The notes under the pieces were generated by a model, which saw only the letters and a program-made list of their open reading frames with translations, did not search any database and was not told where the DNA came from. A stretch of DNA of 64,000 nucleotides from an uncultured Bacteroidales bacterium (lineage in GTDB: Bacteria > Bacteroidota > Bacteroidia > Bacteroidales > CAIWKO01), in the NCBI GenBank assembly GCA_903913285.1, contig CAIWKO010000023.1, forward strand, positions 1 to 64,000. The letters run 5' to 3'. Shown here one piece after another: positions 1-64,000 of the stretch. The position numbers were made by a program, and so were the translations under genes. How positions within the stretch are numbered: the stretch's first letter is position 1; the number at the start of each line of letters is the position of its first letter.

Positions 1-1426
1 AGGCATTCAGGGAATACAAGGCATCCAAGGTTTTCAAGGTACTACTGGTGTTCAGGGCATTCAAGGAATCCAAGGAGTGACTGGTTCCATTGGCCCAACA
101 GGAGCACAAGGCATTCAGGGCATCCAAGGTATTCAAGGCACGACCGGAGCTCAGGGTATACAAGGAGCCCAAGGTACTACTGGAGTTCAGGGTATTCAAG
201 GAATTCAGGGTGTAACAGGAGATATAGGCCCAACAGGTGCACAAGGAATACAGGGTGTTCAAGGTACTACAGGTGCACAGGGTATTCAAGGCGTTCAAGG
301 CCCAACAGGTGCACAAGGTATTCAAGGAATTCAAGGTTTAACAGGCGCTCAAGGTATACAAGGTCTCCAGGGTATTCAAGGCATTCAGGGATCAACAGGA
401 ATACAGGGAATAACCGGCCCTACAGGACCAACATGGACAATTACATCTGATAATTTTAATACTGCAGGGCAATTGCAAATAGTTACGACACTTCCATCTA
501 CAATAACTTCTACTAATAGTGCATGGTTAACAACCGGAAATACCGGAACAACTGCACCGGGTAATTTTATAGGCACAATTGATAATAATCCATGGTGTAT
601 AAAAACAAACAGTATTGAAAGAATGAGAGTATTAAATACTGGAGAAGGTTTATATAGGAGTACTGTTTTTATTGCACCTGCCATGGCCGGCGATGCTTTT
701 TCCTCATTTATGACTGTTAATAGTAATAGCTGGGCTATGAATGCCATTAATAATGTGGTTCAGGGCGGAAGTTTTTTTGCTGAAAATAATTTGGTAAATA
801 ATGGTTATAATGCTATTGAAGGTACTACAAATTATAGTGGAACAACAAATATTCCATGTGGCGTTCAAGGACTAGCAATTAATGGAACTTTAACTTCAAC
901 AGCTATTGGGGTTCGGGGTATAACAAATGCAAGAGATGGATATGGCGTTTATGGATCCAGAATTTCAAATGCAGGTGCATTGGGATTTGGTGGATTATTT
1001 GAAAATGGATTAGCCTATACAGGTGGACTTACTAATTTATCTGATATTAAATTAAAAAAAGATATCAAACCATTGACTAATGCTTTAGATATTGTATTGA
1101 AACTGAAACCAAAAACATATATTTTTGATACTGCTAATTATCATTTAGGATTAGGGGACAAAAAACAAATTGGATTTATTGTACAGGATATTGAAGAAAT
1201 AATTCCTGATATTGTTAGGGAAGGAAGATATATAGAATTAAAGCCAGTTGATCCAAAGCATATCGCTGATGAAAAATCAGAAATTTTCAAATCATATGAT
1301 TTTCCGCAGTTAATCCCATTATTGACCGGTGCAATTCAGGAACAACAGAAAACTATTGAGGAACTGAAGTCTAAAAATACAGAACTAGAGCAACGAATTG
1401 AAAAACTTGAAAAATTAATAAAATAA
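1..1426 (+). CDS. Collagen-like repeat protein with C-terminal S74 chaperone domain (5' partial)
   Basis: The reading frame is open from the first bases, so the start lies upstream of the window; the GTG at 77 is an internal valine codon. The first 430 bases encode Gly-X-Y repeats of the type GIQGIQG, GPTGAQG and GTTGVQG, which predict a collagen-like triple helix. A non-repetitive region follows, and from about 1036 there is a Peptidase_S74 (endosialidase-type intramolecular chaperone) domain. It is recognised by the [13 protein letters not shown] motif, then [15 protein letters not shown] and a C-terminal coiled coil (about 1330-1420). In this family the chaperone helps a trimeric fibre fold and then often cleaves itself off just before the conserved Ser-Asp. 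The likely product is a trimeric surface or extracellular fibre. The next gene also has collagen-like repeats, so the two may be co-expressed. Family assignment is firm; localisation is inferred because the N-terminus is missing. Confidence 0.85.
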
Positions 1427-1482
1427 TAAACAGAAAAAGAATATTAATAGATTACAAGATTGTTATAAATTTAATCTTATAA

Positions 1483-2823
1483 ATGATGAGAAAAAAATTA
1501 ATTTTTATTTTCATTTTCTTACTCTGTATTTTTAAATATAGTTTTGCACAGAATAATGTGGGTATAAATGCTACAGGTGCAAATCCTGACCCCTCAGCGG
1601 CACTTGATGTTGATGCAAGTGATAAAGGAGTGCTGATTCCCCGGATAACTACTGCTCAGCGTTTATCTATTATTGGCCCTGCTAACGGGCTTTTAGTATA
1701 TGATACTGATATTAAATGTGTATTTTTTTACGAGATGGGTACACTAACATGGGTATCTCTTTGTGATGCTTCTGGAACAGGTGGCGTAACAGGCCCTACA
1801 GGTCCGGTAGGACCTCAGGGACCAGCAGGTGCTATTGGGGCTCAGGGACCACAAGGTGTACAGGGAATTCAAGGAATTCAGGGGACAACAGGTGCAACAG
1901 GAATTCAAGGTCCAACCGGAGCTGTTGGTGCAAATGGAACAAACGGAGCAACAGGGCCAGCAGGTATTACAGGTGCAGTCGGGCCGCAGGGTCCGACAGG
2001 CGTTGCCGGAATAAATGGTTTAGATGGCGCAACCGGTCCTCAAGGACCGACAGGTGCCGGAGGTGCCGGTTCAATTGGACCTACAGGAGCAACAGGACCT
2101 CAGGGAACCACAGGTATAGCAGGAACAAACGGAATAGATGGTGTTACCGGTCCAACAGGTCCGATGGGATGTGCAAATGCAAATTATATTATTAAATCGA
2201 ACGGAGCGACAGCCACATGCACTGTTGCCCCAATATACGAAGATGCTACAGGGAAAGTTGGCGTAGGGAATACAGTTCCAACCGAAAGGATGGATATTAC
2301 AGGAAATTTGAAGTTTTCGAATGCTCTTATGCCAAACAATCTTCCAGGGACTTCAGGGCAATTGTTAAAGTCACAAGGTGCGGGTGTTGCTCCTGTTTGG
2401 AGTTGGGCAGAAACATACATTCGCTCAGTGACTGGGACAACTGATGCTAATATTTTAGTTACAACCTGGACAGATATGCCTCAAATGACTCTTACTTTTA
2501 CTCCAGTCAAGGCAATGGTTTATGTGAGTTTTACATGTTCCGGTTATGGGAATATGGCTGGTCAGGAAATTGCGTATGCCAGGATTATGAAAGACGGTGT
2601 TGCACTTATAGGGACAAATACAATTGTATCGGAAACTGATGATTTGGGCGATATAGTAACTTCATGGAACCTGGCCATAAACTATCCTATTGCTGTAACT
2701 CCTGGTGTTGCAACTACAATAAAAATACAATGGAGAACTTATCAGGGTGTTACAAGAATATATAATAATATTGTTACTGATCCTGATAAAACATGTCACC
2801 GTACCTTAACTATTTTTGAATAA
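1483..2823 (+). CDS. Secreted collagen-like repeat protein
   Basis: 446 residues with an N-terminal signal peptide (MMRKK, a hydrophobic core, cleavage expected after SFAQ). Residues about 24-95 carry a segment common in exported Bacteroidota fibre proteins ([21 protein letters not shown], then a phrase like LVYDTD). About residues 100-230 are Gly-X-Y repeats rich in GPTG, GPQG and GATG. The C-terminal 200 residues are non-repetitive, possibly a jelly-roll or C1q-like head (not confirmed). There is no S74 domain and no obvious T9SS C-terminal domain. It lies 56 bp after the previous collagen-like gene on the same strand and 15 bp before the next one, suggesting one transcript. ATG at 1483 and ATG at 1486 are both possible starts. 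Confidence 0.8.
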
Positions 2824-2838
2824 TAAAAATCGTAAATC

Positions 2839-3183
2839 ATGAAAAAAATATTTTTTATACTTTTTTTGTTCAGTTTGGTAGTCAATTCATTTGGACAAAA
2901 AAATATTTCGAAGACCGAGAAATCGATACAGGCTAAAGTTCATATTATTCCTTTTCAAACCGAACAAGCTACTCTTATTAAAGGAGTTTGCAAGATCGAA
3001 CTCAAGGATACAACCATGGATAATTATGTTGTTATGCTTACTCCTTATGGCGCAGCCGAAAGTTTATATATTGCCGAGAAGAACACGACCTATTTTGTGG
3101 TGAAAGATAACTCGAAATCGAACGGTAAGTTTGATTATTTTGTTTTTATTATTCCGAAGAAAGCAATTCAAAGCAAAGAATAA
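2839..3183 (+). CDS. Small exported protein of unknown function
   Basis: 114 residues. The N-terminus (MKKIFFILFLFSLVVNSFGQ) is a clear signal peptide, predicting export to the periplasm or beyond. The mature part has no motif I recognise. It begins only 15 bp after the collagen-like gene and is followed by a terminator hairpin at 3211-3236, so it probably closes that operon. It might assist assembly of the collagen-like fibres, but this rests only on position. Confidence 0.7.
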   Translation: MKKIFFILFLFSLVVNSFGQKNISKTEKSIQAKVHIIPFQTEQATLIKGVCKIELKDTTMDNYVVMLTPYGAAESLYIAEKNTTYFVVKDNSKSNGKFDYFVFIIPKKAIQSKE

Positions 3184-3210
3184 AATTTTAAAGAACATTA
3201 AATTAACGAA

Positions 3211-3236
3211 GGCTATCAATTGTTGGTAGCCTTTTT
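3211..3236 (+). terminator. Rho-independent terminator
   Basis: Nine-base-pair stem GGCTATCAA / TTGGTAGCC with a three-base loop (one G-T pair), followed by a run of five T. It sits 27 bp after the small exported protein and ends the collagen-like operon. Confidence 0.8.
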
Positions 3237-3311
3237 ATATTTATTGCGAATAGATTGTAAGAAAACCGTTATTTTGCAAAGCAATTTTCACTTGATATCA
3301 TAATTGTTGCT

Positions 3312-4151
3312 ATGAAGAAGCCTTTTTTTTGGTTTTTAATTAAAAGTAATGTTAACCACGATCTATTGTCAGAGTTTGCAAAAGAATCTACTGATAATTT
3401 TGGTATTGCCTTTTCTGAAAAGGCTCTTGAAGTTATTGATCCCGGTATTTTGAATGGTATTCATCATAAAAGAATTCCACTTGCCATCAAGATAATAAAT
3501 CGGAATCGGTCAGTAATAAATTTGTCCGGCATCTTTTCATCAATAATTTATCCTTATCATAAAGATACCTCATTAAAAAAAGATGAATTCTTTCGATTTA
3601 AACTTTCAAATTTCCAGAACGAAAAGAAGTATGTCAATGAATTATTGGATCAGCTTTCAGCCTATTTTTTGTTTAAAGGAGCTTACCCGAAAAATGATGC
3701 AATTATTGAGTTGACTAATATCTCACAAATTAATAATTCCGGGTTTTTCAGGCTGATGCAAAAGTTGGAGATTCAGAATTTCATAGTCCCATTTTCTATT
3801 AAAAATGTGACTCTCGTTAAGAACATTCTGGAATCGTATCAAAAAAGTTCTGACTATAAAAAACTAGAAAGTTCTGCGATATTCGATCTTTGGCGCAATC
3901 AAATAGATGTTCTGGATAATATTCTTATTGAAACGCTCAATCAGCGCATGCAGATCGTGAGTGAGATGGGCGATTATAAAAAACAAAATGACCTTCCATT
4001 ATTTCAGCCGGAACGTTGGCATGAGATCTTAAAATCAAGAAGGAAATCAGCAAAAACTATTGGCGTTGATGAAGAGTTGGTCAGCACAATAGTAGAAGCA
4101 ATTCACCTGTCGGCTTTAAAGAAAATGATCGAAATTGAAATGGAAAAATGA
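3312..4151 (+). CDS. Chorismate mutase (type II, AroQ) with unidentified N-terminal region
   Basis: 279 residues. About residues 190-279 match the AroQ chorismate mutase domain seen at the end of Bacteroidota DAHP synthase-chorismate mutase fusions: LWRNQIDVLDN, the helix with RMQIVSEMGDYKK, the LFQPERWHEIL segment and the final IVEAIHLSAL helix. This domain converts chorismate to prephenate for Phe and Tyr synthesis. In the usual fusion the first 260 or so residues are a DAHP synthase TIM barrel with signatures such as AGPCS and KPRT; none is visible here, and I do not recognise the N-terminal 190 residues. No other aromatic-pathway gene is nearby. It may be a diverged paralogue of the fusion or a mutase with a new partner or regulatory domain. 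It runs convergently to the aminopeptidase gene, 4 bp apart. Confidence 0.7.
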   Translation: MKKPFFWFLIKSNVNHDLLSEFAKESTDNFGIAFSEKALEVIDPGILNGIHHKRIPLAIKIINRNRSVINLSGIFSSIIYPYHKDTSLKKDEFFRFKLSNFQNEKKYVNELLDQLSAYFLFKGAYPKNDAIIELTNISQINNSGFFRLMQKLEIQNFIVPFSIKNVTLVKNILESYQKSSDYKKLESSAIFDLWRNQIDVLDNILIETLNQRMQIVSEMGDYKKQNDLPLFQPERWHEILKSRRKSAKTIGVDEELVSTIVEAIHLSALKKMIEIEMEK

Positions 4152-4155
4152 AGTC

Positions 4156-5544
4156 TTATTTTGCCATCAATGCTTCAATATCTTCTACGGTTTTCGGAAT
4201 AGATTTACCCAATACCCGATGACCGGTTTCTGTTACCAAAACATCATCTTCAATGCGGATACCACCAAAGCCTAAATATTCGGACACTTTATTGTAGTCG
4301 ATAAACTCGGTGAACTTGTTTTCAGATTTCCACAAATTATATAATTCAGGAACAAAATAAATTCCCGGTTCCACCGTCAGAATAAAACCCGGTTGCAACC
4401 TTCTGCCAAGACGCAGATAGGCTGTTCCGAATTGATCGATAGGCCGAACTTCGTCATCATATCCGACATAGATCTGGCCGATGTCTTCCATGTCGTGTAC
4501 ATCCAACCCCATCATGTGGCCCAAGCCATGAGGCAGAAACATGGCATGAGCGCCTTGTTTGATGGCAGCATCTGTATCGCCTTTCATCAAGCCTAGCTTT
4601 TTTAAGCCTTCTGTTATTACTTTGCACGAAAGCAAATGCACATCCTGATATTTTACGCCCGGCTTGATGGCTTCAATGGCCGTCATTTGTGAATCCAGCA
4701 CTATTTGATAGATCTCCTTTTGCTTTTTGGAGAATTTTCCGTTCACAGGAACCGTACGGGTATGATCTGTTGCATAATGGTTTGGCGTTTCAAATCCTGC
4801 ATCCATCACCAGCATATCACCGTCGTTCATCAGGTTACCATGAGCATGCCCGTGGAGAATTTCTCCCCTGACCGATAATATTGTCGGGAATGACAAGGTT
4901 CCGTTTTTGCCCAAAGCAATACCTTCCATGGCACCGGCCACTTCATATTCGTATTTTCCGGGTTTCACCATTTGTATGCCTTTGGTAAACATTTCGTATG
5001 CCGTATCAATTCCTTTTTCAATTTCGGCAACTTCTTCGGGGGTTTTTACCGAGCGCAGTTTTATGACTGCCAGCATCAGTTCCATTGAGGCAGAATCTTT
5101 CACTTTATCGATCGAAATACCCAGAACTTTTGACAAGAATATTTTACTGTTTGGATTATAAGGAGGCAAGAAATGAATATTCTTGTTTTGTTTTACGGCA
5201 TCCTTCACATAAGCTTCAAATTTCGAAAATACTTCGGTAGAGGTCAATCCAAAGTTCTTGGCTTTGTCGCGCAACAGGGGTAAAGGGCCTGTCCAGATCA
5301 CGTCTTCGATCTCAACATCATCGCCGAATATTATTTCTTTATCGTTGTCCAGATCAATAATGGCGGCCATCCCAGGTTCGTCAATTCCGAAAAAATAGAG
5401 GAACGAACTGTCCTGACGGAAATGATAGATGTTTTGCGGATAATTCATGGGCAATTCGGTATTGCCGACAAAGATCAAAACACCGCTTTTTATGAGTTTT
5501 TTTAAGTTTTTTCTTCTTTCGATATACACATTTGCTGGAAACAT
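4156..5544 (-). CDS. pepP: Xaa-Pro aminopeptidase (M24B)
   Basis: 462 residues, the usual length for PepP, which removes an N-terminal residue preceding proline, in the cytoplasm. It has an N-terminal AMP_N domain (about 1-130) and a pita-bread catalytic domain. The dinuclear metal ligands are visible in order: Asp in MDAGFETPNHY, Asp in ATDHTRTVP, His in PHGLGHMMGLDVHD, Glu in TVEPGIYF and Glu in IRIEDDVLV. The 3' neighbour on the same strand (5650-6945) is a second, shorter M24B peptidase, so this is a tandem paralogue pair. The two are 105 bp apart and the 5650-6945 gene is the upstream member. Confidence 0.93.
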   Translation of the reverse strand: MFPANVYIERRKNLKKLIKSGVLIFVGNTELPMNYPQNIYHFRQDSSFLYFFGIDEPGMAAIIDLDNDKEIIFGDDVEIEDVIWTGPLPLLRDKAKNFGLTSTEVFSKFEAYVKDAVKQNKNIHFLPPYNPNSKIFLSKVLGISIDKVKDSASMELMLAVIKLRSVKTPEEVAEIEKGIDTAYEMFTKGIQMVKPGKYEYEVAGAMEGIALGKNGTLSFPTILSVRGEILHGHAHGNLMNDGDMLVMDAGFETPNHYATDHTRTVPVNGKFSKKQKEIYQIVLDSQMTAIEAIKPGVKYQDVHLLSCKVITEGLKKLGLMKGDTDAAIKQGAHAMFLPHGLGHMMGLDVHDMEDIGQIYVGYDDEVRPIDQFGTAYLRLGRRLQPGFILTVEPGIYFVPELYNLWKSENKFTEFIDYNKVSEYLGFGGIRIEDDVLVTETGHRVLGKSIPKTVEDIEALMAK

Positions 5545-5579
5545 AACTTTAATTTTTTATAAGTTTATTTTTTGATTTA

Positions 5580-5650
5580 CAATATAATAATTAGCCATTA
5601 GCCAAGAGCCATAAGCCATAATTTCCGGCTTTTGGCTTCCGGCTTCCGAC
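5580..5650. repeat. Low-complexity intergenic tract (AGCCAT / GGCTTCCGG phrases)
   Basis: Between the two aminopeptidases, imperfect iterations of TAGCCATTAGCC, AAGAGCCATAAGCC and GGCTTCCGGCTTCCG form a phrase-like repeat. A related tract lies at 14320-14395. No gene or clear hairpin terminator is visible here. Confidence 0.6.
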
Positions 5651-6945
5651 TATTTTTTCCCCTTCATCAGGGCTTCAATTTCTTCAACTTCACGCGGTAT
5701 GTTTTTCATCAGGTCGACAGGGCCTTTCTTTGTTACCAGTATATCATTTTCAATCCGGATACCGATCTCTTCTTCTTTAATGTAAAGCCCCGGTTCGCAA
5801 CTCAGCACCATACCCGGTTTCAAAACTACCTGACGGTTGCCGACATCGTGCACATCCAAACCGATAAAATGTGAGTTGCCGTGCATATAATACTTAAAAT
5901 ACAAAGGATTGTCGGGATCCTGATTTTTCACATCTTTTTCGGTAAACAAGCCAAGTCCTATCATTTCTTTTTCCAAAATGAGTGTAACTTCCTTATTGAT
6001 CTTTTCGATGGTGGTTCCCGGAACAATAAGCTGAGTGGCTTTTTTCATAGCTCTCAACACGGCATTGTAGCAATCTTTTTGCCGTTTATTGAATTTCCCG
6101 TTGGCCGGAATTGTACGTGTTATATCTGAAGCATAATTGCCATATTCGGCACCGAAATCGATCAGAACCAGTTCTCCGTTCTTTATGCGAACATCATTTT
6201 TGATGTAATGCAACACACAGCCGTTCACACCCGATGCAACGATCGGCAGAAACGAATGAGCCCCGACACCGTTGCGAATAAATTCGTAGGCAATTTCGGC
6301 TTCAACTTCATATTCCATCATGCCCGGCCTGACTTTTTTTAAGATATTCCGGAATGCTTTTTCAGCAATATCGCAGGCAATTTGCATCATCTCTATCTCT
6401 TCGGGTTCTTTGCACAGACGAAATTCTGTTATCAGCGGGTTGATTCGTTCAAATTTATGGGTAGGATATTCCGTTTTCATCCGATTGGCAAAACGCAGTT
6501 CACGGGAGCTAACTTCAGTCGAAAAACGTGCATCTTCATGCAGGTTCAGGTAAATATTTTCGGAACGGAGTATCAGGTCCTTCAAAGTATCTTCAAAGCT
6601 ATCGAGCCATTTAACGGTTTTAACGCCTGAAACCTTTGCGGCTTGTTCAAGACTGTATTTATGTCCGTACCAGGTAACCATACTGTCGCTGGTTTGAACC
6701 GTGAATACGATTTCGCGCAAAGCTTCAGTTGGATGATCGGGGCATAAACATAAAACACATTTCTCCTGATCGAGTCCGGACAAGTAATACATATCAGAGC
6801 TTTGGCGGTAGGGGTGATACTGGTCGCCGTTTCGGTGATATTCGTCGTTAGATAAAATAATGGCCACCGAATTCGGTTTTAATTTCTTTAAAAGTTTTTG
6901 ACGATTGCGGATAAAAAACTCCGGGTTGATAGATTTATAGCGCAT
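5650..6945 (-). CDS. pepP: Xaa-Pro aminopeptidase (M24B), second paralogue
   Basis: 431 residues with AMP_N domain (about 1-130) and M24B catalytic domain. Metal ligands are seen in IDFGAEYGNYASDITRT (two Asp), GNSHFIGLDVHD (His), SCEPGLYI (Glu) and IRIENDILVT (Glu), so the enzyme looks active. It cleaves X-Pro N-termini. The start is the ATG whose complement lies at 6943-6945 (MRYKSINPEFF). It is divergent from sdhC, with about 140 bp between that contain the sdh promoter on the other strand. It may be co-transcribed with the aminopeptidase downstream at 4156-5544. Confidence 0.92.
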   Translation of the reverse strand: MRYKSINPEFFIRNRQKLLKKLKPNSVAIILSNDEYHRNGDQYHPYRQSSDMYYLSGLDQEKCVLCLCPDHPTEALREIVFTVQTSDSMVTWYGHKYSLEQAAKVSGVKTVKWLDSFEDTLKDLILRSENIYLNLHEDARFSTEVSSRELRFANRMKTEYPTHKFERINPLITEFRLCKEPEEIEMMQIACDIAEKAFRNILKKVRPGMMEYEVEAEIAYEFIRNGVGAHSFLPIVASGVNGCVLHYIKNDVRIKNGELVLIDFGAEYGNYASDITRTIPANGKFNKRQKDCYNAVLRAMKKATQLIVPGTTIEKINKEVTLILEKEMIGLGLFTEKDVKNQDPDNPLYFKYYMHGNSHFIGLDVHDVGNRQVVLKPGMVLSCEPGLYIKEEEIGIRIENDILVTKKGPVDLMKNIPREVEEIEALMKGKK

Positions 6946-6979
6946 GGTAATAATTGGTTAAAAAATAATCTAACTTTTC

Positions 6980-7011
6980 TTTGGCAAGATTAAAAGCAAA
7001 ATATATCTTTG
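6980..7011 (+). promoter_or_regulatory. Bacteroidota-type promoter of sdhCAB
   Basis: TTTG at 6980-6983, a 20-bp spacer, then TATCTTTG at 7004-7011. This fits the Bacteroidetes -33 TTTG / -7 TAnnTTTG consensus. Transcription would begin near 7018, giving a leader of about 70 bases before sdhC. Confidence 0.75.
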
Positions 7012-7086
7012 CTTCCTTTAATACAAAGAAAAATATTTTTTTTAACTTTTTAGGTATTTTAATTTTTTTTTGCAAAAACAGATATT

Positions 7087-7749
7087 ATGAGCACATTATT
7101 TAAGTATTCATCCATCACAAAAAAGATTATCATGGGAGCTTTCGGCTTGTTCTTAGCCTTGTTTTTACTGGTACATCTTACGATCAATTTATTATTGTTA
7201 TCAGGCGACGGGGGCAAGATGTTTTCGGCTGCATCAGAATTTATGACCACGAATGTTTTAATTAAGATCTTTGAATATGTGCTTTTCGGTGGTTTTTTTA
7301 TTCACATACTTTTTGGGGTTATCGTTACCCTGAAAAACTGGGCTTCGCGTCCGGTGGGATATTATACTTCGAATAAATCGCATACTTCGTTCTTTTCGAA
7401 ATATATGTTCCACACAGGCGTCATTATTTTTATTTTCCTGTTGCTGCATTTCATGCATTTTTTCTTTATCAAAACGGGATGGGTTCAGCCTCCGGCAGGA
7501 ATTGAAAAACATGACTTCTATGGCCTTGCTGTGGCGTTGTTCACTCATAAGATATATTCGCTCATCTATATTGCCTTTTTCGTGTTTTTGGGTTTCCACC
7601 TCAATCATTCTATACAATCGGGATTTCAAACCCTCGGTTTAAACCATAATAAATACAACAGCGCGATAAAAATTGTCAGTTTGGTTTATTCTGTAATTGT
7701 TGCAGGAGGGTTTTCGCTGATACCTTTATATTTCATGTTCATTTTTTAA
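7087..7749 (+). CDS. sdhC: Succinate dehydrogenase / fumarate reductase cytochrome b558 subunit
   Basis: 220 residues, a membrane anchor of the single-subunit diheme b558 type that binds two hemes and passes electrons between the Fe-S subunit and quinone. About five hydrophobic segments are visible (near residues 14-36, 60-80, 107-128, 153-173 and 194-218). Histidines placed to ligate heme occur in LLVHLTIN, FIHILFG, FMHFFF and GFHLNHS. It is followed by sdhA (42-bp gap) and sdhB in the usual C-A-B order. ATG at 7087 fits the family start, MSTLFKYSSITKK. Confidence 0.93.
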   Translation: MSTLFKYSSITKKIIMGAFGLFLALFLLVHLTINLLLLSGDGGKMFSAASEFMTTNVLIKIFEYVLFGGFFIHILFGVIVTLKNWASRPVGYYTSNKSHTSFFSKYMFHTGVIIFIFLLLHFMHFFFIKTGWVQPPAGIEKHDFYGLAVALFTHKIYSLIYIAFFVFLGFHLNHSIQSGFQTLGLNHNKYNSAIKIVSLVYSVIVAGGFSLIPLYFMFIF

Positions 7750-7791
7750 TATTTTCATTTTTAATTCACCATTAAATTTATACCGGCAGCT

Positions 7792-9732
7792 ATGACAACA
7801 TTAAATTCAAAAATTCCACAAGGACCTTTAGCTGAAAAATGGACCACATACAAATCGACTTGTAAATTAGTTAACCCGTCGAACAAACGGAAAATAGATA
7901 TTATAGTAGTGGGAACCGGACTTGCCGGCGCTTCGGCTGCTGCTTCACTTGGCGAATTGGGCTATAACGTGAAAGTATTTTGCTATCAGGACAGTCCGCG
8001 CAGGGCTCACAGCATAGCTGCCCAGGGCGGTATCAACGCTGCCAAGAACTATCAGAACGACGGCGACAGCGTTTATCGTTTGTTCTACGATACCATCAAA
8101 GGAGGCGACTATCGTGCCCGCGAAGCCAACGTGTATCGTTTGGCTGAGGTGAGCAACGGCATTATCGACCAATGCGTGGCTCAGGGTGTACCTTTTGCAC
8201 GCGACTATGGCGGATTGTTGGACAATCGTTCGTTTGGCGGTGCTCAGGTGTCGCGTACTTTTTATGCCCGTGGCCAAACAGGACAACAGTTATTGTTGGG
8301 AGCCTACAGCGCTTTGAGTCGTCAGATAAAGAAGGGAAGTGTTAAGTTATACAACCGCCGCGATATGCTCGATGTGGTGGTGGTCGACGGAAAAGCCCGC
8401 GGAATTATTGTCAGAAACCTGGTGAACGGACAAATAGAAAAATATTTCGGTCATGCTGTTGTGCTTGCAACGGGTGGTTATGGAAACGTGTATTTTCTTT
8501 CGACCAATGCCATGGGTTCGAATGCAACTCCTTTGTGGCGTGCCTACAAAAAAGGCGCTTTTTTCAGCAATCCCTGTTTCACTCAGATACATCCCACCTG
8601 CATTCCCGTTCACGGCGATTTTCAATCGAAACTAACGTTGATGAGCGAAAGCTTGCGCAACGACGGCAGGATATGGGTTCCGAAAAAGCTGGAAGATGTT
8701 GCCAAACTTCGCAAACGTGAAATAAAACCTTCGGATATTGCGGAAGAAGACCGCGATTATTATCTCGAACGCCGCTACCCGGCTTTCGGCAATCTGGTGC
8801 CGCGCGATGTGGCTTCGCGTGCCGCCAAAGAACGCTGCGATGCAGGTTTTGGCGTTAGTCATTCGGGTTTGGCTGTGTTTCTCGATTTCAAAGAATCTAT
8901 CGAACGCCTCGGCAAAAATGTTATTGAAGAACGCTACGGAAATTTGTTCCAGATGTATGAACAGATCATCAACGAAAATCCGTACGAAACCCCAATGATG
9001 ATATACCCTGCCGTGCATTATACCATGGGCGGCATTTGGGTTGATTACGATTTGATGACCACCATCCCCGGTTTGTTTGCCATAGGTGAATGCAATTTCT
9101 CCGACCATGGTGCCAACCGCCTCGGCGCTTCGGCACTGATGCAGGGTCTGGCCGACGGTTATTTTGTGTTGCCCTACACCATCGGCAACTATCTTTCGGC
9201 CGAAATTCATACCAAACGCATCGCCACCGATGCTCCCGAATTTGTTCAGGCCGAAAAAGATATCACCGAACAATTAGAGAAACTTAAAAATATTAAGGGC
9301 AAACAGTCGGTCGATTCTATCCATAAAAAGTTCGGCAAACTGATGTGGGAATATTGCGGCATGAGTCGTACGGAAGAAAGCCTGAAGAAAGGCTTGTCGC
9401 TGGTTCCTGAAATTAAGAAAGAATTCTGGACCGACTTGTTTATTCCCGGCGAAATGAACGAATATAATCCCGAAATAGAAAAAGCAAGTCGTGTGGCCGA
9501 TTTTATTGAACTGGGCGAACTGATTATGAAAGATGCTCTGCAACGCAAAGAATCGTGCGGAGGCCATTTCCGCGAAGAAATGCAAACCGAAGACGGCGAA
9601 GCCAAACGCGACGACGAAAACTTTGCTTTTGTTTCGGCATGGGAATTTAAAGGTGAAGACAAAGAACCCGAAATGCACAAAGAACAACTTACGTTTGAAG
9701 TGGCTAAACCTTCGCAGAGAAGTTACAAGTAA
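7792..9732 (+). CDS. sdhA: Succinate dehydrogenase / fumarate reductase flavoprotein subunit
   Basis: 646 residues, as expected for the b558-type enzyme. It oxidises succinate to fumarate (or the reverse) using covalent FAD. Visible are the Rossmann motif [15 protein letters not shown] (about 44-58), the FAD-attachment motif HSIAAQGG with His73, and the substrate-site region with CFTQIHPTC and [26 protein letters not shown]. The codon composition is GC-rich relative to intergenic DNA, typical of a highly expressed core gene here. It lies in the sdhCAB operon. Confidence 0.96.
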
Positions 9733-9766
9733 CAGGTAAAAGGTAACAAGTAACAGGTAAGAGTAA
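9724..9766. repeat. Low-complexity GTAACAGGTAA tract
   Basis: Short imperfect iterations of ACAAGTAACAGGTAAAAGGTA occupy the sdhA-sdhB gap, beginning in the last codons of sdhA. Similar tracts recur at 10603-10675 and, on the other strand, near 62590-62622. Confidence 0.6.
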
Positions 9767-9825
9767 AGCAAAAAAAATTAATTAACTGATAATTGAAAAA
9801 TAACAAATCATAAATTCTTTCCGTC

Positions 9826-10596
9826 ATGGATCTAACACTTAAAATTTGGCGTCAGAAAAATTCCTCAGCTAAAGGAAAGTTCGAAACTTATAAGGTTAAC
9901 GATGTATCGCCCGACAGTTCGTTTTTCGAAATGCTCGATACCTTGAACCAGCAGATCATCGAAACGGGCAACGACCCCGTTGCTTTCGACCACGATTGCC
10001 GCGAAGGCATCTGCGGCACGTGCAGTTTGTATATCAACGGCCGTCCTCACGGGCCCAAACGTGGCATCACCACCTGCCAACTGCACATGCGTTCGTTCAA
10101 AACCGGCGACACCATCGTTATCGAACCCTGGCGCGCCAAACCGTTTCCGATAGTTAAAGATTTGCTGGTCGACCGTTCGGCTCTCGATCTTATCATACAG
10201 GCCGGTGGTTATGTGTCGGTCAACACGGGCGGCATACCCGATGCCAATTCTATTCCCGTTCAAAAACAAAAAGCCGACCTGGCCATGGATGCAGCCTCAT
10301 GCATAGGGTGCGGAGCCTGTGTGGCGGCTTGTGCCAATGCATCGGCCATGTTGTTTGTAGGCGCCAAGGTATCGCAGTTGGCTTTGTTGCCGCAGGGCAA
10401 AGTGGAAGCTGCCGACCGGGTTGAGAAAATGGTTGCCATGATGGATATGCTGGGATTTGGAAATTGCAGCAACACTTATGCCTGCGAGGCCGAATGCCCC
10501 AAAGAAGTGAAGGTAACCAACATTGCCCGCATGAACCGCTGGTTTATCCGCTCGAAAGTAGGCGCCGAAAAACCCGAAGCTGCCACGTATGATTGA
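9826..10596 (+). CDS. sdhB: Succinate dehydrogenase / fumarate reductase iron-sulfur subunit
   Basis: 256 residues. The N-terminal ferredoxin domain has the [2Fe-2S] cysteines in [16 protein letters not shown] plus a later Cys in GITTCQLH. The C-terminal domain has [11 protein letters not shown] and, further on, [15 protein letters not shown] for the [4Fe-4S] and [3Fe-4S] clusters. It carries electrons from SdhA flavin to the b558 hemes on the inner membrane face. It is last in sdhCAB and is followed by a strong terminator at 10692-10719. Confidence 0.95.
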
Positions 10597-10602
10597 TAGG
10601 GG

Positions 10603-10679
10603 GAAGGGAAAAGGGAATAGGTAACAGGTATTTGGTAGCTGGTATTTGGTAAAAGGTAAAAAGGTAACAAGTCGCAAAT
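10603..10679. repeat. Low-complexity intergenic tract (GGTATTTGGTA, GGTAACAGGTA)
   Basis: Iterated GGGAAAAGG, GGTAACAGGTA and GGTATTTGGTA phrases after sdhB, ending before the terminator. A second low-complexity stretch of ATTTG/ATTTGT phrases occupies about 10797-10895. No gene is seen in 10597-10934 apart from these tracts and the terminator. Confidence 0.6.
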
Positions 10680-10691
10680 AAACCACTGTAG

Positions 10692-10719
10692 GGACACGAA
10701 ATTTCGTGTCCTTTTTTTT
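10692..10719 (+). terminator. Rho-independent terminator of sdhCAB
   Basis: Perfect 20-base inverted repeat GGACACGAAATTTCGTGTCC followed directly by eight T. It lies about 95 bp after the sdhB stop codon. Confidence 0.88.
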
Positions 10720-10934
10720 AAAATAACAAAATACAATTTTCAAAAAACAAATAAATTCCAATTTCGAAATTTTCAAATTACAAACCCCTTACTGCCAACG
10801 TTTGGTTATTGGTAATTTGATTTTGGGATTTATTTGATATTTGTCATTTGTTATTTGAGATTTGAGATGATATTTGTGTTTTGAAATTTGGGATTTTATT
10901 CTTAGGGTTCGAATAAATTCCACCTCTAAACCCA

Positions 10935-11561
10935 TCACTGCACCATGATATGTTCTGCCGTGAGCCAGGGTGTCATTCCTTTGGTTGTTACGGCGCAAAC
11001 CCGCACCCATATTTTGGTTCCTTGTTCAAGATTTTTGAATGCGGTGCGGGCTTTCGAGGTTGCGCGAATGAACTTCCAGGCATCGTCGTTGTCGGGTTCT
11101 GTTTCGCCGATATAAATCATCCAGATATAACTGAGCGCTCTTGGAATGGCTTTGCAGTATGCTAAAACTTCGCCCGGGAAAGGTCCTTTTTTCAACCAGA
11201 ATTCACGATATAATATTGGGGCTATATCTCCTTTGGTCAACGGAAATCCTGAACTCAGCATTATGGCTTCGTCTCCAAAGGCTACATTATAAATGTACGC
11301 TCCAAGCATCACCGTATTCAATACCAAATCTGCTCTTGCCATTTTCATGGCGAGTGTCTGTGGTGGACCTCCGTTTTGGGCAGCCATATATTTCAGTTCA
11401 AGATCGTCGGCTTTCATTGCCAAACTACTCAGGGTTGGTTTGGGTACAGGAAAATACGCGTTGCCTGTCATTTTCGATATTACAAAGCGAACCGTGTCGA
11501 TAAGTTCCGGAGTTTTGTAGTATTTATAATTCTTTACGGGTTTTCTGGATCTTTTTGCCAT
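10935..11561 (-). CDS. Conserved hypothetical protein with possible fibronectin III-like C-terminus
   Basis: 208 residues with a very basic N-terminus (MAKRSRKPVKNYKYYKTPE) and no signal peptide. The last 90 residues (containing YIWMIYIGETEPDNDDAWKFI and GTKIWVRVCAVTTKGMTPW) resemble the strand pattern of a fibronectin type III fold, which is a weak inference. No catalytic motif is recognised. The gene stands alone between the sdh operon and a repeat array, transcribed toward the sdh terminator. Coding character is supported by its length and by GC-biased third positions unlike the AT-rich surroundings. Confidence 0.65.
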   Translation of the reverse strand: MAKRSRKPVKNYKYYKTPELIDTVRFVISKMTGNAYFPVPKPTLSSLAMKADDLELKYMAAQNGGPPQTLAMKMARADLVLNTVMLGAYIYNVAFGDEAIMLSSGFPLTKGDIAPILYREFWLKKGPFPGEVLAYCKAIPRALSYIWMIYIGETEPDNDDAWKFIRATSKARTAFKNLEQGTKIWVRVCAVTTKGMTPWLTAEHIMVQ

Positions 11562-11828
11562 AACCTTTGGTGTTAAAGGGTTAATTATACAAAGTTACTA
11601 CTGATAAACGTGTAAAGTCAAGCATTTATGAGTCCGGTTTGTACTATCTTCCGACTATCTTCCGCAAGACCCTTTTCCTTCCTTTGTAGTTCCGTACTTT
11701 CATTTGTAAAAATAAATCAAAAATAACTTTAACCTCACAGGTTTACGTATTAATAACTCAAAAACCCTTATCAATAGTATTGAAATTGATATTAAAATTG
11801 TTCGTTCCTTTCATAAACCTTAACGATG
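11562..11828. other. Intergenic DNA without recognisable gene
   Basis: AT-rich spacer between the hypothetical gene and the 42-bp repeat array. I see no coding frame, tRNA or hairpin that I can support. Confidence 0.5.
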
Positions 11829-12200
11829 CCATATAGAACTTCCCTAATTCAACATTGGAACGTTACATTCCCATATTGATTTTCCGAACTTCTACATTGG
11901 AACGATACATTCCCATATTGATTTTCCGAAGTTCTATAGTGGAACGTTACGTTCCCATATTGCTTTTCCGAAGTTCTATATTGGAACGTTACGTTCCCAT
12001 ATTGCTTTTCCGAAGTTCTATATTGGAACGTTACATTCCCATATTGCTTTTCCGAACTTCTACATTGGAACGTTACATTCCCATATTGATTTTCCGAACT
12101 TCTACATTGGAACGTTACGTTTCCATATTGATTTTCCGAAACTCTAATTGGATTCGTGACATTTCCATATAGCTTTTCCGAAACTCTAATTGGATTCAAC
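11829..12200. repeat. Tandem array, nine copies of a 42-bp unit
   Basis: The phrase CCATAT recurs at exactly 42-bp spacing: 11829, 11871, 11913, 11955, 11997, 12039, 12081, 12123 and 12165. The core of the unit reads CCATATTGATTTTCCGAAC, then TTCTACATTGGAACGTTACATTC. Two copies (at 11941 and 11983) contain the perfect inverted repeat GGAACGT-T-ACGTTCC, and others have it with one mismatch. The outer copies are the most diverged. Because 42 is divisible by three, frames stay open on both strands (about 105 and 116 codons), but they have no start context or family resemblance, so I do not call genes. There are no spacers, so this is not CRISPR. Confidence 0.9.
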
Positions 12201-12426
12201 AGATATCATCATGGCGTTGTAAAGCTTAGACATTGAAATGTACAGGTTTGTGCATGTTGCGATAGATTATTTAATAGAAATGTAAAAGATAAAGAAGAAT
12301 CTCTGATGGAAGATAATTATTCAATGATTTTTAGTATTAATGGTATTGATGAATAGTAAAGATCAAAAAATGGATAATAAAAAAATTATTTATGAAATAA
12401 ATACACTGAGAAAATTATTTATTGTT

Positions 12427-12434
12427 TATATTTG
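12427..12434 (+). promoter_or_regulatory. Candidate -7 element (TATATTTG)
   Basis: TAnnTTTG match 35 bp upstream of the ATG at 12469. A matching -33 element is not clear. Confidence 0.45.
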
Positions 12435-12468
12435 TAATGACCTTAGGATGTTAAATTAATAATTGAGT

Positions 12469-13356
12469 ATGAAAAGACTTCTATTCACAATTTTTCTTTC
12501 ATTTGGTCTTGTAAATTTGTTTGCCCAGCAATGGGCACCTATTGGCACCAAATGGTACTACACCGATATTGATTGGGGATTTCCCGGTGGACATTATCCC
12601 CATGAGATTGAATCTACCGGCGATACCGTAATAAACGGTCAAGCCTGCAGAATAATACAAGGATATTGCGAATGTGGCTTTTTCGGGAACAAAACGTTCA
12701 TGTATTCCGATACCAACCGGATATATTTGTACAACGATTCATTGAATAGTTTTCATGTGTTTTATGATTTCACCAAAGTTCAGGGCGAAACATGGACTAT
12801 TGTACCTCCAACTCCGGCTGATTCGTTCAAAGTTCTTGTTGACACAATTTATACAAAAGTAATTTGTGGCAATAGCTATACCCTTCAACACATCAGAAAT
12901 AATGATTTAGGTATGATTTTATGGGAATTTTATGGCGATGTGGTAAAAGGAATCGGTAATATTACCGGATGTTTGTTCCCTGTATCTGCTGTCTGTGATC
13001 CTCCTTCAGGTTCATTACGATGTTTCGAAAATTCAGATACCCTGATAAAATTTGATACCATTCCTTGCGATACCATTTATTATACATGGATGTCGGTAAA
13101 AGAGAACCTTGTTGAATCATTTTTTATCTCCCCCAACCCCTTCACCACCTCCGCCCAAATCACCCTCAACCAAACCTACCAAACCGTCGCCCTCGAAGTT
13201 TACGACATCCAGGGCAAACTGCTTTTGCAAAACCGCTATGCCGCCTGCAAGCAAATTGAACTAAAGCGCGGGAATTTGAACGAAGGTTTATACTTCTTGA
13301 AATTAACGATAGATGGGAACAGGGAGGAGACGAGGAAAATTATTATAAATGAATAA
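12469..13356 (+). CDS. Secreted protein with T9SS C-terminal sorting domain
   Basis: 295 residues from ATG 12469 (a TTG at 12463 would add two residues). Signal peptide: KRLLFTIFLSFGLVNLFAQ. The middle region (about 20-215) has many Cys and Asp-Thr pairs but no family I recognise. The last 80 residues form a type A T9SS sorting domain: ISPNPFTTSAQITL, LEVYDIQGKLL, then LNEGLYFLKLTIDG and a terminal KIIINE. It should cross the outer membrane by T9SS and be anchored at the surface or released. From about 13125 the coding strand becomes strikingly C-rich (many CCC, ACC and CTC codons), unlike the body of the gene. The next gene starts 3 bp downstream. Confidence 0.85.
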   Translation: MKRLLFTIFLSFGLVNLFAQQWAPIGTKWYYTDIDWGFPGGHYPHEIESTGDTVINGQACRIIQGYCECGFFGNKTFMYSDTNRIYLYNDSLNSFHVFYDFTKVQGETWTIVPPTPADSFKVLVDTIYTKVICGNSYTLQHIRNNDLGMILWEFYGDVVKGIGNITGCLFPVSAVCDPPSGSLRCFENSDTLIKFDTIPCDTIYYTWMSVKENLVESFFISPNPFTTSAQITLNQTYQTVALEVYDIQGKLLLQNRYAACKQIELKRGNLNEGLYFLKLTIDGNREETRKIIINE

Positions 13357-13359
13357 AAA

Positions 13360-14283
13360 ATGAAAAAACTACTACTTTTTATTGTATTCGGACTTTTTTA
13401 TCTTACGATGAATAGCCAAAATTATGTCCCTTTTCCAACCGATTCAGCTAAATGGAATTGTTTATTGCATGCATGGGGTGTACCTGGTCAGGAGTATTTC
13501 ATTAATTACAGATACACTATGGATGGCGATACATTGATACTTGGAAAGCAGTATAAAAAAATCTATTTTAAGGATCTTGAAGACCAAATCAATCCAAGGG
13601 TATATTATGGAGGCTTGAGAGAGGATTCTTTACAACAGATATTTTTCTTTCCTTACAATACATTTTTGCCCTCATATACCGGTTATATTTTTCCTGACAA
13701 TACCTCTGAACATTTATTGTATACTTTTCATAATTTGAATGTAGGTGATACACTACCAATAAATACAGGTTACACAAAAATTTGGGTTGTTTCAATCGAC
13801 TCAGTTTTGGTCGGAAGCAATTATCGCAAACGTTATGAAATTCATAATACGAAAATGGAGTTTTTGCCTGAATATTGGATAGAGGGAATCGGAAGTACAA
13901 AAGATCTGTTATCACCCTACACAGAAGAATTTGAATGGTGGTTTTATACTATGTGTTTTGACGATTCGATTAACTATTCAGTTAACCCTTATGCCCCTGA
14001 TTCTTGTCATTATACCAGCACAGGCATCCAAACTTATGGTTCCAATGCCTTGCAAATAAAAGTCTACCCATCCCCAACATCCGAAACCATTACAATTGAA
14101 ATGGCTTCAATAGAAAAAAGCAGTCGAGTTTTTATTTACAATTCAAATGGAAAATTACTGGTTGAAAAAGCCATCTCAGAAACAAAGACTAATATTGATA
14201 TAACCAATCTGCCAAAAGGATTGTATTTTATTAAACTCACAGCAGAGCAGGGTATGACAGTAAAGAAATTTGTGAAAGAGTGA
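13360..14283 (+). CDS. Secreted protein with T9SS C-terminal sorting domain
   Basis: 307 residues. Signal peptide MKKLLLFIVFGLFYLTMNSQ. The body (about 21-230) resembles the preceding gene in style (TDSAKWNCLLHAW, then DGDTLILGKQYKKIYF, and IEGIGSTKDLL), suggesting related domains. The C-terminal 75 residues are a T9SS sorting domain: IKVYPSPTSETITIE, VFIYNSNGKLLVEK, LPKGLYFIKLTAEQG and KKFVKE. It lies 3 bp after the previous T9SS gene, so the two are almost certainly one operon of secreted proteins. The biochemical function is unknown. Confidence 0.85.
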   Translation: MKKLLLFIVFGLFYLTMNSQNYVPFPTDSAKWNCLLHAWGVPGQEYFINYRYTMDGDTLILGKQYKKIYFKDLEDQINPRVYYGGLREDSLQQIFFFPYNTFLPSYTGYIFPDNTSEHLLYTFHNLNVGDTLPINTGYTKIWVVSIDSVLVGSNYRKRYEIHNTKMEFLPEYWIEGIGSTKDLLSPYTEEFEWWFYTMCFDDSINYSVNPYAPDSCHYTSTGIQTYGSNALQIKVYPSPTSETITIEMASIEKSSRVFIYNSNGKLLVEKAISETKTNIDITNLPKGLYFIKLTAEQGMTVKKFVKE

Positions 14284-14317
14284 AAGGATAAAAGTTAGAA
14301 GACCGAAATCCGAAGTC

Positions 14318-14396
14318 AGAAGTCATGGCTCTTGGCTCATGGCTCATGGTTAATCAAATCACTGATTCATGGCTTATGGCTCATGGCTCATGGCTA
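14318..14396. repeat. Low-complexity GGCTCATGG tract
   Basis: Imperfect iterations of ATGGCTCATGGCTC in the gap after the T9SS pair, resembling the tract at 5580-5650. Confidence 0.65.
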
Positions 14397-14441
14397 CTTC
14401 CAATCATAAACTGCATCTTTATTTTAATCAACTTTTTTTCA

Positions 14442-14449
14442 TACCTTTG
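14442..14449 (+). promoter_or_regulatory. Candidate -7 element (TACCTTTG)
   Basis: TAnnTTTG match 39 bp before the start at 14489; the -33 element is not clear. Confidence 0.45.
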
Positions 14450-14488
14450 AAAAGTTTTAACAACAGTTCATCATAAAAAAACCTTTGT

Positions 14489-16504
14489 ATGATTAAAAAT
14501 ATCAAACTTCTCGCAGCCCTTATAACAATATGTTTTTTCGGGAATAAAGCATTTTCGCAGAGCGATACATTAGTGTATTGGAATTTTGCCGATTCCAATC
14601 AAATTGTTGATCATGCCATAGCTGCGAACAATTCGAGTATCATCAAACGTCAGAACGGTTTTGCAGGCACTTATATATACGAAACAGGAGTTACCAACAA
14701 ATGCATCCGCACAGCCACATGGTCGGCCGGAACCGGAACCAAATACTGGATGATAGGATTTACCTCTAAAACAGGCATTGGCACGGGCTATTCGTCGCTC
14801 AAATTGTCGTCGAGACAAAAATCAACCGATGCAGGCCCGCGCGATTTCAGAGTGGAATACAGTTTGGATACATTGACGTGGTATGCTGTTGCAGGTTCGG
14901 ATATCAAATCGCTGAACGATAATTTTATTTCGGGAACCATTTCGCTGCTCAACCTTCCGGCAGCATGCGACACTCAGCAAAATGTATATCTGCGCTGGGT
15001 GATGACATCCGATTCGAATGCATTAGGAACAGGCCTTGCCACATCGGGCTACAACCGCATGGATGATATTTTAGTGGTAGGGCAGTTATATCCTCCACCT
15101 CCCGACACTCTTGCTCCTTTTGTAACCAATGTGCTTGCTAAAACAACCGATACGGTTGAAGTTACTTTTAACGAAGCCCTCAACAGTGTGAGTGCACAAA
15201 ACCCTTCAAATTATACGTTTTCAGTTCATGCGGTATGCGATCAAAGTGTGCTGATAGCAGCCGACAAGGTTCGTTTGCATCTTTCAACCCCTTTGCATAT
15301 AAACGTTCCCGATACCCTGATCGTAAACAATATTGCCGATCTGAGCGGAAACGTGATGAGCAGTGCTCAAAAAATCCCGGTGATATATATGGTTATCGAT
15401 ACTATTGTCTATTGGGGTTTTGCCGACTCCAATCAGGTCGCCGATAAAGGAATTGCAGTGAACCTCACCAAAACTTTCAACCGTCAGAATAGTTTTACGG
15501 GAGCTTATTCATACGACCCGGGTGTTACCGATAAATGCCTGCGAACTTCTTCCTGGGCAACGGGCACAGGAACCAAATACTGGCTGGCCGAATTTTCGAG
15601 TAAAACAGGTCCCGATGCAGGTTATATATCCTTGAAGTTTTTCTCGAGACAGAAATCAACCAATTCGGGCCCTCGCGATTTCAGGGTCGACTATAGTTTC
15701 GATACCATCACCTGGTTGCCAATAGCGGGAAGTAATATCAAATCGCTGAACGATAATTTTGTTTCGGGAACGATAAACGGTTTGAGTTTGCCTTCAGCTT
15801 GCGACAAGAAGGATAAGGTTTTTTTGCGTTGGGTGATGACATCCGATTCGAATGCTCAGGGAACAGGCTTGGCAACTACAGGCTATAACCGCATTGATGA
15901 TGTGTTGGTCTGCGGCTTGTATTCTCCCGACAATATACCGCCCATTATCATGAGTGTTAAAACCGTATTGTGCAATAAAGTTAAAATAGTGTATAATGAG
16001 TTGGTCGATCCGGTTTCGGCTCTCGATACTGCAAATTACTCGTTTAAATCGGGCAAGATAGACAGTATTGCTCAATTTGGCCTGACACACGATACAGTTT
16101 GGGTTTATATTAAAGGCACATTCACTCCAGGTGTTACCGATACAATTTTTATTAAAAATATAGCCGATACAGCCGGAAACAAAATGACGGGAACGAAAGC
16201 ATTCGGCATCACCTGTTCGATGGCCGGAATTCAGGAGAATGACGGATCGGCAAACACCATTTCGGTATATCCAAATCCGTTTAACGATAATGTTTCTGTG
16301 ATGGTAAATACACTCACAGAAACTACGCCTATTGAAATTCTTATTTATAACACTTTGGGTAAACTGATTTGGCGCTCACTGAAAGGATTGGGAGTAATGT
16401 CTCAGAGTATCGACCTGAGCGGCTTTAATGCGGGACTATATTATATGGTGATAAATATTAATGATGTTGCAGCCAGAATCGAGAAATTGGTAAAAACTAA
16501 TTGA
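14489..16504 (+). CDS. Secreted protein with duplicated module and T9SS sorting domain
   Basis: 671 residues with signal peptide (MIKNIKLLAALITICFFGNKAFS). Two copies of a module of about 280 residues follow each other. Copy 1 begins DTLVYWNFADSNQ (residue 26 on) and copy 2 DTIVYWGFADSNQ (about 305 on). Each contains GTGTKYW, a SRQKST-GPRDFRV-YS segment, SLNDNF-SGTI and LRWVMTSDSNA-GTGLAT-GYNR-DD. After each is an Ig-like segment that reads PPxI/VTNV, a bacterial SbsA-like Ig fold by appearance. A T9SS sorting domain ends the protein (ISVYPNPFNDNVSV, IEILIYNTLGKLIW, FNAGLYYMVIN). The module could be a carbohydrate-binding or lectin-like jelly roll, which is not demonstrable here. Confidence 0.85.
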   Translation: MIKNIKLLAALITICFFGNKAFSQSDTLVYWNFADSNQIVDHAIAANNSSIIKRQNGFAGTYIYETGVTNKCIRTATWSAGTGTKYWMIGFTSKTGIGTGYSSLKLSSRQKSTDAGPRDFRVEYSLDTLTWYAVAGSDIKSLNDNFISGTISLLNLPAACDTQQNVYLRWVMTSDSNALGTGLATSGYNRMDDILVVGQLYPPPPDTLAPFVTNVLAKTTDTVEVTFNEALNSVSAQNPSNYTFSVHAVCDQSVLIAADKVRLHLSTPLHINVPDTLIVNNIADLSGNVMSSAQKIPVIYMVIDTIVYWGFADSNQVADKGIAVNLTKTFNRQNSFTGAYSYDPGVTDKCLRTSSWATGTGTKYWLAEFSSKTGPDAGYISLKFFSRQKSTNSGPRDFRVDYSFDTITWLPIAGSNIKSLNDNFVSGTINGLSLPSACDKKDKVFLRWVMTSDSNAQGTGLATTGYNRIDDVLVCGLYSPDNIPPIIMSVKTVLCNKVKIVYNELVDPVSALDTANYSFKSGKIDSIAQFGLTHDTVWVYIKGTFTPGVTDTIFIKNIADTAGNKMTGTKAFGITCSMAGIQENDGSANTISVYPNPFNDNVSVMVNTLTETTPIEILIYNTLGKLIWRSLKGLGVMSQSIDLSGFNAGLYYMVININDVAARIEKLVKTN

Positions 16505-16534
16505 TATTATAAGCTGACCTTATTACACTAGTGT

Positions 16535-17827
16535 ATGGTACGAAAGTTATTGATCTTGCTGCTCATGGTTTTACTTTTTGTATCCTGCAAAAAGAAAAAC
16601 GATACCGACGGGCCTCAGATCATCATCAACTCGCCTGCCGAAAACCAGCAATTTGCTGTTTACGATACCATTTCGGTTAAAGCTAATGTATGTGCCACAA
16701 GCAAACTCCAGTATATAAATATCAGCGTAACCGACGAGAATTTTGTCACGGAATTCAGCGCCAACACCATCAATCCCGATAACAATTGCTACGACGTGAA
16801 TATTGATCTGCCCATCACGGATATTCAATTGCCGTCGGGTGTGTATTATCTTTTGATAAAAGCCTCCGACGGGACTATTGAAACCAAAAAATTTCAAAAG
16901 ATATATATTACGGCTGTGCCCAAAAAACTGAAATATCTGTTGGTTATCACTAAGAATGGCACCACTATCGGGCTCAGTAAAATTGACTCAACCGACGCAC
17001 TTGTACCTATTAAAACCATTACCAGCGATTATTGCGGTTCTGCAGTTAGTTCAAATGCCCAGCAGTTTTATATTGCCGGGCGATACACGGGCGATGTTTC
17101 GGTATTCAGCACCAACGACTGGCAATTCCAATGGAGTGTTCCTGCTATTGTAAGTCCCCCTTTTCCGTATTTCGAAGCCATTGATGTTTACAATAGTCAA
17201 TTATATGTATCGTACAGCGAAGGTAAGTTTGATATTTACAATGCTTCGGGCAACATTCGTACCTCAAGAGTGATTGATAACGGCAACTTTCCTGTGAAAT
17301 TTCTGCCACACAACAATTATTTAATAACCTACGAGCGCAGTCCTTCGGGTGTGGATAAATATCTTGTGATCTATTTCACTACTTCATTCACTACTTACTT
17401 AAAACTGCAAATAACCTTCGAAATAGAACATGTTTTTACGAAGGACGACGATCATTGCATTATGTTTTGCAACAAAGATGATCAGGGAACCATTAAACTG
17501 TTTACAATATCAAACCATGCATTGTGGGATTCCTATACACTTTCTACCGGCCCTGTGATCTCATCTTATCAGGTTGATGAAAACAATTATTTGTATGCTG
17601 CGAACGATGGAATATATTGGTACAACTATCAAGGCACGAGTTCTGTATTATTGTATGCAACTTCCGGCGCTCAGAACGTGGTTTACGACGAAACGGCTTC
17701 GGATTTTTATGTTGCCGAAGCGTATCATACTGTCAAACGATTTTCCTTTCCTTCGCCAACACAACAGGCCGCTGTTAACGTGCCCGATTCGGTTATCAAC
17801 ATTCTGCCGGTCTATAATAGGGATTAG
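16535..17827 (+). CDS. Lipoprotein of unknown function, possible beta-propeller
   Basis: 430 residues. The N-terminus MVRKLLILLLMVLLFVSCKKK is a type II (lipoprotein) signal with the lipobox Cys at residue 18; the charged residues after Cys agree with export to the outer membrane surface in Bacteroidota. Residues about 30-125 look like a bacterial Ig domain (IIINSPAENQQFAVYDTISVKA). The rest has repeated strand-like blocks (LYVSYSEGKFDIYN, NYLYAANDGIYWYNYQG, ASDFYVAEAYHTVKRF) suggestive of a beta-propeller. It begins 30 bp after the T9SS gene and ends 3 bp before mnmD. Confidence 0.75.
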   Translation: MVRKLLILLLMVLLFVSCKKKNDTDGPQIIINSPAENQQFAVYDTISVKANVCATSKLQYINISVTDENFVTEFSANTINPDNNCYDVNIDLPITDIQLPSGVYYLLIKASDGTIETKKFQKIYITAVPKKLKYLLVITKNGTTIGLSKIDSTDALVPIKTITSDYCGSAVSSNAQQFYIAGRYTGDVSVFSTNDWQFQWSVPAIVSPPFPYFEAIDVYNSQLYVSYSEGKFDIYNASGNIRTSRVIDNGNFPVKFLPHNNYLITYERSPSGVDKYLVIYFTTSFTTYLKLQITFEIEHVFTKDDDHCIMFCNKDDQGTIKLFTISNHALWDSYTLSTGPVISSYQVDENNYLYAANDGIYWYNYQGTSSVLLYATSGAQNVVYDETASDFYVAEAYHTVKRFSFPSPTQQAAVNVPDSVINILPVYNRD

Positions 17828-17830
17828 AGC

Positions 17831-18511
17831 ATGCTAAAACGCGAAGTTATTAAAACCGATGATGGTTCGAGCACCATTTTTATTCCCGATCTGAATGAGT
17901 GTTATCATTCCACCCACGGTGCCATAAACGAATCGATGCATATATTTATTGATGCCGGTTTTAGAAGAGCAATATATGATAAGACCCAAATAAACATTTT
18001 GGAAGTGGGATTTGGTACAGGACTTAATGCACTGCTAACTGTAATTGAAAGTTTGGAAAAACCGTATTCAATATTCTATCAGGGAATAGAACCATATCCG
18101 GTTTACAAAAGTGAACTCGACCAGATAAATTATCCAGAAAAAATAAATAATTCACAATCGCAATTGTTGTTTGAAAAAATACATCAATGTGAATGGGAAA
18201 CTCCGCAACCTAATACTGTTAATTTTAATTTACTGAAAACTCAACAGAAAATAGAAGAAGTGAAACTCCCCGACAATAGTTTTGATCTGGTATATTTCGA
18301 TGCATTTGCTCCCACGGTTCAACCTGATTTGTGGCAAACAACAATCTTCGAAAAGATATTCCGATCCATGCGTGAAGGTGGCATCTTGGTCACATACTCG
18401 TGTAAAGGGGATGTAAAAAGAGCTATGAAAGCATGTGGTTTTGTTATTGAAAAACTTCCCGGCCCAACAGGAAAAAGAGAGTTTTTAAGAGCCACAAAGG
18501 TCATCCAATAA
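17831..18511 (+). CDS. mnmD: tRNA (mnm5s2U34) methyltransferase MnmD
   Basis: 226 residues, the stand-alone methyltransferase half of MnmC. It uses S-adenosylmethionine to complete the 5-methylaminomethyl-2-thiouridine at position 34 of certain tRNAs. The SAM-binding motif ILEVGFGTGLNALLT is at about residues 56-70 and the family motif VYFDAFAPTVQPDLW at about 155-169, followed by GGILVTYSCKGDVKRAM. No FAD oxidase domain is attached, which is usual in this phylum. Its 3' end overlaps the convergent acylphosphatase gene by 11 bp. Confidence 0.9.
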   Translation: MLKREVIKTDDGSSTIFIPDLNECYHSTHGAINESMHIFIDAGFRRAIYDKTQINILEVGFGTGLNALLTVIESLEKPYSIFYQGIEPYPVYKSELDQINYPEKINNSQSQLLFEKIHQCEWETPQPNTVNFNLLKTQQKIEEVKLPDNSFDLVYFDAFAPTVQPDLWQTTIFEKIFRSMREGGILVTYSCKGDVKRAMKACGFVIEKLPGPTGKREFLRATKVIQ

Positions 18512-18773
18512 TATCAAACGAAGTAAAGTTTTTCACTTCGCCTGTTTCAACAGAAATTTCTTTAACAACCGCCCAAGGAGGTCCGGTTTTGCACCACTCG
18601 ATGTAATTGTCAATGTATTCCTGTGTTCCTTCGGCTTCAATATAAACCAGCCCGTTTTCTAGATTCTTCACGAAACCGGTAATGTGGTTTTCTGCAGCAT
18701 ATTGCATTGCGCTGAACCGAAATCCGATCTTTTGAACTTTGCCACTGACAGTGATATTTACATGAACAAGCAT
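18501..18773 (-). CDS. acyP: Acylphosphatase
   Basis: 90 residues, typical length. It hydrolyses acyl phosphates such as carbamoyl phosphate and 1,3-bisphosphoglycerate. The signature GKVQKIGFRFSAMQYA supplies the phosphate-binding loop and the catalytic Arg, and GFVKNLENGLVYIEAEG supplies the catalytic Asn. Convergent overlap with mnmD means the two genes have no separate terminators. Confidence 0.93.
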   Translation of the reverse strand: MLVHVNITVSGKVQKIGFRFSAMQYAAENHITGFVKNLENGLVYIEAEGTQEYIDNYIEWCKTGPPWAVVKEISVETGEVKNFTSFDIIG

Positions 18774-18784
18774 AGCCTTATAAT

Positions 18785-19354
18785 TTATGGATTCAAACGT
18801 TTAGTCATCATATCTGAAACCAATTCAAAAAATTGAACCGGGCTTAATTTCCGCCAGAACATGGCATTGAGTTTTTCACTAAAAGCCAGATAATAATCGA
18901 TGTTGGCACGTTCAAACTCTTCGATTACATGTTTTCTGAAATTAATACACGCTATCCAGCCATTTTCTATATCATCAAACCACTCCTGATAATAAGAATC
19001 GTCGGAGAAATGGAAATTTAATACATTCTCGCCGATCAGAATAAAATTCTGTATGCCATTATTCAGTAGAATATCAATTACATTTTCTTTCAGGTACTTG
19101 ATATCGTTGTATAGGCAGTCGTTCCATTCTCCTATCAATTCAATAATAGCGAAATGTCGTTCATAATCGGCAAAAATTATCTTTAAATATAGAGTAGCAG
19201 AACCGAAACAGTCCCATTGGGGATGGATAAAATAATTGTATACCGCATTCGAAAACTCGAACTCACTGTATACATTACCATAAAAAGGAGATAGTTCATC
19301 TTCTTCTGAGGTATATAGATGCCTCCAGGTGAAAAAAGGTTCGATATTATGCAT
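18785..19354 (-). CDS. Conserved-looking hypothetical protein
   Basis: 189 residues, no signal peptide or membrane segment. It is rich in aromatic and acidic residues (TWRHLYTSEEDELSPFYG, HPQWDCFGS, WIACINFRKHVIEEFE). I do not recognise a family or catalytic motif. It starts 12 bp upstream of the acylphosphatase on the same strand, so they may be co-transcribed. Confidence 0.65.
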   Translation of the reverse strand: MHNIEPFFTWRHLYTSEEDELSPFYGNVYSEFEFSNAVYNYFIHPQWDCFGSATLYLKIIFADYERHFAIIELIGEWNDCLYNDIKYLKENVIDILLNNGIQNFILIGENVLNFHFSDDSYYQEWFDDIENGWIACINFRKHVIEEFERANIDYYLAFSEKLNAMFWRKLSPVQFFELVSDMMTKRLNP

Positions 19355-19435
19355 AATTCACTTAAAGAATACAAAGTTAAAGCAATAAACATTAAAATAA
19401 AATTTTAAGAAAATAATTTTTATTAATTTTTTTTG

Positions 19436-19443
19436 TATTTTTG
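19436..19443 (+). promoter_or_regulatory. Candidate -7 element of rpsU (TATTTTTG)
   Basis: TAnnTTTG match giving a leader of about 55-60 bases before the rpsU ATG. No convincing -33 TTTG at the right distance in this AT-rich stretch. Confidence 0.5.
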
Positions 19444-19504
19444 CACCCCTGAATTGTATTTCAGAAAAAATCTATTACTAATTAAAAGAAAGAGAGATTA
19501 TTTT

Positions 19505-19699
19505 ATGATTATTGTGCCGGTAAAAGAAGGTGAAAGCATCGATAAAGCTTTAAAAAAATACAAAAGAAAATTCGAAAAAACTGGTGTAGTTAAGGAATTA
19601 CGCGAACGTCAGAAATTCACAAAACCATCTGTAAAACGCAGAGAAGAAGTTTTGAAAGCTGCGTACATTCAGCAACTTAATGATGCCAGAAATTTGTAA
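19505..19699 (+). CDS. rpsU: 30S ribosomal protein bS21
   Basis: 64 residues starting at ATG 19505 (MIIVPVKEGESIDKAL); upstream in-frame codons are not part of the family. The basic repeats (KKYKRKFEKTG and KPSVKRREEVLKAAY) are typical of bS21, which binds near the 3' end of 16S rRNA in the small subunit platform. In Flavobacterium bS21 helps hide the anti-Shine-Dalgarno sequence and its own mRNA carries a strong Shine-Dalgarno. Here the upstream sequence has only a purine-rich AAGAAAGAGAGA, not a canonical one. Confidence 0.95.
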   Translation: MIIVPVKEGESIDKALKKYKRKFEKTGVVKELRERQKFTKPSVKRREEVLKAAYIQQLNDARNL

Positions 19700-19806
19700 T
19701 TAGTCTTTTTATCTTTTCCGGAAGGAATTAACTGGATTATTAATAATATTTTCGTTAATTTTACGTTTTATTATTTTCAAATTAGGTTTATTCCTTTTTT
19801 TATTTG

Positions 19807-20694
19807 ATGCTGGAAAATTTTTTTCAATACTTACAATTCGAAAAACGCTACTCCCGGCATACGGTAATTAGCTATAAAACCGACTTAACTCAGTTTTCAG
19901 ATTATTTACAGATCCAATACGAAATTATTGATATCTCAAAGGCAACGCATTTGATGGTTCGTTCCTGGTTTGTAAGTTTGATCGAAAATAAAATTTCAGC
20001 ACGAAGTGTAAATAGAAAAAAAACGGCATTAAAAACGTTCTATAAATTTTTGCTCAAACAGGGAGTTATTTCAGAAAACCCAATGACAAAAATTATTACA
20101 GCAAAAACGTCCAAAAGGCTGCCGACCTTTGTTGAAGAAGAAAAGATCTTTGAAATGCTTGATCATCCGGTGTTAAAAACCACAGATGAATTTATAATAA
20201 AACGCGATCATCTGATACTTGAAATGTTCTATGCCACAGGGATGCGATTATCTGAACTGGTGAATATTAAAGAGGGGGATATCGATCTGTACAATTTGAC
20301 CATAAAAGTTTTGGGAAAACGCAACAAAGAAAGGTTGATACCTTTTACTGACCATTTGAAAGTAATCATAACCGATTATATTGAAATAAAGAATAAAAAA
20401 ATTGAAAATGTTGAAGGTGATTATTTTTTTGTTACACCTAAGGGAAAAAAAGTTTATCAAAAACTTGTTTATTGCCTCGTAAAGTATTACCTTAGCTTTG
20501 TGACAACAGAAGACAAAAAAAGTCCGCATGTGTTGAGGCATTCATTTGCAACACACATGCTCGACCATGGCGCCGATCTGAACAGTATAAAGGAAATATT
20601 AGGTCATGCAAACTTATCAGCGACACAAATATATACACATAACACTATCGAAAAATTAAAAACTGTTTATAAACAAGCACATCCAAAAGCATAA
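19807..20694 (+). CDS. xerC: Tyrosine recombinase XerC/XerD family
   Basis: 295 residues from ATG 19807 (a TTG at 19804 is also possible). It has an N-terminal SAM-like core-binding domain (about 1-85) and a catalytic domain with the Arg in ATGMRLSELVNI, the HVLRHSFATHML box (His and Arg), a later His in EILGHANLSATQ and the Tyr nucleophile in IYTHNTIEK. These housekeeping recombinases resolve chromosome dimers at dif. No attachment site or mobile-element genes lie nearby and the rpsU-xer-hpf order fits a core gene, so I do not read this as a phage integrase. XerC versus XerD cannot be settled here. Confidence 0.88.
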   Translation: MLENFFQYLQFEKRYSRHTVISYKTDLTQFSDYLQIQYEIIDISKATHLMVRSWFVSLIENKISARSVNRKKTALKTFYKFLLKQGVISENPMTKIITAKTSKRLPTFVEEEKIFEMLDHPVLKTTDEFIIKRDHLILEMFYATGMRLSELVNIKEGDIDLYNLTIKVLGKRNKERLIPFTDHLKVIITDYIEIKNKKIENVEGDYFFVTPKGKKVYQKLVYCLVKYYLSFVTTEDKKSPHVLRHSFATHMLDHGADLNSIKEILGHANLSATQIYTHNTIEKLKTVYKQAHPKA

Positions 20695-20695
20695 A

Positions 20696-20701
20696 AGGAG
20701 G
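20696..20701 (+). promoter_or_regulatory. Canonical Shine-Dalgarno before hpf
   Basis: AGGAGG within AAAAGGAGGA, four bases before the hpf ATG. Strong Shine-Dalgarno sequences are rare in Bacteroidota, whose mRNAs mostly lack them. Confidence 0.6.
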
Positions 20702-20705
20702 AATT

Positions 20706-21005
20706 ATGAAAGTAAACATTACATCGGTTCATTTTAAGACCGACAAAAAGTTAGAAGACTATATAAATGAGAAAGTAGAAAAACTCTCAGGAATTTATGA
20801 AGGACTTTTAGGATCAGAAGTAACTCTAAAAGTAGATAAAAACGAAAAAGAAGGAAATAAGATTGCAGAAATTCGTTTAGTAATACCCGGCTATGATCTG
20901 TTTGCAAAAAAACAATCAAAAAGTTTCGAACATGCTACTGATACTGCTGTTGAGGCACTGCGGAAACAGTTAGTAAAACATAAAGAAAAGGTAAAAGGCA
21001 TATAA
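20706..21005 (+). CDS. hpf: Ribosome hibernation promoting factor, short form
   Basis: 99 residues, the short HPF/RaiA (YfiA) family length. It binds the small subunit decoding region to inactivate idle ribosomes. Family features visible: TSVHFKTDKKLEDYINEKVEKL at the start, the middle strand EIRLVIPGYDLFAKK, and the basic C-terminal helix ALRKQLVKHKEKVKG. It lies 11 bp after the Xer gene, preceded by a strong Shine-Dalgarno. Confidence 0.93.
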   Translation: MKVNITSVHFKTDKKLEDYINEKVEKLSGIYEGLLGSEVTLKVDKNEKEGNKIAEIRLVIPGYDLFAKKQSKSFEHATDTAVEALRKQLVKHKEKVKGI

Positions 21006-21029
21006 TAAATAAAAAAAAACAAAAAAACC

Positions 21030-21060
21030 TTTGCAGATAAAGAAAAAGTTTATAAATTTG
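21030..21060 (+). promoter_or_regulatory. Bacteroidota-type promoter upstream of tRNA-tuf cluster
   Basis: TTTG at 21030-21033, 19-bp spacer, TAAATTTG at 21053-21060: a near-ideal -33/-7 pair. It would drive the tRNA-Thr, Tyr, Gly, Thr and tuf transcript. Its -7 element touches the first base of the hairpin at 21060-21085. Confidence 0.7.
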
Positions 21061-21094
21061 CAGACCTTTTTAGAAAAGTGTCTGCTTTTTTTTT
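21060..21094 (+). terminator. Hairpin with T-run after hpf, overlapping the tRNA promoter
   Basis: GCAGAC (21060-21065) pairs with GTCTGC (21080-21085) across a 14-base loop, followed by nine T. It has the form of a terminator for xer-hpf, yet lies just at the predicted start point of the next transcript. Confidence 0.6.
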
Positions 21095-21133
21095 ATAAAT
21101 AAGTGATTTGCAAATAGAAAAGTGGGTAAAAAT

Positions 21134-21207
21134 GCCGAAATAGCTCAGTTGGCCAGAGCAGCTGATTTGTAATCAGCGGGTCGGGGGTTCGAATCCCTCT
21201 TTCGGCT
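21134..21207 (+). tRNA. tRNA-Thr (anticodon TGT)
   Basis: 74 bases. Acceptor stem GCCGAAA / TTTCGGC, anticodon arm GCTGA-TTTGTAA-TCAGC with anticodon TGT, T arm with GGTTCGAATCC. CCA is not encoded. Confidence 0.96.
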
Positions 21208-21228
21208 CACGTTCTTTGAATAAACGAT

Positions 21229-21310
21229 GGGGAGATACCAGAGCGGTCAAATGGGGCAGACTGTAAATCTGTTGGCTAAGCCTTCGGAGGTTCGAATCCT
21301 CCTCTCCCCA
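21229..21310 (+). tRNA. tRNA-Tyr (anticodon GTA)
   Basis: 82 bases with the long variable arm of bacterial tRNA-Tyr. Acceptor GGGGAGA / TCTCCCC, anticodon loop CTGTAAA (GTA), T arm GGTTCGAATCC. Confidence 0.96.
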
Positions 21311-21336
21311 CGATAAGAATTATTGTGCAATAGCAA

Positions 21337-21409
21337 GCGGAAGTAGCTCATTTGGTAGAGCGAAAGCCTTCCAAGCTTTAGGTGGCGGGTTCGAGCCCCG
21401 TCTTCCGCT
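21337..21409 (+). tRNA. tRNA-Gly (anticodon TCC)
   Basis: 73 bases. Acceptor GCGGAAG / CTTCCGC, anticodon stem AAAGC / GCTTT with loop CTTCCAA (TCC), T arm GGGTTCGAGCCC. Confidence 0.96.
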
Positions 21410-21418
21410 CAAAACTCG

Positions 21419-21490
21419 GCCGTTGTAGCTCAGGGGTAGAGCACTTCCTTGGTAAGGAAGGGGTCACGAGTTCAATTCTCGTCAATGGCT
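21419..21490 (+). tRNA. tRNA-Thr (anticodon GGT)
   Basis: 72 bases. Acceptor GCCGTTG / CAATGGC (one G-T pair), anticodon stem CTTCC / GGAAG with loop TTGGTAA (GGT), T arm GAGTTCAATTCTC. It immediately precedes tuf, as in other Bacteroidota. Confidence 0.95.
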
Positions 21491-21539
21491 CTTTTTTATA
21501 TAAGAATTAAATTATAATCACTAAACAAACATTAATAAA

Positions 21540-22727
21540 ATGGCAAAAGAAAAATTCGATCGTTCCAAACCGCACGTAAACATTGGAACAATAGGTCATA
21601 TTGACCATGGTAAGACTACTCTCACCGCAGCAATTACAATCTGTTTAGCAGAAAAAGGTCTTTCAGAATTCAGATCATTTGATTCAATTGACAATGCTCC
21701 TGAAGAAAAAGAAAGAGGTATTACTATTAATACTGCTCACATTGAGTATTCAACTGCAAACAGGCATTATGCTCACGTTGACTGTCCCGGTCACGCTGAC
21801 TATATTAAAAACATGGTTACGGGTGCTGCTCAAATGGACGGTGCAATTTTAGTTGTTGCTGCCACTGATGGTCCTATGCCTCAAACCAATGAACATATTC
21901 TTTTGGCTCGTCAGGTTGGCGTTCCCAAAATAGTAGTATTCATGAATAAAGTTGACTTAGTAGATGATGAAGAATTGTTGGAAATCGTTGAAATGGAAAT
22001 CAGAGACAGACTTACATTTTACGGTTTTGACGGTGAAAACACTCCTATTATTAGCGGATCAGCTTTAGGTGGTTTGAATAAGGAACCAAAATGGATGGAA
22101 AAAATATTCGAATTAATGGATGCCTGCGATTCGTATATTCCTTTACCAACTCGTGAAATTGATAAAGACTTTTTGATGCCGGTTGAAGATGTATTTTCAA
22201 TCACAGGTCGTGGTACAGTTGCTACTGGTAAAATTGAAACCGGTGTTATTAACACAGGTGATCCAGTGGAAATTCTCGGACTTGGTGCTGAAAAATTAAA
22301 ATCAGTTGTTACCGGAGTTGAAATGTTCCGTAAAATTCTTGATAGAGGTGAAGCAGGTGATAATGCAGGTTTATTGCTCAGAGGTATTGATAAAGACCAG
22401 ATCTGTCGTGGTATGGTTATTGCAAAACCGGGTTCAATTAAACCTCATACCCACTTTAAAGCTTCGGTCTATATTTTGAAAAAAGAAGAAGGTGGTCGTC
22501 ACACTCCTTTCCATAACAAATATCGTCCTCAGTTCTATTTCAGAACAACTGACGTTACAGGTGAATGTACTTTACCTGCAGGAGTTGAAATGGTAATGCC
22601 GGGTGATAACTTGGTTATTGAAGTTACTTTGATTTCAGAAATCGCAATGACAATCGGTTTACATTTTGCTATCCGTGAAGGTGGCAGAACAGTAGGCGCT
22701 GGTCAGGTTACTGAAATTATTGATTAA
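21540..22727 (+). CDS. tuf: Elongation factor Tu
   Basis: 395 residues. The GTPase delivers aminoacyl-tRNA to the ribosome. Motifs are intact: G1 GHIDHGKTT (about 18-26), switch region with [12 protein letters not shown]3 DCPGH (about 80), G4 NKVD (about 135) and G5 SGSAL. Domains 2 and 3 are complete, ending [12 protein letters not shown]. It lies between tRNA-Thr and tRNA-Trp in a probable single transcript. Confidence 0.98.
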
Positions 22728-22746
22728 TAAAAATAATATGCGACAT

Positions 22747-22771
22747 GGCGTTCCGGTATACCCGGAATGCC
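22747..22771 (+). terminator. Hairpin between tuf and tRNA-Trp
   Basis: Ten-base-pair stem GGCGTTCCGG / CCGGAATGCC with loop TATAC and one G-T pair. The following CTTTGTTGTC is a poor T-run, so it may be an attenuator, an RNA-processing site or a partial terminator. Confidence 0.6.
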
Positions 22772-22806
22772 TTTGTTGTCATAATAAAGCTATAATATCA
22801 ATTTAA

Positions 22807-22879
22807 ACGGGTGTAGCTCAATTGGTAGAGTGGCGGTCTCCAAAACCGTAGGCTGTGGGTTCGACTCCTACCACCCGTG
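22807..22879 (+). tRNA. tRNA-Trp (anticodon CCA)
   Basis: 73 bases. Acceptor ACGGGTG / CACCCGT, anticodon loop CTCCAAA (CCA), T arm with GGGTTCGACTCC. Immediately upstream of secE, the usual position. Confidence 0.96.
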
Positions 22880-22894
22880 CAAATAAAGGCTTTT

Positions 22895-23086
22895 ATGAAA
22901 AAAATAAAAAATTATATAAAAGAAAGTTACGACGAATTGATGCACAAAGTCTCCTGGCCTACATGGAGTGAGCTGCAAAACAGTGCTATAGTTGTATCCA
23001 TTGCTTCCCTTATTATTGCCGTTATGGTATATTTGATGGATATTACATTCAGTACTGTACTAAAACAGTTTTATAACCTGTTTTAG
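22895..23086 (+). CDS. secE: Preprotein translocase subunit SecE
   Basis: 63 residues from ATG 22895; a GTG at 22877 lies inside tRNA-Trp and is rejected. It has an amphipathic N-terminal helix (YIKESYDELMHKVSWPTWSEL, family signature KVxWPT) and one membrane segment (about 30-52). It stabilises the SecYEG channel. Followed by nusG. Confidence 0.95.
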   Translation: MKKIKNYIKESYDELMHKVSWPTWSELQNSAIVVSIASLIIAVMVYLMDITFSTVLKQFYNLF

Positions 23087-23143
23087 ATAATTTAAGATCG
23101 TTGTTATCAATTACATTACGTATCTCCCAATGGAGTTTGATTT

Positions 23144-23686
23144 ATGAGTGAGCAAGTTAAAAAATGGTATGTTGTTAAGGCCATAAGTGGAAAAGAAAAA
23201 AAGGTTAAGGAATTAATTGAAAGTGAGATCAATTACCAACACCTTTCTGATTACATTTCTCAGGTGCTTATACCTACCGAAAAGATCTATCAGGTAAGAA
23301 AAGGAAAAAAGATTAGCAAGGAAAGAAATTATTTTCCGGGTTATGTCTTGATCGAAGCTTTACTTGTTGGAGAAGTTGCTCATATTTTAAAAAATATTCC
23401 GGGAGTTTTAGGATTCTTAGGCTCAAAAGGCGAACCCATCCCAATGCGTCAATCAGAGGTAAACAGGATTTTGGGTAAAGTTGATGAACTTTCCGAAAAA
23501 GGAGAAGAAATCAGCGAACCTTTTATTGTAGGTGAATCAGTAAGAGTAATAGATGGACCGTTCAACAGTTTTAGCGGAGTTATTGAAGAAGTGAATGAAG
23601 AAAAGAAGAAATTAAAAGTGATGGTAAAGATCTTCGGAAGAAAAACTCCACTGGAATTAGGTTTTGTTCAGGTCGAAAAAGAATAA
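23144..23686 (+). CDS. nusG: Transcription termination/antitermination protein NusG
   Basis: 180 residues. The NGN domain starts [21 protein letters not shown] and contains [11 protein letters not shown]; the KOW domain near the end contains [21 protein letters not shown]. NusG binds RNA polymerase clamp to promote elongation and couples to Rho or the ribosome. Order secE-nusG-rplK is as expected. Confidence 0.97.
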
Positions 23687-23723
23687 CGGTCAAATGTTTT
23701 ACTATGCTAAAAATGATTAAGAA

Positions 23724-24170
23724 ATGGCAAAAGAAGTAAGCGGAATCATTAAATTACAAATCAAAGGAGGATCAGCCAATCCTTCACCACCTGTTGGCCC
23801 CGCATTGGGAGCAAAAGGTGTGAACATTATGGAGTTTTGTAAACAGTTCAACGCACGTACGCAAGAGAGTGCCGGGAAAATTATTCCTGTAATTATCACT
23901 GTTTATAAAGACAAATCTTTTGATTTTATAATAAAAACTCCTCCTGTAGCAGTACAATTACTCGAAGTAATTAAAAAACAAAAAGGCTCTCCTGAACCCA
24001 ACAGGAATAAAATCGGTTCTATAACCTGGGATCAAATACAGGTTATTGCTGAAGCAAAAATGGTGGATATGAATTCATTCACTGTTGAGTCGGCAATGAG
24101 AATGGTAGCTGGTACTGCACGCAGCATGGGAATAACCATACAGGGCAATCCACCATTTGCAACAAAATAA
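23724..24170 (+). CDS. rplK: 50S ribosomal protein uL11
   Basis: 148 residues. It starts [20 protein letters not shown] with the conserved [22 protein letters not shown], and the rRNA-binding C-terminal domain ends SMGITIQG. Part of the GTPase-associated centre. Confidence 0.97.
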
Positions 24171-24194
24171 GTGGTAAATTTTAACTTTTGAACA

Positions 24195-24887
24195 ATGACT
24201 AAAATATCAAAGAAAAGAAAAGAGGCGTTAAAACTGGTCGACAAAAGCAAAGTAGTTTCTTTGGAAGAAGCTGCTGAATTAGTAAAAAAGATGGCATATA
24301 CGAAATTTGATGCTTCTGTTGATATAGATGTCCGTTTAGGTGTAGACCCCCGTAAAGCAGATCAAATGGTTCGCGGGATTGTAACTTTACCTCACGGTAC
24401 TGGAAAAACAGTCAGAGTTCTTGTATTATGTACCCCCGATAAAGAAGAAGAAGCAAAAAATGCGGGTGCAGATTATTATGGACTTGACGATTATATCAAC
24501 AAGATAAAAGAAGGATGGACTGACGTAGATGTTATTATTACTATGCCGAGTGTTATGCCAAAAGTAGGTGCTTTAGGTCGTATACTTGGACCAAGAGGTT
24601 TGATGCCCAACCCTAAATCAGGTACTGTAACAATGGAAATTGGAAAAGCAGTTAATGAGGTTAAAGCGGGTAAAATTGATTTTAAGGTCGATAAGTATGG
24701 AATTATTCATGCAGGTATTGCTAAAGTTTCTTTTGACAGTGATAAAATTGCTGATAACGCAAAAGAAATCTTACAAACAATATTGCGATTAAAACCATCA
24801 TCTGCAAAAGGAACTTATGTAAAAAGCATTTTCATGTCTTCTACTATGAGTCCCGGAATTCAGATCGACACAAAATCTGTAGTATAA
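24195..24887 (+). CDS. rplA: 50S ribosomal protein uL1
   Basis: 230 residues. Signature segments [20 protein letters not shown] and [15 protein letters not shown] are present. L1 stalk protein and, in many bacteria, translational repressor of its own operon. Located 24 bp after rplK. Confidence 0.97.
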
Positions 24888-24914
24888 ATATTAATAGGAA
24901 ATAATCTGAAATAT

Positions 24915-25442
24915 ATGAAAAAAGAAGAAAAAGATCAGGTTATTGTGGCTTTAACCGAAGAACTAAAGTTAGCCAATAACTTTTATATTACTGATATTTC
25001 CGATTTAAATGTTGAAAAAACAAATGCGTTACGTCGTCTTTGTTTTAAACGCAACATAAAGCTCACGGTTGTTAAAAACACATTGCTGAAAAAAGCAATG
25101 GAACGTTCCGAAAGAGATTTTGAAACATTGTATCCTGTATTGGTAGGGGGCACATCAGTAATGATTTGCGACACACCTAATATTCCGGCTAAATTGATTG
25201 TTGAATTTAGAAAATCGAATAAAATTGAGAAACCAATTTTAAAAGGTGCTTTCATTCAGGAATCAGTTTATCTTGGCAATAATCAACTCGATACTCTTGC
25301 TTCATTAAAATCAAAGAATGAGCTTATCGGAGATATTATCGGTTTGTTACAATCACCAGCAAAGAATGTAATCAGTGCATTACAATCAGGTGGTCATACG
25401 ATTTCAGGTATCGTAAAAACATTATCAGAAAAACCTGAATAA
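24915..25442 (+). CDS. rplJ: 50S ribosomal protein uL10
   Basis: 175 residues. It forms the stalk base that binds L7/L12 dimers. N-terminal helix KKEEKDQVIVALTEELKLAN and the family segment LRRLCFKRNIKLTVVKNTLLKKA are visible. The gap from rplA is only 27 bp, so there is no long L10 leader of the enterobacterial type. Confidence 0.96.
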   Translation: MKKEEKDQVIVALTEELKLANNFYITDISDLNVEKTNALRRLCFKRNIKLTVVKNTLLKKAMERSERDFETLYPVLVGGTSVMICDTPNIPAKLIVEFRKSNKIEKPILKGAFIQESVYLGNNQLDTLASLKSKNELIGDIIGLLQSPAKNVISALQSGGHTISGIVKTLSEKPE

Positions 25443-25491
25443 TTCAAACAATTAATTAAATTATTGGTAAAACAATTAAAACTTAAATAAA

Positions 25492-25875
25492 ATGGCAGAT
25501 TTAAAGGCTTTTGCAGAGCAATTAGTTAATTTAACCGTTAAAGAGGTTAACGAATTGGCAAAAATTTTGAAAGACGAATACGGTATTGAACCCGCAGCAG
25601 CAGCAGCAGTTGTTGCAGCACCAGCAGGTGGAGCAGCAGACGCAGGCGCTGAAGCTGAAGAAAAAACACGTTTTGACGTTGTTTTGAAATCAGCAGGTCA
25701 GGCTAAATTAGGTGTTGTAAAACTTGTTAAGGAATTAACCAGCCTCGGCTTAAAAGAAGCTAAGGAATTAGTTGATGCAGCTCCTAAAACAATTAAAGAA
25801 GGTGTTAGCAAAGATGAAGCTAATGCATTAAAATCTCAATTAGAGGAGGCTGGAGCTGAGGTTGAAATTAAGTAA
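25492..25875 (+). CDS. rplL: 50S ribosomal protein bL12 (L7/L12)
   Basis: 127 residues. N-terminal dimerisation domain, an Ala/Gly-rich hinge ([20 protein letters not shown]) and the C-terminal factor-binding domain ([32 protein letters not shown]). Followed by a strong hairpin before rpoB. Confidence 0.97.
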
Positions 25876-25898
25876 GGGTATTACTAAAAAACAATAAT

Positions 25899-25932
25899 GG
25901 TTTAGACAGTTTCGACTGTCTAAACCTTGTTT
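25899..25932 (+). terminator. Strong UUCG hairpin between rplL and rpoB (attenuator candidate)
   Basis: Perfect 12-bp stem GGTTTAGACAGT / ACTGTCTAAACC closed by a TTCG tetraloop (25911-25914), followed by TTGTTTTGTTT. It could partly terminate transcription so that rpoBC is made at a lower level than the ribosomal proteins. Confidence 0.75.
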
Positions 25933-25986
25933 TGTTTATAATAATATTTAATAGTTTTCTTTTTACTTAACTTAAAATTTACGACT

Positions 25987-28900
25987 TTGGCTTCAAATAA
26001 TATTGAAAAAATCAATTTCGCATCCACAAAAGTTCAAGCAGAATATCCTGATTTTCTTGATATTCAAATAAAGTCATTTAAGGATTTTTTCCAATTGGAA
26101 ACTACTCCTGAAAACAGACAAAATGAAGGCTTGTACAGAGTTTTCGCTGAAAACTTTCCTATATCGGATGCACGTAATAATTTTGTACTGGAATTTCTGG
26201 ATTATTTTATTGATCCGCCAAGATATGTTCTCGAAGAATTTCTTGACCGTGGATTGACATACAGCGTTCCACTCAAAGCTAAATTGAAATTATATTGTAC
26301 AGATCCCGAACACGAGGATTTTGAAACAATTATACAGGATGTCTATTTAGGACCTATACCCTATATGACTCCAAAAGGCACATTTGTTATAAATGGAGCC
26401 GAACGGGTTGTTGTTTCTCAGTTGCACAGATCTCCCGGAGTTTTCTTTGGGAAGACCAGACATGCAAACGGTCAAACATTATATTCTGCCCGTATCATTC
26501 CATTTAAAGGATCGTGGATTGAGTTTGCTACTGACATTAATAATGTTATGTACGCATACATCGACAGAAAAAAGAAATTACCGGTTACCACTTTGTTAAG
26601 AGCTATTGGTTTTGAGTCTGATAAAACTATCCTCGAAATATTCAATCTGGCTGATGAAATCAAAGTTAACCGCAGTAATTTAAAAAAACTTATTGGTCGT
26701 AAACTTGCCGCACGTGTTGTTCGTTCATGGATCGAAGATTTTGTTGACGAAGATACTGGCGAAGTTGTTTCTATTGAAAGAACGGAAGTGCTTATCGACC
26801 GTGAAACCGTCATTGAAAACGAACAGGTTGATATTATTATGGATTCAGGAGTTAAAACAATTCTTATCCATAGTGATGATCCCGATAATAATGACTACTC
26901 CATTATTTTTAATACACTTCAAAAAGATCCGGCTAACTCTGAAAAAGAAGCTGTAGAATTTATTTATAGACTTCTCAGAAATGCTGAACCTCCTGATGAA
27001 GAAACGGCAAGGGGAATTATTGAGAAATTATTTTTCTCTGACAAACGTTACGATTTAGGTGATGTTGGCAGATACCGTATCAATAAAAAACTGAACTTTG
27101 ATATGAGTATTAATACCAAAGTACTCACTAAAGAAGATATTATCTCAATTATCAGATATCTGGTTGAACTTCAAAATCTGAAAACAGATGTTGATGATAT
27201 CGACCACTTAAGTAATAGAAGAGTTCGTACGGTTGGTGAACAATTGTATGGACAGTTCGGTGTGGGTTTAGCTCGTATGGCTCGTACGATTCGTGAAAGA
27301 ATGAATGTTCGCGATAACGAAGTTTTTACTCCGGCTGATCTTATCAATGCAAAAACTTTATCTTCAGTTATAAATACTTTTTTTGGAACTAATCAGCTGT
27401 CACAGTTTATGGATCAAACAAATCCATTATCTGAGCTGACTCACAAAAGAAGAATTTCAGCGTTAGGACCTGGTGGTTTATCCAGAGACAGAGCAGGTTT
27501 CGAAGTCCGCGATGTTCATTATACTCATTATGGACGTTTATGTACGATTGAAACTCCTGAAGGTCCGAATATTGGACTTATTTCTTCTTTATGTGTTTTC
27601 GCTAAGATAAACAAGCTTGGTTTTATCGAAACACCTTATAATAGTGTGACAAACGGTTCTGTTAATATTCATGAAGAACCTGTTTATCTTACCGCAGAAG
27701 AAGAGGAAGAAAAAATAATTGCTCAGGCAAGTACTGCTTTTGATGAAAACGGAAAGATCATTCAGCATCAGGTTAAAGCTCGTTATCAAGCCGATTACCC
27801 AATGATTGAGCCTGAAAAAATTAACTTGATCGATGTTGCACCAAATCAGATTGCATCAATTGCTGCTTCATTAATTCCATTTTTGGAACATGATGATGCT
27901 AACCGTGCTCTGATGGGTTCAAACATGATGCGTCAGGCGGTTCCGCTTATGGTTCCCGAAGCTCCGATTGTTGGGACTGGTCTGGAAGGAAAAGTTGCCA
28001 AGGACTCCAGAGTTTTAATTAACTCGGAAGGTAACGGCGTTGTCAAATATGTTGATGCAAAAAAGATTGTTATAGAATATGAACGATCTGAAAAAGAAAA
28101 AAAGGTAAGTTTTGAAGATGATATTAAAGTTTATAATCTTCCAAAATTTGTCAAAACCAATCAAAGTACATGCGTAAATCTTAAACCTATTGTCCGTAAA
28201 GGCCAAAAAGTTAAAAAAGGCGATGTTCTTTGTGAAGGTTATGCTACTCAAAATGGAGAGCTTGCTTTAGGCCGCAATCTTAAAGTTGCTTTTATGCCTT
28301 GGAAAGGTTATAATTTTGAAGATGCTATTGTTATTTCGGAACGTATTGTTCGTGAAGATGTTTTCACATCGCTTCATATCGAAGAATTTATTTTGGAAGT
28401 TCGCGAAACTAAACGTGGTATGGAAGAGTTGACAAACGATATTCCAAACGTTAGTGTTGAAGCTACTAAAGATCTTGACGAAAACGGAATCATTAGAATT
28501 GGTGCAGAAGTTAACGAAGGCGATATTCTTATTGGAAAAATTACTCCAAAGGGAGAAACAGACCCAACTCCTGAAGAAAAACTTCTCAGAGCTATTTTTG
28601 GTGATAAAGCCGGTGATGTTAAAGATGCTTCTTTAAAAGCGCCTCCATCAATGAAAGGCGTTGTTATTGATAAAAAACTTTTCTCAAAAGTTATTCGGGA
28701 TAAAAAGAATAAATTGAAAGAAAAAGAAACTCTGAAAGATTTTGAAGACGATTTCAATAAATCGATCTATGAGCTTAAAGTTAAACTCGTAGAAAAATTA
28801 ATTGATCTGCTCGAAAACAAAACTTCGCAGGGAGTTTATAGCAATCTTAAAGAAGAGTTGGTCCCAAAAAAGGTTAAGTTTACTCAAAAAGGCTTAATGG

Positions 28901-29796
28901 CTCTCGATTTTAATGCTATTAACCCGACTAAATGGACTTCTGATAAAGATACCAATGAAATGATAAAACTCCTTTTACATAATTACACGATTAAATATCG
29001 TGAAATTTTAGGAGTCTTTAATAGAAATAAGTTCATCGAAACCGTTGGTGATGATTTACCTTCAGGCATTGTGAAACTGGCAAAAGTTTATATTGCTAAA
29101 AAGCGTAAACTTAAAGTTGGAGACAAAATGGCAGGACGTCACGGAAATAAAGGTATTGTGGCTCGTATTGTACGCGACGAAGATATGCCTTTCCTCGAAG
29201 ACGGAACTCCGGTTGATGTTGTTTTAAATCCCTTGGGTGTACCATCGCGTATGAACCTGGGTCAGATTTATGAAACCGTGTTAGGATGGGCAGGCCAGAA
29301 ACTTGGTTTGTCTTTTGAAACGCCGATCTTTAACGGAGCAACATTAGATGATATCAATGGTTATATGCGCAAAGCAGGCCTACCTGAAAATGGTAAGGTT
29401 TATTTATATGATGGTGGAACTGGTGAACGTTTCGATCAACCGGCAACTGTTGGTGTGATTTACATATTGAAACTGCATCACCTTGTGGATGATAAAATGC
29501 ATGCTCGTTCTATTGGTCCTTACTCGTTGATTACACAACAACCTTTGGGTGGTAAAGCTCAATTTGGAGGTCAGCGTTTTGGGGAAATGGAAGTTTGGGC
29601 TCTTGAAGCTTTTGGTGCAGCTAACATTTTGCAGGAAATTCTTACTGTAAAATCAGATGATGTTACCGGACGTGCTCGAGCATACGAAGCTATTGTAAAA
29701 GGTGATAATATGCCAACACCAGGTGTTCCCGAATCATTTAACGTGTTAGTTCACGAATTAAGAGGCTTAGGCCTGAATATTACTTTTGAAGAATAA
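25987..29796 (+). CDS. rpoB: DNA-directed RNA polymerase subunit beta
   Basis: 1269 residues. The start appears to be TTG at 25987, giving [15 protein letters not shown], which lines up with the N-terminus of Bacteroides RpoB; there is no ATG just upstream and later ATGs would lose conserved sequence. The rifampicin region has [25 protein letters not shown] (about residues 460-485, sensitive-type residues). The C-terminal [21 protein letters not shown] is intact. It forms one half of the catalytic cleft. Confidence 0.97.
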
Positions 29797-29835
29797 ATGT
29801 ATTTATTTCCTTTAAGGAATTAGAAATATTAAATT

Positions 29836-32800
29836 ATGGCTTTTAGAAAAGAATTAAACACCAAAGGAAATTTTTCTAAGATAACAATAAGTTTAGCTTC
29901 GCCTGAACATATTTTAGAAAGATCAAGCGGTGAAGTACTAAAACCGGAAACGATTAACTATCGTACATATAAACCGGAACGCGACGGTTTATTCTGTGAA
30001 CGTATTTTCGGTCCTGTTAAGGACTGGGAATGCCATTGCGGAAAATACAAACGTATTCGTTATAAAGGTATTGTTTGCGATCGTTGCGGTGTAGAAGTAA
30101 CTGAAAAGAAGGTTAGAAGAGAAAGAGTTGGACATATTCAGCTTACAGTTCCTGTTGCGCATATTTGGTTTTTCCGTTCATTGCCAAACAAAATAGGTGC
30201 ATTACTTGGATTGCCTTCAAAAAAACTTGAAACTATTATTTATTACGAACGCTACGTGGTAATAAATGCTGGAATTAAAGACAACTTAAATTATCTGGAT
30301 TTTCTTACAGAAGAAGAATATTTCGAAATTTTAGAAGAATTACCCAAAGAAAACCAATATCTGGACGATAGCGACCCCAATAAGTTTATTGCTAAAATGG
30401 GTGCCGATGCTATTTATGAGTTGCTTTCCCGTCTCGATCTGGATGAGTTATCTTATACATTAAGAGATAAAGCAAACAAAGAAACCTCTCAACAACGTAA
30501 ACAGGATGCTCTGAAAAGACTGCAGGTTGTGGAAGCTTTTCGTGAAGCCAATACCAGAATGGAAAATAATCCAGGATGGATGATCGTAAAAGTTGTGCCG
30601 GTGATTCCACCAGAACTTCGCCCGTTAGTTCCATTGGATGGCGGTCGTTTTGCAACTTCCGATCTCAATGATTTGTATCGTCGTGTTATTATTCGTAACA
30701 ATCGTTTAAAACGACTCATCGAAATAAAAGCTCCGGACGTTATCCTTCGTAACGAAAAACGTATGCTTCAGGAAGCTGTTGATTCCTTATTTGATAATTC
30801 AAGAAAGGCCAATGCAGTAAAAACTGAATCAAATCGTGCACTGAAATCACTTAGCGATAGTTTAAAAGGTAAACAAGGTCGTTTCCGTCAGAATTTATTA
30901 GGTAAACGTGTCGACTATTCAGGTCGTTCGGTTATTGTGGTAGGTCCTGAACTTAAACTTAACGAATGCGGTATTCCTAAAGAAATGGCTTCCGAGCTTT
31001 TCAAACCGTTTATCATTCGTAAAATGCTCGAAAGAGGTATCGTTAAAACGGTAAAATCAGCGAAGAAAATTGTCGACAGAAAAGATCCTGTTGTTTGGGA
31101 TATTTTGGAAAACGTGTTGAAAGGTCACCCGGTTATGTTAAACCGTGCTCCGACTTTGCACCGTTTGGGTATTCAGGCATTCCAGCCAAAACTTATCGAA
31201 GGTAAAGCTATCCAGCTCCATCCTTTGGTTTGTACAGCTTTTAACGCCGACTTCGACGGTGACCAGATGGCAGTGCATGTTCCTCTTGGAAATGCAGCTA
31301 TTTTGGAAGCCCAGATTTTAATGCTGGCATCTCATAATATTCTGAATCCAGCCAACGGTGCTCCTGTAGCTGTTCCATCTCAGGACATGGTTTTAGGTTT
31401 ATATTATACAACTAAGGGAAGAAGAAGTATTCCGGAAAACCCGCTAAAGGGAGAAGGTTATACATTCTATGGTCCTGAAGAAGTTATTGTAGCTTACAAC
31501 GAAAAGAAAGTTGACCTTCATGCATACATTAACGTAAAAATTAATGTTCTTGAAGATGGCAAAATTGTCAACAAACTTATCGAAACTACTGTTGGTCGTG
31601 TATTATTCAATCAGGTAGTTCCCTACGAATATGGTTATATTAATAAGGTACTTACCAAAAAAGCACTGCGTGATATTATCGGTGATATCTTAAAAATTGC
31701 AGGTACAGCTCGTACTGCTCAATTTTTGGATGATATCAAAGAATTAGGGTTTACGATGGCATTCAAAGGTGGATTGTCATTTAACCTTGGTGACTTGGTT
31801 GTTCCCGAAATTAAACCAGTTTTAATTGCAAAAGCCGAAGAAGAAGTTCTTGAAATAAAGAACAACTACAATATGGGGTTCATCACCAACAATGAAAGGT
31901 ATAACCAGATCATTGATGTTTGGACACATACCAACTCTCGCCTGACATTGAACCTTATGGAACAATTAGCAAATCACATGCAGGGATTTAACCCTGTTTA
32001 TATGATGCTTGATTCTGGTGCCCGCGGTTCAAAAGAACAGATTCGTCAGCTCTGCGGCATGAGAGGTTTGATGGCTAAGCCACAAAAATCAGGTGCTACC
32101 GGTGGTGAAATTATCGAAAACCCAATTTTATCCAATTTCCGTGAAGGACTTTCGGTTCTTGAATATTTTATTTCTACTCACGGTGCTCGTAAAGGTTTGG
32201 CCGATACCGCTCTTAAAACTGCCGATGCAGGTTATCTTACCCGTCGTTTGGTCGATGTTACTCAGGATGTTATTATTTCCGAACCGGATTGCGGAACACT
32301 CAGAGGTTTGACTGTTACAGCCTTGAAAAAGAATAAAAATGTTGTTGAAAAACTTTTCGACCGTATTTTAGGCCGTGTAACCCTCCACGATATTTATCAT
32401 CCTCAGACAGGTGAACTTATTATTGGTGCCGGTGAAGAACTGGTTGAAGAAATTAGCGAAGTTATCGAAGCATCACCTATTGAATCAGTCGAAATTCGTT
32501 CGGTATTAACCTGCGAATCTCGTCATGGTGTTTGTGCAAAATGTTACGGAAGAAACCTTTCAACGGGTATCATAGTTCAAAAGGGCGAAGCTGTGGGTGT
32601 TATTGCAGCTCAATCCATCGGTGAACCGGGAACTCAGTTGACCTTGCGTACATTCCACGAAGGGGGTGTGGCTGGTGTCAATATCGCTTCTTTATCAAAA
32701 ATTGATTCAAAATACGATGGTGTTATCGAAATTGATGAACTTCGTTCCGTAGAATATAAAAATGCTGATGGAGATACCTATGATGTAGTTATCGGACGTT

Positions 32801-34137
32801 CGGCCGAAATGAAGATCGTCGATAAGAACACCAAGATCGTACTTGCTTCGAATAATATCCCTTACAGCGCTAATCTGTATTTCAAGAACGGCGATTTTGT
32901 GAAAAAGAATGCTTTGATCTGCGATTGGGATCCTTATAATGCTTTAATTATTTCTGAAGTATCGGGCAAGATCGCATTTGAAGACGTTATCGAAAATGTA
33001 ACTTTCCGCGAAGAATCCGACGATCAAACCGGTTATCACGATAAAGTTATCATCGAAACACGTCATAAAGCAAAAAATCCTTCTATTAAAGTGATCAACG
33101 AAAAAACCAAGGAAGTTATCAAACAATACGATATGCCTGTGGGTGCTCACATTAAAGTTACTGAAGGCGATAAAATAGTTGCCGGTGAAATTATTTGCAA
33201 GATACCGAGAGCTGTTGGTAAAGCTGGCGACATCACGGGTGGTTTACCGCGTGTAACCGAATTGTTCGAAGCTCGTAATCCTTCCGAACCCGCTGTGGTT
33301 TCCGAGATCGATGGTGTGGTTTCTTTTGGTAAAAAACTAAAACGCGGTAACAAAGAAGTTATCATCACTTCAAAAACCGGTGAAGAAAAACATTATCTGG
33401 TTCCCACAACGAAACAAATTCTCGCTCAGGAAAACGATTATGTAAAAGCCGGAACTCCTCTTTCAGACGGAGCTACAACTCCTGCCGATATTTTAGCCAT
33501 CAAAGGACCTACAAAGGTTCAGGAATATATCGTGAACGAAATTCAGGAAGTGTACCGTTTGCAGGGTGTGAAGATTAACGACAAACATTTTGAGGTAGTA
33601 GTACGTCAGATGTTGCGTAAAGTTGAAGTTGAAGATCCCGGTGATACACGTTTCCTCGAGGGCGAAATGGTGAATAAAATAGATTTTCAGGAAGAGAACG
33701 ACTGGATTTATGGTAAAAAGATCATCATCGATCCGGGCGATGCAACAAATCACAAACCGGGACAGATTATTGCTGCCCGTAAATTACGCGACGAAAACTC
33801 AGTACTGAAACGTAAAGATAAAAGGCTTATCGAAGCCCGCGATGCTCATCCCGCCACAGGTCGGCAGATATTGCAGGGTATCACCCGTGCATCACTGCAA
33901 ACCAAGAGTTGGATCTCGGCTGCTTCGTTCCAGGAAACTACGAAAGTACTCACCGATGCGGCTGTATTTGCAAAATCTGACGATCTGCTCGGATTAAAAG
34001 AAAACGTTATCGTTGGACATTTAATTCCTGCCGGTACAGGTTTGCGCGAATACGATAAGATCATGGTCAGCACGCGCGAAGCTTACGAAAAACTTCAGGC
34101 TTCTAAAGGAAAAGAAGAACTGGTAGTTGAAGAATAA
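29836..34137 (+). CDS. rpoC: DNA-directed RNA polymerase subunit beta'
   Basis: 1433 residues. N-terminal zinc ribbon ([22 protein letters not shown], about 66-87), catalytic Mg-binding [12 protein letters not shown] (about 471-482), bridge and trigger-helix regions, and a second Cys cluster ([13 protein letters not shown]). The end is followed by a strong terminator at 34153-34188, closing the operon that begins near tRNA-Thr or secE. Confidence 0.98.
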
Positions 34138-34152
34138 TTAATTTTTAAAATA

Positions 34153-34188
34153 AAAAAGGCGTTGTTTTCGAATAACGCCTTTTTTTTT
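34153..34188 (+). terminator. Rho-independent terminator after rpoC
   Basis: Stem AAAAAGGCGTT / AACGCCTTTTT with loop GTTTTCGAAT and nine T. It lies 16-50 bp after the rpoC stop. Confidence 0.9.
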
Positions 34189-34199
34189 GAAATTATATG

Positions 34200-34207
34200 T
34201 AGCTTTG
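34200..34207 (+). promoter_or_regulatory. Candidate -7 element (TAGCTTTG)
   Basis: TAnnTTTG match 26 bp before the DUF3467 start codon; no -33 TTTG at the expected distance. Confidence 0.45.
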
Positions 34208-34233
34208 TATTATCACAATCAAATTCAAATTTT

Positions 34234-34545
34234 ATGGAAAACCCTAACGAACATCAATTAAATATCGAACTCAGCGACGATGTGGCTGAAGGCATCTATT
34301 CAAATCTGGCTATCATCACCCATTCTCACTCCGAATTCATTCTTGATTTTGTAAAGATCATGCCGGGCGTGCCCAAAGCAAAAGTAAAATCGCGCATTAT
34401 TCTCACGCCTCAGCATGCCAAACGTCTGCTGAATGCCTTAAAAGATAATGTAAAAAAATTCGAAGAAAATTTCGGCGATATCGACGATCAAAACCCTATG
34501 GATCTCACGCCTTTTAATTTTGGCGGACCTACGGCACAAGCTTAA
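34234..34545 (+). CDS. DUF3467 family protein
   Basis: 103 residues from ATG 34234. It matches the small DUF3467 family common after rpoC in Bacteroidota: [56 protein letters not shown] and the helix [15 protein letters not shown]. Function is unknown. It is convergent with purC: the two stop codons share the palindrome TTAA, overlapping by three bases, with no terminator between them. Confidence 0.85.
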
Positions 34546-35486
34546 GCCTGCAAAAATTTCAGGATATTTTTCTCAACACGTTCCAACACGTTTTGCGAAT
34601 CGGCTTTCCCGAACTTTTCTCCCGAAATACTTTCATAAAGTTCTATGTAGCGTTCCGAAACACTGTTGATGATCTCCGGGGTCATTTCAGGCACTTTTTG
34701 TCCGTCTTTTCCCTGAAAGCCGTTTGCCATAAGCCATTCTCTGACGAACTCTTTCGACAGTTGCTTTTGTGCTTCACCTTTTTGCTGGCGTTGTTCGTAG
34801 CCTTCTTTATAAAAATAGCGCGACGAATCGGGCGTGTGTATCTCGTCTATCAGATAGATCTTCCCGTCTTTTTTCCCGAATTCATATTTCGTGTCAACCA
34901 GTATCAGGCCCATTTTGGCAGCTATTTCGGTTCCGCGGGCAAACAAGGCTAACGTGTATTTCTCCAGTTGTTCGTAATCTTCTTTGCTCACCAGCTTGTG
35001 TTTGATGATATCTTCTTTCGAAATATCTTCATCGTGGCCTACCGCTTCTTTCGTGGTGGGGGTGATGATAGGAGCGGGGAAACGGTCGTTTTCCTTCATC
35101 CCGTCGGGCATGGGCATGCCGCAGAGGCTTCGTTTGTCGTCTTTATATTCGCGCCAGGCGTGTCCCGACAAGTAACCGCGGATAACCATCTCTACTTTGA
35201 ACGGTTCGCATTTTATTCCTGCCGTAACCATCGGGTCGGGAACGGCTAATTTCCAGTTGGGAACTATATCAGCCGTTTCGTCCAGAAACTTGGCCGCTAT
35301 CTGATTTAAAACTTGTCCTTTGTAAGGGATACCTTCGGGCAAAACCACGTCGAATGCCGAAATGCGGTCGGTAACTATCATCAAAAGTATCTCATCGTTG
35401 ATGTTATAAACGTCGCGTACTTTGCCAATGTACACATCTTTTTGCCCCGGCAGGCTGAAATTTGTTTTTACTATTGCATTGTTCAT
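34542..35486 (-). CDS. purC: Phosphoribosylaminoimidazole-succinocarboxamide synthase
   Basis: 314 residues, the longer form common in this phylum. It condenses CAIR with aspartate using ATP to SAICAR, the eighth step of IMP synthesis. Visible: [26 protein letters not shown] near the N-terminus, [14 protein letters not shown], and [14 protein letters not shown]. It lies 21 bp downstream of a lipoprotein gene and may form a phoH-lipoprotein-purC operon. Confidence 0.96.
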
Positions 35487-35506
35487 CGTGTAAAAGATTT
35501 TGAAAA

Positions 35507-36004
35507 TTAATAATCGCTATAATCTGCTATCAATTTAAATTTTATCTCGTAATTGTTGGTTTCAAGTTTGGTCTTTATCCAAAGTTCATCGTTCTTCAGG
35601 CGCAATATCTCCCAGTCGGTTTGCACATTCAGTGCGCTTATCTGTGCAAATATCGCACTGGCAACAGCGGCATACGTTTCCTCTGCCACCATACAGAACG
35701 AAATAACATCTTTTTTATGGCTGATCTTCAGGTTCGATTTCGCGATCACGTTCGCGTCGGTGTCTGCAATGCCGATATAATACTGACTGCTCCAATCTCT
35801 GTAGATGCTGTAAGGAAAAATATCCAGCCCTGCACTTTGATACGCTGCAGTAACATCCGCGTCGTTCAACGTAATGCTTTCAATTTTCCATTTGCCTGTC
35901 AGGCGTTTTTCGGCCGAACGAAAACTTATCGTGGGTCCGTCTTTATATTTGGTACACGAACCAAACAGCGCTGCTATCGATAATAGAACCAAGAGTTTTC
36001 GCAT
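35507..36004 (-). CDS. Lipoprotein of unknown function
   Basis: 165 residues from the ATG at 36004 (a TTG at 36007 is possible). Lipoprotein signal [18 protein letters not shown] with lipobox Cys at about residue 16. The mature part ([20 protein letters not shown]) resembles lipocalin-like Bacteroidota lipoproteins by its opening [10 protein letters not shown], a weak inference. Its start overlaps the phoH stop codon (TGATG), showing translational coupling. Confidence 0.75.
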
Positions 36005-36945
36005 CAATCCGTCGTGTAGGCGTTAATAATTTTCGTCACCAGCTTGTGCCGCACTATATCTTTATTGTTCAAATACACGAAGTCGATGCCTTCTATATCT
36101 TTCAGTATTTTTGAAGCGTGTATCAGTCCCGAAGCCTGATTTTTCGGCAGATCTACCTGGGTGATATCGCCCGTAACGATGAATTTCGCCGACTTTCCCA
36201 ACCGTGTCAAAAACATTCGCATCTGCGCTATGCTCGAGTTCTGTGCTTCGTCCAAAATCACCACCGCATTATCCAGCGTACGTCCCCGCATAAAAGCCAG
36301 CGGGGCTATTTCAATAATGCGTTCCTCTATATATTGCGAAAGTTTTTGCGCGGGCAACATATCCCACAATGCATCATACAGGGGTTGCATATACGGGTCG
36401 AGTTTGTTTTTCAAATCGCCGGGCAAAAAACCCAGGTTTTCGCCTGCTTCCACAGCCGGACGCGTCAATATAATGCGTTTCACTTCCTTGTTCTTCAAGG
36501 CTCTCACTGCCAAAGCCACTGCGGTATAAGTTTTTCCAGTTCCCGCGGGGCCAATAGCAAATATCAGGTCGTTCTTCCCGTAGCTCTCCACCAGTTTGCG
36601 CTGGTTGGCCGTGATGGCTTTTATCAGCATGCCGCTGTGGCAATGCAGTATAAACCCTTTGGCAGCATCGTTCTCTTCGGCAGGCAGCTCTCGGTCGGCA
36701 TCCAGATACTGTTGTATAATTTCAACCGTAATCAGCCCGCTGTTGTGCTGATGTTTTATCAGCAGCGCTATCAGTTCTTCAAAAACGGCGGTCTCCAGGT
36801 CGTCGCCTATCACTTTCAGCATGGTGTCGCGCGCCACGATCTTAAGTTTCGGGAAAACCGTTTGCAAAAACGCTATGTTTTGGTTGGTAACTCCGTAAAA
36901 CGTCGACGGATCTATCAGATCCAGTGAAATTATCTTTTCGCTCAT
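36004..36945 (-). CDS. phoH: PhoH-like ATPase
   Basis: 313 residues. Walker A GPAGTGKTY (about 133-141), Walker B VVILDEAQN (about 233-241) and a KH-like N-terminal segment are present, as in PhoH/YbeZ proteins, which associate with YbeY and rRNA maturation. A long open frame on the opposite strand across this GC-rich gene is a shadow. Confidence 0.93.
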   Translation of the reverse strand: MSEKIISLDLIDPSTFYGVTNQNIAFLQTVFPKLKIVARDTMLKVIGDDLETAVFEELIALLIKHQHNSGLITVEIIQQYLDADRELPAEENDAAKGFILHCHSGMLIKAITANQRKLVESYGKNDLIFAIGPAGTGKTYTAVALAVRALKNKEVKRIILTRPAVEAGENLGFLPGDLKNKLDPYMQPLYDALWDMLPAQKLSQYIEERIIEIAPLAFMRGRTLDNAVVILDEAQNSSIAQMRMFLTRLGKSAKFIVTGDITQVDLPKNQASGLIHASKILKDIEGIDFVYLNNKDIVRHKLVTKIINAYTTD

Positions 36946-37015
36946 GCAGGGGCTTGTCTGCTAATCTAATTTTTATCAAAATTATTAAAAAAATCCATAG
37001 ATACGTTTTAATTTG

Positions 37016-37023
37016 TAATTTTG
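37016..37023 (+). promoter_or_regulatory. Candidate -7 element (TAATTTTG)
   Basis: TAnnTTTG match 25 bp before the 37049 start, in the divergent gap with phoH. Confidence 0.45.
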
Positions 37024-37048
37024 ATGATAATTAACATCCCGATAAAAG

Positions 37049-37822
37049 ATGCCTATAATTACACTCACAAGCGACTGGGGATTATCCGACCATTACGTGG
37101 CCGCCGTTAAAGGGGCCATTTTGAGCCGCATTCCGCAGGCAAACATTGTCGACATAAGCCATAGCATTAACAAATTCAGTGTTTCCGAAACCGCTTTCGT
37201 GGTGCGAAATGCCTACAAGAATTTTCCCGACAACACCATACACATCATCGGTGTAAACTCCGAATCCTCGGTCGAATTTCCCCACACGGCCATCTACTAC
37301 GACAAACATTATTTTATTGGCGCCGACAACGGCCTGTTTTCGCTTATTTGCGAATCGGCTCCCGAAAAAATTTACGAAATAACCCTGCCTCAGGATTCCG
37401 ACTATTTCACCTTTCCCTCGCGCGATGTGTTTGCCAAAGCCGCGTGTATGCTTGCCGAAGGCAGCGATATAAGCACTTTAGGCATACAGCGCGAAAGCAT
37501 TTGCCAGCTCAAAAGCTATTTGCCCGTGCCCGACAAAAACGCCCTCAAAGGCATAGTCATCTATTTCGATTCCTACGACAATGCCATCACCAACATCAAC
37601 CAGAGCCTTTTTCGTAAGGAGGCCAAAGGCCGCAAGTTCACCGTTTACCTCAAAAACGAAGAAATACAAAGCATCTCCAGTTCCTATTCCGATGTGGTCC
37701 ACGGCGAAATCGTGCTGCTGTTCGGCACCACCGGCATGCTCGAAATTGCCATCAACCGCGGCAGCGCCCGCAACCTGCTTGGCATGAATATTTATGATAC
37801 TGTTAGGATAGAGTTTTTATAA
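37049..37822 (+). CDS. S-adenosylmethionine hydrolase / adenosyltransferase family (DUF62)
   Basis: 257 residues. The opening ITLTSDWGLSDHYVAAVKG and the segment VDISHSINKF are hallmarks of the SAM hydroxide adenosyltransferase family, which splits SAM into adenosine and methionine with water (relatives use chloride or fluoride). FIGADNGLFSL and a C-terminal domain with FDSYDNAITNI follow. The native role in Bacteroidota is not settled. The third-position bias to C and G contrasts sharply with the AT-rich polyketide operon that follows. Confidence 0.85.
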   Translation: MPIITLTSDWGLSDHYVAAVKGAILSRIPQANIVDISHSINKFSVSETAFVVRNAYKNFPDNTIHIIGVNSESSVEFPHTAIYYDKHYFIGADNGLFSLICESAPEKIYEITLPQDSDYFTFPSRDVFAKAACMLAEGSDISTLGIQRESICQLKSYLPVPDKNALKGIVIYFDSYDNAITNINQSLFRKEAKGRKFTVYLKNEEIQSISSSYSDVVHGEIVLLFGTTGMLEIAINRGSARNLLGMNIYDTVRIEFL

Positions 37823-38212
37823 TTCTACCATAACCTCAAAGTTTTCGATAACATATCTTGTTTTAATTCATTCACAACTCTCAATAGACATATGTATTCG
37901 GTATAGTTATTAAATTTTGTTTTCTATGTATTGATACGCTGCACTTTTCAAATAGTTTTTGATTAGTTTGTCTCTCATTAATATATGATGAAATGTAAGA
38001 AAATTGCTAATGATTTATAGCGAAAATAGTATCTTTGTTGCCAAATAACAATTAGTATCTGTAATGTCCTTTAAAATATCATTTCATTTCATCCCGATAT
38101 CCCTTTCGTACATTCTACTGACACCATCTAAATGGGTTAATTCCATGATTTAATAGTGAAATTGTAAAAAATAAAAAATTAATATTAAAATAAGTAAGTA
38201 AGGTTTGCAATT
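37823..38212. other. Intergenic region upstream of the polyketide operon
   Basis: About 390 bp, AT-rich, without a supportable gene. It contains the candidate promoter at 38004-38037; no repeats or insertion-sequence ends are visible. Confidence 0.5.
38004..38037 (+). promoter_or_regulatory. Candidate promoter of the polyketide operon
   Basis: TTG at 38004-38006 and TATCTTTG at 38030-38037 (23-bp spacer, slightly long). It would give a leader of about 170 bases before the synthase start at 38213. Confidence 0.5.
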
Positions 38213-41200
38213 ATGAAAAACAGAGAACCCTTAGCTATAATTGGTATAGGTTGCAGGTTTCCAGGTGCCTTAAACTCACCGGAGGAATTTTGGAATTTTT
38301 TGCTGAAAAAAGGAGATGCTTTAGGTGAAATCCCATCTGATCGTTGGGATAAAGATGCATTATTTGCATCCGAATTTAGACGTGCAGGGAAAATCAATGT
38401 AACCCGCGGAGGTTTTATAAAAGATGTAGATAAATTTGATGCTGGTTTTTTTGGTATTTCTCCAATAGAGGCTTCACGAATGGATCCTCAGCAAAGAATG
38501 ATTTTGGAAGTTTCTTATGAAGCTATACAGGATGCCGGATTAAGATTAAATGATTTAGATGGTTCCAAAACAGCTGTAATAATAGGTATTTCTGCACATG
38601 ATTATGGAGATATTCAAAATTCACCAAGCGAACGTGTAAATATTGGATCTCATACCAATCAAGGAGCTGCCTTATGTATTGCAGCCAATAGGGTTTCGTA
38701 CTGTTATAACCTAAGAAGTCTAAGTATAGCTATTGACACAGCCTGTTCTTCTTCACTAAATGCAGTTCATTTAGCCTGCAGAGCAATTTGGGAGGGTGAT
38801 GCTGACTTAGCATTTGCAGGTGGTGTAAATTCCATATTAAAACCGGAACCCCAAATGGGTTTTAGTAAAGGCGGTTTTTTGTCTCCTGAAGGAAACTGTT
38901 TTTCTTTTGATGAACGCGGAAATGGTTATATTAGAAGTGAAGGAGCAGGACTAATTATTATTAAACCGCTCTCTAAAGCCGAGAAAGATAATGACCAAAT
39001 TTATGCACTTATTCGTGGTTCTGCTGTTAACCAAGACGGTGCTACAAAAGGTCTTGCATTACCTAATCCATTGGCACAACAAGAATTGTTGGTTGATGCA
39101 TATAAAGATGCAGAAGTTAATCCTCATTTGGTTGCTTATGTTGAAGCACACGGTACTGGTACTTTCGTAGGAGACCCAATTGAAAGTAATTCCATAGGGA
39201 AAGTTATTGGAGGTGATGGACGTAAAGATGAATGTTTTATTGGTTCCGTTAAATCTAATATCGGACATTTAGAACCTGCTTCTGGAGTTGCTGGTATCGC
39301 GAAACTTGCTCTTGCCTTAAAAAACGAACTAATTCCACCAAATATACATTTTATTAAAGGAAATCCTAATATTGCTTTCGAAGATTTAAAACTGAAAGTA
39401 CCAACAGAAAGTATTCCTTGGATTGAAAATGGAAATGCTCGTTTTGGCGGAGTAAATTCTTTTGGATTTGGAGGCTCAAATGCTCATGTTGTTTTAGAAG
39501 GATATAAATCTAATAAAAAATCCACTTACGAACATGGTCCTCGTATTTGTACACTTTCTGCACGAAATGCAAATGCCCTTAAAATGCAGGCAGCATCATA
39601 CATTAAATTCCTGAACGATAATAAAAACCCTGCGAATTTTAATGATATTTGTTATTCTTCTGCAGTTCGCAATTCTCATCTCGATTTGCGACTTGCAGTA
39701 GTTTCAGAATCCAAAAAGGAACTTGCCAATCATTTACAAGTATTCTTAAACGGAGAAACACTAACGGAAATTTCTGAAGGAAGAGTGCATGAAACAAAAG
39801 ATAAGATTGTTTTTATTTTTTCTGGTCAAGGACCACAATGGTGGGGAATGGGCAGACAGCTTTTTGAAACAGAGCAAGTGTTCAAAGATACAATTACCAA
39901 ACTCGATAAAATGTTGTCAGTGCATACAGGTGGTTGGTCTTTAATGAAAGAATTAAGCAGAGATGGAGCATCATCACGCATTAGTGAAACAAACATTGCA
40001 CAACCTGCAATTTTTGCTATTCAAATTGGTTTATTTGAAATGTGGAAAGCGATAGGAATTAGTCCTGGAGCTGTTGTAGGACATAGCATTGGTGAAGTTG
40101 CTGCTGGATATGTTTCTGGAGCATTAACATTAGAACAAGCTGTGCTTTTAATTTTTCATAGAAGCCGTGTACAGCATAAAGCCACAGATAAAGGCAAAAT
40201 GCTTGCAGTAGGGATGTCTTTATCAGAAGCAGAAGATATGTTAAAAGGAAAAGAACACAGAGTTTCTATAGGTGCTGTAAATGGTCCTGCCATGATTACA
40301 CTTTCAGGAGATACTGATGTGATAAATGAGATTGCTGAGAATTTAGATAAAAAAGATATTTTTCATCGCTTATTAGAAGTAAACGTTCCTTTTCATAGTC
40401 ATCATATGGAGCCGTTGAAAGATGAGTTACTTGCTTCTTTGGGCGAATTTAAGACTAAAGATACAGTAATTCCTTTTTATTCAACTGTAGAAGGGAAGGT
40501 GGTAAATGGTAATGATTTAACTCCTTTATATTGGTTCAGAAATGTTAGAGAACCTGTTTATTTTACTTCAGCTATTGAAGCACAAATTAATGACGGTTTT
40601 GATACTTTTATCGAATTAGGACCTCATCCTATTCATGCCATTGGCATCAATGATATTTTTTTAATAAAAAAGAAAAAAGGTATAGTTCTTCCTTCAATAC
40701 GAAGAAAAGAAGAAGAAAAACGCACTTTTCTTTCCTCTGTTGCCGCATTGCATACATGGGGTTGTAAAGTAAATTGGAAAGCATTTTTCGACGAAAACCA
40801 TACGTATGTTAAACTTCCCAAGTATGCATGGCAGCGAGAATCGTATTGGTTAGAAACCGAGGAAGGAAAAAAACTCCGTATAGGAACAATTGAAAATCAC
40901 CCTCATCTGATAAAACAAACCTCATCACCTAGAGAAAATAACAACATAATTTGGGATGTGTTGCTAGATAAAAGAATCTACCCATATATTGAAGATCATA
41001 AAGTGCAGGGACCAATCGTTTTTCCTGGAGCTGGTCATATTGATTTAACACTTGGAGCAGCAATTGCTTCTTTTGGTGAAAAATTCGAATACCTAGAAGA
41101 TATCAGTTTTGAAAATGCATTATTTTTACCTGATTCAGGTGAGCCACCACATATTAAAATAGATATTTCCCACGATGGTGGAGATTATTTTGTATATTCC

Positions 41201-44200
41201 AAACCACGAAACAAGGATACTCAATGGGCTTTAAGTTCAAAAGGGAAAATGAATCATACAGGTGAAAAATTTTCTACAATTCCTATTGATTTGATTAATG
41301 TTAGAAAAAAATGTATTACTCCGGTTCCTGTAAAACCCATGCACGAAGAGTTGTTGGAAAGTGGTTTGTATTTAGGACCGAGTTTTCGTGCCATTAAAAA
41401 ACTTTGGAACAGTAATGGACAATGGGAATCTGTTAGCGAAATAGAAGTACATGAAAGCATAAGATCTGAATTCTATCAATTTAATATTCATCCAGCAATA
41501 CTTGATAGTTGTTTTCAAACTGTTTTCGGAATATTTAATGAACGCGACGATGTAAATAAAAAAATGGGTGTTTATGTTCCGAGACACATTGACAAAGTCA
41601 AATTTTATACAAAACCAAATTCGTTTAAACTCATAGTTCATGGAAGACTTAGAGAATGGACTGATGAATATGCTCTTGGTGAACTATGGATATTTAATGA
41701 CGATGGTAGTTTGGTTGCAGAATTTCACGGATTCAGATCACAATATCTAAAAGGCTCAAGAGGTGAATCTGGTATTGAGCAGGAAAAATGGTTTTATGAG
41801 TATAATTGGAAATTAAAACCAAGAACTGACCAAGAATTGCATAGAAATCCAGCAGAATATCTGCAATCAGTTGATTCAATAAAACCGTCTGTGCAAAAGT
41901 TGATAAATGAAATAACCAATCGTCCAGAGCAGTCAGAATATTATAAACAATACGAACCAGAGCAAAATCAGCTTACTATTGCATATATCTGCAATGCACT
42001 TAAAGAGATGGGATTATCTTTTGCAGTTGGCACTATGTTTTCGGTTGACGAATTGGCACTGGAAACTGGAGTAATAATAGAACACCAGCGATTATTTCAT
42101 CACATGTTCAATCTTATAAAAACTGCAGGATTTATTAAAGGTGAAAATGGGAATTATGAGGTAATAAGAACCCCAGATTTCAGAGATGTAAGAGAATGGA
42201 TGCGAAATCTTGACAAACAATTTTCGCAATTTTACCACGAATCTACATTGTTGGGTCGCTGCGGTCCCGAAATTGCAGGAGTTTTAAAGGGTACAGTAGA
42301 TCCTATTCAACTGATTTTTCCTGAAGACAAGTGGGATGCCATTGTTAAATATTATGTAGAGGGGTTTGCGTTTAAAAAGTATAATGATATAGCCAGCAAA
42401 GTTGTTTACGAGTTACTTAAAACTCTTCCTACCGATCAAACTATACGAATATTAGAGATTGGTTCTGGAACGGGTGGTATGACACAAGCTATTTTACCAA
42501 TGCTCCCGTCAGATCGCACTGAATATGTTTTTTCTGACATTTCGCACATGTTTCTGCTCAAAGCTCAACAAAGTTTTGCTGCATATCCATTTGTAAAATA
42601 TAATATATTAAACATTGAAAATGACCCCATTGAACAGGGGTTTGACTTAAATTCATTCGACTTAATTATTGCTTCTGATGTTATTCATGCAACACGTAAT
42701 TTGAATAATACTCTTGGAAATGTTCACAAATTGATTGCTTCTGAAGGTGTGTTGTTAATGCTTGAAGTAACAAATTCCCCAGTTTATCTTGATTTTATAT
42801 TTGGGATGACAGAAGGTTGGTGGCTTTTTGAAGATATTGATATGCGTCCCAACCACGCAACTATGAGTCCTGAGAACTGGAAAAAAGTTCTTGAAACAAA
42901 TAACTTTTCCAATGTAGCTGCTTTTAGTGATTTTGAGAAGAACGACTCTTCATGTCAAAATGTTATTGTAGCTAGAGGGCAAAAGCTTGATTTATTGGTA
43001 AATGCTAAAGAGAATATCTCTAAAACTTCGCAAGCTAATTGGCTAATTTTTGCAGACGATAAAGGAGTGGCGGATAAAATTAGTGAACAATTACAAGGTC
43101 TGAACAAGGTTTGTACTCTTGTAAAAAAAGGAAGTGAATTTAAAAAGCAAACGGATTTACTTTATGAAGTAAATATTATAGAACAAAATGGTGCAGATCA
43201 ACTGATTGATTTGATGTCTGTAAAAGGGAATTTTCAGGGCATTATTTATTGTTGGGGATTTGATGCAGTGGACAATAATCATATTACTGAAGAAACGATT
43301 GTTCATTCTGAAAAACAGGCTTCTATCATGCTCATGAATATCATGAAAAAACTTAATCAGACTAATTTGACGAGCAAACCTAATATATGGATACTTTCCG
43401 ATGGGGTTCAGATAGTTGGAGAAATGCCAAAAACATTGAATCTGGCACAAACGGGTTTGCGAGGTGTGAGTAGAGTTGTTGTCAATGAATTTCCGCTTTT
43501 TAAAACAAGTTTGGTTGACTTTAGTTCGCCTGTTTTAAATGAGGAAATAGAAATGTTTATTGAAGAGTTATTCAGTGAAGATTCAGAAGAAGAAATTGCA
43601 TTTAGAGGCAAACGGAGATTTATCAATCGTTTGGAGCGAATTTCATTAAGTAAAATTGTTTCACAAGCAAAAAAGACATTTCCAGCAGAAGGTTCTCCAT
43701 ATACAGCTACTATTTCCGAATATGGAGTATTGGATAATCTTACATGGAGAGAAACCGAAAAAAGAATGCCTGCAGATGATGAGGTGGAAATTCAGGTAAA
43801 AGCGTCCGCACTCAATTTTAGAGATATTATGATAGCAATGGGGCTTCTTTCCGATGCTGCTGTTGAAGGAGGATTGTTTGGTAGAACTTTTGGCTTGGAA
43901 TGCGCTGGTGTTGTTTCACGCATTGGTAAAGATGTTAAAGATCTTATTCCGGGCGATGAAGTAATAGCAACTGCACCATCGTGTTTAGCTGGATTTGCTT
44001 ACCCGAAATCCTGTCATGTTGTTAAAAAACCATCATCTATTAGTTGGCAAGAAGCGGCAAGTCTGCCAGTAGTTTATACTACGGCTTTTTTCTCGCTTGT
44101 TCATCATTGTCGACTTGAAAAAGGTGAAAAAATCCTTATTCATGCTGCGGCAGGTGGTGTAGGTATTGCTGCAATCCATATAGCTAAAGCACTTGGCGCT

Positions 44201-46606
44201 GAAATATATGCAACAGCCAGTAGCCCCGATAAAAGAGCATATATTGAAAGCATTGGTGTAAAACCTGAAAATATAATGAATTCAAGAACTTTGGATTTTT
44301 CAGATGATATATTGAAAAAAACCAACGGCTACGGGGTTGATGTTGTGTTGAATTCGTTATCTGGCGAGGCAATTTTTAAAAGTATCAAATGTATGGCCGC
44401 CTACGGTCGTTTTGTTGAAATAGGGAAAACCGACATCTATCGAAATAGCAAACTTGGTCTTCAACCATTTGGAAACAATCTTTCATATTTTGCTGTGGAT
44501 GTTGATCGTCTCTTCAAACAAAAAGAAAAATTTGGTGGAAGGCTCTTTCAAGAATCTATAGATTTTTTCGTAAAAAATAAATTTTCAACTCATCCTGTTA
44601 AAGTATTTCCTGTTTCTAAACTTTCTGATGCATTTCAGTACATGGCAGGAGCAAGGCATATTGGGAAAATCATTATTTCTATGGAAGGTGAAGTACAGGT
44701 TGCTCCTCCCAAAACAATTGAGTTCAAATCAAATGCAACCTATCTCATTTCAGGAGGAGCCTCTGGATTTGGTCTTTCTGTGGCAAATTGGATGACAACC
44801 AAAGGAGCAAAGCATCTTGTCTTATTAAGCAGAAGCGGTCCTAAAACCGATGAAGAGAAATCTTTGGTTGAGCGCATGAAATCACGTGGAATAAATGTGC
44901 TTTTGGCAAAAGGCGATGTGTCTAATAGAAATGATATTCAGCGTATTTTTAATGAAATAAAAGAAACCATGCCCCCGTTAAAAGGAATTCAGCATGCCGC
45001 TATGGTTTTAGACGATGGAAGTATTCCAGAAATTACACCTGAACGGTATATGAATGTTTTCAAACCTAAGGCTGTTGGTTGTTGGCATCTTCATGAAGCG
45101 ACCTTATCAATGGAACTCGATCATTTTGTTTCCTACTCATCTATTTCTGCTATTTATGGAAACCCTGGGCAGGTTAGTTATGTTGGAGCAAATAGCTTTC
45201 TAGACAACTTTTCTTCTTATCGCAGATCGTCGGGTTTACCAGCCATGACAATCAATTGGGGCGTAATTGGCGACGTAGGATTTGTTGCTCGGAGTGGAAA
45301 TGTTGGCGGACTTTTATATAAACAAGGTTGGAAAGCTTTCTCACTTCAACAAGCATTGAGTGTGCTAGAGCAAATGTTGCTTAATAATCCTATACAACGT
45401 GTTGCTACAGATTCAGATTGGGAAATGATTGGAAGTTTCTTCCCTCATTCAGCCAAATCAAGCCGCTTCGCTCATCTTGTTAGAGAGAAAGAATTAGGAG
45501 GAGGAAACTCTGGAGTTGGAACAGGTGATGGAGCCCTTAAATCTATTTTAATGGATGCATTGCCCGAAAATCAAACAGAAATTTTAGTTCTTCAGTTGAA
45601 AGAAACTTTTGCAAGAGTTATTGGTACAACTGCCAATAAAGTGGATATCGCAGAACCTGTAACCAAATATGGTTTAGATTCTTTAATGGCAAATCAAATC
45701 CGTAACTGGATACAAAATAATCTTTCAATTGATTATTCCATGATGCGGATTATGCGTGGACCAACGATAGAGGAAATGTCAGCACATATTTTGGCTGAAT
45801 TAACTGGACAATCTAATGCATCAGGACTTGTTTTAGAAGAACGTAGCGAACTAGACAAATGGATTATTCGTACCAAAAAAATTGAAAATCCGCGTCTACG
45901 CTTGTTTTGCTTCCCGTATTTTGCAGGAGGAGCATCTATTTTTAGTTCATGGCCCGAATTTCTTCCCGATGATATTGAAGTTTGTGCTGTTCAATTTCCT
46001 GGCAGAGAAGAAAGAGGTGATGAAAAACCTTTTGATGATGTTTTTGAATTAGTTAAGAAACTTAGCGAGGTTATAGAACCTCTATTAACTGCGAATTTCG
46101 CATTTTATAGCCATAGTTCTGGAGCAGGAATAGCTTTCGAGTTTTTCCGATATTTGCGTAAAACAAAAGAAGTTGTTCCAGCTAAATTTATTATTGGTGG
46201 CTGGAGAGCTCCACATCTTGAAAGTGCTTTCAAATTCCTGAATGCCATAGGTGATGAAGAAGTTTACAAAGAGAAGAATATTCCAAATATCAAAAATCAT
46301 TTGCGTTCATTGGAAATTGCCGAATCAATTATAGAAAACAAAGAAGTGTTCGATGAAATGCTTCCAGTTTTACGAGCAGATATAGTTTTGGGAAAAAAAT
46401 ACAAATACTATGATGACGAACCAATGCATTGTCCTTTAACAGCCATTGCAGGTGATAGGGATACTGTGTTTGCAGATGATGAGATAAAAGCATGGGAAAA
46501 ACATACATCTTCTGAATTTAATTTCAGAAAAGTAAATGGTGGACATCTATTTTGTCGTGATAATAAAGATGAACTTCTCGAACTTCTTACTCAGGAGTTA
46601 ACCTGA
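38213..46606 (+). CDS. Highly reducing type I polyketide synthase (KS-AT-DH-CMeT-ER-KR-ACP-TE)
   Basis: 2797 residues, one complete module with release domain. KS (about 3-430) has the triad Cys178 (DTACSSS), His313 (EAHGTGT) and His352 (SNIGHLE). AT (about 530-830) has Ser625 in GHSIGE, and PFHSHHME suggests malonyl-CoA. DH (about 900-1180) has His929 in HKVQGPIVFP and Asp1098 in HPAILDS. The C-methyltransferase (about 1320-1570) has ILEIGSGTGG at 1413-1422. A structural KR half follows (about 1600-1810). ER (about 1825-2155) has HAAAGGVGIAA near 1977. KR (about 2170-2400) has SGGASGFG, an LDD motif at 2266-2268 (B-type), Ser2310 and Tyr2323. ACP has Ser2490 in YGLDSLM. The C-terminal thioesterase resembles GrsT/RifR type II enzymes with Ser2635, Asp2750 and His2778. 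All catalytic residues are present, so it can build fully reduced, possibly alpha-methylated chains, probably iteratively (inference). Its stop overlaps the next start. Confidence 0.93.
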   Translation: MKNREPLAIIGIGCRFPGALNSPEEFWNFLLKKGDALGEIPSDRWDKDALFASEFRRAGKINVTRGGFIKDVDKFDAGFFGISPIEASRMDPQQRMILEVSYEAIQDAGLRLNDLDGSKTAVIIGISAHDYGDIQNSPSERVNIGSHTNQGAALCIAANRVSYCYNLRSLSIAIDTACSSSLNAVHLACRAIWEGDADLAFAGGVNSILKPEPQMGFSKGGFLSPEGNCFSFDERGNGYIRSEGAGLIIIKPLSKAEKDNDQIYALIRGSAVNQDGATKGLALPNPLAQQELLVDAYKDAEVNPHLVAYVEAHGTGTFVGDPIESNSIGKVIGGDGRKDECFIGSVKSNIGHLEPASGVAGIAKLALALKNELIPPNIHFIKGNPNIAFEDLKLKVPTESIPWIENGNARFGGVNSFGFGGSNAHVVLEGYKSNKKSTYEHGPRICTLSARNANALKMQAASYIKFLNDNKNPANFNDICYSSAVRNSHLDLRLAVVSESKKELANHLQVFLNGETLTEISEGRVHETKDKIVFIFSGQGPQWWGMGRQLFETEQVFKDTITKLDKMLSVHTGGWSLMKELSRDGASSRISETNIAQPAIFAIQIGLFEMWKAIGISPGAVVGHSIGEVAAGYVSGALTLEQAVLLIFHRSRVQHKATDKGKMLAVGMSLSEAEDMLKGKEHRVSIGAVNGPAMITLSGDTDVINEIAENLDKKDIFHRLLEVNVPFHSHHMEPLKDELLASLGEFKTKDTVIPFYSTVEGKVVNGNDLTPLYWFRNVREPVYFTSAIEAQINDGFDTFIELGPHPIHAIGINDIFLIKKKKGIVLPSIRRKEEEKRTFLSSVAALHTWGCKVNWKAFFDENHTYVKLPKYAWQRESYWLETEEGKKLRIGTIENHPHLIKQTSSPRENNNIIWDVLLDKRIYPYIEDHKVQGPIVFPGAGHIDLTLGAAIASFGEKFEYLEDISFENALFLPDSGEPPHIKIDISHDGGDYFVYSKPRNKDTQWALSSKGKMNHTGEKFSTIPIDLINVRKKCITPVPVKPMHEELLESGLYLGPSFRAIKKLWNSNGQWESVSEIEVHESIRSEFYQFNIHPAILDSCFQTVFGIFNERDDVNKKMGVYVPRHIDKVKFYTKPNSFKLIVHGRLREWTDEYALGELWIFNDDGSLVAEFHGFRSQYLKGSRGESGIEQEKWFYEYNWKLKPRTDQELHRNPAEYLQSVDSIKPSVQKLINEITNRPEQSEYYKQYEPEQNQLTIAYICNALKEMGLSFAVGTMFSVDELALETGVIIEHQRLFHHMFNLIKTAGFIKGENGNYEVIRTPDFRDVREWMRNLDKQFSQFYHESTLLGRCGPEIAGVLKGTVDPIQLIFPEDKWDAIVKYYVEGFAFKKYNDIASKVVYELLKTLPTDQTIRILEIGSGTGGMTQAILPMLPSDRTEYVFSDISHMFLLKAQQSFAAYPFVKYNILNIENDPIEQGFDLNSFDLIIASDVIHATRNLNNTLGNVHKLIASEGVLLMLEVTNSPVYLDFIFGMTEGWWLFEDIDMRPNHATMSPENWKKVLETNNFSNVAAFSDFEKNDSSCQNVIVARGQKLDLLVNAKENISKTSQANWLIFADDKGVADKISEQLQGLNKVCTLVKKGSEFKKQTDLLYEVNIIEQNGADQLIDLMSVKGNFQGIIYCWGFDAVDNNHITEETIVHSEKQASIMLMNIMKKLNQTNLTSKPNIWILSDGVQIVGEMPKTLNLAQTGLRGVSRVVVNEFPLFKTSLVDFSSPVLNEEIEMFIEELFSEDSEEEIAFRGKRRFINRLERISLSKIVSQAKKTFPAEGSPYTATISEYGVLDNLTWRETEKRMPADDEVEIQVKASALNFRDIMIAMGLLSDAAVEGGLFGRTFGLECAGVVSRIGKDVKDLIPGDEVIATAPSCLAGFAYPKSCHVVKKPSSISWQEAASLPVVYTTAFFSLVHHCRLEKGEKILIHAAAGGVGIAAIHIAKALGAEIYATASSPDKRAYIESIGVKPENIMNSRTLDFSDDILKKTNGYGVDVVLNSLSGEAIFKSIKCMAAYGRFVEIGKTDIYRNSKLGLQPFGNNLSYFAVDVDRLFKQKEKFGGRLFQESIDFFVKNKFSTHPVKVFPVSKLSDAFQYMAGARHIGKIIISMEGEVQVAPPKTIEFKSNATYLISGGASGFGLSVANWMTTKGAKHLVLLSRSGPKTDEEKSLVERMKSRGINVLLAKGDVSNRNDIQRIFNEIKETMPPLKGIQHAAMVLDDGSIPEITPERYMNVFKPKAVGCWHLHEATLSMELDHFVSYSSISAIYGNPGQVSYVGANSFLDNFSSYRRSSGLPAMTINWGVIGDVGFVARSGNVGGLLYKQGWKAFSLQQALSVLEQMLLNNPIQRVATDSDWEMIGSFFPHSAKSSRFAHLVREKELGGGNSGVGTGDGALKSILMDALPENQTEILVLQLKETFARVIGTTANKVDIAEPVTKYGLDSLMANQIRNWIQNNLSIDYSMMRIMRGPTIEEMSAHILAELTGQSNASGLVLEERSELDKWIIRTKKIENPRLRLFCFPYFAGGASIFSSWPEFLPDDIEVCAVQFPGREERGDEKPFDDVFELVKKLSEVIEPLLTANFAFYSHSSGAGIAFEFFRYLRKTKEVVPAKFIIGGWRAPHLESAFKFLNAIGDEEVYKEKNIPNIKNHLRSLEIAESIIENKEVFDEMLPVLRADIVLGKKYKYYDDEPMHCPLTAIAGDRDTVFADDEIKAWEKHTSSEFNFRKVNGGHLFCRDNKDELLELLTQELT

Positions 46607-47375
46607 TGAACTCGCATTTATCCGGAATGAAAAATATGAAGGATAAAAATATTTTACAAGATCTGAAACATATATCTAGGTCTTATTTTCCTGAACTTTT
46701 TCCTGGAGATATTCATATTTGGTATGCTTTTTATCATAATAATGATAAATTGGTTGAGAAATGCAGCAACGCATTAACTTCAGATGAATCTGAACATATT
46801 TCTTATTATAAATTTTTAAAAGACCAAAATAGCTTTATTGTTTCCCGTGGCTTGTTGCGAATTCTCCTTTCGGCATATTTGCATATCAGTACTGACGAAC
46901 TATGTTTATTAAAACATAGTAAAGGGAAGCCATACCAATTAAATGATCCCAATCTTTTTTTAACCTTTCTAATTCTGGCGATTGCTGTATTTTTGCATTT
47001 TCAAATAATGGCGAAGTTGGTATTGACATTGAAAAAATTCGTCCGCTGAATGATTTGGATGAGATGATTAAAATGAACTTCAATACATTTGAACAAGAAT
47101 ATATTAATAAGACTGCAACTGATAGATTGCATAGGTTTTATAAATTTTGGACGATTAAGGAAGCGTTTTTGAAAGCAATTGGAGAGGGTATGAGAATAAC
47201 GCCTGATAAGCTTGAATTTACATGCAAAAATGAAGAATTTAAACTTCAATCGTTTGCAGGAATTATTGAATCGGAAGAATGGATTTTTAGCGATTTTTCT
47301 CCCAACGATGAGTATAAAGGAACTTTAGCACATAAAAATAATTTAAACACCATAAAAATGCTCAAATTCAATTAA
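46606..47375 (+). pseudogene. 4'-phosphopantetheinyl transferase (Sfp type), interrupted by a -1 frameshift
   Basis: The first frame (46606-47049) encodes the N-terminal half, with SRGLLRILLSAYL and HSKGKPY typical of Sfp-type enzymes. At about 46954-46960 a run of seven T follows AATC. If one more T is assumed, the frame continues as NLFFNLSNSGDCCIF, then GEVGIDIEKI (the metal-binding GIDxE motif) and FWTIKEAFLKAIGEG (the WxxKEA motif), and runs to the stop at 47375. So all motifs survive but in two frames. Such an enzyme would attach phosphopantetheine to Ser2490 of the synthase. The defect could be a true mutation, a sequencing or assembly error in a homopolymer, or transcriptional slippage. 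The start ATG overlaps the synthase stop (TGATG); 46627 is an alternative start. Confidence 0.85.
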
Positions 47376-47381
47376 AATAGT

Positions 47382-49172
47382 ATGTCTGTAAAACGAACAT
47401 TTGATTTATTGCAACAGTACCAAGAACTTTTTCCTGAAAAAGAAGATGCACTTGTCGGCAAAGAAAAAGGTAAATGGGTACAATATTCATCTAAAGATTA
47501 CATCAATTATTCCAATTGGGTTAGTTATGGATTACTTTCAATGGGTGTAAAAAAAGGTGATATTATTGCAACTATTTCCAATAATAGGCCAGAATGGAAT
47601 TTTGTTGATATGGGATTAGCTCAAATTGGTGCTATACACCTTCCCATTTTTGCTACCCTGATTAAAGAAGGTTTCGAACAAATCTTATCACATTCTGATG
47701 CCAAAATAGTTTTTGTATCTGACCTGTCTTTATTTAATATTATTTCTTCACTTAAACCATCATTGGGAAAACTTACTGCAATTTATAATTTTAATGATGA
47801 TGCGGAAATTGCAAGCTGGAAAGAAGTTGTAGAATTGGGGAAAGCAAGTAAAGATAAATACCGCAAGGAAGTGGAACAAATAAAATCTGGAATTAGTGAA
47901 TTAGATTGGGTTACATTACTCTATACATCAGGAACAACTGCCGATTCGAAAGGAGTTATGTTGTCGCATCAGAATCTAATTTCTAATGCAAAAGCTGCAG
48001 CGGGAGTATTCCAGCTAAAGCCGATTCACAAATATTTGTGTATTTTGCCACTATGTCATGTTGGCGAACGTATGGCAAATTATCAAACTCAATTTTCAGG
48101 GTGCAGCATCTATTATGCAGAAAATGTTGGTACTATTGCAAGAGATTTACAGGAAATTAAACCAGATGGTTTTGGTGCTGTGCCAAGGATATTAGAAAAA
48201 GTATTTCAGCGAATACTTATAAAAGGTGAAGCTTTGACGGGCATAAAACGCTCATTGTTTTTCTGGGCATTAAAACTTGGTTTGAAGTTTGAAACGAGCA
48301 ATAAAAACGGTTTCTTTTATTCATTACAACTCAAAATTGCCGATGTTATTATTTTTAAAAAATGGCGTCAGGCATTGGGTGGAAATGTGAAATTTATCGG
48401 TGTCGGTGGTGCAGCATTGTCATCCAAACTTGAAAAAGTATTTTGGGCTGCTGGCATAAAGTTATTAAATATGTATGGATTAACCGAAACTTCCCCAATA
48501 ATTACAATTAATCGTTTATCACCGCCACTTTTAAAATTGGGAACCGTGGGAGTTTTGATTGATAATGTTCAACTGAAGATTGCGGATGATGGCGAAATAC
48601 TTTGCAAAGGACCAAATGTAATGCTGGGTTATTATAAAGATAACGCTAACACAGCAAATGCTATTGACGCTGATGGCTGGTTTCATACTGGCGATGTTGG
48701 CACACTCGTAGAAAATACGTTTTTAAAAATTACTGATCGGAAAAAAGAAATATTCAAACTTTCAAATGGCAAGTTCATTACTCCTCAATACATTGAAAAT
48801 ATATTAAACGAATCAGCATTTATTGAACAAACTATGGTAATTGGCGAAGGTGAAAAATATGCCAGCGCCTTAATTTCTCCTAACTTTGAAGCCCTAAAAA
48901 AATGGTGTTCTGAGAAAGGAATTGACACAAGAATTGTATCTGAAATTATAAATAATTCTGAAGTAATTAATCATTATAAGCTTGAAATTGAAGATATTAA
49001 TCAATTACTTGAGACTCATCAAAAGTTGAAACGTTTTCGTTTGGTTACAGAAGAATGGACTCCTGCTTCAGGAGAGTTATCTCCAACACTAAAGTTAAAA
49101 AGACGGGTGATTATAGAAAAATACCAATCTTTAATTCAAGAGATTTTTTATCAATCTAATACTATAAATTAA
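47382..49172 (+). CDS. Long-chain acyl-CoA synthetase / fatty acyl-AMP ligase family
   Basis: 596 residues, ANL superfamily, FAA1-like. The A3 motif reads LLYTSGTTADSKGVMLSH (about 183-200), with Ala-Asp-Ser where most members have Gly-x-Pro. Also visible are MYGLTETSP (about 365), DGWFHTGDVG (about 428) and DRKKEIFKLSNGKFI with the hinge and C-domain, and the C-terminal SPTLKLKRRVI catalytic-Lys region. It activates a fatty acid as acyl-AMP and usually acyl-CoA. Six bases after the PPTase stop, so it is in the polyketide operon. It may activate a starter acid or re-activate the acid freed by the thioesterase. Confidence 0.9.
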   Translation: MSVKRTFDLLQQYQELFPEKEDALVGKEKGKWVQYSSKDYINYSNWVSYGLLSMGVKKGDIIATISNNRPEWNFVDMGLAQIGAIHLPIFATLIKEGFEQILSHSDAKIVFVSDLSLFNIISSLKPSLGKLTAIYNFNDDAEIASWKEVVELGKASKDKYRKEVEQIKSGISELDWVTLLYTSGTTADSKGVMLSHQNLISNAKAAAGVFQLKPIHKYLCILPLCHVGERMANYQTQFSGCSIYYAENVGTIARDLQEIKPDGFGAVPRILEKVFQRILIKGEALTGIKRSLFFWALKLGLKFETSNKNGFFYSLQLKIADVIIFKKWRQALGGNVKFIGVGGAALSSKLEKVFWAAGIKLLNMYGLTETSPIITINRLSPPLLKLGTVGVLIDNVQLKIADDGEILCKGPNVMLGYYKDNANTANAIDADGWFHTGDVGTLVENTFLKITDRKKEIFKLSNGKFITPQYIENILNESAFIEQTMVIGEGEKYASALISPNFEALKKWCSEKGIDTRIVSEIINNSEVINHYKLEIEDINQLLETHQKLKRFRLVTEEWTPASGELSPTLKLKRRVIIEKYQSLIQEIFYQSNTIN

Positions 49173-49192
49173 TCATAATCTGTTCAAAAAAT

Positions 49193-50371
49193 ATGAAGCA
49201 AAATGATATATGCCTGATTGAAGTTACAGACAAAAAAACAGAGATTTCTTTTTTAAATGTAGCTCGGGTAATTTATAAAAATGATAAGAACTGGGTTTGT
49301 CCTTTAGACAACGATATTAAGAATGTTTTTAATCCTTTAAAAAATAATTATTACAAACATGGCGAAGCTATTCGTTGGGTGTTAAAAAACAAATCAGGTT
49401 CATTAATTGGCAGAATCGCAGCATTTATAGATTATAATTCCACTAGAACTACTGATGAACCCATTGGTGGATGTGGATTTTTCGAGTGCATCAATAATCA
49501 AGAAGCTGCCAACTTTCTTTTCGATACTGCAAAATCATGGTTAACAGAAAAAGGCATGAAGGGTATGGATGGTCCGATCAATTTTGGCGAAACCGATAAA
49601 TATTGGGGATTATTGGTTGGAGGTTTTACACAACCCGCTGTAGAAGTAGCTTATAATCCACCTTATTATCAGCTACTTTTTGAGAATTATGGATTTAAGG
49701 TTTATTTTAACCAAGAAGGATTTCATTACGATCTTAAAAAAGAAATACCAGAACGTTTTTGGAAAATTGCTGCATGGGTTGCCAAAAAACCTGAGTATAA
49801 ATTTGTTCATTTCAGTTATAAAGAAATAGAAAAACAAGTAAAAGACTTTACAGAGGTTTTTAATGGAGCGTGGCAAGATTTTAAGAAAGATTTTGAACCT
49901 CTTCAATCCGTTTATGTTATGAACTTTTTAATTAAAGCCAAAGTAGTTATTGAAGAAAAGTTTATATGGATAGCCTATCAAAACGAAAAACCTGTTGCAA
50001 TTTATTTGATGGTTCCCGATGTGAATATTATTTTTAAAGATTTTAATGGAAAATTGAATCTATGGAATAAACTGAAATTAGTTTATAGAGTAAAAACAAA
50101 ACAACTGACTAGAGCCAAAGGTATTTTAATGGGGATAATTCCAAAATATCAAGGTTTAGGAATCGAATCAGCTTTTATTTACCAACTTCATGGGGTTTTT
50201 AAAGAAATGCCGCATTATACCGAACTTGAGTTTTCATGGGTAGGAGACTTTAATCCCATTATGCGCAAATTGTGGACTGCTATTGGTGCTGAGCCAGCTA
50301 AGCATTATATCACGTATCGATACTTATTTAATCGAGATGCAGAATTTAAAAGATATCCGATTCCGGAATAA
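49193..50371 (+). CDS. GNAT-like N-acyltransferase
   Basis: 392 residues. The C-terminal half has the acyl-CoA-binding signature of GNAT enzymes, PKYQGLGIESAF with Q320-G321-L322-G323, and the strand pattern of the fold. The N-terminal half (FLNVARVIYKNDKNWVCPLDND, GGCGFFECINNQE, GMDGPINFGETDKYWGLLV) matches a type seen in Bacteroidota hypothetical GNAT proteins. It is the last gene of the operon, 20 bp after the ligase. It could transfer the synthase-derived acyl group from CoA to an amine acceptor (inference from context). Confidence 0.8.
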   Translation: MKQNDICLIEVTDKKTEISFLNVARVIYKNDKNWVCPLDNDIKNVFNPLKNNYYKHGEAIRWVLKNKSGSLIGRIAAFIDYNSTRTTDEPIGGCGFFECINNQEAANFLFDTAKSWLTEKGMKGMDGPINFGETDKYWGLLVGGFTQPAVEVAYNPPYYQLLFENYGFKVYFNQEGFHYDLKKEIPERFWKIAAWVAKKPEYKFVHFSYKEIEKQVKDFTEVFNGAWQDFKKDFEPLQSVYVMNFLIKAKVVIEEKFIWIAYQNEKPVAIYLMVPDVNIIFKDFNGKLNLWNKLKLVYRVKTKQLTRAKGILMGIIPKYQGLGIESAFIYQLHGVFKEMPHYTELEFSWVGDFNPIMRKLWTAIGAEPAKHYITYRYLFNRDAEFKRYPIPE

Positions 50372-50440
50372 AACAATTTTATTAATGGTATTTGGAGAAT
50401 TATTCTAAGTTATTAATTTAAATTTTATTTCAATTAGGCA

Positions 50441-52264
50441 ATGCTGAAAAACAAGACCTCCCTAACCCAAAAACTATTCGGCTTCTATTTCGCCCTTAGC
50501 CTCATCACCATATTTATCCTGAGCCTCTACTCGTATCAAACCTCGAAAAACGCCCTCATTTCCCGCACCTTCGATCAGCTCAACTCCGTCAAATTCGAAA
50601 AAGAGCGCAACCTCGAAAACTATTTCATAGAGCGCATCGACGAGGTCAACCAAATAAGCCACTTCGAAAACTGGGCCACCTTCGTCGAACAATCCAACCT
50701 GTTCAGCCCGGGCACCGCCGCCGAACATCAGCTCAAAACCCTCATCATAAACGAATACAAGCAAAAAATAAGCAAACACTTTGGCGGAAAAGTAAACTAC
50801 AAGCGCATCGTGGTCGAAACCCGCAACCTCGATTGCATCATTCAGCTCGAAGACAGCCTCTGCGAAACCGACATCACCCTGGTGCCCAAAAGCCAAACCG
50901 AATTTGCGTCCCAATTTGCCGAAATAACCAAAGCCGGCCATGTAAGCATAGTCGAAGACCTCAAAAATAAAAAGATCTACCTCGGAAGCCCGATAAAAAA
51001 CTACAGTTCGGCCCTCAAACCCGAAGCATTGCTGCTCGAAATCGACATGGAACCCATCAACTCTATTATGTATAACACCAACGTGCTCAATGGGCTGGGG
51101 AAGACGGGCGAAGCCTACGTGGTGGGCCGCGATAAAATAATGAAGACCTCATCACGCTTCAGGAGCAACTCCATAAACAAACTGGAGGTGAAGACCACGG
51201 CAGTAGAAAAAGCCTTTGACAACGTTACCGGCACCGGTCAGTATCACGACTATCGCGACATGGTGGTGTTGGGCTCCTACGGCAAAATAAACATCCCCGG
51301 CCTCGACTGGGTGATACTCGTTGAAATAGATCTCGAAGAAGCCATGATACCGATATACACGCTTCGCAACAGTATCATCATACTAAGCCTGCTGATATCG
51401 CTCATCATTTTCGGTATCGTTTATTTCATCTCGCTGCGCGTAACGGCTCCCATCATCAAACTCAAACATGCCGCCGAATCCATCTCGCAAGGCAAGTTCG
51501 ATGTCAACCTGGTGAACACCTCAACCGATGAAATCGGCGACCTAACGCGGGCCTTCAACCAAATGGCATCAAAAATAAAGATGCAAACCGAAGAAATACA
51601 AATCGAAAAAGCAAAACGCATCACCTCTGTCATCGACGGGCAGGAACAGGAGCGGCAGCGCCTCTCGCGCGAGCTGCACGACGGCCTCGGTCAGCGAATA
51701 CTTGCCGTGAAGATGAAACTGGAGCGTGCCGAAAAAGCCACTCCCGACCTCAAGATGAACATAATTGAAGATGCCAAAAATCTGTTGATCACCGTTTCTA
51801 AAGAAGTGGTGAACATGTCGGAAAACCTGATGCCTCCGGTATTAAATCAATTCGGGCTTATCAGTGCCATCGAAAACCTGTGTGAAGAAGTGAGAGCCGG
51901 CAACGATATTGCGGTCAAATTTAGCTTTAACGATATACCCGACAAATGCGACGATAACAGCAAGATATATCTCTACCGTATCATACAGGAAGCACTCAAC
52001 AACATAATAAAACATGCCGCTGCCACCAAAGTTGACATAGAGTTCAACTACGAGAACGATACCATCAAACTGCTTATCCGCGATAACGGTAAGGGTTTTG
52101 ATACCGACCTGAAACGCAAAACGGGCAACGGCATCTATAACATGCGCGACCGGGCCGAGATACTGGGTGGGTCGTTTGCATTGAGTTCGATGCCCGGCGA
52201 AGGAACCGTAATCATAGTGATATTAAAAATCAATCAGGAACAAAGTGTGCGAATTAATTCTTAA
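50441..52264 (+). CDS. Sensor histidine kinase, NarL/LuxR-partner (HisKA_3) type
   Basis: 607 residues. Membrane segment 1 (about 11-30), a periplasmic sensor region of about 275 residues that looks like a dCache fold, membrane segment 2 (about 308-330), HAMP (about 331-385), HisKA_3 dimerisation region with phospho-accepting His413 in RLSRELHDGLGQR, and HATPase_c with IIQEALNNIIKHA and DNGKGFD. Paired with the response regulator 27 bp downstream. The coding strand is C-rich at the start, in marked contrast to the AT-rich polyketide operon that ends 70 bp upstream. The ligand is unknown; downstream ammonium-channel genes suggest a nitrogen signal. Confidence 0.92.
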   Translation: MLKNKTSLTQKLFGFYFALSLITIFILSLYSYQTSKNALISRTFDQLNSVKFEKERNLENYFIERIDEVNQISHFENWATFVEQSNLFSPGTAAEHQLKTLIINEYKQKISKHFGGKVNYKRIVVETRNLDCIIQLEDSLCETDITLVPKSQTEFASQFAEITKAGHVSIVEDLKNKKIYLGSPIKNYSSALKPEALLLEIDMEPINSIMYNTNVLNGLGKTGEAYVVGRDKIMKTSSRFRSNSINKLEVKTTAVEKAFDNVTGTGQYHDYRDMVVLGSYGKINIPGLDWVILVEIDLEEAMIPIYTLRNSIIILSLLISLIIFGIVYFISLRVTAPIIKLKHAAESISQGKFDVNLVNTSTDEIGDLTRAFNQMASKIKMQTEEIQIEKAKRITSVIDGQEQERQRLSRELHDGLGQRILAVKMKLERAEKATPDLKMNIIEDAKNLLITVSKEVVNMSENLMPPVLNQFGLISAIENLCEEVRAGNDIAVKFSFNDIPDKCDDNSKIYLYRIIQEALNNIIKHAAATKVDIEFNYENDTIKLLIRDNGKGFDTDLKRKTGNGIYNMRDRAEILGGSFALSSMPGEGTVIIVILKINQEQSVRINS

Positions 52265-52291
52265 TTTTATCCGGTTAAAACATTAATCCTT

Positions 52292-52954
52292 GTGAAAAAC
52301 ATCAGTATAATTTTGGCCGACGACCATCAGATATTCCGCGATGGCATAAAATCGCTGCTTTCGGACGAAGAGAACCTGGAAGTGATAGCCGAAGCCTCGA
52401 ACGGCGACGAACTCCTCAGCTTGCTTAAAGTAAACAAACCCGACGTGCTGGTGTTGGATATCAGCATGCCGAAAACATCGGGAATCGAGTTGGCAAAAAT
52501 CATTTCGGAGCAATATCCCGAGGTTAACATTTTGATCTTATCGATGCATAAGAACGAAGATTTTGTGGTGAATGCCATGATAAACGGAGCCAAAGGCTAT
52601 CTGCCCAAAGATACCTCGCGCAAAGAACTGCTTGAAGCCATCAACACCATTGCTCATGGCGACGAATATCTGGGCAAGCTGATATCGTCGAATATCCTGA
52701 AAAGTTATATTAAGAAATCGCGCTTCGGATTTGAGCGCATCGATAAAGACGAAACTCTGACCAACCGCGAAAAAGAGATCATAGAGCAAGTGGGAGCGGG
52801 GCTGTCGAACAAAGAAATTGCTGATAAACTGTTTATCAGTGTTCGCACGGTTGACAGCCATAAAAACCATATCATGAGCAAGCTGAAAATAAAATCGACA
52901 GCCGAACTCATCATCTACGGCATTAAAAACAAGATCATTGAGATCTCAGAATAA
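52292..52954 (+). CDS. Response regulator, NarL/LuxR (FixJ) family
   Basis: 220 residues starting at GTG 52292. The receiver domain has the acidic pair in ILADDHQIFRDG, phospho-acceptor Asp56 in LVLDISMP and Lys in YLPKDTSRKEL. The C-terminal helix-turn-helix has TNREKEIIEQVGAGLSNKEIADKLFISVRTVDSHKNHI. It should bind DNA as a dimer when phosphorylated by the kinase upstream. The inverted repeats at 52973-53088, directly after its stop, are the obvious candidate targets. Confidence 0.94.
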   Translation: MKNISIILADDHQIFRDGIKSLLSDEENLEVIAEASNGDELLSLLKVNKPDVLVLDISMPKTSGIELAKIISEQYPEVNILILSMHKNEDFVVNAMINGAKGYLPKDTSRKELLEAINTIAHGDEYLGKLISSNILKSYIKKSRFGFERIDKDETLTNREKEIIEQVGAGLSNKEIADKLFISVRTVDSHKNHIMSKLKIKSTAELIIYGIKNKIIEISE

Positions 52955-52972
52955 ATTTCCTTTCTTGTAAAA

Positions 52973-53088
52973 TAGGTAAATTACCTAATCTTAGGTATTT
53001 GTTTTAATAGAAATTACGCTAAAACCATTATTGGCGGCTTTTAGGGTATAAAATACCTTTACCACCTGAAATATTCATAGGTTAGGTA
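52973..53088 (+). promoter_or_regulatory. Cluster of TAGGTA/TACCTA half-sites (candidate NarL-type operator)
   Basis: TAGGTAA-A-TTACCTA at 52973-52987 is a perfect inverted repeat. It overlaps TACCTAA-TC-TTAGGTA at 52982-52997, a perfect 7-2-7 inverted repeat whose halves differ from the E. coli NarL heptamer TACYYMT only at the last base. Further elements are GGTAT-AAA-ATACC at 53045-53057 and TTAGGTA at 53082-53088, seven bases before the porin ATG. Confidence 0.6.
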
Positions 53089-53094
53089 TTTTAT

Positions 53095-53922
53095 ATGAAG
53101 CGTGTATTATCTGTATTCTTATTGCTGGCTGTATTAATCAGTGCCCGAAATGTTTCGGCTCAGGAAAAAAAATGTAATATTCCATTTAAATTAAATGTTG
53201 GCGCCGATCTGATGAGCCGCTATATATGGCGCGGAACAGATTACGGGAGTTCGCCGAGCATACAGCCCACACTTTCGTTCAATTTAGGCGGTTTTGAGAT
53301 GGGTTATTGGGGTGCAGTGGCCATCACATCGAACTATCTGGAATCGGACCTTTATCTGAAATATACTTTAAAAGGTTTTTCGGTTTGCCTGACTGATTAT
53401 TATATTCCTGCTTTGGCTTCGGGCATCAACGACACACGATATTCGTTCTGCAAATCGCCGAACCATATCGATTTTGATACTACAACCGGCACCAACCTGA
53501 CAAAATATACCTCTCACACGTATGAAGCCATGTTGTGCTACAAAGGGCCTGAAAAATTTCCCATTAGCGTGATGGTTGGAACATATATTTACGGAAACGA
53601 CAAGACCCCGACAGATACTGTTTTTACGGATTCGAAGCTGATCAAATCGGTTAATTATAAGAACTGCTATTCTACTTATATTGAATTAGGGTATTCGTTT
53701 GCTGTGAAGCAGTTTAATTTCGATGTTTTTGCCGGGGCTTCGCCTTTTGCAAGCGCCTACACCAGTCCGGCCTATAAAAAGGGTTTTGCAGTGGTGAATA
53801 CCGGAATAACAGGGTACAGAAATATTAAGATTTCAGAACATTTTAGTCTGCCGGTTAAGGCTTCGGCCATATTTAATCCACAGTCGTCGAGTTTTTATTT
53901 TGTTTTTGGTTTTACATTATAA
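53095..53922 (+). CDS. TorF-like outer membrane porin
   Basis: 275 residues with signal peptide (MKRVLSVFLLLAVLISARNVSAQ). The mature start LNVGADLMSRYIWRGTDYG followed by SIQPTLSFN and alternating aromatic strands is typical of the TorF-family putative outer membrane channel. The C-terminus ends in an aromatic-rich strand (SSFYFVFGFTL), as expected for a beta-barrel. It lies 33 bp before the Amt gene and after the two-component system, suggesting uptake of the same small nitrogen compound across the outer membrane. Confidence 0.8.
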   Translation: MKRVLSVFLLLAVLISARNVSAQEKKCNIPFKLNVGADLMSRYIWRGTDYGSSPSIQPTLSFNLGGFEMGYWGAVAITSNYLESDLYLKYTLKGFSVCLTDYYIPALASGINDTRYSFCKSPNHIDFDTTTGTNLTKYTSHTYEAMLCYKGPEKFPISVMVGTYIYGNDKTPTDTVFTDSKLIKSVNYKNCYSTYIELGYSFAVKQFNFDVFAGASPFASAYTSPAYKKGFAVVNTGITGYRNIKISEHFSLPVKASAIFNPQSSSFYFVFGFTL

Positions 53923-53943
53923 TTTTTATTATTCACTTAATTT

Positions 53944-53948
53944 AGGAG
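53944..53948 (+). promoter_or_regulatory. Shine-Dalgarno before amt
   Basis: AGGAG in TTTAGGAGAT, seven bases before the ATG at 53956, noticeable because most genes here lack one. Confidence 0.5.
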
Positions 53949-53955
53949 ATTTATT

Positions 53956-55170
53956 ATGGATACAGGTTCAACAGGTTTTATGCTTCTTGCATGTAGCCTG
54001 GTAATGTTAATGACGCCGGGTCTGGCCTTTTTCTATGGCGGTCTGGCAACCAAGAGGAACATTCTTGGTATTATGATCCAAAGTTTTGCTTCGCTCGGAT
54101 GGACCACCGTTTTGTGGGTTATCTTCGGATACTCATTGTGTTTTAGCGGTGGCGCAGGCGGAATTATCGGAAACTTTGATAAATTTATGTTGCACGGGGT
54201 TGGCATGGATTCGATGTATACAAACGGGAAAATACCCGAGTTCGTATTTATTGCCTACCAGATGATGTTTGCTATTATCACACCTGCTCTTATCACAGGC
54301 GCTTTTGCAAACCGTGTAACTTTTAAATCGTACATGATCTTCTTAACGTTCTGGCAGATCCTGGTATATTATCCGTTCGTCCACATGATTTGGGGCGGTG
54401 GTTTATTAGCTGAATGGGGAGTTATCGATTTCGCAGGTGGTATTGTTGTTCATGCAACAGCAGGTTTTGCTGCTCTCGCCTCGGTATTTTATGTTGGTGC
54501 CCGTGTTGAAAAAAACAACACACCTAACAGTATTCCTTTGGTTGCTATCGGCAGCGGACTATTATGGTTCGGATGGTATGGTTTCAATTGCGGCAGCGAA
54601 GTTGCCGTCGACCATATAACTTCACTGGCCTTTTTAAATACCGATATCGCGGCATCTTTTGCCACGGTGACGTGGGTAATTATTGAATGGATACATGCGA
54701 AGAAACCGAAGTTCCTGGGCTTGTTAACCGGCTCAATTGCCGGATTGGCGACAATAACCCCCTGTGCGGGCTTCATACCTTTGTGGGCTTCACCTTTAGT
54801 GGGGATCGCGGCCGGAGGAGTTTGTTATCTGGCTGTTCAGTTCAAGAACAAACGGAAATGGGACGATGCACTCGATGTATGGGGTGTCCACGGTGTTGGC
54901 GGATTTTTAGGATGTATTTTATTAGGTGTATTTGCTTCAAAGGTTATCAACCCTTCAGGCGCTGATGGTTTGATTTCCGGTACATCAAGTTTCTTCCTGA
55001 AAGAAACCGTGGCAGTGGTTATTGCTTCGGCTTATGCTTTCATCTTTACCTATATCATGCTTATTTTAATTAACCTGATAACTCCGGTAAGGGTATCTGA
55101 AGAAACTGAAAAACTTGGTCTTGATATGGGTCAGCATGGTGAAACAGCCTACGACGAAGGCACTTTGTAA
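53956..55170 (+). CDS. amt: Ammonium transporter (Amt family)
   Basis: 404 residues with about eleven membrane segments. Characteristic pieces: LLACSLVMLMTPGLAFFYGGL at the N-terminus, the pore phenylalanine region FIAYQMMFAIITPALITGAFA, the first pore His in FAGGIVVHATAGFAALA and the second in DVWGVHGVGGFLG. It conducts NH3/NH4+ through the inner membrane. No glnK/glnB gene accompanies it, which is unusual, and regulation may come from the adjacent two-component system. A terminator follows at 55186-55224. Confidence 0.95.
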   Translation: MDTGSTGFMLLACSLVMLMTPGLAFFYGGLATKRNILGIMIQSFASLGWTTVLWVIFGYSLCFSGGAGGIIGNFDKFMLHGVGMDSMYTNGKIPEFVFIAYQMMFAIITPALITGAFANRVTFKSYMIFLTFWQILVYYPFVHMIWGGGLLAEWGVIDFAGGIVVHATAGFAALASVFYVGARVEKNNTPNSIPLVAIGSGLLWFGWYGFNCGSEVAVDHITSLAFLNTDIAASFATVTWVIIEWIHAKKPKFLGLLTGSIAGLATITPCAGFIPLWASPLVGIAAGGVCYLAVQFKNKRKWDDALDVWGVHGVGGFLGCILLGVFASKVINPSGADGLISGTSSFFLKETVAVVIASAYAFIFTYIMLILINLITPVRVSEETEKLGLDMGQHGETAYDEGTL

Positions 55171-55185
55171 ATGTAATATCTTCTC

Positions 55186-55224
55186 AACGAAAACCCTGTT
55201 TTAAAATAGGGTTTTCGTTTTTCT
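55186..55224 (+). terminator. Rho-independent terminator after amt
   Basis: Perfect 12-bp stem AACGAAAACCCT / AGGGTTTTCGTT with a 10-base loop, followed by TTTCTTATTTT. Confidence 0.85.
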
Positions 55225-55343
55225 TATTTTCTAAAATTATCACGAAAGCAAATTGCTAAGTGAATTAATGAATTTTTTTACGTAGAAACTTTATAGTATT
55301 TTGCGTAAAATTGCTATTTATTTTTTTGAATTATTTAAAAGAA

Positions 55344-55351
55344 TATTTTTG
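55344..55351 (+). promoter_or_regulatory. Candidate -7 element of the Rh-type gene (TATTTTTG)
   Basis: TAnnTTTG 37 bp before the ATG at 55389. The nearest TTTG (55325-55328) gives only a 15-bp spacer. Confidence 0.45.
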
Positions 55352-55388
55352 TTGAGCGAATTCATTTATCCACTTAATAATTTGTTTT

Positions 55389-56621
55389 ATGTCCTCTTCA
55401 AATACACTCAAAAAAATTTCAGCGACATTAGTTTTAGCAATAATGTCGACGGTTTCGTTTGCTGCTGATGCGACAAACGAAGCACTCTCAGCATCCATTA
55501 TCAACGATCAGCGATACAACCGTGCCATACATATTATGGCGATGTTGTTGATCGGTTTTGGTTTTTTAATGGTATTTGTTCGTAAGTATGGCCGTTCGGC
55601 GCTTACAGCTACTTTTTTATTGGTTAGTTCTGCTATTCCTTTGTATTTTCTCATCCGAAGCACGGGTTGGGTTGGTAATGGCTATGGCGAGATTGAAAAA
55701 CTTATTTTGGCCGAGTTCGGTGCTGCAAGTTTGCTGATCGCTGCCGGAGCTGTGTTGGGCCGTTTAAAACTGCCGCAGTATATTTTATTAGGCTTATTAT
55801 TTATCCCTGCTTATGCTTTCAACGAATGGATCGTTTTGGGCGGAGGTCTGGGTTTGATTGATGCAGGCAGTGTGCTCGACACGGGCGGTTCTATCGTGAT
55901 ACATGCTTTCGGAGCTATATTCGGATTGGGAGTTGCTTTAACCATGACAACCAAACAGGAAATGGAAAAGACCATTGAATCGGATGCCACCAGCGACCGC
56001 TATTCGATGTTGGGAAGTATGGCTTTGTGGATATTCTGGCCCAGTTTCTGTGCTGCTTTGGTAACACCTGCCGAAATGCCTCACACCGTTGTGAATGTGG
56101 TTCTGGCATTGTGCGGTTCAACGCTCACTACTTATATCTTCTCTATTTCGCTGCGTAAAAAAGTGAGCATTGCCGATATTGCAAATGCTGCTCTGGCCGG
56201 TGGTGTTGCTATCGGTTCGGCCTGCGTGGTGGCAAGCCACTCGATGGCAGCCGTTATTGGTATTATGGCAGGCGGAATTTCAACTCTTGGGTTTGCCGTT
56301 ATTCAATCGAAGCAACAGAAATGGATGAAGATTATAGATACCTGCGGCGTTACCAATCTTCACGGTATACCCGGTTTGATGGGCGGTTTGGCTGTACTGC
56401 CGATTGCACGCGGACTGAATGTCGGCAACCAGTTATTCGGTATGCTCATCACCATCGTGCTTGCTTTGGCTGCCGGATTTATTGTTGGCAAGATATTGCC
56501 GATACTTGGACGTAAGACAGAAGCCTACGAAGATGCCGATGAGTTTCTTGATGTAGAAAGAGAAGAAGGGAAGTCTGCTGTTCCGGAATTGAAGAAGGAA
56601 GAGGCTATCCTGCAGAATTAA
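55389..56621 (+). CDS. Rh-type ammonium/methylammonium channel
   Basis: 410 residues with a signal-like N-terminus (SATLVLAIMSTVSFAADA) and about eleven membrane segments. It belongs to the Rhesus branch rather than Amt: the first pore histidine lies in GGSIVIHAFGAIFGLG, and the second in DTCGVTNLHGIPGLMGG, where animal Rh proteins have VHNLHG. The first His of that motif is Thr here. Rh channels pass NH3 and possibly CO2. It has its own -7 element after the amt terminator, so it is probably separately expressed. The acidic C-terminal tail (about 375-410) is cytoplasmic. Confidence 0.88.
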   Translation: MSSSNTLKKISATLVLAIMSTVSFAADATNEALSASIINDQRYNRAIHIMAMLLIGFGFLMVFVRKYGRSALTATFLLVSSAIPLYFLIRSTGWVGNGYGEIEKLILAEFGAASLLIAAGAVLGRLKLPQYILLGLLFIPAYAFNEWIVLGGGLGLIDAGSVLDTGGSIVIHAFGAIFGLGVALTMTTKQEMEKTIESDATSDRYSMLGSMALWIFWPSFCAALVTPAEMPHTVVNVVLALCGSTLTTYIFSISLRKKVSIADIANAALAGGVAIGSACVVASHSMAAVIGIMAGGISTLGFAVIQSKQQKWMKIIDTCGVTNLHGIPGLMGGLAVLPIARGLNVGNQLFGMLITIVLALAAGFIVGKILPILGRKTEAYEDADEFLDVEREEGKSAVPELKKEEAILQN

Positions 56622-56699
56622 CAGGATAAGATCCATTAATTCGAATAAACGCTTATTGAGCGAAGTATAAGATGCGAATCAAAGGATGATCTTATATCT

Positions 56700-56835
56700 G
56701 GTTTATATATAGCCACTAAGGCACGAAGACACTAAGCCTCACGAAGAAATAAACAAATGTTCAATCAAATCAACTTTGTGTTTCTTGGTGTCTTGGAGTC
56801 CCTGCCTGCCGTCAGGCAGGTTTGTGGCAAGAATA
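56700..56835. repeat. Phrase-like intergenic repeats and CCTGCCTG inverted repeat
   Basis: GCCACTAAGGCACGAAGACACTAAG-type sequence (56707-56735), TTCTTGGTGTCTTGG (56780-56795), and the inverted repeat CCTGCCTG-CCGT-CAGGCAGG (56802-56821). The gap between the Rh gene and the antiporter holds nothing else I can support. Confidence 0.55.
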
Positions 56836-56870
56836 TCTTTAATCCTTAGTTAGTATTAAAACTTCGTTCA

Positions 56871-58109
56871 CTACAATTTTGCTTTAATATCGTCTTTGTC
56901 GGGGGCCTGATCGTCTAAAACAGGTTGTTCGAGCAGATGTTTCGGCAGGAAGAATTTATTCGCAATAAGCGTGGGTATAACGGCACTGGCAATAACCACT
57001 CCAACAATCAATGAATACTGTTCCTGAGTAATGATATTGTGCGACAGCCCGTACAAAGCCGAAATGGTTCCGAATGTCAACCCTGTCGACATCAACAGGG
57101 TATAATACCATCTTTCTTTGGTGTATTTCTTAAAGTTGTAGTTCCACCGTTCTTTTTTATGAAACCTGAATCTGCGGATAGTAGGGTATAAGCCAAATAT
57201 CTTCGAAAAAACCTTGCCTCCGAACAGCAACAGAAAAATAAACGGAGCTGCTATCAAAGCAGGCAAACTCACCAGGGCGCCGGCCCGCAGGAAATACAAA
57301 GGCGTTAAAAACCCAACCGTGAGCGTTCGCAAGCGCCTTACAAAATGCCCGTCTTTTTCCATGGTGCGGGCCAAAATCATTCCGATGATATAGGCAGGCA
57401 GAACAGGTTCGCTGTCCGACCATAAGGCCAACACCCCCATCGAAAGCAGTACAAAGAGTATCCATTTGGCGCGTATCTCTGCGGTTTTATGCGCGAAATG
57501 CTGTATCAGGAATTTCGTGATGTAGGGCAAAACAACGATCAGCAAAACCGTTGCTGCCAAAAACACTATCGTGCGGAAGGTGAACGGGGCGAATATCAAT
57601 CCCAAGCCTATCACCGTTCCCAAATCGTTTACAAAACACGCGCCCAGTATTCCTTTTCCGTATTCGGTTTTGTTAAAACCATACTCCAGCATCACCGCAT
57701 ACACCACGGCCATCGAAGTGGTCGACAGGGCAATTCCGCACAACAAACTTGCCTGCATGTTCCAGCCAACAAGGTAATAGGCTATCAGCGAGCAGCCGAT
57801 AAAAGGAGCGAAAAAACCAACCAGCCCTATCACCGAAACTTCTTTGAGTTTTGTTTTCATGCTGTCGGGGCTTAGCTCTGCACCGGCCAAAAATGTGAGC
57901 AAAATAGCGCCCACTCCCGCACAAAACTTCAGCCAGTCGGCATTTAAGGTCAGTCGTTCGCTTAGGTTGAGTTTATACGCTGCAAATCCTATCAAAGCGC
58001 CGACAATAATTTCCATCAACGCCATCGATATTTTCAATCGGTTTGCCACTATGGTCGACAAAACGGCAGCCAGAAACCAAAAAGCTGCTACAAAATAAAT
58101 GCTGATCAT
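56871..58109 (-). CDS. Cation:proton antiporter, CPA2 (Kef/NapA-like) family
   Basis: 412 residues, about twelve membrane segments, no C-terminal TrkA-N domain. Early segments ALMEIIVGALIGF and FCAGVGAILLTFLAGAEL and the paired FVNDLGTVIGLGLIF (an Asp in the ion site, as in NapA-type exchangers where two acids are used; here Asn-Asp as in electroneutral members) support CPA2. It would exchange Na+ or K+ for H+ in the inner membrane. A Shine-Dalgarno (AAGGAGGAG) precedes the ATG at 58109 on the minus strand. Confidence 0.88.
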   Translation of the reverse strand: MISIYFVAAFWFLAAVLSTIVANRLKISMALMEIIVGALIGFAAYKLNLSERLTLNADWLKFCAGVGAILLTFLAGAELSPDSMKTKLKEVSVIGLVGFFAPFIGCSLIAYYLVGWNMQASLLCGIALSTTSMAVVYAVMLEYGFNKTEYGKGILGACFVNDLGTVIGLGLIFAPFTFRTIVFLAATVLLIVVLPYITKFLIQHFAHKTAEIRAKWILFVLLSMGVLALWSDSEPVLPAYIIGMILARTMEKDGHFVRRLRTLTVGFLTPLYFLRAGALVSLPALIAAPFIFLLLFGGKVFSKIFGLYPTIRRFRFHKKERWNYNFKKYTKERWYYTLLMSTGLTFGTISALYGLSHNIITQEQYSLIVGVVIASAVIPTLIANKFFLPKHLLEQPVLDDQAPDKDDIKAKL

Positions 58110-58239
58110 AAATCTCCTCCTTCTTTAAATTAAGCAGGAGTCATCAGCACAAAAGGCGGTTAAAGGCGAACTCCATCACCATATTACTTCATGCAAAAAT
58201 AGTAATTAATTTTAATTGCGGATTGAAGGCACAGCTTTT

Positions 58240-58565
58240 CACTTTTATCTTTCTCCTCATTTGGGCGGCCCCTTCGGGTCGGGCTATACACTACAAGTCC
58301 TCGCGTCGCTGCGCTCCGCTGTGGGCTTTTCGTTCCTATCCCTGCCGCGGGGGCAATCAGCCTTCTTTTCATTAACTGCACATTGCCCATTAATCTTTCT
58401 GCTTCTCTGACAGGGTGACTGTGCGCAGGCATCATGCGTTGTAGTTCACCCCGTCAGTAATCCAATTTCTTACAGCCCCATCGGGGCGACATATTGGTAG
58501 CCAGGGGCAACGCCCCTGGTATAATATCACCCCCACAACCCTCCAACCCCGTATGGGGTTGAATA
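58240..58565. repeat. GC-rich REP-like intergenic element with serial hairpins
   Basis: 58255-58365 is GC-rich (GGGCGGCCCCTTCGGGTCGGG, then CGTCGCTGCGCTCCGC). From 58475 three hairpins follow: GCCCC-ATC-GGGGC (58475-58487), CCAGGGGC-AAC-GCCCCTGG (58501-58519) and AACCCC-GTAT-GGGGTT (58545-58560). Such sequences recur in intergenic DNA of Bacteroidota genomes. The small open frames here (up to 83 codons) are not credible genes. Confidence 0.7.
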
Positions 58566-58687
58566 AAATCATTCAAATCATTTAATCAGATAAATCAACG
58601 GTTCAGACAATTTTAAAGCCTGTTAGGTCGGGGAAAGCCTTTGGGTTGTTATATATAAATTCGGAAGTTGACGCCGAACATGACTCT

Positions 58688-59347
58688 TTATGATATTAAT
58701 ATTTCATTAAGATTGGATACTTTAGACGCATTCATACCATTCGATCTAGTTACAATTAATATTTTACCACGAGTTTCTGAGTTAATTACCTTAATTTTTT
58801 TGCTCTTATTAATTTGAATTTTTACTTCATCTAAATCATTGTTAGCTGCTATGAACATTCCTTTTTTATACTTATAATATTCAATAAACTCGACAATTTT
58901 AAGAATGTCATAATCAAATTCGCGAATTAATATATTCGGCCTTGTTTTAATTTCAATAATCAATTCTTGCAAAGAATTATCAATAGGATTATGAATCAAA
59001 AAGTCCGGAATAAAGCGTTTAGATAGCTGAGTATAATTCAATTTGCTTAAAGTCATTTCTTTTAAGAATTCCTTTTGAAATTCAGCAAAAAGAATATGAT
59101 TACTGAAATTATTCGCAATAAGTAATGTCTTTATTTGAAAATACAATTCATTACAAAAAACTCTTTCGTAATGTCTAAACTCTATTCTTCTTGTTTGTAA
59201 ATTTGCATTGATAGAATTTAATAAACCCTCATGATTTCTTTCATATCCAAAATAAATTTCATCAACCTTATTTAATGCTTCTATTACAATATCTTCAAAA
59301 GATTTGGTTTGCAATATATAATTAAGGGGATTATCAATGTTTTTCAT
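58688..59347 (-). CDS. Hypothetical protein with a PD-(D/E)XK nuclease-like motif
   Basis: 219 residues, no signal peptide, strongly AT-rich. About residues 112-137 read KRFIPDFLIHNP, then ELIIEIKTRPN: a Pro-Asp followed about 15 residues later by Glu-Ile-Lys on a hydrophobic strand, the layout of PD-(D/E)XK nuclease folds. The following KIVEFIEYYKYKKGMFIAANND fits the helix and strand after the core. It could be a restriction-like or defence nuclease, or an inactive relative; no methyltransferase or partner gene is adjacent. The T9SS gene upstream on the same strand ends 10 bp before its ATG. Confidence 0.6.
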   Translation of the reverse strand: MKNIDNPLNYILQTKSFEDIVIEALNKVDEIYFGYERNHEGLLNSINANLQTRRIEFRHYERVFCNELYFQIKTLLIANNFSNHILFAEFQKEFLKEMTLSKLNYTQLSKRFIPDFLIHNPIDNSLQELIIEIKTRPNILIREFDYDILKIVEFIEYYKYKKGMFIAANNDLDEVKIQINKSKKIKVINSETRGKILIVTRSNGMNASKVSNLNEILIS

Positions 59348-59357
59348 AGATATTGTA

Positions 59358-60359
59358 TTATTGTAAAATTATTTTTCTTACATCTACGATATTACTTTTA
59401 GTATCTATTAAATGAATAAAATAAATTCCTTTATCAGTCATTGTTGATAAATCAATGGTCATTTGCTGTTGTGATACATTAGAAGTATAAACAATTTGAC
59501 CTAGCAAATTTGTAATTTTTATGGAACAACCATTCTTTTTTGTGTAATCGCAACCAAAGTCGATTGTAATATTGCCATTTGTCGGGTTCGGGAATATTTT
59601 AAAATTACGATCGAGTATAATAGAGTTTAATCCTGTGTTTTCATTGTATATTGATGAAATTTCAGATGTGTTTAATGCACGATTATAAATTCTAATATCA
59701 TCCAAACTACCATCAATAGTGTAAATGCTTGGTGATAATGTAATATAACCACGTCCAAAAACAATGCTTGAACCTGTTGTTAAAGCAATATTTTGATAAC
59801 TTGTGTTTGTATTTGATAAAATATTGTCAATATAAATGCTAATCGTTGTAGCGCTCTTATTTACTAAAACATGATGCCAATTGTGAGTTGCAACTGTATC
59901 AGAAGTATAAAAATTAGGGCCTGGTTGCTGTACCGAAGTATTACTAAAAGTATAAAAACCTATTTTCTTGTGGTTCGTGGTAAAAACAGGTCCAAATCCT
60001 TGCAGACATAAAAAATTATTTTCACCCCAAATAATATATGGATAATTGTTGTCATAGTTGTTAAAATTCACCCAAACAGAAATTGAAAAATCATTTGAAA
60101 ACGTGTTTTGGTCTATTGTAGAAACTTGTATATAATCACCATTCCCATTAAAACTGTAGGCGCTATTTGGGTTTCCAAAACGGTCATTTGTCAATGTAGC
60201 ACCGTATACAACACCATTATGCGTATTGCCGCTAATGTCGTTCGCGTTTCCAGTAAAAGGCCAATAACCAATTAATCCGCTTGTGGGAATTTGTGCGAAT
60301 ACGCTTAATCCATCAATTAGGATAAAGAACAAAAATAAAATCGTAATTTTTTTCATCAT
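59358..60359 (-). CDS. Secreted LamG/concanavalin-like protein with T9SS sorting domain
   Basis: 333 residues. Signal peptide KKITILFLFFILIDGLSVFAQ. A LamG-like (LamGL) jelly roll covers about 25-235: LIGYWPFTGNANDISGNTHNGVVYGATL, FSISVWVNFNNYD, WHHVLVNKSATTISIYIDN and GSLDDIRIYNRALNTSEI. The last 80 residues are a T9SS sorting domain (FKIFPNPTNGNITIDFG, IKITNLLGQIVYT, KGIYFIHLIDTKS, VRKIILQ). Expected at the surface or in the medium, probably binding a glycan. Two adjacent ATG codons (60359, 60356) are possible starts. Confidence 0.88.
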   Translation of the reverse strand: MMKKITILFLFFILIDGLSVFAQIPTSGLIGYWPFTGNANDISGNTHNGVVYGATLTNDRFGNPNSAYSFNGNGDYIQVSTIDQNTFSNDFSISVWVNFNNYDNNYPYIIWGENNFLCLQGFGPVFTTNHKKIGFYTFSNTSVQQPGPNFYTSDTVATHNWHHVLVNKSATTISIYIDNILSNTNTSYQNIALTTGSSIVFGRGYITLSPSIYTIDGSLDDIRIYNRALNTSEISSIYNENTGLNSIILDRNFKIFPNPTNGNITIDFGCDYTKKNGCSIKITNLLGQIVYTSNVSQQQMTIDLSTMTDKGIYFIHLIDTKSNIVDVRKIILQ

Positions 60360-60493
60360 TGTTAATTATTATTTTTCCCTACTCATTTGGCTTTTCAGTT
60401 CCGCCCCGTTTTTTCAAATGGTTTCTGGTCTCCATTTAATTGTACTTCAAAAATAACTAAATTTCAATTCTAAAGAAATAAAATAAAATAAAA

Positions 60494-60532
60494 AAAAACT
60501 CCCTCAGCCATTCACAACCTCAGGAGTTTTTC
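60494..60532 (-). terminator. Bidirectional hairpin terminator
   Basis: AAAAACTCC (60494-60502) pairs with GGAGTTTTT (60523-60531). It is downstream of the 60558-61538 gene on the minus strand and has A/T runs on both sides, so it can act in either direction. Confidence 0.7.
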
Positions 60533-60557
60533 TCTATTATCTATTAACTATTATCTT

Positions 60558-61538
60558 TTAACTCCCAAGAGTTCCATTATCAATTGCCTTCAACTCCGAA
60601 ACCACTTCCGTCGTTTCTCCGGCCTTAATATCAAACTTAATAACCACATCATCGTATGTCGGCTTTCTCAAAATCGCCGTATAACTGCCTTCCTTCAAAT
60701 CCACCAAAATTCCGCCTTCATCGTCCGTGTTCAGCACATAATCCGTACCTTCTATCGTCAGTTCCGCATCCTCTATCCAACTGTCGTCTATCCCAAAATC
60801 CTTTGCCGTAAAATCCAGTTGTCCCATTTTTAATGCCAGTTGTTCAGCCAGTTTCTGTGCTTTTTCCTCTTTAGTCGTTCCGTCATGCCGTATTCTTTTC
60901 AGCAGTGTGGTTATTGTATATTCCTTCACTCTCACATTTCCCGTAAAAATTGCTTTCCCTGCCTTACACAAATTCAGTGTAATACCCCACATAGTATCAA
61001 ACTTAACATGATTCTCGCTCACAGCCGTTTCTTTATCGGCTTCCATCTGATTTTGTTTCTGATTCAGCAGCCTAACCTGCTCAGCTTTTGCTTTCATGGC
61101 ATCCCATTGCACTGAGCTCCATCCCTGATCTTCCAGTGCATCATTATTATCATCAATATTTTTATTCAGCACTGTCATCGCCAAAGCCAAACCTTCCATA
61201 TTTTTAGTCGAAATGCATGTTCTAACATCGCTCGTGCCCATCTTTTTATAGTCCATATTCAAATTTGTGCCTGCATTCTCAGCAAAAATATCAATATCGT
61301 TCAAATCACTCCTTAAACTTATAGCGGTAGTAATCAACAACTTTGTAATAGTAGCTTTTTGAGTAACATAAAACTTAGTAGCCACAATTCCTTCACAAAC
61401 CTCTATCGCCGCTATTGTATCATCTTCAAAAGTGCCCAGATATCTTTTATACTTGTTCGTAAATTTTGTTTTATCAGAATGAAAACTGTCGATAACAAAT
61501 CTCGACAAAACGGTTTTATCTTCAATTTTTGGATGCAT
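60558..61538 (-). CDS. Hypothetical protein, possible carboxypeptidase-regulatory-like C-terminus
   Basis: 326 residues without a signal peptide. N-terminal half is helix-rich (about 1-200) with no family I can name. About residues 245-315 (AELTIEGTDYVLNTDDEGGILVDLKEGSYTAILRKPTYDDVVIKFDIKAGETTEV) look like a beta-sandwich of the carboxypeptidase-regulatory type. The gene is next to a T9SS protein and a tandem repeat array. Confidence 0.6.
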   Translation of the reverse strand: MHPKIEDKTVLSRFVIDSFHSDKTKFTNKYKRYLGTFEDDTIAAIEVCEGIVATKFYVTQKATITKLLITTAISLRSDLNDIDIFAENAGTNLNMDYKKMGTSDVRTCISTKNMEGLALAMTVLNKNIDDNNDALEDQGWSSVQWDAMKAKAEQVRLLNQKQNQMEADKETAVSENHVKFDTMWGITLNLCKAGKAIFTGNVRVKEYTITTLLKRIRHDGTTKEEKAQKLAEQLALKMGQLDFTAKDFGIDDSWIEDAELTIEGTDYVLNTDDEGGILVDLKEGSYTAILRKPTYDDVVIKFDIKAGETTEVVSELKAIDNGTLGS

Positions 61539-61862
61539 GGTGATGGATTTTTAATAAATAATAAAAAATTTTAAACAAATTTATAAAATAAAATAATTCA
61601 AAACACACTTTTTAATAAAATAATTTTTATTCACAAACTATAAATACATACATTCCGCTATCCATAAGCATTTCCGCTTGCGCTTCTAATTTTCAAACCT
61701 GTATAATTTTTTATTACCAATAATAAAATCCCCAAATTCTGTTTTCAGACTTCTCCATATAACATGCAACTAGTTTCAATAAGCCCGCAATTTAGTTAAA
61801 ATAAAATGCAACTTAACTTTCACGAAGTGCTAATAGAAACAAACAAAACTCAACTTATCGGT

Positions 61863-62340
61863 TATAGAATGCAACTTACCAAATATAGTGGGCAATTCAT
61901 CAAATATAGTGGGAAACTAGCCAAACATAGCGGGCAATTCGTCAAACATAGTGGGCAATCGTTCAAATATAGCGGGCAACTCGATCAATATAGCGGGCAA
62001 TTACAAAAATATAGTGGGCAATCGGACAAATATAGCGGGCAATTGAGTAAATATAGCGGGCAATTACAAAAATATAGCGGGCAACTCGATCAATATAGCG
62101 GGCAATTACAAAAATATAGTGGGCAATTGATTAAATATAGCGGGCAATTGAGTAAATATAGCAGGCAATTGCACAAATATAGCGGGAAACTCAAAAATAT
62201 AGTGGGCAATTGGACAAATATAGCGGGCAATTGAGTAAATATAGCGGGCAATTGAACAAATATAGCGGGAAACTCAAAAATATAGCGGGCAATTGGTCAA
62301 ATATAGCGGGCAATTACTCAAATATAGAGGGCAACGCGTC
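61863..62340. repeat. Tandem array, about 22 copies of a 21-bp unit
   Basis: TATAG (or CATAG) recurs every 21 bp from 61884 to 62323: 22 copies, plus a degenerate copy at 61863. The unit is close to AAATATAGCGGGCAATTGATC. Two intervals are 20 bp (62178 to 62198 and 62261 to 62281), both in the variant GGGAAACTCAAAAATATAG. In one frame it reads as the heptapeptide KYSGQLx, but the 20-bp units break the frame, so I do not call a gene. There are no spacers, so it is not CRISPR. Confidence 0.9.
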
Positions 62341-62619
62341 TGTCAAGCCTTTCCGAAGGTCAATTATTCAATCCCTCTGCATATATCTTCCCTTCCCACC
62401 CTCAAATCCTCCAAACTTTAAAGAACCTTTAAACAAACTTTAAACAAATAACACTGTCCATCTCCGTGTTTCTCCGTTCTCTCTGTATCTCCGTGGTTTT
62501 TTTTCAAATCACCAATCGCAAATTTTACCCTGAGCTTGTCGAAGGGCGCAATCGCTAACTAACTTTAAACTTTGAACAATAAATTTTTTACCTCTTACCT
62601 GTTACCTCTAACCTATTAC
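62341..62619. other. Intergenic region with dispersed short repeats
   Basis: Contains CTCCGTGTTTCTCCG-type phrases (62462-62500), CCCTGAGCTTGTCGAAGGG at 62528-62546, and CTTACCTGTTACCTCTAACC phrases (62590-62622). No gene seen. Confidence 0.6.
62528..62546. repeat. Dispersed repeat CCCTTCGACAAGCTCAGGG
   Basis: The 19-mer CCCTGAGCTTGTCGAAGGG (reverse complement of the title) is an imperfect inverted repeat that I know from intergenic DNA of many unrelated bacteria. Confidence 0.65.
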
Positions 62620-64000
62620 CTATTTCGATTTATCCGGAAAAGGAGGTATCGGCGGCAAATTGCTGTCCACCTTTTTCAAATCGTCCAAAATAAGCTCTAT
62701 GGCTTTGTTCAGTTGCTCGTCGTCGCCTGCATATTCTTTGGCAGGGTCGTTCACAATCAACACATCGGGGTCAACCCCGTGCCCTTCAATGATCCATTTG
62801 GTGCCTTCGGCATCGTAGTGTGCAAATTCGGGTTTATTCAAAAAACCACCGTCTATAAAAGGCAGCGAACCGCGTATACCCACAACTCCGCCCCAGGTGC
62901 GTTGGCCAACAAGCTTGCCTATCTTCAAAGTCTTGAACTGATACGGAAACAGATCGCCGTCGGAAGCCGAATACTGATCGATCAAACATATCTTGGGCCC
63001 AATTTGCTGCTCAATTCCGGCAGGCACCTGACTGGTGTTGCGCGCCATTTTCATGTAAACCAGTTCGCGGTTCAAACGTTCGATGATCATAGGCGAAACA
63101 TTGCCGCCCCCGTTGCCGCGGTCGTCTATAATCAGGGCGCTCTTGCTCAGTTGCGGATAAAAATGCTTCACAAACTCGTTCAAACCTTCAACGCCCATGT
63201 TGGGTATATGTATATAGCCCACCTTGCCGTTGGTGGCTTCGTTCACTTTTTTGATATTATTCTCAACCCAGTTGTAGTAATACAAACCTGCTTCATCCTC
63301 AATGGGCACCACGATAACCTTACGCGTTCCCTGATCGGAAGCTGTCGAATTAACGGTAAGTTCAACCTGTTTCCCGGCAGTATTGATCAACAATTCGTAA
63401 ATGCTTTTCGTATTCACTACCGATTTTCCGTTCACGGCAATAATATAATCGCCCTCTTTCACATCCACGCCCACTTCGGTCAAAGGCGAACGCGTGCTTT
63501 CGTCCCAGTTTTGGCCGGGCAATATCTTCTCTATCTTATAGTATCCCGAAATATCTTTGCTGAAGGTAGCTCCAAGCATCCCCATATTGATGCGGGTGGG
63601 TTGCGGGCGATCGCCGCCGCCTGTATAGGAGTGCCCTATGCTCAGTTCGCCTATCATTTCGCCGATGATGTAGGTCAGGTCGGCACGATGGTTCACATAC
63701 GCCACAAGGGGTTCGTATTTTTTATAGATGGCTTTCCAATCCAACCCGTGCATACCGGGATCGTAGAAAAAATCGCGCATCTGACGCCACGATTCGGTAT
63801 AAATCTGTTGCCATTCTTCTTTCAGGTTCACCCACACCTTCATGTTCGACAGGTTTGCGTAATCTTTTATCTCAATTTTTGTTTTCGGAAGGTCGATAAC
63901 ACCATATCTTCCGCCATCGTTCACAAGCATCTTTTTCCGGTCGGCCGAAATAACATAATTGCCGTAGGCCCCCAAGTTGGTTTCTTTTTTATCTTTCAAA
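62620..64000 (-). CDS. Tricorn-like S41 peptidase, C-terminal part (5' partial)
   Basis: 459 residues to the window edge; the frame is open through base 64000 and the beginning (a WD40/tricorn beta-propeller in this family) is missing. Visible are the C1 helical region (WRQMRDFFYDPGMHGLDW), a PDZ domain (about 160-215, VGVDVKEGDYIIAVNGKSV), and the S41 core with the substrate-side GYIHIPNMG, the DDRGNGGGNVSPMII motif and catalytic Ser in YSASDGDLFPYQFK. The terminal ELILDDLKK fits the family. Exported tricorn-like proteases of Bacteroidota degrade peptides; export cannot be checked without the N-terminus. Its start and stop agree with a gene of about 1,050-1,100 residues. Confidence 0.88.
   Translation of the reverse strand, partial: LKDKKETNLGAYGNYVISADRKKMLVNDGGRYGVIDLPKTKIEIKDYANLSNMKVWVNLKEEWQQIYTESWRQMRDFFYDPGMHGLDWKAIYKKYEPLVAYVNHRADLTYIIGEMIGELSIGHSYTGGGDRPQPTRINMGMLGATFSKDISGYYKIEKILPGQNWDESTRSPLTEVGVDVKEGDYIIAVNGKSVVNTKSIYELLINTAGKQVELTVNSTASDQGTRKVIVVPIEDEAGLYYYNWVENNIKKVNEATNGKVGYIHIPNMGVEGLNEFVKHFYPQLSKSALIIDDRGNGGGNVSPMIIERLNRELVYMKMARNTSQVPAGIEQQIGPKICLIDQYSASDGDLFPYQFKTLKIGKLVGQRTWGGVVGIRGSLPFIDGGFLNKPEFAHYDAEGTKWIIEGHGVDPDVLIVNDPAKEYAGDDEQLNKAIELILDDLKKVDSNLPPIPPFPDKSK

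Follow-up and report, generated by a model that had tools for sequence, protein, structure and literature searches.

Tandem arrays with a 21-bp step occupy a recurring slot upstream of small helical-plus-Fn3 genes

We found that a tandem array fills a recurring slot upstream of a small gene that encodes a helical half and an Fn3 half, across a class of bacteria (apparently Bacteroidia, judging by the T9SS genes) and in two genomes outside it. At this slot, the period and position of the array persist while the sequence of its unit can be replaced. Regulatory DNA is normally recognised by its sequence, whereas this slot is recognisable mainly by repeat length and place, and ordinary motif searches would therefore miss it. 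With this slot it can be tested directly whether selection can act on DNA geometry alone, and the shared upstream array groups gene families that are expanded and unannotated.

The array in the window and its neighbours

The array lies in a 64,000-nucleotide stretch from an uncultured Bacteroidales bacterium, analysed here as a whole and called the window, where it sits between two divergent genes. The features of the window that bear on the argument are the following.

10935–11561, minus strand: helical-Fn3 family gene, 208 aa, with a helical N-terminal half and an Fn3 C-terminal half; left of the array.
11562–11847, minus strand: gap of 286 bp between the array and the start codon of the family gene.
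11590–11621, minus strand: promoter-like TTG-N21-TAACTTTG, ending 28 bp before the ATG of the family gene.
11848–12194, no strand: 42-bp tandem array, 8.3 copies without indels, with degraded edge half-copies to roughly 11821–12213 by eye.
11941–11955, no strand: perfect GGAACGTTACGTTCC palindrome with 7-bp arms and a 1-bp centre.
11983–11997, no strand: second perfect GGAACGTTACGTTCC palindrome.
12463–13356, plus strand: gene with a T9SS sorting tail (PF18962); right of the array.
60558–61538, minus strand: second-family gene, 326 aa, with an array starting 325–340 bp upstream.
61863–62335, no strand: second array, with a 21/42/63-bp period and a unit that differs from that of the first.

Tandem Repeats Finder (TRF) scored the array at 496, with 92% matches and 0% indels. 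The initial annotation had described nine copies of constant length that diverge at the edges. Nine copies are reached once partial copies are counted, TRF itself giving 8.3, and both the constant unit length and the edge divergence were borne out: adjacent copies were 91% alike and copies seven apart 69%. Copies are thus most like their neighbours and least alike at a distance of seven, the usual trace of local homogenisation. The two 21-bp halves of the 42-bp consensus are not direct copies of one another.

A search of related genomes for the unit had been suggested as a check; when it was run by BLAST, none of the 58 related genomes, 3 of them from the same genus, contained a match. In the same genome, we found a sister array on contig C6, with about 7 copies at 78% identity plus short pieces. 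Weak homology between the two extends a little past the array, and the family gene is absent from the 12-kb stretch around the C6 array. The array at the unrelated locus L029:4784–5074 has a 12-mer in common with the window array (GTTCGGAAAATC by eye), which may reflect chance or exchange. The window array had no match in Rfam at the gathering threshold. An exact 16-mer of the unit occurred in 20 viral contigs with a single match in each, a chance-like pattern. The array is intergenic and probably noncoding.

The array had also been placed upstream of T9SS cargo genes. The right-hand gene and the next two genes of the plus strand (13360 and 14489) do carry T9SS sorting tails, but it is the gene on the other side, 10935–11561, that accompanies such arrays repeatedly across genomes. 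This copy had no match in Pfam, NCBIfam or PHROG. Over the C-terminal half, the profile of the family aligns with structurally characterised Fn3 domains, and a predicted model of the 208-aa protein backed the Fn3 half and suggested, with moderate confidence, three longer N-terminal helices. The family proteins that were examined showed no DNA-binding domain; their N-terminal half has no assigned fold. The own genome holds 13 matches to the gene, counting the gene itself. A scan of genome contigs of named organisms with the window protein found no relative, whereas a contig scan with L085 as the query gave two records of uncultured bacteria, from the Kiruna and AlinenLipids bins. Viral contigs, for the one query tried, contained no family member.

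The promoter-like site in the gap has what we take to be the Bacteroidetes-type promoter consensus. In several family members at other loci (L099, L106, L109, L119, L130, L134, L137, L143 and others), the ATG is directly preceded, as judged by eye, by a small GC-rich hairpin and then an A-rich stretch. Elsewhere in the window are a fluoride riboswitch aptamer at 58128–58189 on the minus strand (RF01734, Rfam), two adjacent genes at 4156–5544 and 5650–6945 on the minus strand that by eye resemble M24 aminopeptidase P paralogues, and a collagen-like repeat coding region at 17–387 with nested periods of 9, 18, 27, 36 and 135 (TRF).

Arrays upstream of two gene families

The first sign of a wider pattern came from the genus, in which family copies were mostly preceded by an array, every locus with its own unit. 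An array lay upstream, no farther than about 350 bp from the tblastn start, in 9 of 11 own-genome copies and 8 of 10 sister-genome copies with 5′ ends; L074 and L075 lacked 5′ ends, L082 gave no hit, and the sister-genome matches numbered 11 in G001 and 10 in G003, of which 11 were fetched. No array was that near in the first copy of L036 or in L067, L076 and L078.

When 295 genomes of the class were searched, the family turned up in 51. Set A comprised the 30 best loci of this search, which are short. In set A, an array lay within 700 bp upstream of 20 of 27 family genes, compared with 4 of 30 downstream; other open reading frames (ORFs) had an array upstream in 12 of 43 cases and downstream in 8 of 34, in part through the same arrays. 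Set B comprised 40 further loci among the matches listed, taken in roughly score order with some skipped, whose array content was unseen beforehand. These loci carry 41 family genes, one of which (L155) has too little upstream sequence. In set B, 29 of 40 family genes had an array in the 700 bp before them, as opposed to 4 of 39 with one downstream, and 25 of the 29 upstream arrays had a period of 21n ± 1. The counts for other ORFs were 14 of 162 upstream and 14 of 136 downstream. Fisher tests on set B gave 7e-16 and 1e-8; these values are too small, since some genomes are common to both sets and set B includes paralogues, which makes its loci non-independent.

The association was also seen when the comparison was restricted to intergenic regions that, leaving the array aside, measured at least 250 bp: in set B, arrays occurred in 18 of 25 such regions upstream of family genes and in 3 of 31 not beside one. 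In the own-genome sample, regions of at least 250 bp contained an array in 4 of 4 cases upstream of family genes and in 9 of 47 not beside one. When non-redundant upstream regions were pooled, discovery loci included, 66 of 90 had a 21n array with a score of at least 100 within 1 kb, and 24 had no array at this threshold; TRF misses degraded arrays, so 66 may be a low count. These upstream 21n arrays had a median length of 265 bp and a median gap of 243 bp to the start codon. Array score cut-offs were 60 for the counts in sets A and B, 100 for the pooled, intergenic and own-genome counts, and 150 for the dyad and autocorrelation analyses. Sides shorter than 700 bp, ORFs mainly in arrays and near-identical upstream regions were left out of the counts. 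Gene calls were mechanical ORFs, family start codons were chosen by us and the genomes are mostly drafts.

We define the arrays of this slot by a period of 21n ± 1 and a distance of no more than about 700 bp on the 5′ side of a family gene; the window array, with a period of 42 bp and a position 286 bp upstream of 10935–11561, is one of them. Arrays as such form a wider class: the own-genome sample contained 22 of them (those of the window and L006 included), and only 4 array-bearing regions of at least 250 bp lie 5′ of a family gene. Single cases in that sample lie beside other small genes, with the array upstream in L032 and L035 and downstream in L037 and L045.

In a search across the phylum, 15 of 296 genomes gave a match, several of them through Fn3 alone. 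Among its full-length hits outside the own genome, 6 of 7 had a 21n array upstream (L174, L175, L176, L177, L187 and L089, but not L104), and L174, L175 and L187 come from the two genomes outside the class. The L187 array is weak, with 3.3 copies, and the L176 array, at a distance of 596 bp, has 2.1 copies of an 85-bp unit. Two partial hits of the same search had no array.

The second array of the window lies upstream of a different gene. Its 326-aa protein was mostly helical in a low-confidence model, which was too poor for use (mean pLDDT 41.5), and had a weak PEGA-like C terminus below the Pfam cut-off. Matches to this second family occurred in 7 of 198 class genomes. Of its 12 loci, tblastn placed 11, and 9 of these 11 had a 21n array upstream, the window's own counted. 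We detected no sequence similarity between the two array-preceded families. An Rfam DUF805 RNA motif (RF03081) lies directly 3′ of the second-family gene, at 60371–60440 on the minus strand.

Period, sequence turnover and self-complementarity of the unit

To describe the period, we removed duplicate consensus sequences, which reduced 86 arrays to 81, and computed autocorrelations. Mean excess identity was 0.34, 0.40 and 0.34 at lags of 21, 42 and 63 bp and did not exceed 0.04 at any other lag up to 69, with a dip at 10–11. The 81 arrays were chosen for periods near 21n, so the multiples themselves were selected for, but the sharpness of the peaks and the missing 7-bp signal were not. A less biased count comes from 20 own-genome stretches (374 kb) chosen without regard to arrays: 18 arrays were near 21n (15 of them within ±1) and 3 were not, although only 38% of the allowed periods fall in the near-21n class. 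Set B, which had been chosen for the family, had 34 near-21n arrays and 5 of other periods. B-DNA has 10.5 bp per turn, and two turns of the helix are the natural reading of a 21-bp period. Among the 81 arrays, 14 of the 17 periods that are not exactly 21n are not multiples of 3, about 11 being expected without a frame preference, which indicates that the reading frame is unprotected. The initial annotation had viewed the array as a helix-phased noncoding site; the peaks at exactly 21, 42 and 63 bp and the unprotected frame support this view but fall short of proving it. With no peak at lag 7 or 14 among the 81 arrays, an origin from heptamers was rejected. Tandem repeats of 7 bp do occur in the window (9725–9760 and 14323–14395) as a class apart from the 21-bp arrays, and longer ones elsewhere in the genome (L039:4108–4204 and L030:461–583).

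The units themselves are mostly private. Among the 86 arrays, 11 of 3,655 pairs had a 12-mer in common, compared with 1.95 in shuffles, and some of these pairs were orthologues or came from one locus. In the orthologues L081 and L083, the coding sequences are 96% identical and the distal flanks 93%, whereas the arrays are 60% alike; in the paralogues L044 and L072, the corresponding values are 82%, 67% and 42%. Random sequences put through the same aligner gave a mean of 45% (38–53%). In the second family, L159 and L166 have 86% identical coding sequences and unrelated arrays with flanks at 58–60%, and the flanks of the L036 pairs are also diverged (50–66%); these pairs say less on turnover because their flanks have diverged as well. 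Units have stayed similar in L079/L080 (91%) and L117/L118 (81%), which suggests that turnover is episodic, though it can be fast. One of the few units shared by unrelated loci is that of L006:10031–10505 and L032:13834–14048, which by eye have GGAAAGGGTTC and a subsequent ACGA part in common.

The palindrome that had been noted in the window array is present but unevenly kept. GGAACGTTACGTTCC is perfect in only two copies, has one mismatch in four more and two in one, and is absent within two mismatches from the last full copy; 0.07 matches were expected in the shuffled window. The proposal that it is a conserved operator did not hold up, since only two copies are perfect and arrays of this kind show a weak enrichment of single short dyads (p ≤ 0.05 in 10 of 81; combined p 4e-4), and we rejected a palindromic operator array with the dyad kept in every copy. 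The consensus as a whole is weakly self-complementary, with 26 of 42 positions alike between it and its reverse complement (shuffled P 0.012). Across arrays, single-strand folding exceeded column-permuted controls on both strands (mean z −1.08 sense and −1.03 antisense; n = 51; p 3e-6 and 5e-6), and self-complementarity under a cruder control had a z of −1.93 over 80 arrays, neither control keeping dinucleotides. The second array of the window had self-complementarity below its controls. Folding did not differ between sense and antisense (p 0.81), and this equal enrichment suggests DNA rather than RNA as the level at which the structure matters; a strand-specific RNA structure is unsupported.

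Promoter-like motifs in the sense direction occurred upstream of the array in 9 of 65 cases, compared with 2.1 in shuffles, and antisense in 5 of 65. The Bacteroidetes promoter motif was not enriched in the sense direction in the gap between array and gene (2 of 65, compared with 1.9 in shuffles). Placement is thus inconsistent, as the motif lies between array and gene in the window and, in the minority of cases with a sense motif elsewhere, more often upstream of the array than in the gap; transcription of the array can be neither affirmed nor denied from these motifs. Predicted curvature, calculated from wedge angles, was raised by repetition over shuffled DNA, as with in-phase repeats; selection for curvature of the unit is unsupported (real units against permuted ones, p 0.10), one window array being less and the other more curved than its permuted controls. 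The GC content and strand skew of the arrays showed no significant difference.

Candidate explanations and known systems

We tentatively read the array as an upstream cis-element that may have been selected for two-turn phasing and weak self-complementarity rather than for sequence, a reading of function that goes beyond the architecture described above. The slot would then be the cis-element of the downstream gene, and the selected feature would be weakly self-complementary sites that recur along the same helix face for about 270 bp. A dimeric protein, or one with little sequence preference, could load side by side on these sites and so set gene expression. Slippage and unequal crossing-over would homogenise and replace the unit, leaving a mostly private sequence at each locus, and copy number could tune the effect.

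One possible alternative is that the arrays are passive minisatellites, functionless products of a mutational bias that makes 21-bp arrays in permissive intergenic DNA, the family genes merely having long upstream regions. Consistent with this, arrays also adjoin other genes and lie between convergent genes (9 of 47 own-genome regions of at least 250 bp), and their sequence is often not conserved. Against it stand the difference that persists in set B with at least 250 bp of residual intergenic DNA (18 of 25 against 3 of 31), the asymmetry between the 5′ and 3′ sides of family genes or the same slot in a second family without detected sequence similarity, and we regard the passive explanation as unlikely, though a serious contender. 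We consider it improbable that the arrays are locus-specific operators, each bound by its own sequence-specific regulator or by the gene product and co-evolving with the binder into a private unit. Such co-evolution would account for the mostly private units (11 of 3,655 pairs with a common 12-mer) and fits self-complementarity and helical phasing, but the arrays of L081 and L083 are 60% alike beside coding DNA that is 96% identical, and the family proteins examined have no DNA-binding domain, although their N-terminal fold is unassigned. A little less probable again is a transcribed leader, in which the array would lie in a long 5′ untranslated region and act as a chain of RNA hairpins. The equal structure on both strands (p 0.81) and the promoter-like site between array and gene in the window argue against it; the sense motifs upstream of the array (9 of 65 against 2.1, with 2 of 65 against 1.9 in the gap) argue for it, as do the small hairpins and A-rich stretches before the ATG in several gaps, but antisense motifs at 5 of 65 make the sense excess small.

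We think it very unlikely that the array is a mobile element or a miniature element (MITE) with an internal minisatellite, like the BrickBuilt or PgRS elements discussed below. Repeat sizes (22–23 and 41 nt) and intergenic setting are similar, the weak homology of the C6 sister array extends slightly past the array, and some imperfect inverted pairs frame both arrays. However, the best inverted pair was reached in shuffled flanks in 47 of 60 cases for the window and 9 of 60 for C6, the units are mostly private, and the paralogues L044 and L072 have related flanks on both sides of unrelated arrays. Membership in a known mobile element, which had been named as evidence against a protein-binding site, is therefore not indicated by the window flanks. 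A MITE of the BrickBuilt or PgRS type was rejected both on its terminal inverted repeats, the framing pairs being no better than those of shuffled flanks, and on its dispersal at many sites, given one sister array in the genome and 11 of 3,655 pairs with a common 12-mer. Around the C6 array, the imperfect 22-nt inverted pair at L006:5487–5508 and 6148–6169 is not above chance (9 of 60 shuffles), and a hairpin close to the end of the FHA gene overlaps its right arm. We give almost no credence to translation of the array as a 14-residue repeat protein. An open frame runs through the array on both strands and 4 of 34 set B arrays lie inside ORFs, but stop-free frames are expected of any repeated short unit, and none of the 22 own-genome arrays lies in an ORF, a weak count because ORFs mainly in arrays were dropped first. 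The window's 42 bp keeps the frame, whereas 14 of 17 non-21n periods of related arrays break it, as expected without a frame preference, and a protein-coding repeat gene was rejected for this lack of frame protection.

In the literature covered (titles and the starts of abstracts, with few subscription journals), we found no description of arrays tied to such gene families, and the passages of PMC4060949 that were covered do not mention 21 bp. In Porphyromonas gingivalis, 23-nt BrickBuilt and 41-nt PgRS/MITE464 minisatellites lie within MITEs that have IS5-like ends, and in E. coli the BrickBuilt leader and tail showed promoter activity (PMC4596501). Similar to these elements, the arrays described here are intergenic and spacerless, with imperfect copies and a unit near one or two 21-bp steps, and several BrickBuilt elements adjoin genes with T9SS (PorSS) tails, as the window array does (PMC4596501). 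BrickBuilt and PgRS elements are described there as dispersed sequence families with IS5-like terminal inverted repeats, in BrickBuilt with a leader and a tail (PMC4596501). By contrast, the arrays here have mostly private units and terminal repeats not above chance, and lie 5′ of specific gene families. The TAACTGA heptamer arrays of Beggiatoaceae are also abundant short intergenic tandem repeats, proposed to be regulatory (PMC4679880). Unlike those heptamers, the arrays here have no 7- or 14-bp periodicity, and 7-bp arrays occur separately in this genome.

It is possible, and we hold it only slightly more loosely than the cis-element reading itself, that these arrays are the bacterial equivalent of satellite DNA, a class of upstream cis-elements that seems to belong to Bacteroidota and that would be selected for repeat length (two turns), position and extent rather than sequence, and that would mark several expanded families of small proteins with helical and beta domains. 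Eukaryotic satellite DNA keeps its repeat length while its sequence is turned over by concerted evolution, and the arrays likewise keep their repeat length through sequence turnover. Unlike eukaryotic satellites, they are about 270 bp long, lie upstream of single genes and follow a two-turn rather than a nucleosome step.
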